DNA of 48,033 nt, from contig DYLH01000010.1 in assembly GCA_020722185.1 (NCBI GenBank), positions 1 through 48,033 on the forward strand, written 5' to 3'. Of the stretch, positions 1 to 48,033 are shown piece after piece (positions within the stretch are counted from its first letter, which is position 1; the number at the start of each line of letters is the position of its first letter). The position numbers and the translations under genes are program-made. The DNA is from Candidatus Avelusimicrobium gallicola. Its GTDB lineage: Bacteria; Elusimicrobiota; Elusimicrobia; Elusimicrobiales; UBA9959. The notes under the pieces were generated by a model. It was not told where the DNA came from and did not search any database. It saw only the letters and a list, made by a program, of their open reading frames with translations.

Positions 1-150
1 AACTTTCCGCTAGACTTTTTTAGGGAACCCGAAGTTCACTGAAAAAGTATATTCACAGTTAAAATTAGCTGATTTTGAGGCGAGACAACTGAGCCTTTCA
101 AAATATAATGACATTTTGGCTGAGCCGATTTTCAAGCGAGACAAGGAACG
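1..150. repeat. Intergenic repeat element, copy 1 (partial at window edge)
   Basis: The first 30 bases resemble the right half of the 8-nt periodic elements seen elsewhere in the window (units such as AACTTTCC). Positions 45-69 match 46860-46884 at 23 of 25 bases. A separate direct repeat of 18 bases lies at 71-88 and 127-144 (16 of 18 identical, 56-bp offset), sharing the core GCGAGACAA. The element precedes murB. Its left part is outside the window, so its extent is unknown. Confidence 0.5.
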
Positions 151-252
151 AGGAGCGAGCATGTTTCTTTTATGGGAGGGATTTTGATATTGGCGGGAGT
201 TTGTTTTGTGCTTGCCAGAAAATAAAACTCTTTTTCAAGGAGAAATTTTCTG

Positions 253-1158
253 ATGGATAAATATTCAATTATAAAAAAAAAGTCAAATCTAATTTTCAGA
301 GAAAAAGTGCCTTCAAGCGAACTGACCACATATAAAACTGGGGGTATTGTAGAGCTTTGCGTCTATCCAGTGAATAAAGAGGAAATAATAGATATTCTGA
401 GAATCATAAATGAAAATGGATTTAATTATTTCATACTTGGGGAAGGCTCGAATGTGCTAATTTCAGAGAAAGGTTTTGATGGGATAATATTGATTTGCAA
501 GAATATGGATAAGATATCAATATTGGAAAATCAAATGGAGGTTGAATGTGGCGCCTTGTGGGATAAGGCAGTTGAAAAAGCCTGCCAGTGTGGGCTTGGT
601 GGACTGGAGGATACATCATTTATTCCGGGAAGTGTTGGTGGCGCTATAAGAATGAATGCAGGAGCTTTTGGAAGCGAAACATTTGATTGTTTGTCTTTTT
701 TTAATGCCATAAATATAAGACGGTTGAGGGAAGAGAAGATTGAAAAAAAAGACATAAAGTATGGCTATCGTTTCGTGGATGGTATTGAAAAGTATTTTAT
801 ACTCTCGGCTGTTTTTACACTTGAAAAGAAAGACAAACTTACTCTTCTTTCAAGAAGAGAAGAAATAATAAAAAAAAGAAAAGAAAAACAGCCTCTCGAA
901 TATCCTTCTGCCGGAAGCGTTTTTAAAAGGCCAAAGAACGATTATGCTTCAAGACTCATAGATTTTTGTGGCCTTAAGGGATTAAGAATAGGTGGAGCAA
1001 TGGTCTCGACTAAACATGCTGGCTTTATCATAAATTATGACAGAGCTACTGCCGGAGATATATACAGATTGATTATGAAAGTCAAAAAAGAGGTTTTTGA
1101 AAAAACAGGAATAATGCTTGAAGAAGAACAGATTTTCCTTGGAGATTTTACATTCTAA
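253..1158 (+). CDS. murB: UDP-N-acetylenolpyruvoylglucosamine reductase MurB
   Basis: MurB reduces the enolpyruvyl group of UDP-GlcNAc-enolpyruvate with NADPH and FAD, giving UDP-MurNAc in the cytoplasmic phase of peptidoglycan synthesis. The 301-residue protein has the FAD-binding GEGSNVLIS at about 63-71, PGSVGGAIRMNAGAFG at 125-140, YGYR at 170-173, the GSVFKRP block at 221-227 that carries the catalytic serine, and EEEQIFLG near the C-terminus. Size and the YGYR segment fit the short (type II) MurB class. The ATG at 253 has AAGGAG about 8 nt upstream. It stands alone: the 3' end overlaps the convergent membrane-protein gene by 11 bp, and a repeat element lies upstream. Confidence 0.96.
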   Translation: MDKYSIIKKKSNLIFREKVPSSELTTYKTGGIVELCVYPVNKEEIIDILRIINENGFNYFILGEGSNVLISEKGFDGIILICKNMDKISILENQMEVECGALWDKAVEKACQCGLGGLEDTSFIPGSVGGAIRMNAGAFGSETFDCLSFFNAINIRRLREEKIEKKDIKYGYRFVDGIEKYFILSAVFTLEKKDKLTLLSRREEIIKKRKEKQPLEYPSAGSVFKRPKNDYASRLIDFCGLKGLRIGGAMVSTKHAGFIINYDRATAGDIYRLIMKVKKEVFEKTGIMLEEEQIFLGDFTF

Positions 1159-1474
1159 AATTTTTTTTGCTTATACTAAACACTGTGAAATAAATTCTAA
1201 GTCCGATAATTATCACGATTATGCCAAGCAGTATCATAGGTATGCCTATAATAGCTCCAATGACAGTTGCTGAGAGAATAGCCCCTAAAATTATCAAAGC
1301 AATAGCTGGTAAAAGGAATATCAGGAGAATCAATTTTCCGCTTTTAGTAAGCAGATCTGAGAAAAGCGAATTTCTTTCCTTTCTTGAGGAGGAATAACCT
1401 TCTCTGGAAGGATTTAGAAGTTCAGCTTCAATAAAGTCCTGATTTTCTTCTTTATAAGGTTCAATTTCTTTCAT
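1148..1474 (-). CDS. Small membrane protein of unknown function
   Basis: A 108-residue protein with a charged N-terminal third and two closely spaced hydrophobic segments rich in Ile/Leu/Ala/Gly, forming a membrane hairpin. I do not recognise a family. The ATG at 1474 is preferred; a TTG at 1483 would add three residues. Either start overlaps the end of the upstream glycosyltransferase gene, so it is probably the last gene of that operon and may be translationally coupled. No function can be assigned. Confidence 0.6.
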   Translation of the reverse strand: MKEIEPYKEENQDFIEAELLNPSREGYSSSRKERNSLFSDLLTKSGKLILLIFLLPAIALIILGAILSATVIGAIIGIPMILLGIIVIIIGLRIYFTVFSISKKNFRM

Positions 1475-2669
1475 ATTTTTCAAGAGTTTTTCCCCAGAGA
1501 GGGATTATTTTTTTTACATCAAAATCTGATGCTCTGGCTTTAGATAGAGAAGAGTAAAGAGAAAGCTGTTTTTCATCTTCTAGTTCTGAGAGAATAGTTT
1601 CACTGTAAAGTGATATGGTTTTTGAGTATTCATCTGAATTTGAATCATCCCACCCGGGCAATGGAGGGAGCAATATCCCAAAATCTTCCTTGAGTGGCTC
1701 TTTTAATCCATAGAGAGAGAGCTCAGGATTTATTGACATTATTTCAAGAGGCCCATATAGACAATTAGAGCTTATGGATGGAACGGCGCAAGCCATTGCC
1801 TCAAGAAGCGCGTTTGGGAAACTTTCCCATAGAGATGTTAAAACAAAAATTTTTGATCTAGCAATAAATTTAAATGGATTTTTCACTCCTCCCAAAAAAC
1901 AGACATCTTGTTCTTTGAAGGAATCTTGTGTGGAGTCAAAAAATTCAAGATCTTCAGCTTTGCAAATTTTCTTTAAAAAATTTTTCAATGGCCCTTCTCC
2001 AAGTATTACAAGCCTTAGATTTTTATTTTTTTTTCTGATTGCCGAAAAAATTCTTATCAAATGCCATTGTCCTTTTGCTTCGGTTAGCCGTCCTGCGTTT
2101 ATGATGACGGGTTTTGAGAAAATTTTTTCATATCCTTTAATTTCTTCTTTTGCCATTTCATTGACCATTTTAATGTCTATATGATTTGAGATTGTGGCAA
2201 TTTTATCTTTTTCAACTGAAAAAGAATTTATTAATTCCTGACCTGTGCCCTTTGAATTTGTTATTATTAGATCTGCTTTTTTATATGTTTTTTTTAGTAT
2301 ACTTCTGTATATTTTCATGCGAAGACCCGAAAATTCCATTGTCGGATTTGTCCTTTCACAGATGATTGGGATATGTCCAGTTTCCTCGCTTGAAATCGCA
2401 TTTACGGCATTAGCTCTGGTCATAAACGAGACTATTACCTCATCCTTAGCGCACAGAGAGGCAAGTTTTTTTGAATAATATTTTAAAGAGAATGTCTTTA
2501 TCAAAGCAGGAGTTTTTTTTGTATGCCAGGACAATGGAGTATGTCTGATGTCTGTGGAATTTTTTTCAAGAGTGTATAGATTTTTATGTGGGAAATAATT
2601 CAGGAGAATAGACAGCTGTCTTTCAGCTCCTCCTCCAGATAGTGAATTTATCAAAAAGGAGATACTCAT
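1461..2669 (-). CDS. Glycosyltransferase family 4 (GT-B fold)
   Basis: A 402-residue GT4-type enzyme that should transfer a sugar from a nucleotide or lipid-linked donor to a surface glycan or lipid. The N-terminus has the acceptor-domain signature LSGGGAERQL. The C-terminal donor domain has INAGRLTEAKGQWHLI, VILGEGP and the E-x7-E pair (Glu282 and Glu290 in ESFPNALLE). The open frame extends 53 codons further upstream, but that part lies inside the transporter gene and lacks family character; the ATG at 2669 overlaps the upstream TGA (ATGA), the usual coupling seen in this operon. Donor and acceptor cannot be told from sequence. Confidence 0.88.
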   Translation of the reverse strand: MSISFLINSLSGGGAERQLSILLNYFPHKNLYTLEKNSTDIRHTPLSWHTKKTPALIKTFSLKYYSKKLASLCAKDEVIVSFMTRANAVNAISSEETGHIPIICERTNPTMEFSGLRMKIYRSILKKTYKKADLIITNSKGTGQELINSFSVEKDKIATISNHIDIKMVNEMAKEEIKGYEKIFSKPVIINAGRLTEAKGQWHLIRIFSAIRKKNKNLRLVILGEGPLKNFLKKICKAEDLEFFDSTQDSFKEQDVCFLGGVKNPFKFIARSKIFVLTSLWESFPNALLEAMACAVPSISSNCLYGPLEIMSINPELSLYGLKEPLKEDFGILLPPLPGWDDSNSDEYSKTISLYSETILSELEDEKQLSLYSSLSKARASDFDVKKIIPLWGKTLEKYERN

Positions 2670-3907
2670 ATCAAAATGCCAGCTATAGTTGCAGTCATAA
2701 AACATGCCAATGACCCAGCTAGAACTGCATAAAGACCAAGTTTTGCAAGATCTCCTCTTCTTTCTGGAGCTATTCCACCTATTCCGCCTATCTGTATAGC
2801 TATGGAAAGAAAGTTTGAAAAACCGCAAAGCGCGTAGGATGAAAGTATTACGGCTCTTTCTGAAATAGCGCCTGGATTGTTCTTTAGAAATTCAGCCATA
2901 TTGAAATAGGCTACAAATTCATTTAAAACTGTTTTTTGTCCCATCCATGTGGATACATTTGATATGTCTGCTGTCGGCACTCCCATAAGCCATGCTATAG
3001 GATAGAATACCCAGCTGAGAATTTTTTCAAGTGTTAGAGATGGATAATTTATTAAGACTCCGATATGCCCAGTTATAAAATTTGCAAGAGCAAGCAGAGC
3101 CATAAAAGCCACGAGGCAGGCCGCTACATTAAGCGCCAGTGTTAGACCAGTGGTAGCGCCGTTTGCCGCAGCATCTATTATATTTGCATCTGTTATTTTT
3201 ACATCCATTTTGACCAAGCCTTTTGTCTTGGGCTCTTCTGTCTCGGGGACTAATATCTTAGCCATAACCAGAGCCGCCGGAGCGCTCATTATCGAGGCAG
3301 CTAATAAATGTCCAGCTATATTTGGCATATGGTCTTTTAGTATCCCAACATAAGCAGCCATGACGCCCCCGGCTATTGTGGCCATACCACCAGTCATCAC
3401 AGCCATCAGTTCAGACATGGTCATCTGAGAAACATAAGGCCTTACTACAAGGGGCGCTTCTGTCTGGCCTACGAATATATTTGCGCTTGCTGAAAGAGAT
3501 TCAGCTCCCGATGTTCCCATAAAACGAGTCATTATTTTGGCAAAAAATAGGACTATTTTTTGCATTATCCCCAAATAATATAGAACGCTCATAAGGGAGG
3601 AGAAGAAAATTATGGTAGGCAAAACCTGAAAGGCGAAAATAAAGCCAAGAGATTGATTATTTATCAAACTTCCAAAAATAAATTTTGCTCCCTCATCTGA
3701 AAAGGAAATAACTTTTATTATTAAATCGTTCATTATCTGAAAAAATTTTTTTCCGGGGGGGAATTTAAGAACAAAAAGAGCAAAAAGAATTTGTATCCCC
3801 ATGCCAGTAAATATTGTCTTATAATTTATGGCTTTCCTGTTTTTGCTGAAAATCCATCCAATGCCTAATAGCGCGAATATGCCAAAAAAACTTATAAGTC
3901 TTTCCAT
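2666..3907 (-). CDS. Concentrative nucleoside transporter (CNT/NupC family)
   Basis: A 413-residue multi-pass inner-membrane symporter that takes up nucleosides with H+ or Na+. CNT hallmarks are visible: the QVLPTIIFFSSLMSVLYYLG segment, GTSGAESLSASANIFVGQTE (the substrate and cation site region) and the PLVVRPYVSQMTMSELMAVM segment after it. The open frame begins at a TTG at 3934, but the ATG at 3907 has a clean AGGAG 8 nt upstream and is the better start. It lies 19 bp after the glycoside hydrolase gene and overlaps the glycosyltransferase by ATGA. Adenine deaminase and a phosphopentomutase-like gene elsewhere in the window fit a nucleoside salvage lifestyle. Confidence 0.93.
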   Translation of the reverse strand: MERLISFFGIFALLGIGWIFSKNRKAINYKTIFTGMGIQILFALFVLKFPPGKKFFQIMNDLIIKVISFSDEGAKFIFGSLINNQSLGFIFAFQVLPTIIFFSSLMSVLYYLGIMQKIVLFFAKIMTRFMGTSGAESLSASANIFVGQTEAPLVVRPYVSQMTMSELMAVMTGGMATIAGGVMAAYVGILKDHMPNIAGHLLAASIMSAPAALVMAKILVPETEEPKTKGLVKMDVKITDANIIDAAANGATTGLTLALNVAACLVAFMALLALANFITGHIGVLINYPSLTLEKILSWVFYPIAWLMGVPTADISNVSTWMGQKTVLNEFVAYFNMAEFLKNNPGAISERAVILSSYALCGFSNFLSIAIQIGGIGGIAPERRGDLAKLGLYAVLAGSLACFMTATIAGILI

Positions 3908-3926
3908 ACTTTTCTCCTCATCATAT

Positions 3927-5510
3927 TCAATCAAAATTTATTTGAACAGGCAATACACCTTTTGGCTGTGAAGTCCCTGAGAGTACATCTGCCATAGTTT
4001 CCATAGTAAATGGAGTTATGCCATAAGTCATAATGACGGTTGTTGCTTTGGGAAAATTGTTTACATCATATGGGCTCATCAGACTTATGAGTACATTCTT
4101 TTTTGACAGGGACATCATTCTGTTTATGGCTTTCTTTTGATTTAAATTTTGAACTCCACTCCATTGAAAGCTTCCTATTAAAGTCATTTTTGATTTAGAG
4201 GCTATTTCTTCTATTTTTTTTAAGTCTTCAATAGAGGGATTTATTGAGAAATTGTATTGTTTCACATTGTACCCATATTCCAGCAGTTTCCTGTAAAAAA
4301 TTATTGTATCAGGATAAAATCTTTCAGGAACAAAGAATATTGCGGCAATATCGGAGCTTTTATCCAGAGGAATAGCCTTGACTGAATCTTTGAAAAGGGT
4401 TATAGCCTTAGCTGAAAGAGCGCGAGTTATGCTGTCATAAGCTCTATTGAAGTCATCGCTTACTCTGAGTGGCCCTACATTGTATTTCTTCTTTACCCTT
4501 TGTATTCTCTCATAAGATTCGTTTATCCGGTTTATGTCTATATTTCCTTTCAAAATTTCTGAAATAATTTTATCCCTTACAGCGTAAAAATCGCCTCTGC
4601 CTATAAGAAGAATATCTGCTCCATTTTTTAAAGCTATAAAAGCGGCTGTGGGAATATCATATTTTGAGGTTATTGCCTTCATGTCAAGGCTGTCTGTTAT
4701 TATCAGTCCATCATATTTAAGCGAATCTCTGAGAATATCTTTCATTATTTTTTTAGAAAGACTTGCTGGCATTTCTTTGTCAAGAGAAGTATATAGGACA
4801 TGAGCCGTCATTAAACAGTCTATATTCTTTTCTTCTATTATTCTTTTGAAAGGATACATGTGTTTGTTTATCAATTCATATTCTGGAAGTCTTACTTCCG
4901 GGAGAGTTTTATGTGAATCAAGAAATGTGTCCCCATGCCCTGGAAAATGTTTTATTGTAGAGATTATATTTGCTGCTTTGAAACCGTTTACTACCGAATT
5001 GCCAAGTGCATATGCTTTTTCAGGATTTGAGGAAAAAGACCTTATTCCTATTATGGGATTCATCGGATTTGTGTTTATATCAAGCACAGGAGAAAAACTC
5101 ATGTTTATGCCGGCTTTCTTTAACTCCAATCCTGCAAGATAAAAGAGTGAGGCGGTGTCATTGGGGGCATTAGCGGCTCCAAGCATCATATTTGTTGGCA
5201 AATCCATAAGCCCAAGAGTTTCAGAGTGAAAAACAGTTCCTCCTTCGTAGTCTATAGCTATGAAAGGATAAAAAGTTGGAGTGGATTCATATATCTTAGC
5301 AATGAATTTTTGGGTTTCCCCAAGTGAAAAAGATCCCCATTGAACTTGTATCCCTCCGATATTTTCATCTATCAGCTTTTTTATTTTTTCAGGAGAATCT
5401 GTATCTGCTGATACCATTATAAATTGGGACACTTTGTCTTTGAGAGAAACCTCAGCTGAAGCAGGCATTAAAAATATAAGTAGAGAAAGAGAAATATTTT
5501 TTAGTTTCAT
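3927..5510 (-). CDS. Secreted family 3 glycoside hydrolase (NagZ-like beta-N-acetylhexosaminidase)
   Basis: A 527-residue exported GH3 enzyme. After a signal peptide ending near ASA (16-19) it has a TIM barrel with AIDYEGGTVF (85-94), the KHFPGHGDT motif (187-195) followed by D198-S-H200, the His/Asp general acid arrangement of NagZ-type enzymes, and ITDSLDMKA with the predicted nucleophile Asp273. Beyond about residue 340 a second alpha/beta domain follows, as in the two-domain NagZ forms. Likely action is removal of beta-linked N-acetylglucosamine from muropeptides or glycans in the periplasm. The ATG overlaps the stop of the VWA gene by ATGA. Substrate is inferred from the family. Confidence 0.9.
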   Translation of the reverse strand: MKLKNISLSLLIFLMPASAEVSLKDKVSQFIMVSADTDSPEKIKKLIDENIGGIQVQWGSFSLGETQKFIAKIYESTPTFYPFIAIDYEGGTVFHSETLGLMDLPTNMMLGAANAPNDTASLFYLAGLELKKAGINMSFSPVLDINTNPMNPIIGIRSFSSNPEKAYALGNSVVNGFKAANIISTIKHFPGHGDTFLDSHKTLPEVRLPEYELINKHMYPFKRIIEEKNIDCLMTAHVLYTSLDKEMPASLSKKIMKDILRDSLKYDGLIITDSLDMKAITSKYDIPTAAFIALKNGADILLIGRGDFYAVRDKIISEILKGNIDINRINESYERIQRVKKKYNVGPLRVSDDFNRAYDSITRALSAKAITLFKDSVKAIPLDKSSDIAAIFFVPERFYPDTIIFYRKLLEYGYNVKQYNFSINPSIEDLKKIEEIASKSKMTLIGSFQWSGVQNLNQKKAINRMMSLSKKNVLISLMSPYDVNNFPKATTVIMTYGITPFTMETMADVLSGTSQPKGVLPVQINFD

Positions 5511-7033
5511 TTAAAAGAATATCCTTTTTGTGAGGCTTGTTTTCTGAGTATTTCTATCATTTTTATGTCTAGAGTGTCTTTGGGCTGATTTTCAGAAGAT
5601 TTTTTTATAAATTCATCCCTTTCTTTTTTTAATTTGGCTATTTTGGCTCTTATCTCAGCCCTTTCTTTGAGTTTTGAATCGATAAAATCATTTAGCTCTT
5701 TTTCGCTCATTTTTGATAGATTTTCATTGAGATTTTCTTTTTTCACTTCTTCTCTTTTTATCGCGCCTGTCTCTATCGCGCTTATTAAATCCCAGTTAGA
5801 CATACTTGCCTGACCTGAAGCTGATGCTGAAAAAGAGGCTCTCTCAGCTAGCACAGATTTAGGGGCTGAAATAGCTTGTTCATCCATGTCTTTTTTTAAT
5901 TTATATGTTTCTTTGCCCTCTTTGCCATAAGGCACATATGTCTTGCTCAGACTTGCCATAGATTCTCTTATGTCCCTGTCTTGAGGCGCGTCTATTTCAG
6001 CAATCTGCGCATTCTGGTTTATATTGGCATAGTCACCCTCAGATAATTCCGCTCCTCTTTTCCACTGCATAGCTATCCCCTGTTGCATGGGTCCGCAGAA
6101 TATAGTGTTTACAAAAATGCCTTTGTTTTTTGCCAGCGCCACGGATTGTTCAAAGGGTTGTTCGCCTTGTGTAAAGGGTTCATTTCCTGCTATGAAAATA
6201 GCTTTGTAAACATCGTCTTTTTGGCTCCACTTTAGCTGTTCGACAGCTTTCTTTATAGCTAAACCGCAATATTCATCGCCGCCATTTGTTTTGAGAGAAA
6301 AAAGTTCTTTTGAAATTTTATCTAAATTACTGGTGAAAGGGCTTACCAGTCTCACATATCCTTCACTTTTGTCTATGTTGTTATTGCCATATTCATAAAG
6401 AGCCACTTCTATCAAAGGTGCATCTTCATTTTTTTTAAATGAAGCAAGCTCGTTTATTATCTTCCAGAGATGGCTTTTTGTTTGATTAATAAGGCCTTCC
6501 ATACTGCCTGATGTATCAATCAGCAAAGCTATCTGTATGAGGGATTCTCCAGAATGATTGCTCGCATGGTTTTCTGTTGAAACAAGATCATTCCATGTTT
6601 TTTTTATTCTCGCTGAGGCGGCATTTAGTATTTTTCCGCTTTTTACTTCCACGCATCTGGCATTAATTTCTGTTTTATCTTTTTGTATGTCATTTAGTGT
6701 CCCCAATATCAGAATATCTGCCCCAAGCAGTTTCCCAGCCTCGGCGGCTTTCTTTGTATCTATAGCCCCAGAATTTTGAAGTTTAAGCTCTTCCATAACT
6801 TTTTTTATCAGGCTTCTCTCTATGAGAGTAATTTTTTTGCCTGCCAATTCAGTGGTAAGTCGTTCTTGTATAATAATAGGCCCTTCTGATTTTTTATTGT
6901 CTGTGTAAGAAAAATCCATAATGGCTACTTTATTTTCCGGTTTAAGACCTTTAGAAAGATTATCCGCCAGATCTGAAATCTCTCCACTATGTGCAAGTAG
7001 AGAAAAGGATATGATAAGAAAGTTTTTTAGCAT
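5507..7033 (-). CDS. Exported protein with CsgG/LpoB-like domain and von Willebrand A domain
   Basis: A 508-residue protein with a signal peptide (1-16), then a CsgG/FlgO-like fold at about 20-145 (VAIMDFSYTD, ERLTTELAGKKITLIERSLI, GADILILGTL), then a VWA domain from about 166 with an intact metal site DTSGSMEG (173-180). The last ~120 residues are charged, predicted coiled coil (repeated KxKKE/ELNDFIDSKLK). The layout suggests a periplasmic scaffold or adhesion protein that senses or binds a partner through the metal site. It is the first gene of a five-gene operon. AGAGGA lies just upstream of the ATG at 7033, and TATAAT occurs on the minus strand about 20 nt before that. Confidence 0.8.
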   Translation of the reverse strand: MLKNFLIISFSLLAHSGEISDLADNLSKGLKPENKVAIMDFSYTDNKKSEGPIIIQERLTTELAGKKITLIERSLIKKVMEELKLQNSGAIDTKKAAEAGKLLGADILILGTLNDIQKDKTEINARCVEVKSGKILNAASARIKKTWNDLVSTENHASNHSGESLIQIALLIDTSGSMEGLINQTKSHLWKIINELASFKKNEDAPLIEVALYEYGNNNIDKSEGYVRLVSPFTSNLDKISKELFSLKTNGGDEYCGLAIKKAVEQLKWSQKDDVYKAIFIAGNEPFTQGEQPFEQSVALAKNKGIFVNTIFCGPMQQGIAMQWKRGAELSEGDYANINQNAQIAEIDAPQDRDIRESMASLSKTYVPYGKEGKETYKLKKDMDEQAISAPKSVLAERASFSASASGQASMSNWDLISAIETGAIKREEVKKENLNENLSKMSEKELNDFIDSKLKERAEIRAKIAKLKKERDEFIKKSSENQPKDTLDIKMIEILRKQASQKGYSFK

Positions 7034-7095
7034 AATTTTTTTCCTCTTATGAAGATTATACTAAAATAACATTATTTCCATGCTGATTTTATTTA

Positions 7096-7101
7096 TATAA
7101 T
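7096..7101 (+). promoter_or_regulatory. -10 box of the ApbE-like gene (predicted leaderless or near-leaderless)
   Basis: A perfect TATAAT lies 7 nt before the ATG at 7109, placing the likely transcription start at or next to the start codon. No convincing -35 hexamer is visible. The intervening AGGGAAT could act as a weak ribosome site, so the leaderless reading is less secure here than for the genes at 10429 and 47063. Confidence 0.5.
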
Positions 7102-7108
7102 AGGGAAT

Positions 7109-8128
7109 ATGAAAAGATTCTTTTTGCCTTTTCTTTTCTTATTTATAGTTTCTTGCAAAAAAAATAATACAGATGGGCAATACACATATAAGGCGTATGT
7201 AATGAGTGTTCCTGTTGAAATTAAGGTTTATACATCAGACCAGAAAATTGGAAGGAGTCTATCTGAAAAAATAATTTCTGAGATAAAGCGCATTTCTGAA
7301 GAATTCAGTTATAATGAGCAATATAGCCAGACAACTTTCGTAAATAAAAATGCTTATGATAAATGGGTGCCTGTTGAAAAGGAATTCATTCATTTGCTTA
7401 AAATTTCAAGGTTTTATTATGAATTGAGTAATGGGGGATTTGACCCAACATTTGCTCCTCTTTGGCCTATATGGAAAGAGGCCGCTTCCAGAAGGAAGAT
7501 GCCACAGAAAGGGGAAATAGAAAAAGCGATATCCAAAATAGGATTTAATTATGTCATTTTAGACGAGCAAAATTCATCTGTAAAATTTCTCAAATCTCTT
7601 GAATTGAATTTTGGCGGGATTCTAAGAGGATATGCTTTTTACAGAATAATAGATATTCTTAAGAAGGAGCATATCAGCGAAAAATTTGAAATCGATATAG
7701 GCGCAAATAAACTTTATTGGGGAGAGGGGGAATGTAAGTATGAGATATATTCCCCATTCGATGAAAGAAAAAAAGTTGGTGTTTTAACCTTCCCTTCCGG
7801 CGTAATAATTTCATCCAGCGGCAGATCTCATTTCGTAGAGATAGAAGGTAAACTCTATTCTCACATACTCAATATAAAAACTGGATACCCGATAGAAAAT
7901 TTTTCAAATCTTATAGTCTATTTGCCTGAACTGAATGAAAAATTTATATCATCCGCGGCTCTTGTCATACTCGGAAGAGAAAAAGCTTTTGAGATAGTCT
8001 CTAGGGAAAAAGGAGCCTGCGCTATCTGGATAGATGGAGTCGGCTCTATTTCTTATTTCGCTGCTGAGGACTCTAAATGTAGATGGGAAAAAACTAAATC
8101 ATTTAATTTCTTCAAACTCACCTTTTAA
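7109..8128 (+). CDS. ApbE-family (FAD:protein FMN transferase-like) lipoprotein, possibly inactive
   Basis: ApbE/Ftp proteins cleave FAD and attach FMN to threonine of Rnf/Nqr subunits, or act as flavin-binding lipoproteins. This 339-residue protein has a lipobox IVSC with Cys16. The family fold is clear: FDPTFAPLWPIWKEA, LNFGGILRGYAF (normally DLGGIAKGYA), HILNIKTGYPI (normally HIxNPxTG) and AALVILGREKA. By eye the Asp and Thr that bind magnesium in ADALSTAL are Phe and Ala here, and DLGG has become NFGG. This argues for reduced or lost transferase activity. The end overlaps the convergent asparaginase gene by 30 bp. Confidence 0.85.
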   Translation: MKRFFLPFLFLFIVSCKKNNTDGQYTYKAYVMSVPVEIKVYTSDQKIGRSLSEKIISEIKRISEEFSYNEQYSQTTFVNKNAYDKWVPVEKEFIHLLKISRFYYELSNGGFDPTFAPLWPIWKEAASRRKMPQKGEIEKAISKIGFNYVILDEQNSSVKFLKSLELNFGGILRGYAFYRIIDILKKEHISEKFEIDIGANKLYWGEGECKYEIYSPFDERKKVGVLTFPSGVIISSSGRSHFVEIEGKLYSHILNIKTGYPIENFSNLIVYLPELNEKFISSAALVILGREKAFEIVSREKGACAIWIDGVGSISYFAAEDSKCRWEKTKSFNFFKLTF

Positions 8129-8587
8129 TTTGTTTTTTCGCACATTATACCAGTTGAAATATCTTCCGTTCATTGCTATGTAAACTCCGGGGGGGAGAGT
8201 CTGGCAAAATGAAATGGCACTGCCAAGATTGAACATTCCATCTGAGGATCCAAACTTATATGGCACCATTGCGCCAGTAAGCACCACAGTTTTATGTTTT
8301 ATTTTTGCTCCTAAGACAGCGGCTGTCTCAGACATTGTGTCAGTGCCATGTGTAATAACTATATTGCTTTCTTTGGAACGCAGACACTCTTGAAGTATTT
8401 CCTTTCTATGTTTGGAATTCATATAAAGGCTGTCTATCATCATTAGCTTTTTGACTTTAAATGGCACGCGACATCTTCCTAAATTCAACATTTCAAATAT
8501 ATGAGTGTCTTTGAAAAAAAGATCTCCATTTAGTTCATTGTATTCTTTGTCAAAAGTGCCACCTGTTACAATTATCTTCACAGTCAT
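8099..8587 (-). CDS. Single-domain L-asparaginase-like protein
   Basis: A 162-residue protein containing only the N-terminal domain of type I/II asparaginases, which are normally about 330 residues. TGGTFDK (8-14) and HGTDTMSETA (80-89) supply the two catalytic threonines and the Asp. At the position of the catalytic lysine (Lys162 of E. coli AnsB) I read Leu, by eye alignment after the conserved FNL. The stop is genuine and no C-terminal domain follows. GGAG lies 8 nt before the ATG. It sits 32 bp downstream of the M18 aminopeptidase, so both may serve aspartate/asparagine release or turnover. Confidence 0.8.
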   Translation of the reverse strand: MTVKIIVTGGTFDKEYNELNGDLFFKDTHIFEMLNLGRCRVPFKVKKLMMIDSLYMNSKHRKEILQECLRSKESNIVITHGTDTMSETAAVLGAKIKHKTVVLTGAMVPYKFGSSDGMFNLGSAISFCQTLPPGVYIAMNGRYFNWYNVRKNKLKGEFEEIK

Positions 8588-8619
8588 AAATTCTCCAAGA
8601 AGTAAGGCTTATAGCATGT

Positions 8620-10062
8620 CTATTGTTTCCTGTTATCTTTCATAAAGGCTAAATAAGCCTTATATGCCATATATATGTCCAGTTTGCTTGCCACTTCCAT
8701 TGGGGCATGCATGGAAAGAAGTCCTACTCCACAATCTATAACTTGCATGCCATATCTGGCCATATAATGAGCTATGGTTCCGCCACCGCCTTGATCTACT
8801 TTGCCAAGTTCTCCCGTTTGCCATACAACTTTTGCGCTATCAAATATTCTTCTTATTTGAGCCATGAATTCAGCGTTTGCGTCTGAAGAGGCGGATTTGC
8901 CTCTTGACCCAGTGTATTTTGTTACACATATGCCGTGGTTTAGAAAAGCAGTATTTTTCTTTTCTGACACAGAGGGGAAAAGTGGATCAAACAAGGAATT
9001 TACATCCGCTGAAAGCATCCATGAATTGGCAAGAGTTCTTTTAAGATAAAGTTCATTGTAGTTTTCTATGCACAGATTCACAGTTTCGGCACATACATTT
9101 TCAAAAAAGTTTGAGCCCATTCCTGTGGCGCCATATGAGCCAATCTCTTCCTTATCAGCCAGTATAAGACAGGATGTGTATTGAGGTATTTCACTCATAT
9201 TAACCATCGCTTTAATTCCTGTATACGCGCACACTCTATCGTCTTGTCCATAGGCAAGTATCATGGATCGGTCTAAACCGAGATCTCTGGGTTTGCCAGC
9301 AGGAACTATTTCCAATTCTGATGAGAGAAAATCTTCTTCCGCTATCTTGTATTTTTCAGCAAGAATCTTAAGGATATTAGCTTTCACTTTTTCTTTTTTA
9401 TCTTTTGAGTTGATCGGTATAGAACCTATGAGTATGTCAAGATTCTCTCCTTCAATACCTTCCGCTAGGGTCTTTCTCATTTGGTCTTGAGCCAGATGGG
9501 GAAGTAGATCTGTAAGGCAAAAAACAGGATCTCCTTCATCTTCTCCGATTTTTATGTTCACTTTAGAACCATCTTTTCTTACTATCACGCCATGCAAGGC
9601 AAGAGGTATTGTAAGCCATTGATACTTCTTTATGCCTCCATAATAATGTGTGTCCAGATAAGCTATCTGAGAATTTTCATAAAGTGGATTCTGCTTTATA
9701 TCTATCCTTGGGGAATCAATATGAGCGCCCACTATATGCATTCCTTCAGTTATAGGTTTTTTACCTATTATAAAGGCTATCAGAGTTTTACCATATGCTG
9801 AATAGTAAATTTTGTCCCCGGCTTTGAGTTTAAGCCCGGCTTTCTCGTAGTAAGAAGCTTCTTTAAATCCTTTTTCTTTCAACATTGAGATCGCATCATC
9901 ATGAAATTCTCTTTCAGTTTTGGCTTTGCCTATAAAGAGAGAGTAATCTACACAAAAATCATTTATGAGCTTTTTTTCCTTTTCATCTATCTTGATATAT
10001 CCGTTTTCTCTCTTGTACTCCTTAAATTCAACTTTATTCTTTTTTGTCTTTACGGTGGGCAT
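8620..10062 (-). CDS. M18 family aminopeptidase (aspartyl aminopeptidase type)
   Basis: A 480-residue cytoplasmic metallopeptidase that removes N-terminal residues, in this family preferentially Asp/Glu. Zinc ligands and catalytic blocks are visible: VGAHIDSPRIDIK, GQDDRVCAYTGIKA, ADKEEIGSYGATGMGS with the EE pair, SADVNSLFDPLFP, and GVGLLSMHAPMEV near the C-terminus with the last His ligand. The length matches bacterial M18 enzymes. AAGGAGG is placed ideally before the ATG at 10062. It is probably cotranscribed with the asparaginase-like gene 32 bp downstream. Confidence 0.95.
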   Translation of the reverse strand: MPTVKTKKNKVEFKEYKRENGYIKIDEKEKKLINDFCVDYSLFIGKAKTEREFHDDAISMLKEKGFKEASYYEKAGLKLKAGDKIYYSAYGKTLIAFIIGKKPITEGMHIVGAHIDSPRIDIKQNPLYENSQIAYLDTHYYGGIKKYQWLTIPLALHGVIVRKDGSKVNIKIGEDEGDPVFCLTDLLPHLAQDQMRKTLAEGIEGENLDILIGSIPINSKDKKEKVKANILKILAEKYKIAEEDFLSSELEIVPAGKPRDLGLDRSMILAYGQDDRVCAYTGIKAMVNMSEIPQYTSCLILADKEEIGSYGATGMGSNFFENVCAETVNLCIENYNELYLKRTLANSWMLSADVNSLFDPLFPSVSEKKNTAFLNHGICVTKYTGSRGKSASSDANAEFMAQIRRIFDSAKVVWQTGELGKVDQGGGGTIAHYMARYGMQVIDCGVGLLSMHAPMEVASKLDIYMAYKAYLAFMKDNRKQ

Positions 10063-10176
10063 TATTCCTCCTTAAAACCACTCATAGAAATATATTATCA
10101 TAATTTAGCGTATTTTAGCATTTTCTAATCTGAAAATGAACCTGAAATAGAAAGTTTTGATTCAGCCGCATTTTTT

Positions 10177-10382
10177 TTAAATTAAGCCTCCTTTTTTGAT
10201 TATTTTTATTCGGTTTTTCTCTAATATATTTCTAAGCAGCTTCTCTTTTGCTTCTCGCATTATCTTATCAAATTCTGTGTATATAACTTGAAATCCATTC
10301 CTATTGTCATAATTTGCCGCTCATTTTTGGGCTCATTTACATTAGAAATGCGCTGAATTTCAGGCTCATAGCGTATTAGACA
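10177..10382 (-). pseudogene. Possible relic of an unidentified gene (C-terminal remnant)
   Basis: The gap between the M18 gene and the MFS gene (about 365 bp) carries no intact gene. On the minus strand, reading up to a TAA at 10177-10179, about 47 codons are open with protein-like composition (NGFQVIYTEFDKIMREAKEK and a basic tail RIKIIKKGGL) but no upstream start codon in frame. Further upstream another frame is open with RYEPEIQRISNVNEPKNERQ. The two could be one gene joined by a frameshift. I do not recognise a family; this could also be chance. Confidence 0.3.
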
Positions 10383-10392
10383 ATTCTATTTT

Positions 10393-10421
10393 TTGACAGA
10401 CTTGGTTGAGTTTGGTATTAT
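10393..10421 (+). promoter_or_regulatory. Sigma70-type promoter of the MFS gene, predicted leaderless transcript
   Basis: A perfect -35 TTGACA (10393-10398), 17-bp spacer and -10 TATTAT (10416-10421). The ATG at 10429 starts 7 nt after the -10 box, where transcription itself should begin. No ribosome binding site can fit between. This spacing also decides the start: a TTG at 10393 would lie inside the -35 box. Confidence 0.75.
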
Positions 10422-10428
10422 TAAATCT

Positions 10429-11628
10429 ATGAAATACAATAGGAAGGTATTATCTGTAATCTTCTTTATAAGCATATTCAACTATGTAGATCGCTATATA
10501 CTTTCAGCTGTTTTCCCTCTTATAAAATCCGATTTAAGTCTTTCAGACACACAACTTGGAATGTTGGCTTCGGCATTTATGATAGTTTATACAATTGTTT
10601 CGCCATTTATGGGACTAATAGGGGATAAAATAAAAAGGCCATTTATAGTAGGATCAAGCGCGATTTTTTGGAGTGTATCCACTTTTTTAAGTGGATTGAG
10701 CCAGAGTTTTGGCCAACTTTCATTTTTTAGAAGTTTGGTGGGAGTGGGAGAGGCGGGATATGGCACGGTGTCCCCGTCTTATCTGGCTGAGTGGTTTAGG
10801 CCGGAGGTTAGAGCAAGAATCTTATCAATTTATGCTTTGGCCATACCTGTTGGAAGCGCTATAGGATATATGCTTGGCGGATATCTTGGACAAAAATATG
10901 GCTGGAGAGAAGCTTTTTATATGGTTGCTTTCCCCGGAATGTTATTTGGAGTTTTTGCGCTGTTTCTCAGGGAAAGTCCAGAAAGAGGAGAGAAAAAAAC
11001 TATTTGTTTTTCTGAATATAGATCGCTTTTTTCAAATAAAACTTATTTGCTTATCGCGGCATCTCAGGCCATAGGCACTTTTTCCATCGGAGGATTGAGC
11101 GCATGGATGCCCAGCTACTATGTAAGGACATGGGGGATGAGTATTGCCGAGGCTGGCTTTAAATTTGGAGCTGTTACGGTTTTAGCAGGAATTCTTGGCA
11201 ATCTCATAGGTGGTTTTTTAGCCGACTATATGAGAAAATATACAAAGAGAAGCTACTTTATAGTGGCTTATATGACTTTTTTTTTGAGCATACCTTGTGC
11301 GGTATTATCCTTACTGGCAGACAATATCGCTCTTTCCCTTTTCTTTGTTTTTCTCACTGAGTTTTTCATATTTATGCACTCAGGCCCATATCATGCGGCA
11401 ATAGTTGAGATAACTCCAGTCACGATGAGATCAATGGCTTTTGCTTTAGACATATTTATCCTGCACGCTTTTGGAGATGCTATATCCCCCACGATAATAG
11501 GATATTTTTCTGATAAACATGGATTGTTGATGGCTATATTTTTCGCAGCCATATATCTCTTATTTGGTGGGGTCACTTCAATTTTTGCCGGACATTTTTA
11601 TATAAAAGAACATGCAAATAAAACCTGA
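10429..11628 (+). CDS. MFS transporter, spinster-like
   Basis: A 399-residue major facilitator with about 12 membrane segments. It resembles spinster-type (SPNS) carriers: NYVDRYILSAVFPLIK in helix 1, DTQLGMLASAFMIVYT, the loop 2-3 motif GLIGDKIKRP, RSLVGVGEAGYGTVSPSYLA, and RARILSIYALAIPVGSAIGY. Spinster relatives move lipids, sphingoid bases or organic anions; the substrate here is unknown. The start is set at the ATG just downstream of the strong promoter, since upstream codons fall in the promoter. Its last 17 bp overlap the pseudouridine synthase gene, so the two form an operon. Confidence 0.88.
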   Translation: MKYNRKVLSVIFFISIFNYVDRYILSAVFPLIKSDLSLSDTQLGMLASAFMIVYTIVSPFMGLIGDKIKRPFIVGSSAIFWSVSTFLSGLSQSFGQLSFFRSLVGVGEAGYGTVSPSYLAEWFRPEVRARILSIYALAIPVGSAIGYMLGGYLGQKYGWREAFYMVAFPGMLFGVFALFLRESPERGEKKTICFSEYRSLFSNKTYLLIAASQAIGTFSIGGLSAWMPSYYVRTWGMSIAEAGFKFGAVTVLAGILGNLIGGFLADYMRKYTKRSYFIVAYMTFFLSIPCAVLSLLADNIALSLFFVFLTEFFIFMHSGPYHAAIVEITPVTMRSMAFALDIFILHAFGDAISPTIIGYFSDKHGLLMAIFFAAIYLLFGGVTSIFAGHFYIKEHANKT

Positions 11629-12259
11629 GATAATTTTTCAAAATGAACATTTTCTGGTAATAGATAAACCAAGCGGACTTTTGTCAGTAAAAGCGAGGGG
11701 AAGTTTGTCAGGGGAAAAGACAGCCTTTGACTGGGCAAAGGAAATTTCCGGCAAAGCTTTTATTGTTCATCGTCTTGACATGGAAACATCAGGTTTAATG
11801 ATTTTTGCTAAAACAAAAGAGGCACAGAAAAAATTGTCAAAACTTTTTGAGAGAAGGGAAATTCAAAAAAAGTATAAAGCGCTTGTGTGGGGTACGGTAA
11901 AAGAGAATAATGGAGTGATAGAAAAAAGGATAAAAGAGTTTTCTTCTGGCAGGTGCGCAGTTGATTTCAATGGTAAAGATTCTGTTACCGAGTATAGGGT
12001 ATTGGAGAGATTTAATGAGGCTAGTTTGCTTGAAGTGACTTTAAAAACTGGCAGAAGGCATCAAATAAGAGTGCATCTCTACAGTATAGGACATCCTATA
12101 GTTGGGGATCCTCTTTACGGGGATATTGAAAAGAATTCAAAATATCCATGCCTTATGCTTAGGGCATTTAACCTTAATTTCACTTATCTTGGCGAGTTGT
12201 TTTCTTTCAAGATTGGGGACGGATTTTGTTTCAATTCAGTAATTGATTTTTTTAGATGA
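11612..12259 (+). CDS. RluA-family pseudouridine synthase
   Basis: A 215-residue enzyme that isomerises uridine to pseudouridine in rRNA or tRNA. The catalytic block HRLDMETSGLMIFAKT has the nucleophilic Asp56, and GRRHQIRVHLYSIGHPIVGD is the family's second signature. It lacks an N-terminal S4 domain, so it is the short RluA/RluC-D catalytic-only form, and the target site cannot be predicted. The ATG at 11612 lies inside the MFS gene, consistent with coupled translation. An A/T-rich 52-bp gap follows before the next gene. Confidence 0.92.
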   Translation: MQIKPEIIFQNEHFLVIDKPSGLLSVKARGSLSGEKTAFDWAKEISGKAFIVHRLDMETSGLMIFAKTKEAQKKLSKLFERREIQKKYKALVWGTVKENNGVIEKRIKEFSSGRCAVDFNGKDSVTEYRVLERFNEASLLEVTLKTGRRHQIRVHLYSIGHPIVGDPLYGDIEKNSKYPCLMLRAFNLNFTYLGELFSFKIGDGFCFNSVIDFFR

Positions 12260-12311
12260 AACTTTTTAGCGCTCTAATACATCTAAATTTCAGATTAAGA
12301 GAGAGGTGTTT

Positions 12312-12956
12312 ATGGCTATAATGGATGAAGAAACAAGACAGGAAGTGAAAAAACTATTGGATGGACTTCAGTCCCCGGTGAAAATTGTTTTCTTTAAAGA
12401 AAATATAAATTGTCCTACATGTGTTTTGGCTGAAGAATTTGTAAAAGAGGTCTCTTCTATTTCAGAAAATCTAAAAGCTGATATATACAATAAGTACATA
12501 GATGAGAGCAAGACGGCCGAATATTCTCCAAAACAGTTGCCAGCAATTTTTGTGGAAACGCCATTTTCAGGTAAAAGAGTAATCTTTTATGGAATACCTT
12601 CTGGATATGAATTCGTATCTTTTATGGAAGCAATAAAATCTGCTGCCTCCGGCAAAGTTGAGCTTGAGCCTGAAACAATCGAGAAACTGAAAAATGTATC
12701 CACTCAAGTCAATATAAAGGTTTTCGTTACCCCGACATGTCCATATTGTCCCGCCGCAGTGGTACTTGCTCATCGTATGGCTATAGCAAGCGACAAGATA
12801 ATATCTGAGATGGTTGAGGCGAATGAATTCCCTCAATTATCTTCTAAGTATCAGGTAGAAGGAGTGCCCAAAATAGTGATAAACGAGAATGTGCATTTAG
12901 TTGGCGCACAGCCTGAATCTGTATTTGCCGCTGCAGTGGTGGATTCTTCGAAATAG
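12312..12956 (+). CDS. Two-domain glutaredoxin-like protein disulfide oxidoreductase
   Basis: A 214-residue cytoplasmic redox protein made of two thioredoxin folds, each with a CxxC: CPTC at 34-37 and CPYC at 143-146, followed by the cis-proline segments KQLPAIF and EGVPKIVI. This is the PDO/glutaredoxin-like layout known from archaea and anaerobic or thermophilic bacteria, where it shuffles or reduces disulfides together with a thioredoxin-reductase-like partner; no reductase is nearby. The ATG at 12312 has GAGAGG 5 nt upstream; a GTG at 12306 overlaps that ribosome site and is rejected. Its TAG stop coincides with the left end of a repeat element. Confidence 0.88.
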   Translation: MAIMDEETRQEVKKLLDGLQSPVKIVFFKENINCPTCVLAEEFVKEVSSISENLKADIYNKYIDESKTAEYSPKQLPAIFVETPFSGKRVIFYGIPSGYEFVSFMEAIKSAASGKVELEPETIEKLKNVSTQVNIKVFVTPTCPYCPAAVVLAHRMAIASDKIISEMVEANEFPQLSSKYQVEGVPKIVINENVHLVGAQPESVFAAAVVDSSK

Positions 12957-13120
12957 GGTTCACTAAAAACTACATTATCTTAAGCGCGACAGTTCTTAAG
13001 CGCGTAAGAAAACAGCGCCAAAGTTCGAAAGTTATTTGGTAGTTTCTTCTTCCGCGCTTTTGCGCTTTCGTGCTTACGCTATTTGGCAATATGGCAGTCA
13101 TGTCTTTCGCTCTGTAGCTT
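12954..13120. repeat. Intergenic 8-nt periodic hairpin element, copy 2
   Basis: It starts at the TAG stop of the preceding gene with TAGGGTTCACTAAAAAC. A direct repeat TCTTAAGCGCG occurs at 12978-12988 and 12994-13004. From about 13001 the DNA reads in 8-nt steps (GCGTAAGA, then CCAAAGTT, CGAAAGTT) and then the complementary sense (TTTTGCGC, TTTCGTGC, TTACGC), so GCGTAAG on the left can pair with CTTACGC on the right. The right end merges with the end of the convergent phosphopentomutase-like gene. The two flanking genes converge on it. Confidence 0.55.
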
Positions 13121-13125
13121 ATGTC

Positions 13126-14355
13126 TTATGCGCTTCTCCCAACTATTTTCGAATATTCTTTTTCTATTCCAAAAAATTGGGCCAGCAAATTTCCTATATC
13201 TGTAAGTCCTGGCATTTTTCCAGTCTTAAGTCCTCCAAGTTTTTTATCAAATCCTTTTCTATAAGCTAGGAATGGCAGCGGCTCATTGTTGTGATATCCA
13301 TAATCTTCTCTGTGTTCCATCCCATGATCGGCTGTTACTATAAGTAGATCCCCTTTATCCATACGATTGATTATCAAAGGTAAATTTCTATCTATTTCTT
13401 CAATTGATTTTATGGCTCCCGCTATATCCCTTGTATGTCCGTAGAGACTGTCGGTGTCGACCAGATTGGTAAAAATGAAGGTGCCATTTGGGCGATAAAC
13501 CGCTTTTTTAGCATTTAGAGCGTTTATAGTTCCTTGTAGGCTAAAAGGATTAGTGTCCTTGCCTTTGGGATGGACAAACCTAAGTCTCAAAGACGGGTCT
13601 ATAAATAGCTTATTACTGAGCTTTATTTTGGCATTGTAATGGGTATTTACCAAATCGCTTGTTTTGCCTACGGACACCGTCCATATATTGTTTTCATTCA
13701 TTATGTCTATCAATGTTTTTTGTCCAAGTGGCAATACTGCGTCGTGGCGATTGGAAGTTCTTGTTATCTCTCCATTTCTCCAGATATAGCTTCTGGCTAT
13801 GCAACGTGTTATGGGAAGTCCCATTTCACGACCTATGCGGAATGCTGTGTCTGCTATAAAATGCTGCTCCTTGACTGGAATTATATCCTCATTCATTGCT
13901 ATTTGTATAAGAGGATCACATTTGCTAGCATAAACTATTAGGTCTCCGGTCTTTTCATGTCTCTCCGCATTTTGTTCTATAGCTTCAATGCCGCCAGCCA
14001 TTTTATTGAAAAATGTTTTTCTTCCCACAGCTTTCTCAAGCGCAGAGAGATATTCTTTTGGAAAGCCATTATAAAAAAGTTCGTATGTGCTATTGTCTAT
14101 CACGCCCATCATTTCCCTGTGACCTATCAGGCTATCAGCAGTTGCTGAGGCTTGCATTATGGACAAAGCTTTTGCCTTGCCGAGATATTTGCCAGAGAGG
14201 TACTTTTTTTCATCTTCTCTCAAAAGCTCTCCAAGTCCTAGTTCATTAAGATTTTTAATTTTGGTTTTTTTCTTGTACCTTGAAAGAAGATATCCCAGAG
14301 TTGAAAGGCCCACTGCGTCTATAACCAAAACCAGAGCTGTTTTATTGTTTTTCAT
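13126..14355 (-). CDS. deoB: Phosphopentomutase-like enzyme (DeoB family, alkaline phosphatase superfamily)
   Basis: Phosphopentomutase interconverts ribose 1- and 5-phosphate, linking nucleoside breakdown to central carbon. The 409-residue protein has the metal ligands in order: VIDAVG near the N-terminus, NLVDTDSLYGHTRD, ITADHGMEH and YHNNEPLP (equivalent to DHTREYVP). A cap domain with TGDLIVYASKCDPLIQIA and SNRHDAVLP matches DeoB. The phospho-acceptor Thr in KDTMTGHWE reads as Ser here (ADSLIGHRE). The ATG at 14355 has GGGAGG just upstream; a TTG at 14373 would add six residues. CNT transporter and adenine deaminase in the window fit a salvage role. Confidence 0.8.
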   Translation of the reverse strand: MKNNKTALVLVIDAVGLSTLGYLLSRYKKKTKIKNLNELGLGELLREDEKKYLSGKYLGKAKALSIMQASATADSLIGHREMMGVIDNSTYELFYNGFPKEYLSALEKAVGRKTFFNKMAGGIEAIEQNAERHEKTGDLIVYASKCDPLIQIAMNEDIIPVKEQHFIADTAFRIGREMGLPITRCIARSYIWRNGEITRTSNRHDAVLPLGQKTLIDIMNENNIWTVSVGKTSDLVNTHYNAKIKLSNKLFIDPSLRLRFVHPKGKDTNPFSLQGTINALNAKKAVYRPNGTFIFTNLVDTDSLYGHTRDIAGAIKSIEEIDRNLPLIINRMDKGDLLIVTADHGMEHREDYGYHNNEPLPFLAYRKGFDKKLGGLKTGKMPGLTDIGNLLAQFFGIEKEYSKIVGRSA

Positions 14356-14427
14356 CGTTTCCTCCCTGAGCAAAGTCTAGATAAAGAAAATGATAGAATA
14401 TATTATAGCAAGATATAAGGAGGCGCC

Positions 14428-17400
14428 GTGAAATTTCTACTGTTTATCCTTTTCCCCGCTTTGATTGAAGCTGGAACTTTTTCTTTACAAATCAAGTCAA
14501 ACATAGATCCCAATTCTGGATATATTCAGGCTGAAACTGATGTCGTTTTCCCAGAAGCTATTGATGAAAAAATATTTTATCTAAACTCATTTTTAGAGAT
14601 TAAAAAAGTTGATGGAGCCAGGATAGAACCCATTGAAAATAATGTTTCATCAAAAGAAGATTACAAGAAGGAAAATATAAAAAGAGCCTACAGACTAATA
14701 CCGGATAAAGGAAGAAAGAAATTTCATTTCTCTTATTCTGGACAAATAAATTTTGGTTTCAGGCAAAATGCTCAGGACTATGCCAGAAGTTTTAGTGAAA
14801 GCGATGGAATAATTTCATCATCAGGGGTTTATCTTTCTGCTTCTTCGTTTTTTTATCCTTACTTTGAAAATAATTCATTTTCGTTTAAAGCCGCTATTTC
14901 GATCCCCAAAGATTTTTCATGTATTACATCCGGAATTAGACTGATAAAAAAAGATGGTTTTGAAGTGTGGCAAGAAGAGATGCCTGTTGATGAACTGACC
15001 ATATCCTGTGGCAAATTTAAGGAGTATTCTTTGAAAGATGGAGAACGCAATTATTATGCTTTTTTGCTTAATGAGGATAAAGAACTGGCAGACAGATATC
15101 TGGAAACAACTCAAAAATATGTAAATTTTTATTCCTCTCTCCTTGGAGAATATCCATACAAAAAATTTGCTCTTGTCGAAAATTTTTGGGAAACAGGCTA
15201 TGGCCTGCCATCTTTCACTTTGCTTGGATCTAAGGTGATCAGATTGCCATTTATAATCTCTTCATCTTACCCACATGAAATCTTGCACAATTGGTGGGGG
15301 AATGGTGTTTTTGTGGATTACTCATCTGGAAATTGGTGCGAAGGGTTAACTGTTTATCTGGCAGATTACTTAATAAAGGACAATAAAGGTAAAGGAAGAG
15401 AATATAGGCGAGATATTCTAAAAAAATACAGGGATTATGTGATTAAGAAAAATGATTTTCCAATAAGGGATTTTGTAAGCAGACATTCTTCTGCTCAGGA
15501 AGCTGTTGGCTATGGGAAAGCTATGATGTTTTATCATATGCTCAGAAACAAACTGACAGATGAAGTTTTCTTAAATGGACTTAGGGATTTTTATAAGACA
15601 AATCTGGGGGAAAAGGCTTCTTTTGACGATTTGAGAAAGTCATTTGAAAAAGTTTCAGGTCTAGATCTTAAAACTTTTTTTAATCAGTGGATAGACAGGA
15701 TCGGAACGCTTAAGCTTTCTCTTGAAAATGTTTTGCTAAACTATGAGTCTGGCCTTTATAAAGTATCTTTTCAGTTGAAACAAAAAGACAGTTCCAACTA
15801 TTCTAATCTTGATATCCCGGTAGTCTTTTATTTTAACAAAGGCATAGAAAAAAAGATGCTTTCTATGTCTTCTCTGGAAGGTTCGTGGGAATTTTCTTTC
15901 AGGGATAAACCACTTGCTATAGCCATTGACCCTGATTTTGAGCTTTTCAGGGAAATTTCTCCTTTAGAAACGCCCCCGGCGCTTTCTGGTTTGCTTGGTG
16001 AAAAAAATCCATACATAGTTCTTCCATGCAATAGCAAGGATTCTTCTTTCTATTCTTCCCTTGCTGATAGCTGGAATATGGATGAGGAAAATAAACCAAT
16101 CATAGTAAATGATTGTTCAATATCCAGCGCGCCGCAAAAAGCTTCCTGGTATTTTGGTTTTGAAAATAAATTTCATCCTTTACTTCATGAATATCTAAAA
16201 CAGTATGGCGCATCCTTGAATGAAAAATATTTTTTTGACGGGAAAGAAAATGTAGATATTTCATCTGCAACAATGGTTTTTTCTTTTTACGATCAAATAG
16301 ACCCATCCAGAACTGTTGCTTATATACTTTCAAATTCACCTCAATCGATGAGTAAAATAGCAAGAAAATTGCCACATTATGGAAAATATTCATGGCTCAT
16401 TTTTGACGAAAACGGAAATATCCTAAAAACAGGCATATGGGAGAAGGAAGTATCTCCGCTTAAAGTGGAATTCTCAGATATTACTTTGCCTTTGAATACT
16501 AAATCAAATCCTTTGTCAGAAATACCATCTTTTCTTAGCAAAGAGAAATTGAAGTTTCATGTGGAAAAATTAAGCAAAGAAATAAAAGGTAGATTCCCTG
16601 GTTCTCAAGGATTTGAAAGGGCTCATTCTTACATAGTCGCTTATCTCAAAGAGATTGGAGTAAAGCCATTTTATTCAGACTATGATCAATATTTTACTTT
16701 TAGCATTGGCTCAGAGGAGATAAAAACTTCCAATATAATAGCAGCTGTGCCTGGCAAAAGCAGAAAAGATGAGTATGTTGTTTTATCTGCGCACTATGAC
16801 CATCTAAAGTCAGAGGGGGAGGTTTACTATCCCGGAGCCAATGATAATGCATCTGGAACAGCCTTGCTTTTGGAATTGGCAGATTACTATGCCAGAAATC
16901 CAGCAGAGAGAACCATTATATTCGCTTTCTTTTCAGCTGAGGAAGAGGGGAGGATTGGTTCAAAATATTTCTTAAGCGACATAGGGGAGAAAGCAGTTAA
17001 AATAAATGCAAACTTAAATTTTGATGAAATAGGCGCATTGAGAGGGAGAAAAATATTGGTTTTAAATTCATATTCTTCTGATAAATGGGTCCACATTTTG
17101 CGTGGAGCTGGTTTTGTGACTCAAAACGATTATGAACTCTCGCGTATGGACCTGGATTCATCAGATCAAGTCAGCTTCATTGAAAAGAATATTCCTGCGA
17201 TTCAGTTTTTTGACGGGGGAAATGGCGATTATCACAAACCATCGGATACTTCAGAAAAAATAGACTACAAAGGCATAGTGTCAGTGGGGGAGATGGCTAG
17301 AGAGGTAATAGCTTATTTAGCCTCCGACTCCAATTTTATATCCCGACCACTTTCTAAATCTAATTCCGGTCAGTATAAATCATCCTCAAGAAGAAAGGTC

Positions 17401-17661
17401 TCAACAGGGCTTATGCCAGATTTTTCATACCAAGGAAATGGAGTAAAAGCTCAAGAAATAGCTATTGGCTCTCCTCTAGAAAAGGCTGGGCTTGTTCCGG
17501 GAGATGTGATAGTTGCGATAAATGATGTCAAAACTCCCGATCTCAAATCTTACTCGGAAACTCTTAAAACTTTTAATCCGGGAGATAAAATAAAGATATC
17601 TTATATCTCTTTGGGAAAAGAAAAAGTGGTAGAAATAACACTTGATTCAGTGAAACATTAA
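14428..17661 (+). CDS. Secreted M1-M28 double metallopeptidase with C-terminal PDZ domain
   Basis: A 1077-residue exported protein that starts with GTG at 14428, supported by AAGGAGG 4 nt upstream, and carries a signal peptide of about 15 residues. The first half is an M1-type zinc peptidase: HEILH at 283-287 and the third ligand Glu in NWCEG 18 residues later. After a linker region (about 440-690) comes an M28 aminopeptidase domain: His789 and Asp in AHYDH, Asp806 in NDNASG, Glu838-Glu839 in AEEEG, and the late His in YHKPSDT. A PDZ domain (IGSPLEKAGLVPGDVIVAIN) ends the protein. It likely trims peptides in the periplasm or outside the cell. Confidence 0.9.
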   Translation: MKFLLFILFPALIEAGTFSLQIKSNIDPNSGYIQAETDVVFPEAIDEKIFYLNSFLEIKKVDGARIEPIENNVSSKEDYKKENIKRAYRLIPDKGRKKFHFSYSGQINFGFRQNAQDYARSFSESDGIISSSGVYLSASSFFYPYFENNSFSFKAAISIPKDFSCITSGIRLIKKDGFEVWQEEMPVDELTISCGKFKEYSLKDGERNYYAFLLNEDKELADRYLETTQKYVNFYSSLLGEYPYKKFALVENFWETGYGLPSFTLLGSKVIRLPFIISSSYPHEILHNWWGNGVFVDYSSGNWCEGLTVYLADYLIKDNKGKGREYRRDILKKYRDYVIKKNDFPIRDFVSRHSSAQEAVGYGKAMMFYHMLRNKLTDEVFLNGLRDFYKTNLGEKASFDDLRKSFEKVSGLDLKTFFNQWIDRIGTLKLSLENVLLNYESGLYKVSFQLKQKDSSNYSNLDIPVVFYFNKGIEKKMLSMSSLEGSWEFSFRDKPLAIAIDPDFELFREISPLETPPALSGLLGEKNPYIVLPCNSKDSSFYSSLADSWNMDEENKPIIVNDCSISSAPQKASWYFGFENKFHPLLHEYLKQYGASLNEKYFFDGKENVDISSATMVFSFYDQIDPSRTVAYILSNSPQSMSKIARKLPHYGKYSWLIFDENGNILKTGIWEKEVSPLKVEFSDITLPLNTKSNPLSEIPSFLSKEKLKFHVEKLSKEIKGRFPGSQGFERAHSYIVAYLKEIGVKPFYSDYDQYFTFSIGSEEIKTSNIIAAVPGKSRKDEYVVLSAHYDHLKSEGEVYYPGANDNASGTALLLELADYYARNPAERTIIFAFFSAEEEGRIGSKYFLSDIGEKAVKINANLNFDEIGALRGRKILVLNSYSSDKWVHILRGAGFVTQNDYELSRMDLDSSDQVSFIEKNIPAIQFFDGGNGDYHKPSDTSEKIDYKGIVSVGEMAREVIAYLASDSNFISRPLSKSNSGQYKSSSRRKVSTGLMPDFSYQGNGVKAQEIAIGSPLEKAGLVPGDVIVAINDVKTPDLKSYSETLKTFNPGDKIKISYISLGKEKVVEITLDSVKH

Positions 17662-17678
17662 CACCTTAGGACTTTTGA

Positions 17679-18983
17679 CTAATTCTGCTTTTCTGTTTCC
17701 ATATAATTTGGATCTATGAAAGCTCTATACATTTGGGGAGTCAAGGCTTCCCATGAATATTTTGCTGAGGGGTTCCACAAAATCCAACTGTCAACCATAT
17801 TTACCCTTGCTGCAATGATTTGAGCTCTCAGCTCTGGCGCTCCATATTTCCATTTCAGTGAAAAGTCCTGCAGATATGGCCTTATTTTATAATAATTGCC
17901 CATTGCATTTTTTAGAGCATGTTTCATAGCGCGGTCAATAAGCTTGTAAGGTTGAGATTCCGGATTTTTGAGATTGTATTCTCTATTATAGTAATGTGAT
18001 GGATACATCATAGGATACACATAATCTGCATGAGATGCTATCAGGTTAAGATCCTGGCCTATACCCATATCGCTGCCCGTGGTCAGACCAAAGACATCCG
18101 CAGAGATTTTGACATTATATTTGGAAAGCCTATCCCTGGCATAGTCAAGAAAAGAGGCTATATTCTTTGTGGCATTTTCTCTATTGTGAATTTGGGAAAA
18201 TCTGCACATGCTTGTATTCCCCTCAGTAGGATAGCGGACATAGTCGAATTGTATTTCATTGAAACCAAGCTCAGCAGCCCTTTCTGCCACATCCAATATA
18301 TAATTCCATGTTTCTTTCTTGTAGGGATCTACCCATGTAGAACCTTTTCTCCCTCTCCAAATTGATCCGTCTGGATTTTTTACGGCTATAGATGGATTTT
18401 TCATTGGAATTGTGTCGTCATGAAAACAGACAATTCTAGCCATAGTGTATATCCCGGCTTTTTTGAAATCTTCAACCATACTTTCAGGTTTTTTTATGGC
18501 AGCTTCATAAGAACCCCATTTATAGGCTTTTTCTATGCCAGGTATATAAACTTTTCCATTTTTTTCTTTTATATCCACAACCACTGCGTTTATTATAGAG
18601 CTTTTTATATTTTTTATTATCTTGTGACGAAGCTCAGCATTTCCGCCCACCCAGCTTGTTAAATGTATTCCTCTTATTTTGGGTAAACTGTCAATTTTAT
18701 TTTTTATCAAAGTTTTTTGAGTGGTTGAAATATCCACTTCCCAATAATTTTTTAGCTTAGTTTGAAATTTTGTTTTTACATTATTTGCTGAGGAAAAAGT
18801 TTTTGTCGATGATTTTACAATATTCGTTTTATTGCGATTATGTAAATGTTTCTTTTTTTTAGATTTGGAGGATTCGATTTTTGTGTTTTTTAAATGTTTG
18901 GAGCTTTGTTCCTCATTTGTGACAGAGAAAATAGGCATATAAAGCATCAGTATAGAAATTGCCACTGTTAGAATGTTTCTCAT
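17679..18983 (-). CDS. Secreted DUF4015 putative glycoside hydrolase
   Basis: A 434-residue protein with a signal peptide (about 1-21), a Lys/Ser/Asn-rich linker to about residue 90 and a TIM-barrel domain of the DUF4015 family: IRGIHLTSWVGG, NAVVVDIKEKNGKVYIP, ARIVCFHDD, STWVDPYKKETWNYILDVAE, FNEIQFDYVRYPTEG, and SADVFGLTTGS. The family is annotated as glycoside hydrolase by fold and the acidic FDYVRYP motif, but no substrate is established. The ATG at 18983 faces the pullulanase gene across 37 bp. The 3' end converges on the M1-M28 gene, 17 bp apart. Confidence 0.85.
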   Translation of the reverse strand: MRNILTVAISILMLYMPIFSVTNEEQSSKHLKNTKIESSKSKKKKHLHNRNKTNIVKSSTKTFSSANNVKTKFQTKLKNYWEVDISTTQKTLIKNKIDSLPKIRGIHLTSWVGGNAELRHKIIKNIKSSIINAVVVDIKEKNGKVYIPGIEKAYKWGSYEAAIKKPESMVEDFKKAGIYTMARIVCFHDDTIPMKNPSIAVKNPDGSIWRGRKGSTWVDPYKKETWNYILDVAERAAELGFNEIQFDYVRYPTEGNTSMCRFSQIHNRENATKNIASFLDYARDRLSKYNVKISADVFGLTTGSDMGIGQDLNLIASHADYVYPMMYPSHYYNREYNLKNPESQPYKLIDRAMKHALKNAMGNYYKIRPYLQDFSLKWKYGAPELRAQIIAARVNMVDSWILWNPSAKYSWEALTPQMYRAFIDPNYMETEKQN

Positions 18984-19020
18984 GATAAAATTCTATCATT
19001 TTTTTATATACTTAACTTGT
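18984..19020. promoter_or_regulatory. Very short divergent promoter between DUF4015 and pullulanase genes
   Basis: Only 37 bp separate the two start codons. On the plus strand TATACT (19007-19012) ends 8 nt before the pullulanase ATG. On the minus strand TAGAAT (18990-18995) ends 6 nt before the DUF4015 ATG. Both predict transcripts that start at or beside the start codon, and neither gene has room for a ribosome binding site. The -35 elements, if present, would overlap the opposite gene's promoter and are not well conserved. Confidence 0.55.
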
Positions 19021-21498
19021 ATGAGCAAAATAATACCGATTATTATTGGAGTCTTTATGAGTTTAAATTTATTCGCCCAAAATTCAATGAAAATACACTA
19101 TCAGAGGCTTAATGGCGATTACGATGGTTGGAGACTTTGGGTCTGGAATGCTTCAGCCAATAAAGCTGGTTTTGAAAAAAAAGTTGAGGGTAAGGATGAT
19201 TTTGGGGTTTATTTCATCTTAAATCCTGAAACTGAAATGTCTAGTGCTTCTAGGATAGGTATTTTGCCAAAATATGGAGAATGGGCTAACAAAGAGTCTT
19301 TTGATAGAGTACTTGAATACTTAGGACAAAAGGATATTTTTATCGTTGAGGGCGATAAAGAGATTTATCTGAAAGCTCCAGAAATATCCACAAAGGTCTT
19401 TGGCGCCGTATTAACTGAGAACGGCGATATAAATTTATCTTTCAATAAAAAAGTTGATCTGACATGGATAAAAAATAAAGAATTGTCAATCAAATGCAAA
19501 TCTAAAGAGATCCCTTTTTCTGTCAATATGCCTAATACTTATTCATTGAATGTTTTTTTAAAACCTTTAGAGGAAATTGATAAAAAATTGTTTTTAAGTG
19601 GAGAGTGTTATATCTCAAGTCCATTTTTTGATAGTTTGCCTGTGGATGCTTCAGTGCTACTTTACTCTGATGATTATTTTTACCAAGGTGAACTAGGCGT
19701 AATAAAAGAAAACGATAGAACAATTTTCAGAGTTTTCTCTCCAACAAGTAAAAATGTGAATCTTATTCTCAAGAAAGATCCCTATTCCAGTGAAGAAAGC
19801 ATTGTCCCTCTTGAGAAAAAAGAAAAGGGGATATGGGAATATGCCACATCTGAAAGCATGGAAGGGCTCTGCTACCTTTATGAGGTTGACTATGGGGATA
19901 AGAAATTTAGGGGTATTGATCCCTATGGCAAAAGCGTAATAGGCGATAAAATATGCTCCTTTATATTTAGCAATGATACTGAAGAAGTTTATCCGTCCCC
20001 TTCATTCCCATTGTCAAAGACTATTATTTATGAAATGAGTGTAAGGGATATGACATCTCATCCTGATTCTGGAGTAAAAAATCCAAAAAAATATCTGGGG
20101 CTTACCGAGGAAAATAGCGTGAGCAAATCTGATCCTATGATAAAAACTGGATTGGCTCATTTAATTGAACTGGGGGTGAATGCTGTTCATATAATGCCAT
20201 TTCAAGATTTTGAGAAGGATGAGAATTCAGATGAATACGATTGGGGATATATGCCAGTTAATTTCAATTCCCCGGATGGTATGTATGCAGTTGATAAAGG
20301 CGGATGGCAGAGAGTGAAAGAAGCTAAAAAAATGATTTCCGCGATACATAAGGCTGGGATAAAGGTTATAATGGATGTTGTTTATAATCACACTGCGGAA
20401 ACAAAGGACAAAGTATATAACTTTAATGCTCTTGCCTACAACTATTTTTATAGAAGAAAACCGGATGGTTCTTACTATAATGGTTCAGGATGCGGGAATG
20501 AGTTTAAAAGTGAATCTCCAATGGGGCGTAAGTTTATACTGGATAGCCTCAAGTACTGGGTAAAGGAATATAAAGTGGATGGCTTTCGTTTTGATCTTAT
20601 GGGACTTATTGATGAAGAAACAGCGCATAAAATAGTAGAGGAGTTGAAAAAAATAAACCCGGAGATAATAATTTATGGCGAGCCATGGACTGCCGGAGAG
20701 ACTCCGGTGAAGGGTGTAAGAAAGGGTTCTCAAAAAAATAAGGGCTTTTCTGTTTTCAACGATGATTTAAGGGATGCTATTAAGGGTAGTGTTTTTCATA
20801 TAGAAGACCTTGGATATGTTCAAGCTGGCAATTACTATGACAAGGTGAAAAAAGGAATATATGGATCTCTAGATCTTTTTGCCGCGCAACCTTATGAGAG
20901 CATAAACTATGTGTCCTGCCATGACAATAATACACTTTTTGACAGAATAGATCTTTCAGTCAAAGATGAGTCTCTTGAAAACAAGATAAAAATGGATAAA
21001 CTAGCTCAAGCAATAGTTTTTGTATCTCAGGGCATTCCTTTCTTGCACAGCGGAGAGGAGATCCTGAGAACCAAGAATGGGGAGGATAATTCTTATAATC
21101 TTGGAGATGAGATAAATAAAATAGATTGGAACAGAAAAAAAGAGTACTATCCTGTTTTCCTCTACTACAAAGATTTAATAAGAATGAGAAAAGAACATCC
21201 AGCATTTTCTTTGCCTAATGCCAATTCGGTTCGTGAAAATTTGAAATTTTATGAAGATCTTGGTCTGCCTATTGAAAATCCAAAAATAGCTTTTGCCATA
21301 GATGGTCATAAAGTCAAAGATGTATGGGGGAGAATACTGGTCTTAATAAATCCTCTAAAGACTGCCTCTGTTTTTACCTTGCCTGAAGGACAATGGAAAT
21401 TGAGATTTTCTCAAAAAGGTCTTGAGGAAACTGGTGTTTTATATTCAAAAAAATTTGAAGTGCCTCCAATATCTTTATTCGTTTTCTCAGAAAAATAG
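19021..21498 (+). CDS. pulA: Secreted type I pullulanase (GH13)
   Basis: An 825-residue exported alpha-1,6-debranching enzyme for pullulan, glycogen or starch. It has a signal peptide ending near LFAQ, an N-terminal pullulanase-type carbohydrate-binding domain (MKIHYQRLNGDYDGWRLWVW), a middle beta domain, a CBM48-like domain around 225-315, and a GH13 barrel. The pullulanase signature appears as YDWGYMP; catalytic residues are Asp525 (GFRFDLMG), Glu554 (IYGEPW) and Asp635 (SCHDNN). The ATG at 19021 is preferred over upstream in-frame ATGs because the signal peptide begins there and TATACT lies 8 nt before it. Confidence 0.94.
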   Translation: MSKIIPIIIGVFMSLNLFAQNSMKIHYQRLNGDYDGWRLWVWNASANKAGFEKKVEGKDDFGVYFILNPETEMSSASRIGILPKYGEWANKESFDRVLEYLGQKDIFIVEGDKEIYLKAPEISTKVFGAVLTENGDINLSFNKKVDLTWIKNKELSIKCKSKEIPFSVNMPNTYSLNVFLKPLEEIDKKLFLSGECYISSPFFDSLPVDASVLLYSDDYFYQGELGVIKENDRTIFRVFSPTSKNVNLILKKDPYSSEESIVPLEKKEKGIWEYATSESMEGLCYLYEVDYGDKKFRGIDPYGKSVIGDKICSFIFSNDTEEVYPSPSFPLSKTIIYEMSVRDMTSHPDSGVKNPKKYLGLTEENSVSKSDPMIKTGLAHLIELGVNAVHIMPFQDFEKDENSDEYDWGYMPVNFNSPDGMYAVDKGGWQRVKEAKKMISAIHKAGIKVIMDVVYNHTAETKDKVYNFNALAYNYFYRRKPDGSYYNGSGCGNEFKSESPMGRKFILDSLKYWVKEYKVDGFRFDLMGLIDEETAHKIVEELKKINPEIIIYGEPWTAGETPVKGVRKGSQKNKGFSVFNDDLRDAIKGSVFHIEDLGYVQAGNYYDKVKKGIYGSLDLFAAQPYESINYVSCHDNNTLFDRIDLSVKDESLENKIKMDKLAQAIVFVSQGIPFLHSGEEILRTKNGEDNSYNLGDEINKIDWNRKKEYYPVFLYYKDLIRMRKEHPAFSLPNANSVRENLKFYEDLGLPIENPKIAFAIDGHKVKDVWGRILVLINPLKTASVFTLPEGQWKLRFSQKGLEETGVLYSKKFEVPPISLFVFSEK

Positions 21499-21600
21499 AC
21501 TTTTAAGTAGGACTTCGGGGCAAGAAATTATTCCCTTTTATCACTTTGCTTTTTGTTTTTTTGTGTATAAAATTTACAAATAGGTGTATGGGAGGGTTTA

Positions 21601-22290
21601 ATGAAAAAAATAGTTTCATTGGTGGCATTACTAGTATCTTGCGCTTCATTTGTCTTGGCAAAATCACAAAACATGGAGGAGCTTAAAAGCGGCTCTTTTT
21701 CCATAAATCTTAGATCAGAAGTGGATATCCCCGTTCCTTCTGCTCCAACAAGAGAAGAAGTTTCACAAGACATTGTGTATAAATTCCAGAATCTTAAAAA
21801 TGAGCTCCGGATGCTTGAGAACGACACTACATGGCTTAGAAATGATATAGATCGGCTTGAACAAGATGCCAGAAGAATGGCTCAAGGATATTCATCGGCT
21901 TTTTTTGCCAGTGATTTAAGAAATATGCATTATAATATGTCCAGGCATTATAATGACATTTCTAGACTTTCTTTGGATTTGAGGAACCTGATAAATCTTG
22001 CACAAAAGGATGAAAAACTTAATGGACTGGCTAGAGATATGGATTTTAGTGTTATGAATCTGGACAATAGATTCAATTTTGAAGTCAGAAATTCAGCACA
22101 GAATCTGGAGATAACCGTCAGGAGAATTGATCCAAAAATTATAGGATATGACGCGCAGTGGAATGCTTCCGATATGTCTCGCTATGCCAGAGATATAGCA
22201 TTCAAAACTAAAGATATGCGTTGGGATATCTCTAGACTTTTGGATTTGACCAGTGGCAAAGCTAAAACGGGAAAGGTCTCAGATAAGTAA
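21601..22290 (+). CDS. Exported helical protein of unknown function
   Basis: A 229-residue protein with an N-terminal export signal. Cleavage could be by signal peptidase I after VLA, or lipidation at the Cys of LVSC; both fit. The rest is strongly charged and helical, with Leu/Arg/Asn-Asp heptad-like repeats (RNDIDRLEQDARRMAQG, SRHYNDISRLSLDLRNL), suggesting a coiled-coil periplasmic protein. I recognise no family. GGGAGGG lies 4 nt before the ATG. It stands alone between the pullulanase gene and a repeat element. Confidence 0.8.
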   Translation: MKKIVSLVALLVSCASFVLAKSQNMEELKSGSFSINLRSEVDIPVPSAPTREEVSQDIVYKFQNLKNELRMLENDTTWLRNDIDRLEQDARRMAQGYSSAFFASDLRNMHYNMSRHYNDISRLSLDLRNLINLAQKDEKLNGLARDMDFSVMNLDNRFNFEVRNSAQNLEITVRRIDPKIIGYDAQWNASDMSRYARDIAFKTKDMRWDISRLLDLTSGKAKTGKVSDK

Positions 22291-22295
22291 TGCAG

Positions 22296-22425
22296 AATCA
22301 TTGCATAGGCGTGTAAGACATTATTTGGTAAGTGCGAAAGTCAGTAAGCTAAAAAGTGCTAAAGTTTTTACATATTGTGGCACTTGCGCACTTTCGCGCT
22401 TTTTCATTCTTTCTGTTGCATGTTT
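22296..22425. repeat. Intergenic 8-nt periodic hairpin element, copy 3
   Basis: Between the helical-protein gene and the convergent LUD gene the DNA falls into degenerate 8-nt units: GTAAGTGC, GAAAGTCA, GTAAGCTA, AAAAGTGC, TAAAGTTT, then after a centre the opposite sense TGTGGCAC, TTGCGCAC, TTTCGCGC. The right half, read as complement (GCGCGAAA, GTGCGCAA, GTGCC), repeats the left-half motif, so the whole can fold into a long imperfect hairpin. There is no open frame with gene character here. Confidence 0.55.
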
Positions 22426-22435
22426 TGCGGTTTTT

Positions 22436-23074
22436 TTAATATCCAAGATTTTCATTTATCAGCATAATAGTGTAGTTTGTCGCTTTTGGCCTTTTCCATA
22501 TCTGTGTAACTATATTGCATATCCTTTCTGGGGAGGAGCAGTCTTCGCATTTACCTGTGGATACGCATGGATTTTTCTTATTAAGGCGTATATTATTGGC
22601 TATAGCTGAAATATTGCGCATACGCCACAAGCCTTCCTCAATATTTCTCACTATTTTGTTTATCCCAGATGGAAGAACTATATGTCTTGGCCCCCAAGTT
22701 AAGGCGGCGCAGCGGTTTCCAGTGCCATCAATAAAAATTAGTTTGCCATCGGATGTAATTGCCTGAGGCGATGCTAGATAAAAATCGCAATCCATACAGG
22801 CCAGCCAGACCTTGCGCCTTTCATCCATATTCATTTCAGGAGTATGGCAGTAAACCTTATTTTTAGACTTTATATCTGGCATGAATCCTATTTGATTTAA
22901 AGTTATGCTCCCTCCAAATCCAACCTTTTTATCTCGTCCGATTAGAGATAATATCTTTGTTGCGGCTTCTTCTTTGGAATCGTAAATTTCAGCATTGAAC
23001 CCATTTGATTTAAGGGCCTGAGCAGTTCTTTTCAAAACTAATAAATTGGCTTTTTTTATATTTTCATCGTTCAT
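22436..23074 (-). CDS. LUD-domain (LutC/YkgG-like) protein
   Basis: A 212-residue protein of the lactate-utilisation (LUD, DUF162) family: VGFGGSITLNQIGFMP, CDFYLASPQAITSDGKLIFI, DGTGNRCAALTWGPRHIVLP and the closing KIVRNIEEGLWRMR are typical. LutC works with iron-sulfur LutA/LutB in lactate oxidation, but neither is present here. The C-terminal tail has TGKCEDCSSPERIC, a four-Cys-like pattern common in stand-alone LUD proteins of anaerobes, possibly a metal site. TTTGGAGGACTG precedes the ATG at 23074. Physiological reaction unknown. Confidence 0.88.
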   Translation of the reverse strand: MNDENIKKANLLVLKRTAQALKSNGFNAEIYDSKEEAATKILSLIGRDKKVGFGGSITLNQIGFMPDIKSKNKVYCHTPEMNMDERRKVWLACMDCDFYLASPQAITSDGKLIFIDGTGNRCAALTWGPRHIVLPSGINKIVRNIEEGLWRMRNISAIANNIRLNKKNPCVSTGKCEDCSSPERICNIVTQIWKRPKATNYTIMLINENLGY

Positions 23075-23091
23075 CAGTCCTCCAAAAAAAC

Positions 23092-23166
23092 TTGACTAAT
23101 CTCAACACATTATACTAATATTCTTTGAAAGGGTTATATGGGTCTTTTTCCTTTTTATTGGAAAAA
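23092..23166 (+). promoter_or_regulatory. Promoter and 5' hairpin of the C11 peptidase gene
   Basis: TTGACT (23092-23097), 18-bp spacer and TATAAT-like TAATAT (23116-23121). The predicted leader of about 65 nt contains a hairpin TTTTTCC (23145-23151) / GGAAAAA (23160-23166) and ends in a full AGGAGG before the ATG at 23195. Unlike several genes in this window, this one has a normal leader and ribosome site. Confidence 0.45.
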
Positions 23167-23194
23167 TCTCATAAACTTAAAGGAGGAATGCATA

Positions 23195-24445
23195 ATGAAG
23201 AAAGCGATAATATCAGTGTTCGCTTTGTTTATGACTGTTTCTTCATATGCCGGAAATATTACCTTTGACAATAAAGGCGATATAAAGGCGATGATACAGT
23301 CTATAAGCGAAATAGAAGCCCCAGCTGCTCAGCAAATAATTAAAGTCTCTCCAAAGGAATGGACAATCATGGTATTTGTCAATTCTAAGAACAATCTTGA
23401 AAGCTTCGGGCTCAAAGATGTAAATGAGATGGAGAAGATAGGGTCAAGTGACAAAGTTAACATAGTTGCTGAACTTGGCAGAATAAGCGGATATTCCACC
23501 GAAGACGGCGACTGGAAAGGGTCCAGAAGATACCTGGTGAAAAAAGACAATGATACAAAAAAAATCAATTCACCTGTTGTTATGGAAATAGCCAAATCGG
23601 ATATGGGCAACTGGAAATATCTTGCTGAATTTGTAAAATGGGCTAAAGAAAATTATCCCGCAAAGAAATATGTGCTCGTTCTCTGGAATCACGGTTCTGG
23701 ATGGAATAAGGACCTTGAAATGTTAGATATTGGCGGGAAAGGAATATCCTATGACGATGAGACAGGACATCACTTAACTACAGCTGAGCTTAAATCTATG
23801 CTTGATCAGACTGGAAAAATCAATATCCTCGCTATGGATGCTTGCTTGATGCAAATGGTTGAAGTGGCTTATGAAGTTAAGGATGGCGCAAACTATGTGG
23901 TGGCGTCAGAGGAAACAGAACCCGGCGATGGCTACACTTATGACACATGGCTTGGCCCTCTTGTGAACAGGCCCACGATGTCAGATGCTGAATTGTCTAA
24001 AGTTATGGTTGACTCATATGCTGATCATTATCAGTCTATAAATCAGGGTTCCACTCAATCATCTATAAGAACTGCGTCACTTTCTAAATTTGCTCTTCTA
24101 ATAAATGATTTTGCTGATGCTCTCATGACAAACAATGATGTAGCTAATGCCAAAAGTGCTAGGACAAATGTTCAGCATTTTTACTACTCAAGCAACAAGG
24201 ATATATACCATTTTGTGAAGCTGGTAGTGGACAAGACTCAATTTGCCGATGTAAAGGTCAAAGGACAGGCAGTTATGGACTTTATGAAGAAAGACCTCAT
24301 AGTTCATAATAGAGCTGTCACCTCAAAGTATGCCAATGCTTTTGGCCTGTCGGGATACCTGCCATCCTATTACACATCCTCCTATGACTCACTGCTTTGG
24401 GCAAAGGATTCAAAGTGGGATGAAATGATGAAGTGGATTAAATAG
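23195..24445 (+). CDS. Secreted clostripain-family (C11) cysteine peptidase
   Basis: A 416-residue exported peptidase of MEROPS family C11, which cleaves after Arg/Lys. A signal peptide (MKKAIISVFALFMTVSSYAG) is followed by WTIMVFVNSKNNLE, the catalytic His166 in LWNHGSGW and the catalytic Cys217 in DACLMQMVEVAYE, then SEETEPGDGYTYD. The ATG at 23195 has AGGAGG upstream; an open frame extends 19 codons further but without ribosome site or signal-peptide character. A strong terminator follows. Confidence 0.93.
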   Translation: MKKAIISVFALFMTVSSYAGNITFDNKGDIKAMIQSISEIEAPAAQQIIKVSPKEWTIMVFVNSKNNLESFGLKDVNEMEKIGSSDKVNIVAELGRISGYSTEDGDWKGSRRYLVKKDNDTKKINSPVVMEIAKSDMGNWKYLAEFVKWAKENYPAKKYVLVLWNHGSGWNKDLEMLDIGGKGISYDDETGHHLTTAELKSMLDQTGKINILAMDACLMQMVEVAYEVKDGANYVVASEETEPGDGYTYDTWLGPLVNRPTMSDAELSKVMVDSYADHYQSINQGSTQSSIRTASLSKFALLINDFADALMTNNDVANAKSARTNVQHFYYSSNKDIYHFVKLVVDKTQFADVKVKGQAVMDFMKKDLIVHNRAVTSKYANAFGLSGYLPSYYTSSYDSLLWAKDSKWDEMMKWIK

Positions 24446-24463
24446 GCAATTAGGACAGTTTAG

Positions 24464-24500
24464 AAAAAGGCGTCTGATTAAAAACAGACGCCTTTTTATT
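24464..24500 (+). terminator. Rho-independent terminator after the C11 peptidase gene
   Basis: A 13-bp perfect stem AAAAAGGCGTCTG (24464-24476) / CAGACGCCTTTTT (24485-24497) with an 8-nt A-rich loop. The A and T tracts flank the GC core, so it can also end transcription of the convergent PorV-like gene. Confidence 0.93.
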
Positions 24501-24524
24501 TTATAAGCTTTTTGCAAGATATTC

Positions 24525-25547
24525 TCACCAAATGAGTTGAAGTCCTATGCGATGTGTTTTGCCTAGGCCTCCATAATCAACCAGAGCGTAGTCCATCCTC
24601 ATTCCTTTGAAAAAACTTTCTTTTGAAGTTAGCCTGTCAAAGTTCATACCAAAGCCTAAAGAGACATCGCCTCCAACATCTTTTTTCCCTCTATAGCCAA
24701 GTCTTATTTGAAACATTTTCAAAATGTCAGTTTGCATGCCGAACAAAAAAAAATTTTTATAGTCTGAATACTTTACGGAATCAAGAATAAAAGTAAATAC
24801 CATTATTTCTTTTTTGCTTACAAAATCTTTTGCCACCCCATAGCGAATGAGAGAAGCAGTTTCATCTGATTGTGTTACAAATTTTTGCTTGCCTCCCATA
24901 TTCTGAACGGAAGCTCCAAATTGCCAGTGATGTGGAAGTACAAGCAAGGCTCCGGCATCAAAAAGAGATGTCGAAGAGCTTTCTTTGTCCAATCTTTCTG
25001 AGACCATCTTGGCGCTTGCTCCAATTGACAATCTATAGACCTTAGGCCTGTAATCCTTAACTTTTTTTATCTTGGTCCAGGAATCAGCTATTAGCATTAC
25101 ATCAGCCTTCCCTTTGTCTTGCTTATACCTTGGCCAGCTCCTGGAAATTGAGACTCCATAGTATTTATGCGAGGAAGATGTGCTTCCAGTTGCATTGTCA
25201 TTGATATCATAAGTTTTTATTTCGCCGCTTGAGAGTATATTAAAGAAACCGCTTATATTAAAATGTCTGGTGTAGAAATTTGCGCTTATATATTGCTGCA
25301 TTATTCCGTTAATGTAGGAGTTATGAGCTACTGAGAGACTGTTATAACTTAATAGCCCAGACGCTCCGGGATTGTACAATATAGAATCTGGCCCTATCAT
25401 CGCTGTGTATGCTTCGCTCAAAGCAGAGGGGATAGGCGCCACTGGTATTTTGATGAAATTGGCAGAAGTTGATCCGGCATTCTGAGCATAAGATATGTTT
25501 AATATGCTCAAAATAAATAAAAGGAAAATGGTCACCTTATTTTTCAT
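24525..25547 (-). CDS. PorV/UPF0164-type outer-membrane beta-barrel protein
   Basis: A 340-residue exported protein with signal peptide ending SYA. The mature start NAGSTSANFIKIPVAPIPSA and the segment AMIGPDSILYNPGASGL are the signature of the PorV/UPF0164 group of barrels, related to FadL-like porins and to the PorV of type IX secretion. Alternating hydrophobic beta strands continue to the end, which closes IGLQLIW with a terminal aromatic residue typical of barrels. No other type IX component is in the window, so a secretion role is not shown. Confidence 0.85.
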   Translation of the reverse strand: MKNKVTIFLLFILSILNISYAQNAGSTSANFIKIPVAPIPSALSEAYTAMIGPDSILYNPGASGLLSYNSLSVAHNSYINGIMQQYISANFYTRHFNISGFFNILSSGEIKTYDINDNATGSTSSSHKYYGVSISRSWPRYKQDKGKADVMLIADSWTKIKKVKDYRPKVYRLSIGASAKMVSERLDKESSSTSLFDAGALLVLPHHWQFGASVQNMGGKQKFVTQSDETASLIRYGVAKDFVSKKEIMVFTFILDSVKYSDYKNFFLFGMQTDILKMFQIRLGYRGKKDVGGDVSLGFGMNFDRLTSKESFFKGMRMDYALVDYGGLGKTHRIGLQLIW

Positions 25548-25562
25548 ATAAATATAAATACT

Positions 25563-25577
25563 ACGGGCAGAGCCCGT
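25563..25577 (-). promoter_or_regulatory. Hairpin at the predicted 5' end of the PorV-like mRNA
   Basis: A perfect ACGGGC/GCCCGT stem with a 3-nt loop. It starts right where transcription from the promoter at 25585-25612 should begin, so the message would open with this stem-loop. No T-run follows in either sense, which argues against a terminator. A 5' stabilising structure is the simplest reading. Confidence 0.4.
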
Positions 25578-25584
25578 TTACAAT

Positions 25585-25612
25585 AGTATACATTATAGCT
25601 TTTAACTTTCAA
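25585..25612 (-). promoter_or_regulatory. Promoter of the PorV-like gene
   Basis: On the minus strand TTGAAA (25612-25607), 16-bp spacer, TATACT (25590-25585). The predicted start is near 25578, giving a leader of about 30 nt with no clear ribosome site (A/T-rich before the ATG). Confidence 0.55.
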
Positions 25613-25688
25613 TTGCGAAATTGTTACAAATTCACCTATCTCAAAGATAACTGCTTTAAAAGTAAAAAACATGAAAGGACAAAAATAG

Positions 25689-25694
25689 TATAAT
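25689..25694 (+). promoter_or_regulatory. -10 box of ispA
   Basis: TATAAT ending 9 nt before the ATG at 25704. The predicted leader is at most 2-3 nt. No good -35 hexamer and no ribosome site are visible. Confidence 0.45.
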
Positions 25695-25703
25695 CTTAAT
25701 TGT

Positions 25704-26612
25704 ATGCAAGCTGAAAAATATATTAAGAAGGTTGCAGATATTGTAGAGAGGAGACTTGTCAATATTATAAGTTCTTCAAAGATAGCTAATACCAAGCTTA
25801 AAGAATCTATGCTTTATTCTCTTAAGGCCGGCGGCAAAAGGCTGAGACCTGCCCTTATGTTTGCCTGTTATGAACTCAAAAGGAAAAATTTTAAGGACAT
25901 ACTTGATGCTGGATGCGCTATAGAAATGCTCCATACATATTCTCTTATACACGATGATTTGCCAGCTATGGATGATGATGATTTAAGAAGGGGAAAACCT
26001 ACTAATCACAAGATTTTTGGGGAGGGGATGGCGATACTTGCTGGGGATGCTCTATTGACAGATGCTTTTTACCACATACTTTCTTCAAATAAATCAGTCC
26101 CTATAGAATTAAGAGCCAAGGCGGCTGAAATACTATCTTTTAGATCTGGTTCGAATGGAATGGTTTCTGGTCAGGCTGCAGATCTTGAAAATGAAAATTT
26201 CAAGAAAAGAAAATATTCCAACATAAAGCTTAGAACTATGCTCAATTATATGCACACACATAAAACATCTGACCTTATAATCGCCGCATGTCAGATGGGG
26301 GCCATTCTTTCAGGGGATAGAGAAAATTTCGAAAAGCTTGGAATTTTTGCGCAGAATTTGGGCCTTTGTTTTCAGATAAAGGATGATATTTTAGATGTCA
26401 CAGCCGATAAGAAAAAGCTTGGCAAATTAGGTAGCGATGCGAAAAATGGAAAATTAACTTTTCTAACTCTCTATGGACTTGAGAAAGCTAAAAAGATGGC
26501 TGAAATATCGTATGAAAAATCTTTTGAGGCTTTATCTGCGCTTAAAGCTGATAAAGAAAATATAGATACTCTTGAAAATCTGACCAAATTTGTTCTCAGG
26601 AGAGATATGTGA
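25704..26612 (+). CDS. ispA: Short-chain polyprenyl diphosphate synthase (IspA-like)
   Basis: A 302-residue trans-prenyltransferase that condenses IPP with allylic diphosphates to make farnesyl or geranylgeranyl diphosphate for quinone, undecaprenyl and other isoprenoids. Both aspartate-rich motifs are intact: DDLPAMDDDDLRRG at 84-97 and QIKDDILDV in the second half; GGKRLRP at 43-49 binds IPP. The bulky TYSLI before the first motif suits a C15 product, by analogy with IspA. It precedes dxs by 64 bp, a classic pairing for MEP-pathway isoprenoid supply. Confidence 0.93.
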   Translation: MQAEKYIKKVADIVERRLVNIISSSKIANTKLKESMLYSLKAGGKRLRPALMFACYELKRKNFKDILDAGCAIEMLHTYSLIHDDLPAMDDDDLRRGKPTNHKIFGEGMAILAGDALLTDAFYHILSSNKSVPIELRAKAAEILSFRSGSNGMVSGQAADLENENFKKRKYSNIKLRTMLNYMHTHKTSDLIIAACQMGAILSGDRENFEKLGIFAQNLGLCFQIKDDILDVTADKKKLGKLGSDAKNGKLTFLTLYGLEKAKKMAEISYEKSFEALSALKADKENIDTLENLTKFVLRRDM

Positions 26613-26676
26613 GCCTAAAATATTCTTTTATGAAAACTATCTCAATGACTATTCGCAGAAATGAGTTGGAGGTATA

Positions 26677-28569
26677 ATGAAGTATCTTTTCAATATAAAA
26701 GGCCCGAAAGATCTTAAAAAACTTGCAGTTCCCGAACTGAATGTTCTTGCAGACGAAATTCGCCAGCTTATAATTGACTCAATCAGTAAGAACGGAGGTC
26801 ATCTGGCAAGTTCGCTGGGCGCTACAGAGCTTATAACAGCTTTGCATTATGTTTATAATGCGCCGTATGACAAAATAGTTTTTGACACTGGACATCAGGC
26901 ATATGCCCATAAGATAATAACTGGAAGGGCAGATAAGTTTCATACAATAAGGACTAAAAATGGAATTTCAGGTTTTTTAAAAAGAAATGAGAGTGAATAT
27001 GATTGTTTCGGGGCAGGTCATGCCTCGACTGCTCTCTCGGCTGCTTGCGGAATTGCCGAAGCCAGAGATCTTTTAAATCAGGATTATAAAGTTGTGGCTG
27101 TTGTAGCTGATGGATCAATGACTGGTGGGATGAGCTGGGAAGCTCTTCAAAATATAGGACACTTAGGTTCAGACATCCTTGTTGTGCTCAATGACAATCA
27201 AATGTTCATTTCTCATAGAGTGGGTCAGCTTGGAAAAATACTTACAAAGATACTCACTCTCGGCAGTGTAAGGGATGCTGGCAAAAAAGTGGAGCTTTTT
27301 CTCAATAGATTTCAATATTGGGGAAAAAATCTTATAAAATTTGCGAGAAGAGCAAAGGTTATGTTTTTCCCGGGAGTTATATTTGAGGAAATGGGTTTTT
27401 CCTATTTTGGCCCCATAAATGGGCACAATATTCCAGAATTGGTGGAAGTGCTTGGTTACTTGAAAAATATCAAAGGCCCGGTGTTTCTGCATGTGGTTAC
27501 GAAAAAGGGAAAAGGTTATGAACCTGCTGAAAATAAACCAATAGGATTTCATGGAACAGGGAAATTTGATATTGAGACAGGTAAGAACACCAAATTTTCT
27601 GGTTCAGTTGTTTCTTTTACAAAAGTTTTTTCAGATACTTTGCTAGATTTAGCCAGTGAAAATAAAAAAATAGTCGCTATAACCGCCTCAATGCCAGAAG
27701 GTACTGGTCTCGACGCTTTCAGAGACAAATTTCCAGATAGGTATTACGATGTGGGTATAGCGGAAGAGCATGCTCTGACATTTGCGGCTGGGCTTGCAAG
27801 CGAAGGATTAAAGCCGGTGGTTGCAATATATTCATCTTTTATGCAAAGAGCATACGATCAGGTTATGCACGATATATGTCTTCAAAATCTTCCTGTGGTT
27901 ATATGTATGGACAGGGCAGGCATAGTTGGAGAAGATGGCCCTACACATCATGGAGTTTTTGATATATCGCTTTTTAGGAACTTGCCTGAGCTTAGGATAA
28001 TGGCTCCATCTGACGAGGATGATTTAAGGCATTGTCTTGCCACAGCATTGAATTGCAATAAACCTGTAGTAGTAAGGTATCCTCGAGGAGCTGGATTTGG
28101 CATTGAAACTAAAGGTTCTGCTAGGGTCATAGAGGATGCTTCTGCAGTCAAGATTAAAGAAGGAAAGCACTTGTCCATATTTGCTTGTGGCAACAGAGTT
28201 TGGCCATCCTACAATGCGGCAATGGAACTTGAGAAAGAAGGAATTTCCGCTTCAGTTTATTATTTCAGGTACATAAAGCCTCTTGATATGAAAACCATCA
28301 GAGAAGCTTCTGAATGCGGACTTTTGGTAACAGTTGAGGACAATGTTTTGTCTGGAGGATTTGGCTCAGCTGTGCTTGAGGCTTTGTCTGATATGTCAAT
28401 TAAAGTTGAGACTCTCAGACTCGGTATTCCAGACAGATTTGTCGGACAAGGGAAGATGAGCGAAATATATGAAGATCTTGGCCTTGATGAAAAAGGAATA
28501 AAACTAAACATAAAATCTAAATTTGAAAGTATGACAGAAAAAAACATTAAAGGAGAAAAACATGACTAG
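26677..28569 (+). CDS. dxs: 1-deoxy-D-xylulose-5-phosphate synthase
   Basis: A 630-residue thiamine-diphosphate enzyme that joins pyruvate and glyceraldehyde 3-phosphate, the first step of the MEP pathway. Visible are FDTGHQAYAHKI, the TPP motif ADGSMTGGMSWEA to LNDNQM, the catalytic EEHALTFAAGLA, DRAGIVGEDGPTHHG and the C-terminal transketolase domain. Length is normal for Dxs. TTGGAGG precedes the ATG. Its last 8 bp overlap the LOG-family gene. Confidence 0.97.
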   Translation: MKYLFNIKGPKDLKKLAVPELNVLADEIRQLIIDSISKNGGHLASSLGATELITALHYVYNAPYDKIVFDTGHQAYAHKIITGRADKFHTIRTKNGISGFLKRNESEYDCFGAGHASTALSAACGIAEARDLLNQDYKVVAVVADGSMTGGMSWEALQNIGHLGSDILVVLNDNQMFISHRVGQLGKILTKILTLGSVRDAGKKVELFLNRFQYWGKNLIKFARRAKVMFFPGVIFEEMGFSYFGPINGHNIPELVEVLGYLKNIKGPVFLHVVTKKGKGYEPAENKPIGFHGTGKFDIETGKNTKFSGSVVSFTKVFSDTLLDLASENKKIVAITASMPEGTGLDAFRDKFPDRYYDVGIAEEHALTFAAGLASEGLKPVVAIYSSFMQRAYDQVMHDICLQNLPVVICMDRAGIVGEDGPTHHGVFDISLFRNLPELRIMAPSDEDDLRHCLATALNCNKPVVVRYPRGAGFGIETKGSARVIEDASAVKIKEGKHLSIFACGNRVWPSYNAAMELEKEGISASVYYFRYIKPLDMKTIREASECGLLVTVEDNVLSGGFGSAVLEALSDMSIKVETLRLGIPDRFVGQGKMSEIYEDLGLDEKGIKLNIKSKFESMTEKNIKGEKHD

Positions 28570-29416
28570 TTATAGCAAGGAACTTCAAAAAAGAAGAGAA
28601 AAACTTTTAAAATCTAAAGCATATATAAAGGCCTATGAGGATATAGATTTTCTAAAAGAGGATGAACAGAGACCTATAAGACTCCAGCTCGAACTGCTTA
28701 AACCAGAGACCATACTTCATAAGTATGGGATAAAGAATACTGTGGTGTGTTTTGGCAGCGCTAGAACTTTTGAAAAAAAAGAGGCAGTGAAAAGAGTGGC
28801 TTTCATAGAAAAAATGTTGAAAAATAAACCAAATGACCCCGATCTTAAATTAAAACTTAAAAACGCCAAGGCTTTATTGAAATCTTCAAGATACTATGAA
28901 GAGGCAAGGCGTTTTGCTTATATGGCGGGAAGCAAATTTATAAATGGGAATGAAAAGCTTACTGTGGTAACTGGCGGTGGACCTGGAATAATGGAAGCTG
29001 CGAATAGAGGAGCTTACGAGGCCGGAGAAAAAAATATAGGTTTGAACATAACTCTACCTATGGAGCAGGGGGCGAATCCATACATATCGGAGGAATTTTG
29101 TTTTCGCTTTCATTATTTCGCTATAAGAAAAATGCATTTTGTAATGAGAGCGAGGGCTTTGGTTGTATTCCCCGGAGGATTCGGGACTATGGATGAGCTT
29201 TTTGAGGTTCTTACCTTAGTTCAGACTGGGAAAAAACGCAAACTTCCCATAATACTTTTTGGACCTGAATACTGGGAAAATACAATAAATTTCAAGAATA
29301 TGGCTGATTGGGGATATATTTCGTATCAAGATGTGAATATTTTTAAATACGCTAAAACTGCAGAGGAAGCGTGGGATATAATAGAGGAATTTTACAATGA
29401 ACACCCAATTAGTTAG
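28562..29416 (+). CDS. LOG-family protein (cytokinin-riboside phosphoribohydrolase-like)
   Basis: A 284-residue member of the LOG/TIGR00730 family, misnamed lysine decarboxylase in older annotation; characterised members hydrolyse nucleoside 5'-monophosphates to base and ribose 5-phosphate. Signature motifs: TGGGPGIMEAANRGA and PGGFGTMDELFEVLTLVQ. It is about 90 residues longer than compact LOG proteins because of a charged N-terminal extension with KLKLKNAKALLKSS, as in the longer bacterial forms. AAGGAG precedes the ATG. The TAG stop lies in the left terminal repeat of an intergenic element. Confidence 0.9.
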   Translation: MTSYSKELQKRREKLLKSKAYIKAYEDIDFLKEDEQRPIRLQLELLKPETILHKYGIKNTVVCFGSARTFEKKEAVKRVAFIEKMLKNKPNDPDLKLKLKNAKALLKSSRYYEEARRFAYMAGSKFINGNEKLTVVTGGGPGIMEAANRGAYEAGEKNIGLNITLPMEQGANPYISEEFCFRFHYFAIRKMHFVMRARALVVFPGGFGTMDELFEVLTLVQTGKKRKLPIILFGPEYWENTINFKNMADWGYISYQDVNIFKYAKTAEEAWDIIEEFYNEHPIS

Positions 29417-29568
29417 GCTTCACTGAAAAGTTTATTAGTGAGAGAATATAAAATAGAGGTTAAGTTTGAAGGTTAGAATGTTAGAAAGTTTAAAAGTCGT
29501 AATTTCTCAAACTTTGAAACTTTAGAACTTTCGAGCTTAAGAACTAATCTCTTTTTCAGTGCCCCTAA
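29413..29568. repeat. Intergenic 8-nt periodic hairpin element with terminal inverted repeats, copy 4 (most complete)
   Basis: Left end TTAGGCTTCACTGAAAAG (29413-29430) and right end CTTTTTCAGTGCCCCTAA (29551-29568) are imperfect inverted repeats. Between them run 8-nt units: TAAGTTTG, AAGGTTAG, AATGTTAG, AAAGTTTA, AAAGTCGT, then opposite sense AAACTTTG, AAACTTTA, GAACTTTC, GAGCTTAA. The left end includes the TAG stop of the LOG gene; the right end runs into the ribosome site of the zinc-ribbon gene. There is no coding capacity. Confidence 0.6.
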
Positions 29569-29579
29569 GGGAGTTGAAT

Positions 29580-29774
29580 ATGAAAGACGGAAAGTGGCTT
29601 GAACCAAGATATGCTTCGAAGGAGATATTTGAAAAGGACTATCCTAGACTCGATCTTTCTGGAATTGAAGTCATGTGTCCGGGTTGTAAGGGAACGGTTA
29701 AATTGAGCAGAAGAAATAATTCAGGAAAATCAGGCGGATGGTGCAAGAAGTGTAATAGGCCAGTAACGGTTTGA
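29580..29774 (+). CDS. Small zinc-ribbon protein
   Basis: A 64-residue protein with two CxxC pairs (CPGCKGTV and WCKKC) about 20 residues apart, a treble-clef or zinc-ribbon arrangement, preceded by an acidic/aromatic N-terminus (MKDGKWLEPRYASKE). No named family recognised. The ATG at 29580 has AAGGGAG 6 nt upstream; a GTG at 29559 lies inside the repeat element and is rejected. Possible roles include nucleic-acid binding or rubredoxin-like metal holding; unknown. Confidence 0.65.
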   Translation: MKDGKWLEPRYASKEIFEKDYPRLDLSGIEVMCPGCKGTVKLSRRNNSGKSGGWCKKCNRPVTV

Positions 29775-29904
29775 ATGCTCAAGAGGGTTTTAAGTGGCCT
29801 TCTATGTGGGTCATAATGCCTATGAAAGGATAGGTCCAAAGGCTCTTGGCCAAAACCATCGCAAGGTATAAATATAATATATGCGCGTCTCGCATGGAGG
29901 AAAA

Positions 29905-31200
29905 ATGAGAAAGGTTTTTTTGTTGGTTTCTTTATTTGCTTTTTCTGCCTTTGCGCAAAAAAGCGAAGAATTACAGAAGAATTTAGCTTTTGATCAAATA
30001 CTTGGCGAGCTTGTCTCGAGATATGAGAATCCAAATATCCCTGAACCAAAAATGGATGGGTCGATAGATCCTCTCAAGACTGATGATAGAATGTATATCA
30101 CTGTAAAAGCGTCTGATAAAAAAGAGAGGACTCGTCTGCTTGAACTTGGTCTGGACATAATGGATATAAAGAAAGATTCAGTTAGCGGACTGATAAGCAA
30201 AATAGAATTATCAGCCCTGGAGAACAAAGAGTTTTCCATAATTGGAAAAAAGACAATATACGATTGGGCAAAGCAATTTGAGAAAGATTTTCCTGTGTCC
30301 GACTCAGCCTATCACAATTACAATGAAACATTGGAGTACCTGAAAAAACTTGCTTCTGAAAACAGTGATATAGCGTCTCTTTTCTCAATGGGAAAAACTA
30401 TAGAGGGAAGGGATATATGGGTTTTGAGGCTCAATTCATCCGCGAAAGGAGAAGTGAAAAGTTCAAAGCCGGGGGCTGTTTTTGTGGGCAATCATCATGC
30501 TAGAGAACATCTTTCCAATGAAGTTCCGCTTCTTTTCGCCGCTTATCTTTTAGACAATAGAGACAAACCAGAGATAAAGAAGTACTTGGACACATTGGAT
30601 ATATACATAATACCGATGTTCAATCCAGATGGTGTTGAGTACGATATAGCCACAGGTAGATACAGATGGCATAGAAAAAATGCCAGAATAAATTCAGATA
30701 AGTCCATTGGTGTGGATTTAAACAGAAATTATGACACTACCTGGTGTCAGTCAGGGTCTTCCCATTACCCTGGATCTGATACTTATTGCGGAACTGGACC
30801 TTTCTCTGAACCTGAAACTCAGGCTATGAGAGATTTTATTCTAGCCAGAAAAAACATAAAAACCTTGCAGAGCTATCACTCTTATGCTTCATTAATACTC
30901 TATCCTTGGGGTGGAATATACGATCCAATAGCTAATGAGAAGGACAGAAATGCTTTCATAAAGATGGCAAATGAAATGGCTAGATTGACAGGATATAATG
31001 CTCAACAGTCAAGCGAACTATATGCAGCCAGTGGCGACACCTGTGACTGGGCATATGATAAAGCTGGGATATTTGCTTTTACCACTGAGCTTGAAGGCAA
31101 TAGCTTTTATCCAGGAGCATCTATAATAAAGAAGACTGTTGAAAAAAACATAAAGGCCGCCGTTTATTTGCTTTCAATGACAGACAATCCCTATAAGTGA
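29905..31200 (+). CDS. Secreted M14 zinc carboxypeptidase
   Basis: A 431-residue exported carboxypeptidase. Signal peptide (MRKVFLLVSLFAFSAFA), a propeptide-like alpha/beta segment to about residue 110, then the M14 domain: the zinc site HHAREH, substrate-binding GVDLNRNYDTTW, third zinc ligand in SYHSYASLILYPWG and catalytic Glu in TTELEGNSF. The ATG at 29905 has GGAGG 4 nt upstream; the ATG at 29881 would place eight non-signal residues first. TATAAT at 29873-29878 is a plausible -10 with a leader of about 20 nt. Expected to act on peptides outside the cytoplasm. Confidence 0.93.
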   Translation: MRKVFLLVSLFAFSAFAQKSEELQKNLAFDQILGELVSRYENPNIPEPKMDGSIDPLKTDDRMYITVKASDKKERTRLLELGLDIMDIKKDSVSGLISKIELSALENKEFSIIGKKTIYDWAKQFEKDFPVSDSAYHNYNETLEYLKKLASENSDIASLFSMGKTIEGRDIWVLRLNSSAKGEVKSSKPGAVFVGNHHAREHLSNEVPLLFAAYLLDNRDKPEIKKYLDTLDIYIIPMFNPDGVEYDIATGRYRWHRKNARINSDKSIGVDLNRNYDTTWCQSGSSHYPGSDTYCGTGPFSEPETQAMRDFILARKNIKTLQSYHSYASLILYPWGGIYDPIANEKDRNAFIKMANEMARLTGYNAQQSSELYAASGDTCDWAYDKAGIFAFTTELEGNSFYPGASIIKKTVEKNIKAAVYLLSMTDNPYK

Positions 31201-31247
31201 TGAAATAAAGAATTTTGAGCTTAATCACTTAAATTCTATTTTCTGTC

Positions 31248-32153
31248 CTATTTCAATTCCAAAATATAGGATTTCGGTTTTTTTATTGGATGATATGAAG
31301 ATTTAGCTTTAGCCAGTCCCTCTTTCCCCATATCTGTTTCCTTGTTTACAATGGTATATTCAGGTGGAAGCGATTTCGCAAATTCTCTGTCTAAAAACTG
31401 GTAAAGCCCTTTTATATCCTTTCTGGCCTTTTCAAAATTGAGATCTGCAACTTCATTATTGAGAAAAGATCCAACTGCAAAGCCTGATATTTTTTTGTCA
31501 ATATAGATAGAAATGCCAAATAGTTCTAATTCATCCCAGTTTTTTAATGCTTTTTCTATGGCTTTGAATTCACACTCCATTATATCCATAAGCTCTTCAG
31601 CTTCTTTGGCATCTTTCCATTCTTTTGAAAGTTCTAAAATATCAGCCACATTGATTCTGTTTAAGATAAGTGTTTCAACTAAACCATTTTCTAAGTAATT
31701 TTTTTCAAATTGGGAAATTAGATTTCTTTTTTTAGAATATTTGGCCCCTTTAAGTTGAGATAAATCTTCTGCTGTATAGAGGTAGTCAGTAGCGCCCTCT
31801 TGAATATAGATGTTAAAAAGCGATTTTGCGCTGGAGATGTCTTTCTCAAAGTAGTGTTCGGGGCAATAGTAAAAGGATGTCGTATCTGAGGCTTTGAGTA
31901 TTTCTGCTAGCTCTTCGGGGGAGAAAGGCTTTTCACTAAAAGGCATAAGCAAGCGTTTTTTATCCTTATACTTTTCATCCAGTTCCATTATAAGCAAAGC
32001 ATCTTTGAATGTGCAAAAGTTATAAGAATTTAGGCAGTCATTCCACATAAGTATAGAGGCGGGACAGTAAAAAGAGCTTTGAAAAAAGCTTCTTTGCGCA
32101 AATGACTTTATCAATTTATAATCCGTATCTTTCAATTTTTTGAATTTTAGCAT
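31248..32153 (-). CDS. DUF2156 protein (GNAT-fold, phosphatidylglycerol lysyltransferase-like domain)
   Basis: A 301-residue protein of the DUF2156 family, which shares the acyltransferase fold with the catalytic part of MprF. Typical pieces are AKYSKKRNLISQFEKNY, ISIYIDKKISGFAVG, VADLNFEKARKDIKGLYQF and the closing NKETDMGKEGLAKAKSSYHP. Stand-alone members have no agreed substrate. The start at 32153 overlaps the upstream GNAT gene by 38 bp. It is the last gene of a minus-strand operon TauE-pgeF-GNAT-DUF2156. Confidence 0.85.
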   Translation of the reverse strand: MLKFKKLKDTDYKLIKSFAQRSFFQSSFYCPASILMWNDCLNSYNFCTFKDALLIMELDEKYKDKKRLLMPFSEKPFSPEELAEILKASDTTSFYYCPEHYFEKDISSAKSLFNIYIQEGATDYLYTAEDLSQLKGAKYSKKRNLISQFEKNYLENGLVETLILNRINVADILELSKEWKDAKEAEELMDIMECEFKAIEKALKNWDELELFGISIYIDKKISGFAVGSFLNNEVADLNFEKARKDIKGLYQFLDREFAKSLPPEYTIVNKETDMGKEGLAKAKSSYHPIKKPKSYILELK

Positions 32154-32547
32154 ATACCATTGCCTTAGCTGATTTAGCCAATCTAAATCCGGCCTTTAAG
32201 TAAAATTTTTCGCTACCGTTTTGAGCTATCAATCCAAGAAGGGAGAATCTTTTGGTTTTTTTTGTGAGAAAATTTAAAATTGCGCTACCTATGCCAAGTC
32301 CTTCGTATTTTTTAAGCACTGCCAGATCCTGTATATACGCGTCGCTAATCCCATCAGATATTACTCTTCCAATTCCGACTAGATTGCCATTGAATATGGC
32401 AATGGCAAAAAATGTACTGCCTTTTACTATTTTGTTTAGGTCTTTTTCTTTATCTCCTCTTGCCCACCATCCTTTTTCTCTGTAAATGGACAGGATAGCT
32501 TTTTTTTGTTTCGCATCAGCTTTTTTTATTAATTTTATTTCAAGCAT
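32116..32547 (-). CDS. GNAT-family N-acetyltransferase
   Basis: A 143-residue acetyltransferase using acetyl-CoA. The acetyl-CoA site is the segment LAVLKKYEGLGIGSAILNF (variant of Q/RxxGxG/A), with GNLVGIGRVISDG and YIQDLAVL before it and FYLKAGFR after it. Substrate unknown. It sits 12 bp after pgeF and overlaps the DUF2156 gene, so the two GNAT-fold proteins are coupled and might act together. Confidence 0.87.
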   Translation of the reverse strand: MLEIKLIKKADAKQKKAILSIYREKGWWARGDKEKDLNKIVKGSTFFAIAIFNGNLVGIGRVISDGISDAYIQDLAVLKKYEGLGIGSAILNFLTKKTKRFSLLGLIAQNGSEKFYLKAGFRLAKSAKAMVYAKIQKIERYGL

Positions 32548-32559
32548 AATTTTTAAAGT

Positions 32560-33306
32560 TTATTCTTTCAAAAAGGCAAGCATGGCCAGATGTCCCTTAT
32601 CTTTTTTGCGATAGGAATGAAATAGATCATTGTTTTTGTATGTGCAGAAGCCAGAGAATTCAAAGTTTTTTATTCCAAGCATATTAAGTTGAAATCTCAA
32701 AACTTTTTCCAGAGAAAAGTAAATTGTTCCCTGCTTTTTGTAGTAGAAATTTTTAACATCTTTGCCATAAATAGCTTTAAATTTTTCTATTAGCTCTTCA
32801 CTTACCGGGTAATTATCTTGAGATATAAAAGGACCAATGCCAACAAAAAGATCCTTTGGTTTTGTTGAATACTTTAAACTCATTGTCCTGAATAGACTTG
32901 AATATATATCGAGCAAAGCTCCTCTCCACCCAGCATGGCATATGCCAATGGCCTTATTTCTTTTGTCGTAGAAGACAGAAAGAGAACAGTCTGCGGAAAA
33001 TCCCATCAGCGCCTGGCCTGGTAAATTGGAACAAGAAGCATCAAAATTTTCAGCGTAGTTTGGAGAATTTTCGTCTACAGCGTATATGTTTGCCGTATGC
33101 CTCTGGCGGGGGAAAAAGAGAGAGGATGCCCCAATCTTATGTAAAAAAATTTGAAATGGTTTATTCTTGGACAATAGCCTAGACGAAAAATCGGCGGTAG
33201 GTTTATCTTGAAAGAATTTGCTAAAGACACAACAAAATAAACTTTTGTCTGATTCCAATTTTTCAAAAGAGAAAATCCTGAATCCATGGATTGTTTTTTC
33301 TATCAT
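32560..33306 (-). CDS. pgeF: Laccase-domain protein YfiH/PgeF family
   Basis: A 248-residue member of the YfiH/PgeF family. Characterised members act as purine nucleoside phosphorylase/adenosine deaminase or edit peptidoglycan precursors; the old polyphenol-oxidase label is doubtful. Metal-site motifs are present: RQRHTANI, GFSADCSLSVFY, AIGICHAGWRGAL and GIGPFISQDNYPV. The ATG abuts the upstream transporter's TAG without any gap. Confidence 0.9.
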   Translation of the reverse strand: MIEKTIHGFRIFSFEKLESDKSLFCCVFSKFFQDKPTADFSSRLLSKNKPFQIFLHKIGASSLFFPRQRHTANIYAVDENSPNYAENFDASCSNLPGQALMGFSADCSLSVFYDKRNKAIGICHAGWRGALLDIYSSLFRTMSLKYSTKPKDLFVGIGPFISQDNYPVSEELIEKFKAIYGKDVKNFYYKKQGTIYFSLEKVLRFQLNMLGIKNFEFSGFCTYKNNDLFHSYRKKDKGHLAMLAFLKE

Positions 33307-34071
33307 CTATTTCACCATATCATATATAATTTTACCAAGCAAAGCATTTGAAACAATGAAAAGAATCGGTTTTATAAAGACAGCTCCATTTTTTAAAGCT
33401 GCCTTCGAACCTAAAAAATTTCCGCTTGCAGAAACTAAAGCCATAGCTATGCCGAGTTTTATATCTACCTTGCCAAGCGAGAGAAAAGTTATTAAAGCCG
33501 CCAGGTTGGAGACCAAATTTGAAAATTTAGCCATAGCGGTGGATGTGAGCAAATCATGTCCGCAGAACTTGCTGTAAGAAAAGGCAAAAAGCGTCCCTGT
33601 GCCGGGACCCAGCATACCATCGTAAAAACTTATAAAGAAAGATATAAGAGAAACTCTTATTCTCATTTGAGACTGGCTTAAAGAAAAAGAAAAATCTGAA
33701 ATGCCAAAATCTCTCCTAAAAAGCATAAATATTGAGATTGCTGGAAGCGCCGATATAAGAAAATATTTCAGATAATAAGTCGAAATAAAACTTATGAAGA
33801 TAGCTCCCATAAGTGAGCCAGCAGTTGAAAAAAAGAAAATAAGCAGTAGTTTTTTACCTGAAAATCTTATTTCAGAAAAGAATTTTACAACCGCAATAAG
33901 TGTTCCAAAGAATGAGGAAAGTTTATTTGTACCAAGAAGTAGCTCTGTTCTCAGTCCATAGTTCATATAGGCTGGGAAAGTTATAAGTCCGCCACCTCCG
34001 GCTATAGCGTCTATAAATCCCGCTATAAAAACAGATATTGAAAGAAGCAGTATTGAAAAGGCAGGGTCCAT
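33307..34071 (-). CDS. TSUP family transporter (TauE/SafE)
   Basis: A 254-residue membrane protein with about eight segments. The repeated TSUP signature is seen in SVFIAGFIDAIAGGGGLITF near the start, GTNKLSSFFGTL, and the second half YDGMLGPGTGTLFAF. The family exports or imports sulfite, sulfoacetate and other organosulfur anions; the substrate here is unknown. It is first in a four-gene operon. TATAAT ends 6 nt before the ATG on the minus strand. Confidence 0.9.
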   Translation of the reverse strand: MDPAFSILLLSISVFIAGFIDAIAGGGGLITFPAYMNYGLRTELLLGTNKLSSFFGTLIAVVKFFSEIRFSGKKLLLIFFFSTAGSLMGAIFISFISTYYLKYFLISALPAISIFMLFRRDFGISDFSFSLSQSQMRIRVSLISFFISFYDGMLGPGTGTLFAFSYSKFCGHDLLTSTAMAKFSNLVSNLAALITFLSLGKVDIKLGIAMALVSASGNFLGSKAALKNGAVFIKPILFIVSNALLGKIIYDMVK

Positions 34072-34077
34072 GTATAG

Positions 34078-34083
34078 ATTATA
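34078..34083 (-). promoter_or_regulatory. -10 box of the TSUP-pgeF operon, predicted leaderless
   Basis: TATAAT on the minus strand, separated from the ATG at 34071 by 6 nt. No ribosome site. A -35 match is poor (CATAAA at 17-bp spacing). Confidence 0.5.
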
Positions 34084-34158
34084 TTAAATTGAGGCTATCC
34101 TTTATGGTAAAAAATAGTAAAATATTCACTAATATACATAGCTGGATATGGAGGCGAA

Positions 34159-35892
34159 ATGAAAGATTTTAATGAAAGAGTTTCAGAAATAAAAGAGACT
34201 ATAGATATAGCCTCTGGCGATAGAAAAGTCGATTTTCTTTTAAAAAATGCGAAAGTCGTAAACACTTTTTCTGGAGATATTTACAAAACTGATGTCGCAG
34301 TAAACAATGGCAAAATTGTAGGTTTTGGTTTGTATCCAGCAAGGAAAGTACATGACCTAAAAGGCTCTTACCTATGCCCTGGATTTATAGATGGGCATGT
34401 CCATATAGAAAGCTCAATGGTGAAGATTCCTGAATTTGCGAAAGTAGTTTTGCCTTGTGGAACCACAAGTGTTGTCATAGATCCACATGAAATAGCCAAT
34501 GTTCTTGGTTTAGACGGCATAAAATATATGCTTTCCTCAAGTGTAAATGCCAAGCTTGGCGTTTATGTAATGCTACCATCCTGCGTGCCTGCCACATCTC
34601 TGGAGACTTCTGGGGCTGAATTGTCCAGCCATGATTTAAGCCTTTTATTAAACGATGAAAGGGTTCTTGGCATAGGGGAGATGATGAATTATCCCGGAGT
34701 GATATATAAGGACGAAGAGACATTGAAAAAAATAGCGATAGCGGGAAACAAAATAATAGATGGCCATGCCCCTATGTTAAAGGGAAAACAGCTTTACGCA
34801 TATGTCTCAGCTGGCATAAAATCAGATCATGAGTGCACTGATGTCTCTGAGGCAAGGGAGAAACTTAGGGCTGGGATGTATATAATGATAAGGGAGGGAA
34901 CTGCCGCAAAAAACCTGAAATCATTGCTTCCACTTGTAAGCGCGGATAATTCCAGAAAATTTATTTTTGTGACTGATGATAGGCATCTTGAAGATATATA
35001 TGAACAAGGTCACATAGATTACATGGTGAGAACCGCTATATCTATGGGGATAGACCCGGTTAGAGCTATACAGATGGCGACTATAAACACGGCAGAATTC
35101 TTTGGCCTTAAAAATCTTGGGGCCATAGCTCCAGGATATAATGCTGACATGGTTATCTTTGATGATTTGAAAAAAATCAAGATAAGGAATGTGATAAAAA
35201 ATGGCGAAATAGTTTCCGAGAATGGAAAGATAATAGAAAACATAATTCCGGAATACAAGGCCAAAGTTCGTGGGACTGTGAATGTGAGATGGATAGAGCA
35301 CGAGGATTTTGCTTTAAAAGCTGAGGGTGAAAAAGCCCGGGTGATAAATGTAATTCCTGGTGAAATAATAACAAAGATGAGTATTGAAAAAATAAGTTCA
35401 GATGGCGGATATGTCTCCTGTGATACAAAGAGAGATATACTTAAAGTTGCTGTTATAGAGAGACATATGGCTAGTGGTCGCGTTGCCAAGGGTCTTGTCA
35501 AAGGCTTTAAACTTAAAAGAGGTGCTATAGCTTCCAGCGTTTCTCATGATTCGCACAATATTGTTGTCATCGGCACGCATGACGGGGATATGTACACGGC
35601 TGCTGTTCAGGTTGTAAAAATGCAGGGAGGTATGTGCGCTGCTCTCAATGGACAGGTGCTTGAAGCTCTCCCCTTTCCTGTAGCGGGGCTTATGTCTGAC
35701 AGAAGCGCTGAATTTGTCAGGGAGAAACTCAAGAGGCTTGCTGATATAGGAAAATATCTAGGCAGTGAGCTCCCAGATCTTTTTATGGCTATGTCTTTCC
35801 TGACATTGCCTCCTATACCTGAAATAAGAATAACTGATCGTGGGATAATAGACGCTGTAAATTTCAAAATAAGCGACCTTTTTGTGAGGTAA
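34159..35892 (+). CDS. ade: Adenine deaminase
   Basis: A 577-residue amidohydrolase that converts adenine to hypoxanthine in purine salvage. The metal site HVHIESS (His80, His82), VLPCGTTSVVIDPHEIANVLG, GEMMNYPGVI, DGHAPMLKG and HDSHNIVVIGT in the C-terminal domain are all family-typical, and length is normal. ATGGAGGCGAA precedes the ATG. Arginine is encoded by AGA/AGG 21 times and CGN 4 times, useful as the local reference for the shift after 37.4 kb. The phosphatase-like gene begins 2 bp after the stop. Confidence 0.96.
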   Translation: MKDFNERVSEIKETIDIASGDRKVDFLLKNAKVVNTFSGDIYKTDVAVNNGKIVGFGLYPARKVHDLKGSYLCPGFIDGHVHIESSMVKIPEFAKVVLPCGTTSVVIDPHEIANVLGLDGIKYMLSSSVNAKLGVYVMLPSCVPATSLETSGAELSSHDLSLLLNDERVLGIGEMMNYPGVIYKDEETLKKIAIAGNKIIDGHAPMLKGKQLYAYVSAGIKSDHECTDVSEAREKLRAGMYIMIREGTAAKNLKSLLPLVSADNSRKFIFVTDDRHLEDIYEQGHIDYMVRTAISMGIDPVRAIQMATINTAEFFGLKNLGAIAPGYNADMVIFDDLKKIKIRNVIKNGEIVSENGKIIENIIPEYKAKVRGTVNVRWIEHEDFALKAEGEKARVINVIPGEIITKMSIEKISSDGGYVSCDTKRDILKVAVIERHMASGRVAKGLVKGFKLKRGAIASSVSHDSHNIVVIGTHDGDMYTAAVQVVKMQGGMCAALNGQVLEALPFPVAGLMSDRSAEFVREKLKRLADIGKYLGSELPDLFMAMSFLTLPPIPEIRITDRGIIDAVNFKISDLFVR

Positions 35893-35894
35893 AG

Positions 35895-37067
35895 ATGAAA
35901 AAGACAATTGTCTTTTTATTGGCACTGCTTTATCATCAAGTGGGGGCTAGTACTATTTCTAGAGGGCCATATGTAGAGAACTTTACAGAAAAATCAGCAG
36001 TTGTTAGATTCAGAGTCAATCCATCGACTGTGGCATGGTTTTCTTATGGCGCTTTCCCGGATTGTGAGCGCTTCTCAACTTTTAGTGGTTTTACTGATGA
36101 ACATAAAATACGGTTAAATGGTTTGCTCTCAAATACCACACATTGTTACAGAATATATTTGCCAGTCGATAACTCTACCAATGCATATAAGGCATTTGAG
36201 GGAAGTTTTAAGACCTTCAAAGATGAAAACAACTCTGTTTTATCTTTCCTTATTTTCGGCGATTCTGTGAACGGAAATGATGAACAAAAGAAACTTGTTG
36301 TGAATATGCTTAAATTTGACGAAGTGGATTTCGCTGTTCACACGGGAAATTTAACAAATACTGGTTTAGATATTGATGCTGATAAAGAATATTTTTCTAT
36401 ATATTCTCCACTTCTCAATAGAATTCCAGTATATATTTCTCTTGGCAAAAAGGACTATGGCCCAAATTTTGACAATAAAGACGGAGCAGGATTTATAAAA
36501 ACGAATTTCTCTCCATACCATACGGTTCCATTAAATGGCCTTCCTCCTCACTACTATTTTTTTGACGATGCTGTGGCTCGTTTCATAGTTTTAGATGGTA
36601 ATTATTTTTCTGGGGCGCTTTTTTCTCCTTCTCTTAAAAAAGGCTCCAAGCAGTACATATGGTTGGAAAATGTTTTGAAAAATACATCTAAAAAGTGGAA
36701 GTTTGTTATTATACACCAGCCGATTTATTCTACAGGGGAAAATAGTGTCGTTGGAGAAGAAAGGGAAATACTTTCTCCTATTTTTGAAAAATATGGCGTG
36801 GATATAGTCTTTCAGGGCGGAGATCATAACTATGAAAGATTTAAGCCAATAAAGGAAAGTAAACCAGCCGAAGAAGGGGTTATCTATGTCACTATAGGTG
36901 GATACAATGGAGTGGTGGGCGCAAAGGGGGAAGTGGATGAACTAAGTGAAGTTTTTGTTGAAAAGCCACATTTTGCTTTTTTAAAAATTGAAGGTGATAA
37001 ATTGGAAATGAATGTTTATGGACCAGATGAAGAGCTGATAGATTCTTTGATTATTGAAAAAAAATAA
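35895..37067 (+). CDS. Exported purple-acid-phosphatase-like protein, probably catalytically dead
   Basis: A 390-residue exported protein with signal peptide (1-18), a fibronectin-like N-terminal domain (about 20-110) and a calcineurin-type phosphoesterase domain. Of the five metal motifs, the first Asp (FGDS, Asp123) and VIIHQP (His274) remain. GDxxY reads GNLTN (151-155), GNHE reads GKKD (184-187) and GHxH reads GGDH (308-311), so four metal ligands appear lost. The fold is kept, so a binding or structural role is likely. It follows adenine deaminase by 2 bp and is probably cotranscribed. Confidence 0.82.
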   Translation: MKKTIVFLLALLYHQVGASTISRGPYVENFTEKSAVVRFRVNPSTVAWFSYGAFPDCERFSTFSGFTDEHKIRLNGLLSNTTHCYRIYLPVDNSTNAYKAFEGSFKTFKDENNSVLSFLIFGDSVNGNDEQKKLVVNMLKFDEVDFAVHTGNLTNTGLDIDADKEYFSIYSPLLNRIPVYISLGKKDYGPNFDNKDGAGFIKTNFSPYHTVPLNGLPPHYYFFDDAVARFIVLDGNYFSGALFSPSLKKGSKQYIWLENVLKNTSKKWKFVIIHQPIYSTGENSVVGEEREILSPIFEKYGVDIVFQGGDHNYERFKPIKESKPAEEGVIYVTIGGYNGVVGAKGEVDELSEVFVEKPHFAFLKIEGDKLEMNVYGPDEELIDSLIIEKK

Positions 37068-37070
37068 ATT

Positions 37071-37099
37071 TTGCTTTTCTCCGTTTTATGTGATATAAT
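37071..37099 (+). promoter_or_regulatory. Promoter of tRNA-fMet
   Basis: TTGCTT (37071-37076), 17-bp spacer, TATAAT (37094-37099). The -10 ends 5 nt before the mature 5' end of the tRNA, so the primary transcript would start at or within a base or two of the mature end. Confidence 0.6.
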
Positions 37100-37104
37100 A
37101 TATT

Positions 37105-37181
37105 CGCGGGGTAGAGCAGCCTGGTAGCTCGCAAGGCCCATAACCTTGAGGTCGCTGGTTCAAATCCAGCCCCCGCAACCA
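37105..37181 (+). tRNA. Initiator tRNA-Met (CAU)
   Basis: A 77-nt tRNA with encoded CCA. The acceptor stem CGCGGGG/CCCCGCA has the C1:A72 mismatch typical of bacterial initiators. D arm GAGC...GCTC, T arm GCTGG-TTCAAAT-CCAGC. The anticodon arm is CAAGG-CCCATAA-CCTTG: the anticodon is CAT, position 33 is C instead of the near-universal U, and the 29:41 pair is A:U instead of G:C, so only two of the three conserved G:C pairs remain. Confidence 0.95.
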
Positions 37182-37197
37182 TTTAAAAAATATCAGG

Positions 37198-37231
37198 AAA
37201 TCCCGGACCCAAAGTCCGGGGTTTGTTTTTT
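37198..37231 (+). terminator. Rho-independent terminator after tRNA-fMet
   Basis: Stem CCCGGAC (37202-37208) / GTCCGGG (37214-37220), extended by T:G and A:T pairs on the outside, 5-nt loop CCAAA, followed by GTTTGTTTTTT. Confidence 0.9.
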
Positions 37232-37435
37232 AAAAGAGAATAGATGATAAAAATTAATATATTGTGTTTGAAAAAATGCTTTATCATTCTTTTCACTTCC
37301 CACAGGAAAAGTAAGCTTTACTACTACACATCTTTATTGAGTAGAGCAGCTCTGTAACTAAAATTTTTGCTTTTCCTTTTTGTCTTACTCTTTTAGATTA
37401 TTTCTTATTTTTTTGCTTATTTTTGATTTAAATAT
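37232..37435. other. AT-rich gap between tRNA and island
   Basis: No gene is visible in either strand. The 10-mer GTAGAGCAGC from the tRNA D arm (37111-37120) recurs at 37341-37350, but the flanks do not extend the match convincingly and no tRNA fold results. This gap marks the change from AGR-rich core genes to the CGN-richer island. Confidence 0.4.
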
Positions 37436-37464
37436 TTGACAAGTATTTGGCTTTTTGGCAAAAT
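37436..37464 (+). promoter_or_regulatory. Promoter of the first arsR, predicted leaderless
   Basis: TTGACA (37436-37441), 17-bp spacer, CAAAAT (37459-37464), then 7 nt to the ATG at 37472. The same geometry as at 10393 and 47027. No inverted-repeat ArsR operator is obvious. Confidence 0.6.
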
Positions 37465-37471
37465 AGTAAAT

Positions 37472-37762
37472 ATGAGAAAAGAAATTCTAGATAATTATGA
37501 AAAAGATGCTGAAGTATTCAAGGCATTGGGTCATCCAACTCGTTTATTTATAGTGCATCAGCTCGCCAAAGAAGATAAATGTGTATGTGAACTTACTGCT
37601 ATGGTGGGAGATGATATATCCACTATTTCCAAGCATTTGTCTGTGTTGAAAAATGTTGGGATTGTGGATTATTTAAAAAAAGGCAATCAGATATTTTACA
37701 GACTTAAACTTCGCTGCGTGTTAGATATGACTGTATGTGTAGATGATAAGAGAGTAAGGTAA
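37472..37762 (+). CDS. arsR: ArsR/SmtB-family metalloregulator
   Basis: A 96-residue winged-helix repressor that leaves DNA when it binds As(III) or another thiophilic metal. The pattern KALGHPTRLFIVHQLAKEDK, then CVCEL in helix alpha3 and the recognition helix ISTISKHLSVLK, match arsenic-type sensors; a further Cys pair lies near the C-terminus (CVLDMTVC). The ATG at 37472 is chosen over a TTG inside the -35 box. It lies 3 bp before the permease it presumably controls. Confidence 0.92.
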   Translation: MRKEILDNYEKDAEVFKALGHPTRLFIVHQLAKEDKCVCELTAMVGDDISTISKHLSVLKNVGIVDYLKKGNQIFYRLKLRCVLDMTVCVDDKRVR

Positions 37763-37765
37763 TAT

Positions 37766-39067
37766 ATGAACTGGAAAAATGAATGGAAATGCCTATTTGG
37801 TTTTATGTTTGTCTTCTTTCTGTTTTACTTTCTGCCAGTAGGGGAGAGACGATTTGACTCAGCTATAACTGAGGCGCTTGAGTTGGCTAAATGGTATACA
37901 CGCGAACATGTACTGCTTTGTCTTGTCCCTGCCTTGTTTATAGCTGGTGGTATTTCAGCTTTTGTAAGTCAGGCTTCAGTGATGAAATACTTTGGCGCCA
38001 AAGCTAATAAATTTCTTTCCTATGGCATTGCTTCAGTTTCAGGAACCATACTTGCTGTTTGTTCTTGTACTGTTTTACCTCTATTTGCTGGCATATATAA
38101 ACGTGGTGCTGGTTTGGGCCCAGCTATAGCATTTCTTTATTCAGGTCCAGCAATAAATGTCCTAGCTATAGTTCTAACAGCTCGTATTCTTGGTTTTGAA
38201 TTGGGTGTGTCGCGAGCTATTGGCGCGATATTATTTAGCCTGGTGATTGGTTTTGTCATGCACATAATATTTCGACATGAAAAGACCGCCAATGCCGCCG
38301 CGCAAGCGAATATCCCAGAGCCAGAAGTAAAGCGACCACTCTGGCAAACTTCGCTTTACTTCTTTTCTATGGCTGCTGTGTTGGTTTTTGCCAACTGGGC
38401 CAAGGCGGAGCCTACAGATGTGGTTTTTTACTTGATATACAAAGTTAAATGGCCTCTAACTGCTTTTTTTGCGGTGAGTCTTGGATTTATTCTTAAAATG
38501 TGGTTTGGCGCGGATGTGAAAAAGCTCATTGTTGCTTCAATTCCGGCTATTTTGTTTGCTGTTTTTTTTAGAGATATTCCGATACTTTCTTTTTCAGCAG
38601 GATTCATTGGCCTTTCGTGGCTTCTTAATACTTCAGGCAATGAGGAAATGCAAGATTGGTTCTCCGCCTCTTGGTCATTGGCAAAGGATATATTTCCATT
38701 GTTGATTGGGGGAGTACTGCTAGCAGGATTTCTCCTTGGTCGGCCAGGTCGTGAAGGAGTAATCCCTTCTGAATGGGTGTCATGGGCTGTAGGTGGGAAT
38801 TCCTTTGTTTCAAATTTATTCTCATCTGTAGTAGGCGCTTTTATGTATTTTGCCACCCTTACAGAAATACCAATACTACAGGGACTTATAGGATCTGGTA
38901 TGGGCAAAGGACCGGCGCTTGCATTATTACTAGCTGGACCTGCCTTATCCCTTCCCAGTATATTAGTGCTCAGAAATGTAATGGGAACAAAAAAAACTCT
39001 GGTCTATGTAGTTCTGGTAATTATAATGTCAACTTTTACCGGTATGTTCTATGGATCGTTTTTTTAA
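37766..39067 (+). CDS. ArsP/YraQ-type permease (DUF318)
   Basis: A 433-residue membrane protein with about 10 segments in two similar halves. The motif CSCTVLPLFAGIYKRGAGLG (Cys99 and Cys101) and SGPAINVLAIVLT, echoed in the second half by LAGPALSLPSILVLR, identify the ArsP/YraQ family; ArsP members export trivalent methyl- or aryl-arsenicals. Arginine codons are 9 CGN to 3 AGA, opposite to the core genes upstream. With arsR before and a small thioredoxin after, it forms a familiar metal-efflux cassette. Substrate not certain. Confidence 0.87.
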   Translation: MNWKNEWKCLFGFMFVFFLFYFLPVGERRFDSAITEALELAKWYTREHVLLCLVPALFIAGGISAFVSQASVMKYFGAKANKFLSYGIASVSGTILAVCSCTVLPLFAGIYKRGAGLGPAIAFLYSGPAINVLAIVLTARILGFELGVSRAIGAILFSLVIGFVMHIIFRHEKTANAAAQANIPEPEVKRPLWQTSLYFFSMAAVLVFANWAKAEPTDVVFYLIYKVKWPLTAFFAVSLGFILKMWFGADVKKLIVASIPAILFAVFFRDIPILSFSAGFIGLSWLLNTSGNEEMQDWFSASWSLAKDIFPLLIGGVLLAGFLLGRPGREGVIPSEWVSWAVGGNSFVSNLFSSVVGAFMYFATLTEIPILQGLIGSGMGKGPALALLLAGPALSLPSILVLRNVMGTKKTLVYVVLVIIMSTFTGMFYGSFF

Positions 39068-39100
39068 AAATGGGACTATATTTAGATTTAAGGAGGAAAT

Positions 39101-39340
39101 ATGAAAAAAATACAAATACTTGGTATGGGATGTCCAAAGTGCGCTAAACTCTATGCGACTGCAGAAAACGCGGCCAAGGAACTTGGTATTGAGTATGATA
39201 TGGAAAAAATAGATGACATTGATAGAATAACTGATATGGGGGTGATGATGACTCCCGCTTTGGCCATAAATAATGAGGTCAAATTAGCTGGCAGAATCCC
39301 TTCTATGGAAGATCTTAAAAAAATAATTATGGAGGACTGA
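39101..39340 (+). CDS. MTH895/TM0996-family small thioredoxin
   Basis: A 79-residue thioredoxin-fold protein with CPKC (Cys11, Cys14) in MGCPKC and the cis-proline segment MMTPALAIN. It belongs to the glutaredoxin-like MTH895 group that often accompanies ArsP-like permeases, perhaps handing over or reducing the metal(loid). GGAGG lies 5 nt before the ATG. Confidence 0.92.
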   Translation: MKKIQILGMGCPKCAKLYATAENAAKELGIEYDMEKIDDIDRITDMGVMMTPALAINNEVKLAGRIPSMEDLKKIIMED

Positions 39341-39362
39341 TATCTCACAGCAATGTAAGACA

Positions 39363-39592
39363 ATGGTTGTTTTTCCATGTTCAGTCACCTCTGATGTGGG
39401 CGAGTTGGCTGATGGAGAATGCTTTCCCAAAAAAACTGCGCCAAAATGGGATGTTTGGATGGGGTGGGCGGAAATGTTAGTGGATTCATGACCTCAGCAA
39501 ATGGCGCTAACTTAGTGATAGCCATAGACGGATGTCAGGTATCTTTCGCAAAAAAGACCCTAGAGAGGCACGGAGCCAAGAACTGCCGGTAA
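39363..39592 (+). pseudogene. Broken DGC-domain putative zinc-binding protein gene
   Basis: One frame gives VVFPCSVTSDVGELAD from the ATG at 39363. After a gap in register, another frame gives KMGCLDGVGGNVSGFM and then VIAIDGCQVSFAKKTLERHG. Together they match the DGC (DUF1847-like) family N-terminus, MCxAGVGG block and DGCPVxCAKKTLE block. About 20 residues are missing or scrambled between them, and the Cys of VxCAKK is Phe. Intact relatives occur in arsenic/thioredoxin cassettes. The coding frame breaks off at 39592. Confidence 0.75.
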
Positions 39593-39759
39593 TACTATTA
39601 GCTGTGGCGGTGGATTTTGGTTTAAAGAAAGCTTTTTATGCTAACACTCTGGCTGAACATTTTGAAAAATATGCCAAATTTATGACAGGATGGATTTTTG
39701 TTGTTGTAGGGATTTCGAAAATATATTTTTGGTATTATTTGACTTTGTCTTATTTGTAG
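39578..39759 (+). pseudogene. C-terminal fragment of a CcdA/ArsG-like membrane permease
   Basis: An open stretch reads LPVILLAVAVDFGLKKAFYA, EHFEKYAKFMTGWIFVVVGI and ends shortly after. This resembles the last two transmembrane segments of CcdA-like proteins, including ArsG-type arsenical efflux permeases common in such cassettes. The first two thirds are absent and the fragment is joined to the DGC remnant, so a deletion removed the DGC end and most of the permease. Confidence 0.6.
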
Positions 39760-39961
39760 TGTTCTTTGAAAAGGTTTTGCAGAGATATTCTCAAAGCGGA
39801 AAGATGGGGATATTGAAAGTTAGTAATGAATTGAATAGAGAATAAAGTCAGTTCACTCTCATTTGAGTCTTATGTTTTTAGATTTTTAATTTAGATTATT
39901 TTTTGATTTAGCTATTGGTGATAGTGTGTTTTTCTGTTATAATATAAGTAAGTGATTACTT
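39760..39961 (+). promoter_or_regulatory. tetR promoter region
   Basis: An AT-rich gap without genes. TTGGTG (39915-39920), 17-bp spacer and a perfect TATAAT (39938-39943) form a promoter whose predicted start (about 39950) lies inside the operator-like palindrome described next. Confidence 0.6.
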
Positions 39962-39963
39962 AT
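39944..39963 (+). promoter_or_regulatory. Probable TetR operator
   Basis: A perfect palindrome ATAAGTAA-GTGA-TTACTTAT: 8-bp arms, 4-bp centre. It lies directly after the -10 box and includes the first two bases of the tetR start codon. Size, symmetry and place fit an autoregulatory TetR-family site that would also control the downstream efflux operon. Confidence 0.7.
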
Positions 39964-40555
39964 GAAAAAACAAAATACCGAAATAAGACAACAACAAATT
40001 AAGCGGGCTGTATTGGAAATAATCGCATCTGAGGGGCTTGCTCAACTTTCCACTCGAAATCTAGCTAAAAAGATTGGTCTAAGTGAGGGCGCAATTTTCC
40101 GCCATTTCAAGCGCAAGCAGGATATAATCCTTGCCATAATACAAGATATCAGAACAGATATGCTGGAGAGGATGTGTGTTGTAGCTCGGCAAGATGCCCC
40201 AGCTGATAAACGACTCTTTAAAATGATGTGTATACAGGTCAAGTATATACTCAAGAATGAAGGAATAAATATATTGTTGTTTTCTGAGGCTGCCCATTAT
40301 AATGACAGTGTCTTGAAAAGGGAAATACATGATATACTTTCTTCTCAAAAAAAAATTTTTAAAGATGTTATAAAGTCTGGAATATCTGAAGAATTGTGGA
40401 GCGATAGAATAAATGTAGACGATGTGGTAATGCTGTATATGGGAATACCCATAAATCTTAATATAGAATTAGTGCTCAATCGCAAAGGCCTAAAGACTGA
40501 GAGTTTTTGTAAGAGAATGTTTGCTTTGTTCTCAAATATTTTGATTAATCAGTGA
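39962..40555 (+). CDS. TetR-family regulator of the efflux operon
   Basis: A 197-residue repressor. The N-terminal helix-turn-helix is clear: LAQLSTRNLAKKIGLSEGAI then FRHFKRKQDII. The C-terminal ligand domain is variable and gives no inducer. No ribosome site is seen; the leader would be only about 12 nt. It sits 21 bp before a complete TolC-MFP-RND operon, and the palindrome over its start codon suggests self-repression and co-regulation. Confidence 0.9.
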   Translation: MKKQNTEIRQQQIKRAVLEIIASEGLAQLSTRNLAKKIGLSEGAIFRHFKRKQDIILAIIQDIRTDMLERMCVVARQDAPADKRLFKMMCIQVKYILKNEGINILLFSEAAHYNDSVLKREIHDILSSQKKIFKDVIKSGISEELWSDRINVDDVVMLYMGIPINLNIELVLNRKGLKTESFCKRMFALFSNILINQ

Positions 40556-40576
40556 GCCAGAATAGGAGTTTTTGAT

Positions 40577-41854
40577 ATGAAAGCAAGAATAATAATTACA
40601 GCTTTATGTGCAATATTCATTCTTAATATTGCTAATGCTCTAAATTTGGATGAAGCTTTGGATCTCGCGCTTAAAAATAATACTTCTCTTAAAATGGCTC
40701 AAAATACTGAATTAGCCATGAAATACAATAAATATCAAGCTAATATTTCTCGACTTGGCGAGGTCTCTGCCATAGGCAATATCACCCATTACAATCTTGA
40801 AAGAACTCTTACGCCGATGGTTCCTCCCATTACCCCACCATTTCCGCTTGCCGATGATACCATTACCAATGTGGGAGGTTCCTACACTGTGCCCATATTT
40901 ACTGGATTTAGATTGAGCAAGAATATTTCTATTGCTTCCTTGAGCCATGAGATAGCAAAATTGCAATTTTTTTTCACTAAAAGAAGCGTAAAGTTTAATG
41001 TGTACTCTATTTTTCTTAAGGGCCTATCTCTCAAAGGACAACTTCAGGCCAAAATTGAACAAGAAAAAGCTTTGTCAGAGTTATATAAAAATGTAGATCT
41101 GGGCGTTAAAGTCGGACGCTATGCAGCTATAGATCTTAAAAAAGTGGCTTACCAGTATGAAATTGTCAAGGCTCAGAAGCAAAACCTTAAAAGTAATATC
41201 ACTTCGCTTAAATGGGCATTAAACCAGCTCACAGGACTTGAAAAGAATGATTGGGATTTTGAGAATGTGGAATTAAAGGAGAAAGAATATCCATCTTTAG
41301 ATGAGATTCTAAAATCCGCGTTTATTAACAGAGAGGATGTGGCTATAATTGTGAAAAAGAAACAGATATCTCGAGCTAATTATGCAAAATCCAAATACGC
41401 TTATCTGCCCGATATTTACGGAAATTATACATATGTCAGAAGCATTGTAAACGATGGGAGCGTGCCAATTTGGAACTATGGTTTATTTATAAAATGGTCT
41501 GTGTTTGATTTCGGAAAAAAAGCTTTTGATATGGCCAGTTTAAAACAGGAATATAAAAGCGCCAAAGAAGCTGAATTATCCCAAAATTTGTCAGTGAGGC
41601 GAGAGGTTGTGGATGCTTATGAAAATATGAAAACACAAATTACCATGCACGAAGCTGCCGCCAAAGCTCTTCAGTATGCCAAGGACGCTTTGGATGTAGA
41701 GAATGTAAAGTATCAGCAGGGCGTTGGTAGTATGTATGACTTGCTTTTCTCTATAGCTCAATATTATGAAGCAGTTTCTCAGGAGCGTGGCGCATACTAT
41801 GGAATTTTTATCGCCGAGAAGTATTTAGAATTTACTGCTGGAGGGAAAATATGA
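40577..41854 (+). CDS. TolC-family outer-membrane efflux protein
   Basis: A 425-residue exported protein with signal peptide (about 1-21, ending ANA), then NLDEALDLALKNNTSLK, the standard start of TolC-family mature proteins. Two coiled-coil helical repeats follow, the second with AKSKYAYLPDIYGNYTYVR and VENVKYQQGVGSMYDLL. It forms the trimeric exit duct of the tripartite pump encoded with the next two genes. ATGA overlap with the fusion protein gene shows coupling. Confidence 0.93.
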   Translation: MKARIIITALCAIFILNIANALNLDEALDLALKNNTSLKMAQNTELAMKYNKYQANISRLGEVSAIGNITHYNLERTLTPMVPPITPPFPLADDTITNVGGSYTVPIFTGFRLSKNISIASLSHEIAKLQFFFTKRSVKFNVYSIFLKGLSLKGQLQAKIEQEKALSELYKNVDLGVKVGRYAAIDLKKVAYQYEIVKAQKQNLKSNITSLKWALNQLTGLEKNDWDFENVELKEKEYPSLDEILKSAFINREDVAIIVKKKQISRANYAKSKYAYLPDIYGNYTYVRSIVNDGSVPIWNYGLFIKWSVFDFGKKAFDMASLKQEYKSAKEAELSQNLSVRREVVDAYENMKTQITMHEAAAKALQYAKDALDVENVKYQQGVGSMYDLLFSIAQYYEAVSQERGAYYGIFIAEKYLEFTAGGKI

Positions 41855-42936
41855 GATTCGTAAACATAGCTGAGTTATTTAAATCTCCTAAATTTAGAAA
41901 ATACGGACTGTTCTCATTGACCGTTTTAATTACTCTGGTTCCCGTAATCAAGCGCAAAATGTCCATATCACGGGAACCAATGGCGGAAAGTTATCCTGTG
42001 GTACTCAAGCTTCTTTCTCCTAGAGTGGGGGTTTTGCGCAGCAAGGATGTTTTCCTTGGTTTATTTAAACCTGAGAATATGGCAACTTTAAGTTCACGCC
42101 TTAGCGCTAGGGTGAACTTTATAGTTGAAGAAGGCACAGCTGTTAAGAAGGGTGAAGAGGTGCTGCGTCTAGATACCTCTGACCTGAGTGTTGCTTTAGA
42201 AGCTGCCAATGTTAAAAAACAGAACCAGGAGAAAGTTTACAATCGAGATAAAATTCTATTTTCAAGTGGCGCTATATCTCAAGAACAGTTGGAGAATTCT
42301 CAAAATCTTTATCAGCAGGCTCTTGCCTTGTATGAGTCCGCTGCTACACAGCTAAGCTATGGCGTAATTAAGTCTCCTTTTGATGCAGTTGTTGGGAAAC
42401 GCTATATTCAGCCTGGAGACACTGCTGTTCCGGGCAAGCCATTGTTGCAGTTATATGGCAATGGTCCATCTTATGAAGTTTACGCGGATTTGCCAGTTGA
42501 GACTGCTTCTAAGATCAAGATTGGATCAGAACAAGAAATACATTTTAACGGCAATTCACAAAAGGCTAGAGTTATCGCTGTGGTGCCCGCTTCGGCTAAT
42601 AATTTGATGACCGTAAAGCTTAAACTTGACAGCAATAAGCTTAATATTCCGGCAGGCACCTATGTGGATACATATTTCTACACATCAGTTTGTCATGGTG
42701 TCATAGCTCCAGCTAATTCAATATTTAACAATATGAACGGCTACTTTGCACTTACAGTGAAGGATGGAAAAGCGCATTGGTTGCCAGTTAAAGTACTTGG
42801 TTTTAACTCGACAGATTATTGTCTGAAAGGCATAGATTCATCAATGCAATTGGCCGAAGCTCCCTCTCAAGAATTGATTAAAATTTATGAGGGACAGACG
42901 GTAAAAGCAATCAGGGAAGACGGCAACTATGACTAA
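41851..42936 (+). CDS. RND membrane fusion (periplasmic adaptor) protein
   Basis: A 361-residue adaptor with one N-terminal membrane segment (about 19-33, after KFRKYG). Lipoyl halves are split by an alpha hairpin: ARVNFIVEEGTAVKKGEEVL and, after the coiled coil, YGVIKSPFDAVVGKRYIQPG; beta-barrel and proximal domains follow. It bridges the RND pump and the TolC duct. Both ends overlap neighbours (4 bp and 8 bp). Confidence 0.93.
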   Translation: MRFVNIAELFKSPKFRKYGLFSLTVLITLVPVIKRKMSISREPMAESYPVVLKLLSPRVGVLRSKDVFLGLFKPENMATLSSRLSARVNFIVEEGTAVKKGEEVLRLDTSDLSVALEAANVKKQNQEKVYNRDKILFSSGAISQEQLENSQNLYQQALALYESAATQLSYGVIKSPFDAVVGKRYIQPGDTAVPGKPLLQLYGNGPSYEVYADLPVETASKIKIGSEQEIHFNGNSQKARVIAVVPASANNLMTVKLKLDSNKLNIPAGTYVDTYFYTSVCHGVIAPANSIFNNMNGYFALTVKDGKAHWLPVKVLGFNSTDYCLKGIDSSMQLAEAPSQELIKIYEGQTVKAIREDGNYD

Positions 42937-45900
42937 GTATTTTATTTCAAGACCTCATTTAGTTTTTACATTGCTAATTGGGATGTCTGCATTGGGATTA
43001 GTGGGATTTTTTAAAATCCCAAGAGATCTATTCCCGCCGGCTGACAGACCGCAGGTGGCTGTGGTTACAGTGGAGCCAGGAGCCTCTGCTAGATATGTTG
43101 CCGATCATGTGAGCGCAGTCATAGAACGACAACTCTACACTATAAACGGCATAAGAAGGGTGTATTCTACATCAAATGATGGATTTTCTATAGTCACTGC
43201 TGAATTTGACTATTCTAAATCTATCGCTGAAGCGAAAACTGATGTCGCCAATGAACTGACCAAAATACATAATTTACTCCCCACAGATATCCAGACCCCT
43301 TCAGTTTATGAGATGACTTCTTATACTCAGCCAGTGATAGTCCTCTCATTGTCAAATAAATCTGGTTCCAATTTGAATATGTCTGATGTTAGATATATTG
43401 CCGAGAATCATATAAAACCAGAATTGTTAAAAGCGGGAAATATCTCTAATGTGGATGTGTTTGGTGGATTTCAAAAAGAAATAGATATATTTGTGGACAA
43501 TGCTAAATTGGCGGGCCTACACTTAAGAGCGCGGGATGTGGCTGATGCGCTAAAAATGGGAAATAAAGATATGCCTATGGGCATTGTTATGAATCAAGAC
43601 AATCAAAATGTATTTCGTCTTATTACTGAGGCTGAGACCATAGATGAAATAGGAGACATAGCAGTAACTCCATCCATTAAATTAAGAGATATTGCAGTGA
43701 TATCATATGGAATAAAGGATCCAAATTCCCTTTATCGTGGCAATGGTGAGCAAGGAATAGCCATTGCCATACAACGCCCTTTCGGTGGCGCTGTATTAGA
43801 CACAATCAACTCTGTAAAAAAAATATTACCTCAGCTAAAAAAGCGTTTTCCACAATTGAATATTCAAATTACTGACTCTCAGGAAGAGTTGGTAAGACTT
43901 AGTAATTCCAATATGATAGATGCTTTGCGCGATGCTATTATTTTTACTTCTCTGGTTATATTCATATTCCTTGCTGATTTGCCACTTACTATCATTGCCG
44001 GTTTATCCATTCCATTTGTCTATTTGGCCACTATAGGCATAATGTGGCTATTGGGTATTGGCTTTAATATCGTAAGCCTCACCGGTATAATACTGGCTTT
44101 GGGTATGCTAGTTGATGATGCTATCGTCATATTAGAAAATATCAAGCGACATCATCAAGAATTGGGTAAAAGCGCTGAACAATCTGCCGTAGATGGAACA
44201 GAGGAAGTGATGTTGGTTGTCTTTGGTGGCACATTGGCTACAGCTGTAATAATGCTTCCTCTTTTGTTTGTGGGGGATTTTCCGGAAAAGATATTCAGAC
44301 CACTGGCTGGCACACTCATGATAGCTGTTTTGGTTTCATACATAGTTTCCATAACCTTCATCCCAATAGTGGCCAAGAAATTTATGGGAATAAAAGGATT
44401 TAAATTTGAACTTAAATTGAATTCTTTTATGGAAAGGATGCTTTCTCCGCTTAAGTTGCTCTATATGGACATCAATAAGTTCATGATGGAAAATAGAAGA
44501 CTTAGACTTGCTTTTATTTTGCCACTGTTTATTTTATTTGCGATTAGTATGCGAAAGGTCTTGCCCCTTGAAGGCCGAGATCTAATGCCGCCTATGGACA
44601 CAGGTATAGCTAAGGTAAAAGTTACAGTAGCATCCAATACTTCAATATGGAAGGTAAATGCTATTGCGTCTAAAATCGAAAAATATATCTATAGTCTTGG
44701 CGATGTTCAGTCTATATCTACTGCCATAGGCACTGAGCCTGGAGTTCTTACTGTGGCAGCAGGAACACCGTATCAGATTATGATGACGGTGCATTTTGTC
44801 AATCGCTTTGAACGCAAGCAAGATATTTGGACACTAGAAAATAAAATTAGGAATTTTACGCGAAGTTTACCCGGTATTAAATATACGGATGTCTATGATT
44901 ACGGCGCTACCGCATTTTCTTCCATTGTGGCCAATGTGGATGTTACGCTTTTGGGTTCCTCTATAAAGGATCTGGATACCGCAGGCAATATAATTATGAG
45001 TGTCATGGCTTTAACTAAAGGGCTCAAATCTTATTCTAGGTCATGGGATATGGACAGTCGGGAAACTGACTTCCGAATAGACAAGAATAAATGCGCTATT
45101 TATGGCATTACGCCTGGGATAGTTGGCAGTCAGGTTGCACAGGGACTAACTGGCTCTGTCTCTTCACTCTTGACCATACCAAATGAAACAGGTTTGTTGA
45201 TAAAGGTCATAGAGAAAAAGGAATTGCGAGACCACATAAGCAAGTTTGGCAGTTATTTAATTTCTACCCCTAAAGGTTTCGTTCCTTTGTCTGCGATGGG
45301 AAATTTTGTGGATAGTCAGGAGCCAACTGTTATTACCAGGCAGGGTATGCAGTATTCTCTTGATGTGTATGGCTATCGAACAACTTTCCCAATAACGCAT
45401 ATAATGGAAAGTTTTGAAAAAGCTATGAAGAAAATCAAACTTCCAGACGGAATCACCTTGAAACAGACTGGCGATATTGGCACTATGATGGACTCTATGT
45501 TGCGTATGGGCTCGGCCATAGCGATGGGTATAGTGATACTTTATCTTGTGATGGTTCCGCTTTTTGGGTCATGGAAATCGCCAGTGGCTATTATCATAGC
45601 TATACCTTTGGGATCCATAGGCGGGGCATGGTCGCTGCTAATTGCGGATAAGCATGCTTGTCTGCCAGCCATTATGGGCTTTGTCTTGCTTGGCAGTATT
45701 ATAGTCAAAAATTCTATACTGCTTATAGACTTTATACAGACTTATGAGCGAGAGGGAAAAGACTTAAAAACTGCTATTTATGACAGTATCACTGTTAGAA
45801 CTCGCCCCATACTAATGACGGCTTTTGGCACTTCTGTCGGAATGATCCCAATAGCTCTGGAATGGGCCATAGGGTTAGAGCGACTTTCTCCTCTGGCAAT

Positions 45901-46042
45901 AGTTTCAATTGGAGGGCTTATTTTTGGAACTTTTTTAACTTTAGTATATGTGCCTTATTTTTACCATTTAATGTCTGGTGAGGATAAATCTAAACTTATT
46001 AAAAATGGGATAGATTTGAAAAGTGTTGATAAGGATGAATAA
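42929..46042 (+). CDS. RND efflux pump subunit
   Basis: A 1037-residue proton-driven inner-membrane transporter of the AcrB/MexB type: TM1 with DLFPPADRPQVAVVTVEPGA, the proton-relay Asp396-Asp397 in GMLVDDAIVILENI, two large periplasmic loops and the second-half counterpart GSIIVKNSILLIDFI. Both Asp of the relay are intact and the frame is unbroken over its full length, so it should be functional. The substrate range is not predictable; the arsenic context may be coincidental. Arginine codons are a mix of CGN and AGA. Confidence 0.95.
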   Translation: MTKYFISRPHLVFTLLIGMSALGLVGFFKIPRDLFPPADRPQVAVVTVEPGASARYVADHVSAVIERQLYTINGIRRVYSTSNDGFSIVTAEFDYSKSIAEAKTDVANELTKIHNLLPTDIQTPSVYEMTSYTQPVIVLSLSNKSGSNLNMSDVRYIAENHIKPELLKAGNISNVDVFGGFQKEIDIFVDNAKLAGLHLRARDVADALKMGNKDMPMGIVMNQDNQNVFRLITEAETIDEIGDIAVTPSIKLRDIAVISYGIKDPNSLYRGNGEQGIAIAIQRPFGGAVLDTINSVKKILPQLKKRFPQLNIQITDSQEELVRLSNSNMIDALRDAIIFTSLVIFIFLADLPLTIIAGLSIPFVYLATIGIMWLLGIGFNIVSLTGIILALGMLVDDAIVILENIKRHHQELGKSAEQSAVDGTEEVMLVVFGGTLATAVIMLPLLFVGDFPEKIFRPLAGTLMIAVLVSYIVSITFIPIVAKKFMGIKGFKFELKLNSFMERMLSPLKLLYMDINKFMMENRRLRLAFILPLFILFAISMRKVLPLEGRDLMPPMDTGIAKVKVTVASNTSIWKVNAIASKIEKYIYSLGDVQSISTAIGTEPGVLTVAAGTPYQIMMTVHFVNRFERKQDIWTLENKIRNFTRSLPGIKYTDVYDYGATAFSSIVANVDVTLLGSSIKDLDTAGNIIMSVMALTKGLKSYSRSWDMDSRETDFRIDKNKCAIYGITPGIVGSQVAQGLTGSVSSLLTIPNETGLLIKVIEKKELRDHISKFGSYLISTPKGFVPLSAMGNFVDSQEPTVITRQGMQYSLDVYGYRTTFPITHIMESFEKAMKKIKLPDGITLKQTGDIGTMMDSMLRMGSAIAMGIVILYLVMVPLFGSWKSPVAIIIAIPLGSIGGAWSLLIADKHACLPAIMGFVLLGSIIVKNSILLIDFIQTYEREGKDLKTAIYDSITVRTRPILMTAFGTSVGMIPIALEWAIGLERLSPLAIVSIGGLIFGTFLTLVYVPYFYHLMSGEDKSKLIKNGIDLKSVDKDE

Positions 46043-46043
46043 A

Positions 46044-46847
46044 ATGAAAACTAAGTATATACCGCCATATTGGGCTTTTGAATTTCGCGGGCATTGTCCA
46101 TTCATTCATGCTCTTTGGTTATAGAATTGGTAAACTGGCTATGGAGAAGCTGGGAGTAGAGAGAGAAAAAGACCGTGGCTTTTTTGTATTTCCGGAAATA
46201 GGCTTTGGGCATACCACTACTTACTGTGATGTCCACAGGATTAATGCTCAATGGCATTGTTATGTTTTTTCTTCTATAAGTTATGGCAGAGAAAAACTTA
46301 TAATTTTTAAAACCGCTCTTCCAATACTAATTGTCGCTACATTGCTATCTCCTTTCGGAGACAGGACGGGACAGTATCTGCCGCGTGAGATTCTTTTATG
46401 GATGTTTATAGGATTTCTTATTTTTGCTGGTTCTATAATGTTGTTTTATAAAGCGCAAATAAAAACAGCTGAAACTACTGCGAGAAAAATGATCATGGCA
46501 GGTATATGGGTTGGCCGGCGGCGGAATACTTGGGCGGATTGCTTGGAGTGGGTGGTATAAATTTTATAGTGCCGGTTTTGGTTTGGTTAGGTTTTGAACC
46601 AAAGAAAGCCTCGGCTAGCACAGCCTTTATAGTTATTTTTTCCTCTTTTTCGGGATTTTTAGGACATGCCTCGCTTGGAAATCTCTCTCCTATGCTTTTG
46701 ACTTTCTGCGCTGCTGGCTCTATATTCAGCGCTTTACTTGGCGCATATTTATTGCGCAGAAAATTAAGCCAGAAACAAGTGAAGATTTCAATAGGTGTAA
46801 TACTATATCTGATAGCGATAAAAATGGCATTTGATTTACTAAAATAG
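46044..46847 (+). pseudogene. Broken TSUP (TauE/SafE-like) permease gene
   Basis: At least two frame changes are needed to read it. It starts MKTKYIPPYWAF, shifts to FAGIVHSFMLFGYRIGKLAM from about 46078, continues to KMIMAGI, then shifts to GGLLGVGGINFIVPVLVWLG and FEPKKASASTAFIVIFSSFS to the TAG at 46845. These blocks are the second-half TSUP signatures. The central region also looks shortened. The start lies 1 bp after the RND stop, so it was once the last gene of that operon. The TAG stop is also the left end of repeat copy 5. Confidence 0.75.
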
Positions 46848-46960
46848 GGACCGCTTAAGAAGTATATTCACAATCAAAATTAGCGCGTAAGTTCCAAAGC
46901 TCTAAAGTTCGAAAGTTATAAAGTTCAAATTTTCAAACTTAATTTCTTAATCTCTATTTT
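46845..46960. repeat. Intergenic 8-nt periodic element, copy 5
   Basis: It begins at the stop codon of the broken TSUP gene (TAGGGACCGCTTAAGAAG). Positions 46860-46884 match copy 1 (45-69) at 23 of 25. Then tandem 8-nt units: GTAAGTTC, CAAAGCTC, TAAAGTTC, GAAAGTTA, TAAAGTTC, AAATTTTC, AAACTTAA. A complementary right half is less developed than in copy 4. No gene lies in the 200-bp gap up to the next promoter. Confidence 0.55.
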
Positions 46961-47026
46961 CTATTGACTGTTTTTTTATATCTATTGTTTGTTTTTGTAC
47001 TCATCCGTATTGAATAATTCTAAAGT

Positions 47027-47055
47027 TCGACAAGGCTTTAATATATGCGTATAAT
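47027..47055 (+). promoter_or_regulatory. Promoter of the second arsR, predicted leaderless
   Basis: TCGACA (47027-47032), 17-bp spacer, perfect TATAAT (47050-47055), then 7 nt to the ATG at 47063. It fixes the start: the upstream ATG at 47045 would be within the promoter. Confidence 0.7.
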
Positions 47056-47062
47056 TGTATAT

Positions 47063-47437
47063 ATGAAAAGCTGTCGCGATATAGAGATTTCAATCAAAGA
47101 GCTTAAGGCGCTAGCAGACTACAGACGACTTATGGTGCCTTCTCTGTTAGCCTATTCCTCTATGGAACTATGTGTGTGTGAACTGGTGGCTGCGCTTGGC
47201 GAAAGTCAGTATAATGTTTCACGAGCCCTTTCTGAACTTAGCAATGCTGGAATAGTCAAAAAGAAAAAATATGGACATTGGCCTATGTATTCACTGTCGC
47301 AAAAAGATACTCCACTGTACAACTATATGCTTAGGCTATCAAGTCCGCGCCCCTGTTGCAGGATTATAGCCAGAGATATAGATAGATTAAAAAAAAGATT
47401 GAGTTTGAGAAAAAACGGAATTTGTATTGTAGTTTGA
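47063..47437 (+). CDS. arsR: Second ArsR-family metalloregulator
   Basis: A 124-residue winged-helix repressor, different from the first. KALADYRRLMVPSLLAYSSM is followed by LCVCEL (Cys37, Cys39), the arsenic-type sensor site, and the recognition helix YNVSRALSELSNAG. A Cys pair in SPRPCCRII lies near the end. It should control the arsC-acr3 genes downstream, both now damaged. Confidence 0.88.
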   Translation: MKSCRDIEISIKELKALADYRRLMVPSLLAYSSMELCVCELVAALGESQYNVSRALSELSNAGIVKKKKYGHWPMYSLSQKDTPLYNYMLRLSSPRPCCRIIARDIDRLKKRLSLRKNGICIVV

Positions 47438-47464
47438 AATTTATAAATTAGGAGAGGTGTTGAT

Positions 47465-47877
47465 ATGAAAAAAATACTTTTTTTATGCACTGGAAATTCT
47501 TGTCGAAGTCAGATTGCAGAAGGGTGGGGGAGGAAATTGTTGGATGGAAAGGCCGAGTTTTTTTCGGCTGGCACTAAACCGGGCATCTGGATTCAAGAGC
47601 TGTAAAGGTTATGGCTGAGGCTGGATTGGATATTTCAAATCACAGGTCTAAATCAGTTGATGAATTTAAAGATATAGATTTTGATATAGTGATAACTGTT
47701 TGCGATAAGGCGCGTGAAACTTGTCCAATATGCTTTGGTAAAGCTGAAAAAATTCATAAAAGTTTTCAGGACCCTCCATTTTTGGCAAAGGATGCAAAAA
47801 GCGAAGAAGAAGCCCTTGCCCATTATCGTCGTGTGCGTGATGAAATAAGGGATTTTGTGAAGACATTACTTTTGTAG
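47465..47877 (+). pseudogene. arsC: Arsenate reductase gene arsC (thioredoxin-coupled type) with a single frameshift
   Basis: The first frame gives the phosphatase-like loop [10 protein letters not shown] (Cys8, Arg14) and reads to AGTKPG, then stops at 47604-47606. Shifting by one base near 47580-47582 restores [20 protein letters not shown] and the redox pair VCDKARETCPICFG, to a TAG at 47875. One missing base in the GGG run explains it. Length after repair is about 138 residues, normal for ArsC. AGGAGAGG precedes the ATG. Real lesion or sequencing error cannot be told apart here. Confidence 0.85.
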
Positions 47878-47892
47878 TTTGAGGAGAATATT

Positions 47893-48009
47893 ATGAGCGA
47901 AAATATCAAAAAAATGAATTTGTTTGAAAAGTATCTAACCCTGTGGTGCATGTTGTGTATGCCGGTTGGTATTGCCATCAAAGAATTTTCTAAGTTTAGA
48001 ACTTTGTAA
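47893..48009 (+). pseudogene. acr3: N-terminal fragment of an ACR3-type arsenite efflux gene
   Basis: GAGGAG precedes an ATG that opens MSENIKKMNLFEKYLTLW, the typical start of ACR3 permeases, and continues into the first membrane segment (CMLCMPVGIAIKEF). Then the sequence switches to repeat units and stops after 38 codons (RTL-stop at 48007-48009). The remaining 300 or so residues are absent up to the window end. It was the arsenite exporter partner of arsC. Confidence 0.7.
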
Positions 48010-48033
48010 CTTTACTAGCCTACAAATTAATAT
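47990..48033. repeat. 8-nt periodic element, copy 6 (cut by window end)
   Basis: Units CTAAGTTT, AGAACTTT, GTAACTTT, ACTAGCCT follow directly on the acr3 coding sequence and supply its premature stop. Right part outside the window. Confidence 0.5.

Follow-up and report, generated by a model that had tools for sequence, protein, structure and literature searches.

The six places examined here are best explained, for the most part, as old and eroded copies of a MITE-like family of DNA transposons. We hold this reading, a non-autonomous family with a two-armed interior grown by slippage, to be moderately probable. In the mechanism which we propose the transposase of an IS5-type element, supplied in trans, would recognise the termini GGGTTCACTGAAAAAGT and would insert copies at A+T-rich TANNTA sites with duplication of 6 bp. 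Selection would spare the intergenic copies, often immediately after a stop codon. In the interior, where degenerate 7-8-nt units form two inverted arms, replication slippage would add, delete and duplicate entire units, and thereafter the units would drift by point mutation.

The window, i.e., the whole stretch of 48,033 nt that was analysed, is the entire contig C52 of genome G000 (G+C 37% in the window). G000 is a 1.6-Mb draft in 60 contigs, 92% complete, and the genome-wide statistics cover about 99% of it. Contigs C2, C6, C18, C25, C29, C30, C31, C44, C52 and C58 start or end within the repeats described here. Since contig termini so frequently lie inside them, the assembly probably broke there and the copy number is probably underestimated. 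The sequences quoted in the original prediction are found where it had placed them. The features of the window are:

2-29, minus strand: an array-free MITE which exits the contig start, represented by its outer end (TIR type GGTTCCCTAAAAAAGTCTAGCGGAAAGT); 1 mismatch to the genome-wide end pattern.
33-80, plus strand: second MITE copy with left end AGTTCACTGAAAAAGTATATTCACAGTTAAAATTAG and no 8-nt array, inner limit approximate; the identical end type is present in C21, C30 and C44.
12957-13104, no strand assigned: copy 2, period-8 score 38; left end with 4 mismatches.
22290-22425, no strand assigned: copy 3, an array element at a convergent gene pair, period-8 score 32.
29416-29565, no strand assigned: copy 4, a complete two-armed element with inverted ends; empty site in G001 and G002.
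29461-29500, plus strand: purine arm of copy 4, AGTTTGAA GGTTAGAA TGTTAGAA AGTTTAAA AGTCG, read from the sequence.
29508-29548, minus strand: pyrimidine arm of copy 4, like units inverted, read from the sequence.
46847-46990, limit approximate, no strand assigned: copy 5, period-8 score 43, the maximum of the genome.
47986-48033, no strand assigned: copy 6, an array fragment inside acr3, truncated by the contig end; period-8 score 33.

Six places had been proposed to share 8-nt units, and the proposal proves correct in large part. Copies 2 through 6 indeed have period 8; copy 1 (1-150) has no array. At this place one element stops with its right end (2-29, minus strand) and, after 3 nt, another opens with its left end (from 33), beyond which a further dispersed repeat follows. 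The 25-bp block reported to be common to copies 1 and 5 at 23/25 positions does exist. The sequence belongs to a family of mobile elements, of which it forms the subterminal end (GTATATTCACAGTTAAAATTAG), and its source in copy 1 is the left end of the second MITE, from 33. The dispersed repeat at 80-150 (ACTGAGCCTTTCAAAATA...GCAAGGAACGAGGAGCGAGC) is also located at C28:3225 and C54:47253 and is probably another MITE family.

The array-bearing copies are preserved to different extents. In copy 2 a stop codon is immediately followed by the left end GGTTCACTAAAAAC, the array, the centre TTTGGTAGTTTCTTCTT and the inverted array; no right end is recognisable, and synteny at this locus is broken in the congeners. 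Copy 4 has the inverted ends that had been claimed, GGCTTCACTGAAAAG at 29416-29430 and CTTTTTCAGTGCCCC at 29551-29565. Copy 5 consists of a degenerate left end GGGACCGCTTAAGAAGTATATTCAC, the array and a AAACTTAATTTCTTAATCTC arm; its right end is lost. It aligns with C32:10488-10617, and the C32 element retains a right end, GGTTCACTTAAAAAGTC.

The period of 8 nt extends well beyond the window. Autocorrelation over all intergenic DNA of G000 lies above first-order shuffles (lag 8, z=9; lag 16, z=6; lag 24, z=10), with excess self-similarity at lags 8, 15-16 and 24. A local period-8 score of at least 33 is reached in 36 intergenic regions versus 2.8 after shuffling, a score of at least 36 in 21 versus 0.8. 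Period 7 has a smaller excess (18 regions versus 3.0), and no comparable excess over shuffles exists in these regions for periods 5, 6 and 9-12. At a cut slightly lower than 33 there are about 44 period-8 arrays genome-wide, copies 2, 3, 4, 5 and 6 among them. The family is far larger than six. The array elements are about 120-200 bp long, multi-copy and without an apparent ORF of their own, in line with the earlier statement that they code for nothing.

In a typical copy an end of the type GGTTCACTGAAAAAGT leads into a run, e.g., GAGAATAGAAAATAGAGATTAAG or ATATTCACAGTTAAAATTAG, and then into units AAAGTTNN or AAGCGCNN. The arms meet at a short centre (TTTAGTAGTTTGTTTTTT in some copies) and the opposite side follows in inverse order. 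In G000 the cores of the units are AAAGTT and AAGCGC, with a period of 8 and inverted arms. All of the 32 stronger arrays in G000 have a left arm rich in purines and a right arm rich in pyrimidines; the other intergenic regions of this genome, taken as control, split evenly (127/243). The original prediction had been right to set these elements apart from CRISPR, which calls for a constant repeat with spacers of 25-40 bp: here 8-nt units are joined head-to-tail without spacers.

The copies align over most of their length, on either strand, with clean indels of 8, 17 and 24 nt. Such whole-unit gaps separate copy 5 from C32 (17 nt) and C22 (8 nt), and copy 4 from C38 (24 nt). Within the arms identity falls with distance, 0.51, 0.46, 0.42, 0.39 and 0.37 at lags 8-40 above a baseline of about 0.28, where lags 24-40 are the fair part of the decay as lags 8 and 16 served in array selection. 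Units resemble those next to them most, and the differences between copies amount to entire units; this points to slippage, and we infer that the arms grow by replication slippage.

The terminal inverted repeat (TIR) of the family, GGGTTCACTGAAAAAGT, is common to array-free MITEs of G000. It is also carried by complete MITEs in another Elusimicrobia genome and in a Flavobacteriales genome. Ends with at most 1 mismatch are present at 18 places in G000, and not one of six shuffled patterns has a match; the genome-wide end pattern has 18 places in G000 and its reversal 0. The long end pattern, at up to 2 mismatches, has 18 matches in G000, and 60 relatives have no match at all. At the arrays the situation is mixed. 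With up to 4 mismatches the left end is detected at 14/44 arrays and the right end at 11/44, compared with 11% and 7% of control places. With up to 3 mismatches TIR GTTCACTGAAAAAGT is found on the left of 8 and on the right of 6 of the 44 arrays (controls, 5% and 3.5%), where about 2 each were expected. TIRs are clear on copy 4 and on a handful of further elements (C15, C30, C5, C11) and are missing on most arrays. Their enrichment at array edges links arrays and ends, yet intact inverted ends are exceptional: from most arrays the full pair was either lost or was never present.

A scan of the genome collection with a shorter end gave 54 stretches, mainly from Elusimicrobia JAAYVG and Flavobacteriales WFNC S010_51. 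There are 31 complete MITEs of 104-399 bp with the same ends (Elusimicrobia JAAYVG/CALEIX, Flavobacteriales WFNC), and these have a 6-bp, TANNTA-like duplication (the paired flanks are 83% identical, shuffled pairs 65%; z=8.2). In S010_51 (L317/L320) an ORF for an IS5-type transposase (NF033578, E=3e-74, which falls short of the curated cut-off; PF13586, E=4e-22) begins 350 bp inward of the left end GGGTTCACTGAAAAAGT. The right end ACTTTTTCAGTAAACCC lies on another contig, and both flanks are TATATA; the reading frame upstream in this transposase copy is broken. As this transposase carries such ends, the ends belong to IS5-type elements. A transposase of this type probably moved the array-bearing copies.

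Several facts speak against the MITE reading. No clean 6-bp duplication is present on array-bearing copies in G000, and one or both of their ends are mostly unrecognisable. Neither a full transposase of the IS5 type nor an autonomous element was found in G000, at 92% completeness, and relatives such as G003, a genome of another genus, have many arrays that lack these ends. MITEs commonly lack a partner transposase, and there is no strict requirement for one. Other candidates were set aside. The single DDE_Tnp_1 gene of G020 is without these ends. PF05635, the 23S intervening-sequence protein, considered as a gene of the element, has no match in G000, a weak result as the control has no match either. 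The TIR pattern has no match in viral contigs.

A non-autonomous mobile family, as had been suspected, is supported by the dispersed homologous copies, the IS-type ends, two empty sites and an interrupted acr3 gene. The orthologous loci were compared with those of the congeners G001 and G002 (about 76% identity to G000), and the sites of copies 3 and 4 are empty in both. At copy 4 the aligned gene blocks are 169 bp apart in G000, 21 bp in G002 and 28 bp in G001. At copy 3 the aligned genes are separated by 204 bp in G000, by 77 bp in G002 and by about 81 bp in G001. Since the congeners are only about 76% identical, absence at these sites could be loss. At the place of copy 3 the congeners have a short G+C-rich inverted repeat, then T, between convergent genes; this repeat is terminator-like, and in G000 the array element occupies its spot (22290-22435).

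The interrupted gene, acr3, begins at 47894, and copy 6 starts after about 30 codons. The peptide upstream of copy 6 matches positions 1-23 of 327 of the acr3 model TIGR00832 (E=8e-4). The interruption is at the contig end, and the contig stops inside. The surrounding region (47045-48033) is a decayed-looking ars operon with arsR, an arsC with a frameshift near 47590, and the acr3 cut by copy 6.

Arrays of this kind are not confined to G000. In CALEIX an identical end is followed by long degenerate 7-8-nt arrays made of other words, e.g., ACAAGNNC (L165, L167, L193). In G003, of 73 intergenic regions sampled, 23 have period-7/8 arrays; 20 of these run from purine to pyrimidine, and no TIR of the present type is found at up to 1 mismatch. 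Short two-armed arrays are present at loci of G004, G015 and G020. The intergenic DNA of G001 shows no periodicity. Triple AAAGTTNN units are in large excess in G000 (52 versus 4 in the control) and less so in G003 (38 versus 14), and only in these two. Among 25 IMG/VR contigs with AGTAAA heptamers the majority is one-armed, and both arms are present in one phage lineage (L376, L377, L388, L391, L392). There, at L377:7078 and in the other four, a clean heptamer array, CAGTAAA/CAGTGAT ... ACTGATC/ACTGGCC, occupies a gap from a stop to a start codon; a search of phage records with this locus matched the neighbouring stretch only. A conserved order of units across genera looked suggestive, but permuted orders score nearly as high and it was dropped. 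Because arrays in other genera and in phages are often without these ends, arrays can be separated from IS5-type ends. The arrays may be an older and wider phenomenon, later enclosed between ends in G000. The MITE reading accounts for the spread in G000 better than for the origin of the arrays.

It is conceivable, if rather unlikely, that the arrays were made in place and independently of transposons. Slippage-prone synthesis of 7-8-nt units from both sides of an intergenic break or nick, followed by joining, would build the two arms, and the nearby transposon ends would be there by chance or capture. Growth in place would suit the direction of the purine strand, 5' to 3' toward the centre in 32/32 arrays of G000 and 20/23 of G003, and the fact that G003 is richer in arrays yet has no TIR at up to 1 mismatch. 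It would also suit a unit vocabulary that varies by genus, the two-armed heptamers of the one phage lineage and the fall of similarity with unit distance. Yet the copies in G000 share long ordered sequence in the arms and the centre, unlike the products of local growth, and TIRs are enriched at array edges. With even more reserve one may consider all two-armed purine-to-pyrimidine 7-8-nt arrays as a general intergenic class of bacteria and phages, generated by an undescribed kind of synthesis in which both sides of a break are extended step by step with slippage and then joined in the middle. If this were true, known heptamer repeats and MITE-internal arrays would be special cases of it.

Short degenerate direct repeats, inverted between two ends, have the look of the subterminal binding sites in eukaryotic hAT and CACTA elements. 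The arrays resemble this layout. The units might accordingly be protein-binding sites, either subterminal sites of the transposase or sites of a host regulator; a role as regulator sites has been proposed for TAACTGA heptamers (PMC4679880). We consider this improbable: adjacent units are more alike than distant ones, the vocabulary of units changes between elements and genera, and a period of 8 does not keep phase with the DNA helix.

A conserved and structured RNA, whether a terminator, a riboswitch-like element or a small RNA, encoded or embodied by the elements, is highly improbable in spite of the imperfect inverted symmetry, the slightly better fold of copy 4 alone (z -2.1) and some enrichment at convergent gene pairs (9/27 with both flanks known versus 50/323): the mean folding z against shuffles is -0.47 over 16 elements, arms swapped in from others pair as well as the own arm (10 long-armed elements), the consensus fold of -2.3 kcal/mol contains only one pair with a two-sided change, and Rfam reports only a tRNA in the window and no family for the elements. 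The structured RNA family suggested earlier is thus largely refuted, and the long imperfect hairpin reduces to a symmetry of orientation.

A transposon family with a repeat-filled interior has precedents. The BrickBuilt MITE of Porphyromonas gingivalis (PMC4596501) is likewise intergenic with a tandem array inside; it has about 20 copies per genome and inverted ends resembling IS5-family elements. Many of its copies are also without intact ends, and genomes differ in their presence or absence. BrickBuilt units, however, are 23 nt long, near-constant and run in one direction, whereas the present units are degenerate, 7-8 nt long and set in two inverted arms. The 23-nt unit is absent here, the period being 8. 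Further, the ends GGGTTCACTGAAAAAGT differ from those of BrickBuilt, and complete relatives have the 6-bp TANNTA duplication. The TAACTGA repeats of Beggiatoaceae, Cyanobacteria and Bacteroidetes (PMC4679880) are alike in being dispersed, short-period intergenic arrays, patchy over distant lineages, with a mechanism of spread that is not known. They differ in that the heptamer is constant, nearly always direct and mostly located just upstream of start codons, and the abstract reports no transposon ends. Exact TAACTGA direct repeats are not the units of the present arrays, the cores of which are AAAGTT and AAGCGC.

The IS5-family element of S010_51 and its MITEs share the ends, and those MITEs carry 6-bp duplications; their interior is without 8-nt arrays and the transposase was not found in G000. 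REP/BIME and attC-like palindromes are short extragenic palindromic elements, too. They are set apart by description: REPs have constant units of 20-40 bp with tags and attC sites have integrase boxes, neither of which was noticed here. The claim that no such family has been described holds for the exact layout, of which no description was found in the open-access literature searched; BrickBuilt (PMC4596501) and the TAACTGA repeats (PMC4679880) come close. The family resembles known repeat-filled mini-transposons without matching a known one.

Uncultured bacteria commonly have intergenic DNA filled with repeats, and an explanation is seldom given. For the present family the analysis yields a rule of layout (period 8 and two arms in a fixed orientation), evidence for movement and candidate transposon ends, and it makes an RNA function unlikely. 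The orientation rule extends to a related genus, where the unit words differ and these ends are lacking. The origin of the arrays thereby becomes a testable matter, the choice lying between the transposition of a fixed element, growth by slippage and synthesis at break ends.

Finally, G000 has at C41:9508-10008 (L325, L328) a standalone protein of about 165-190 aa which corresponds to the N-terminal DUF772 part of IS5-type transposases. A tie to array-bearing genomes was considered and dropped since array-free congeners carry one too. It is present as a single copy in 32 of 37 genomes of the family, and at three loci its gene adjoins thymidine kinase and epimerase genes. It looks like a domesticated transposase domain.
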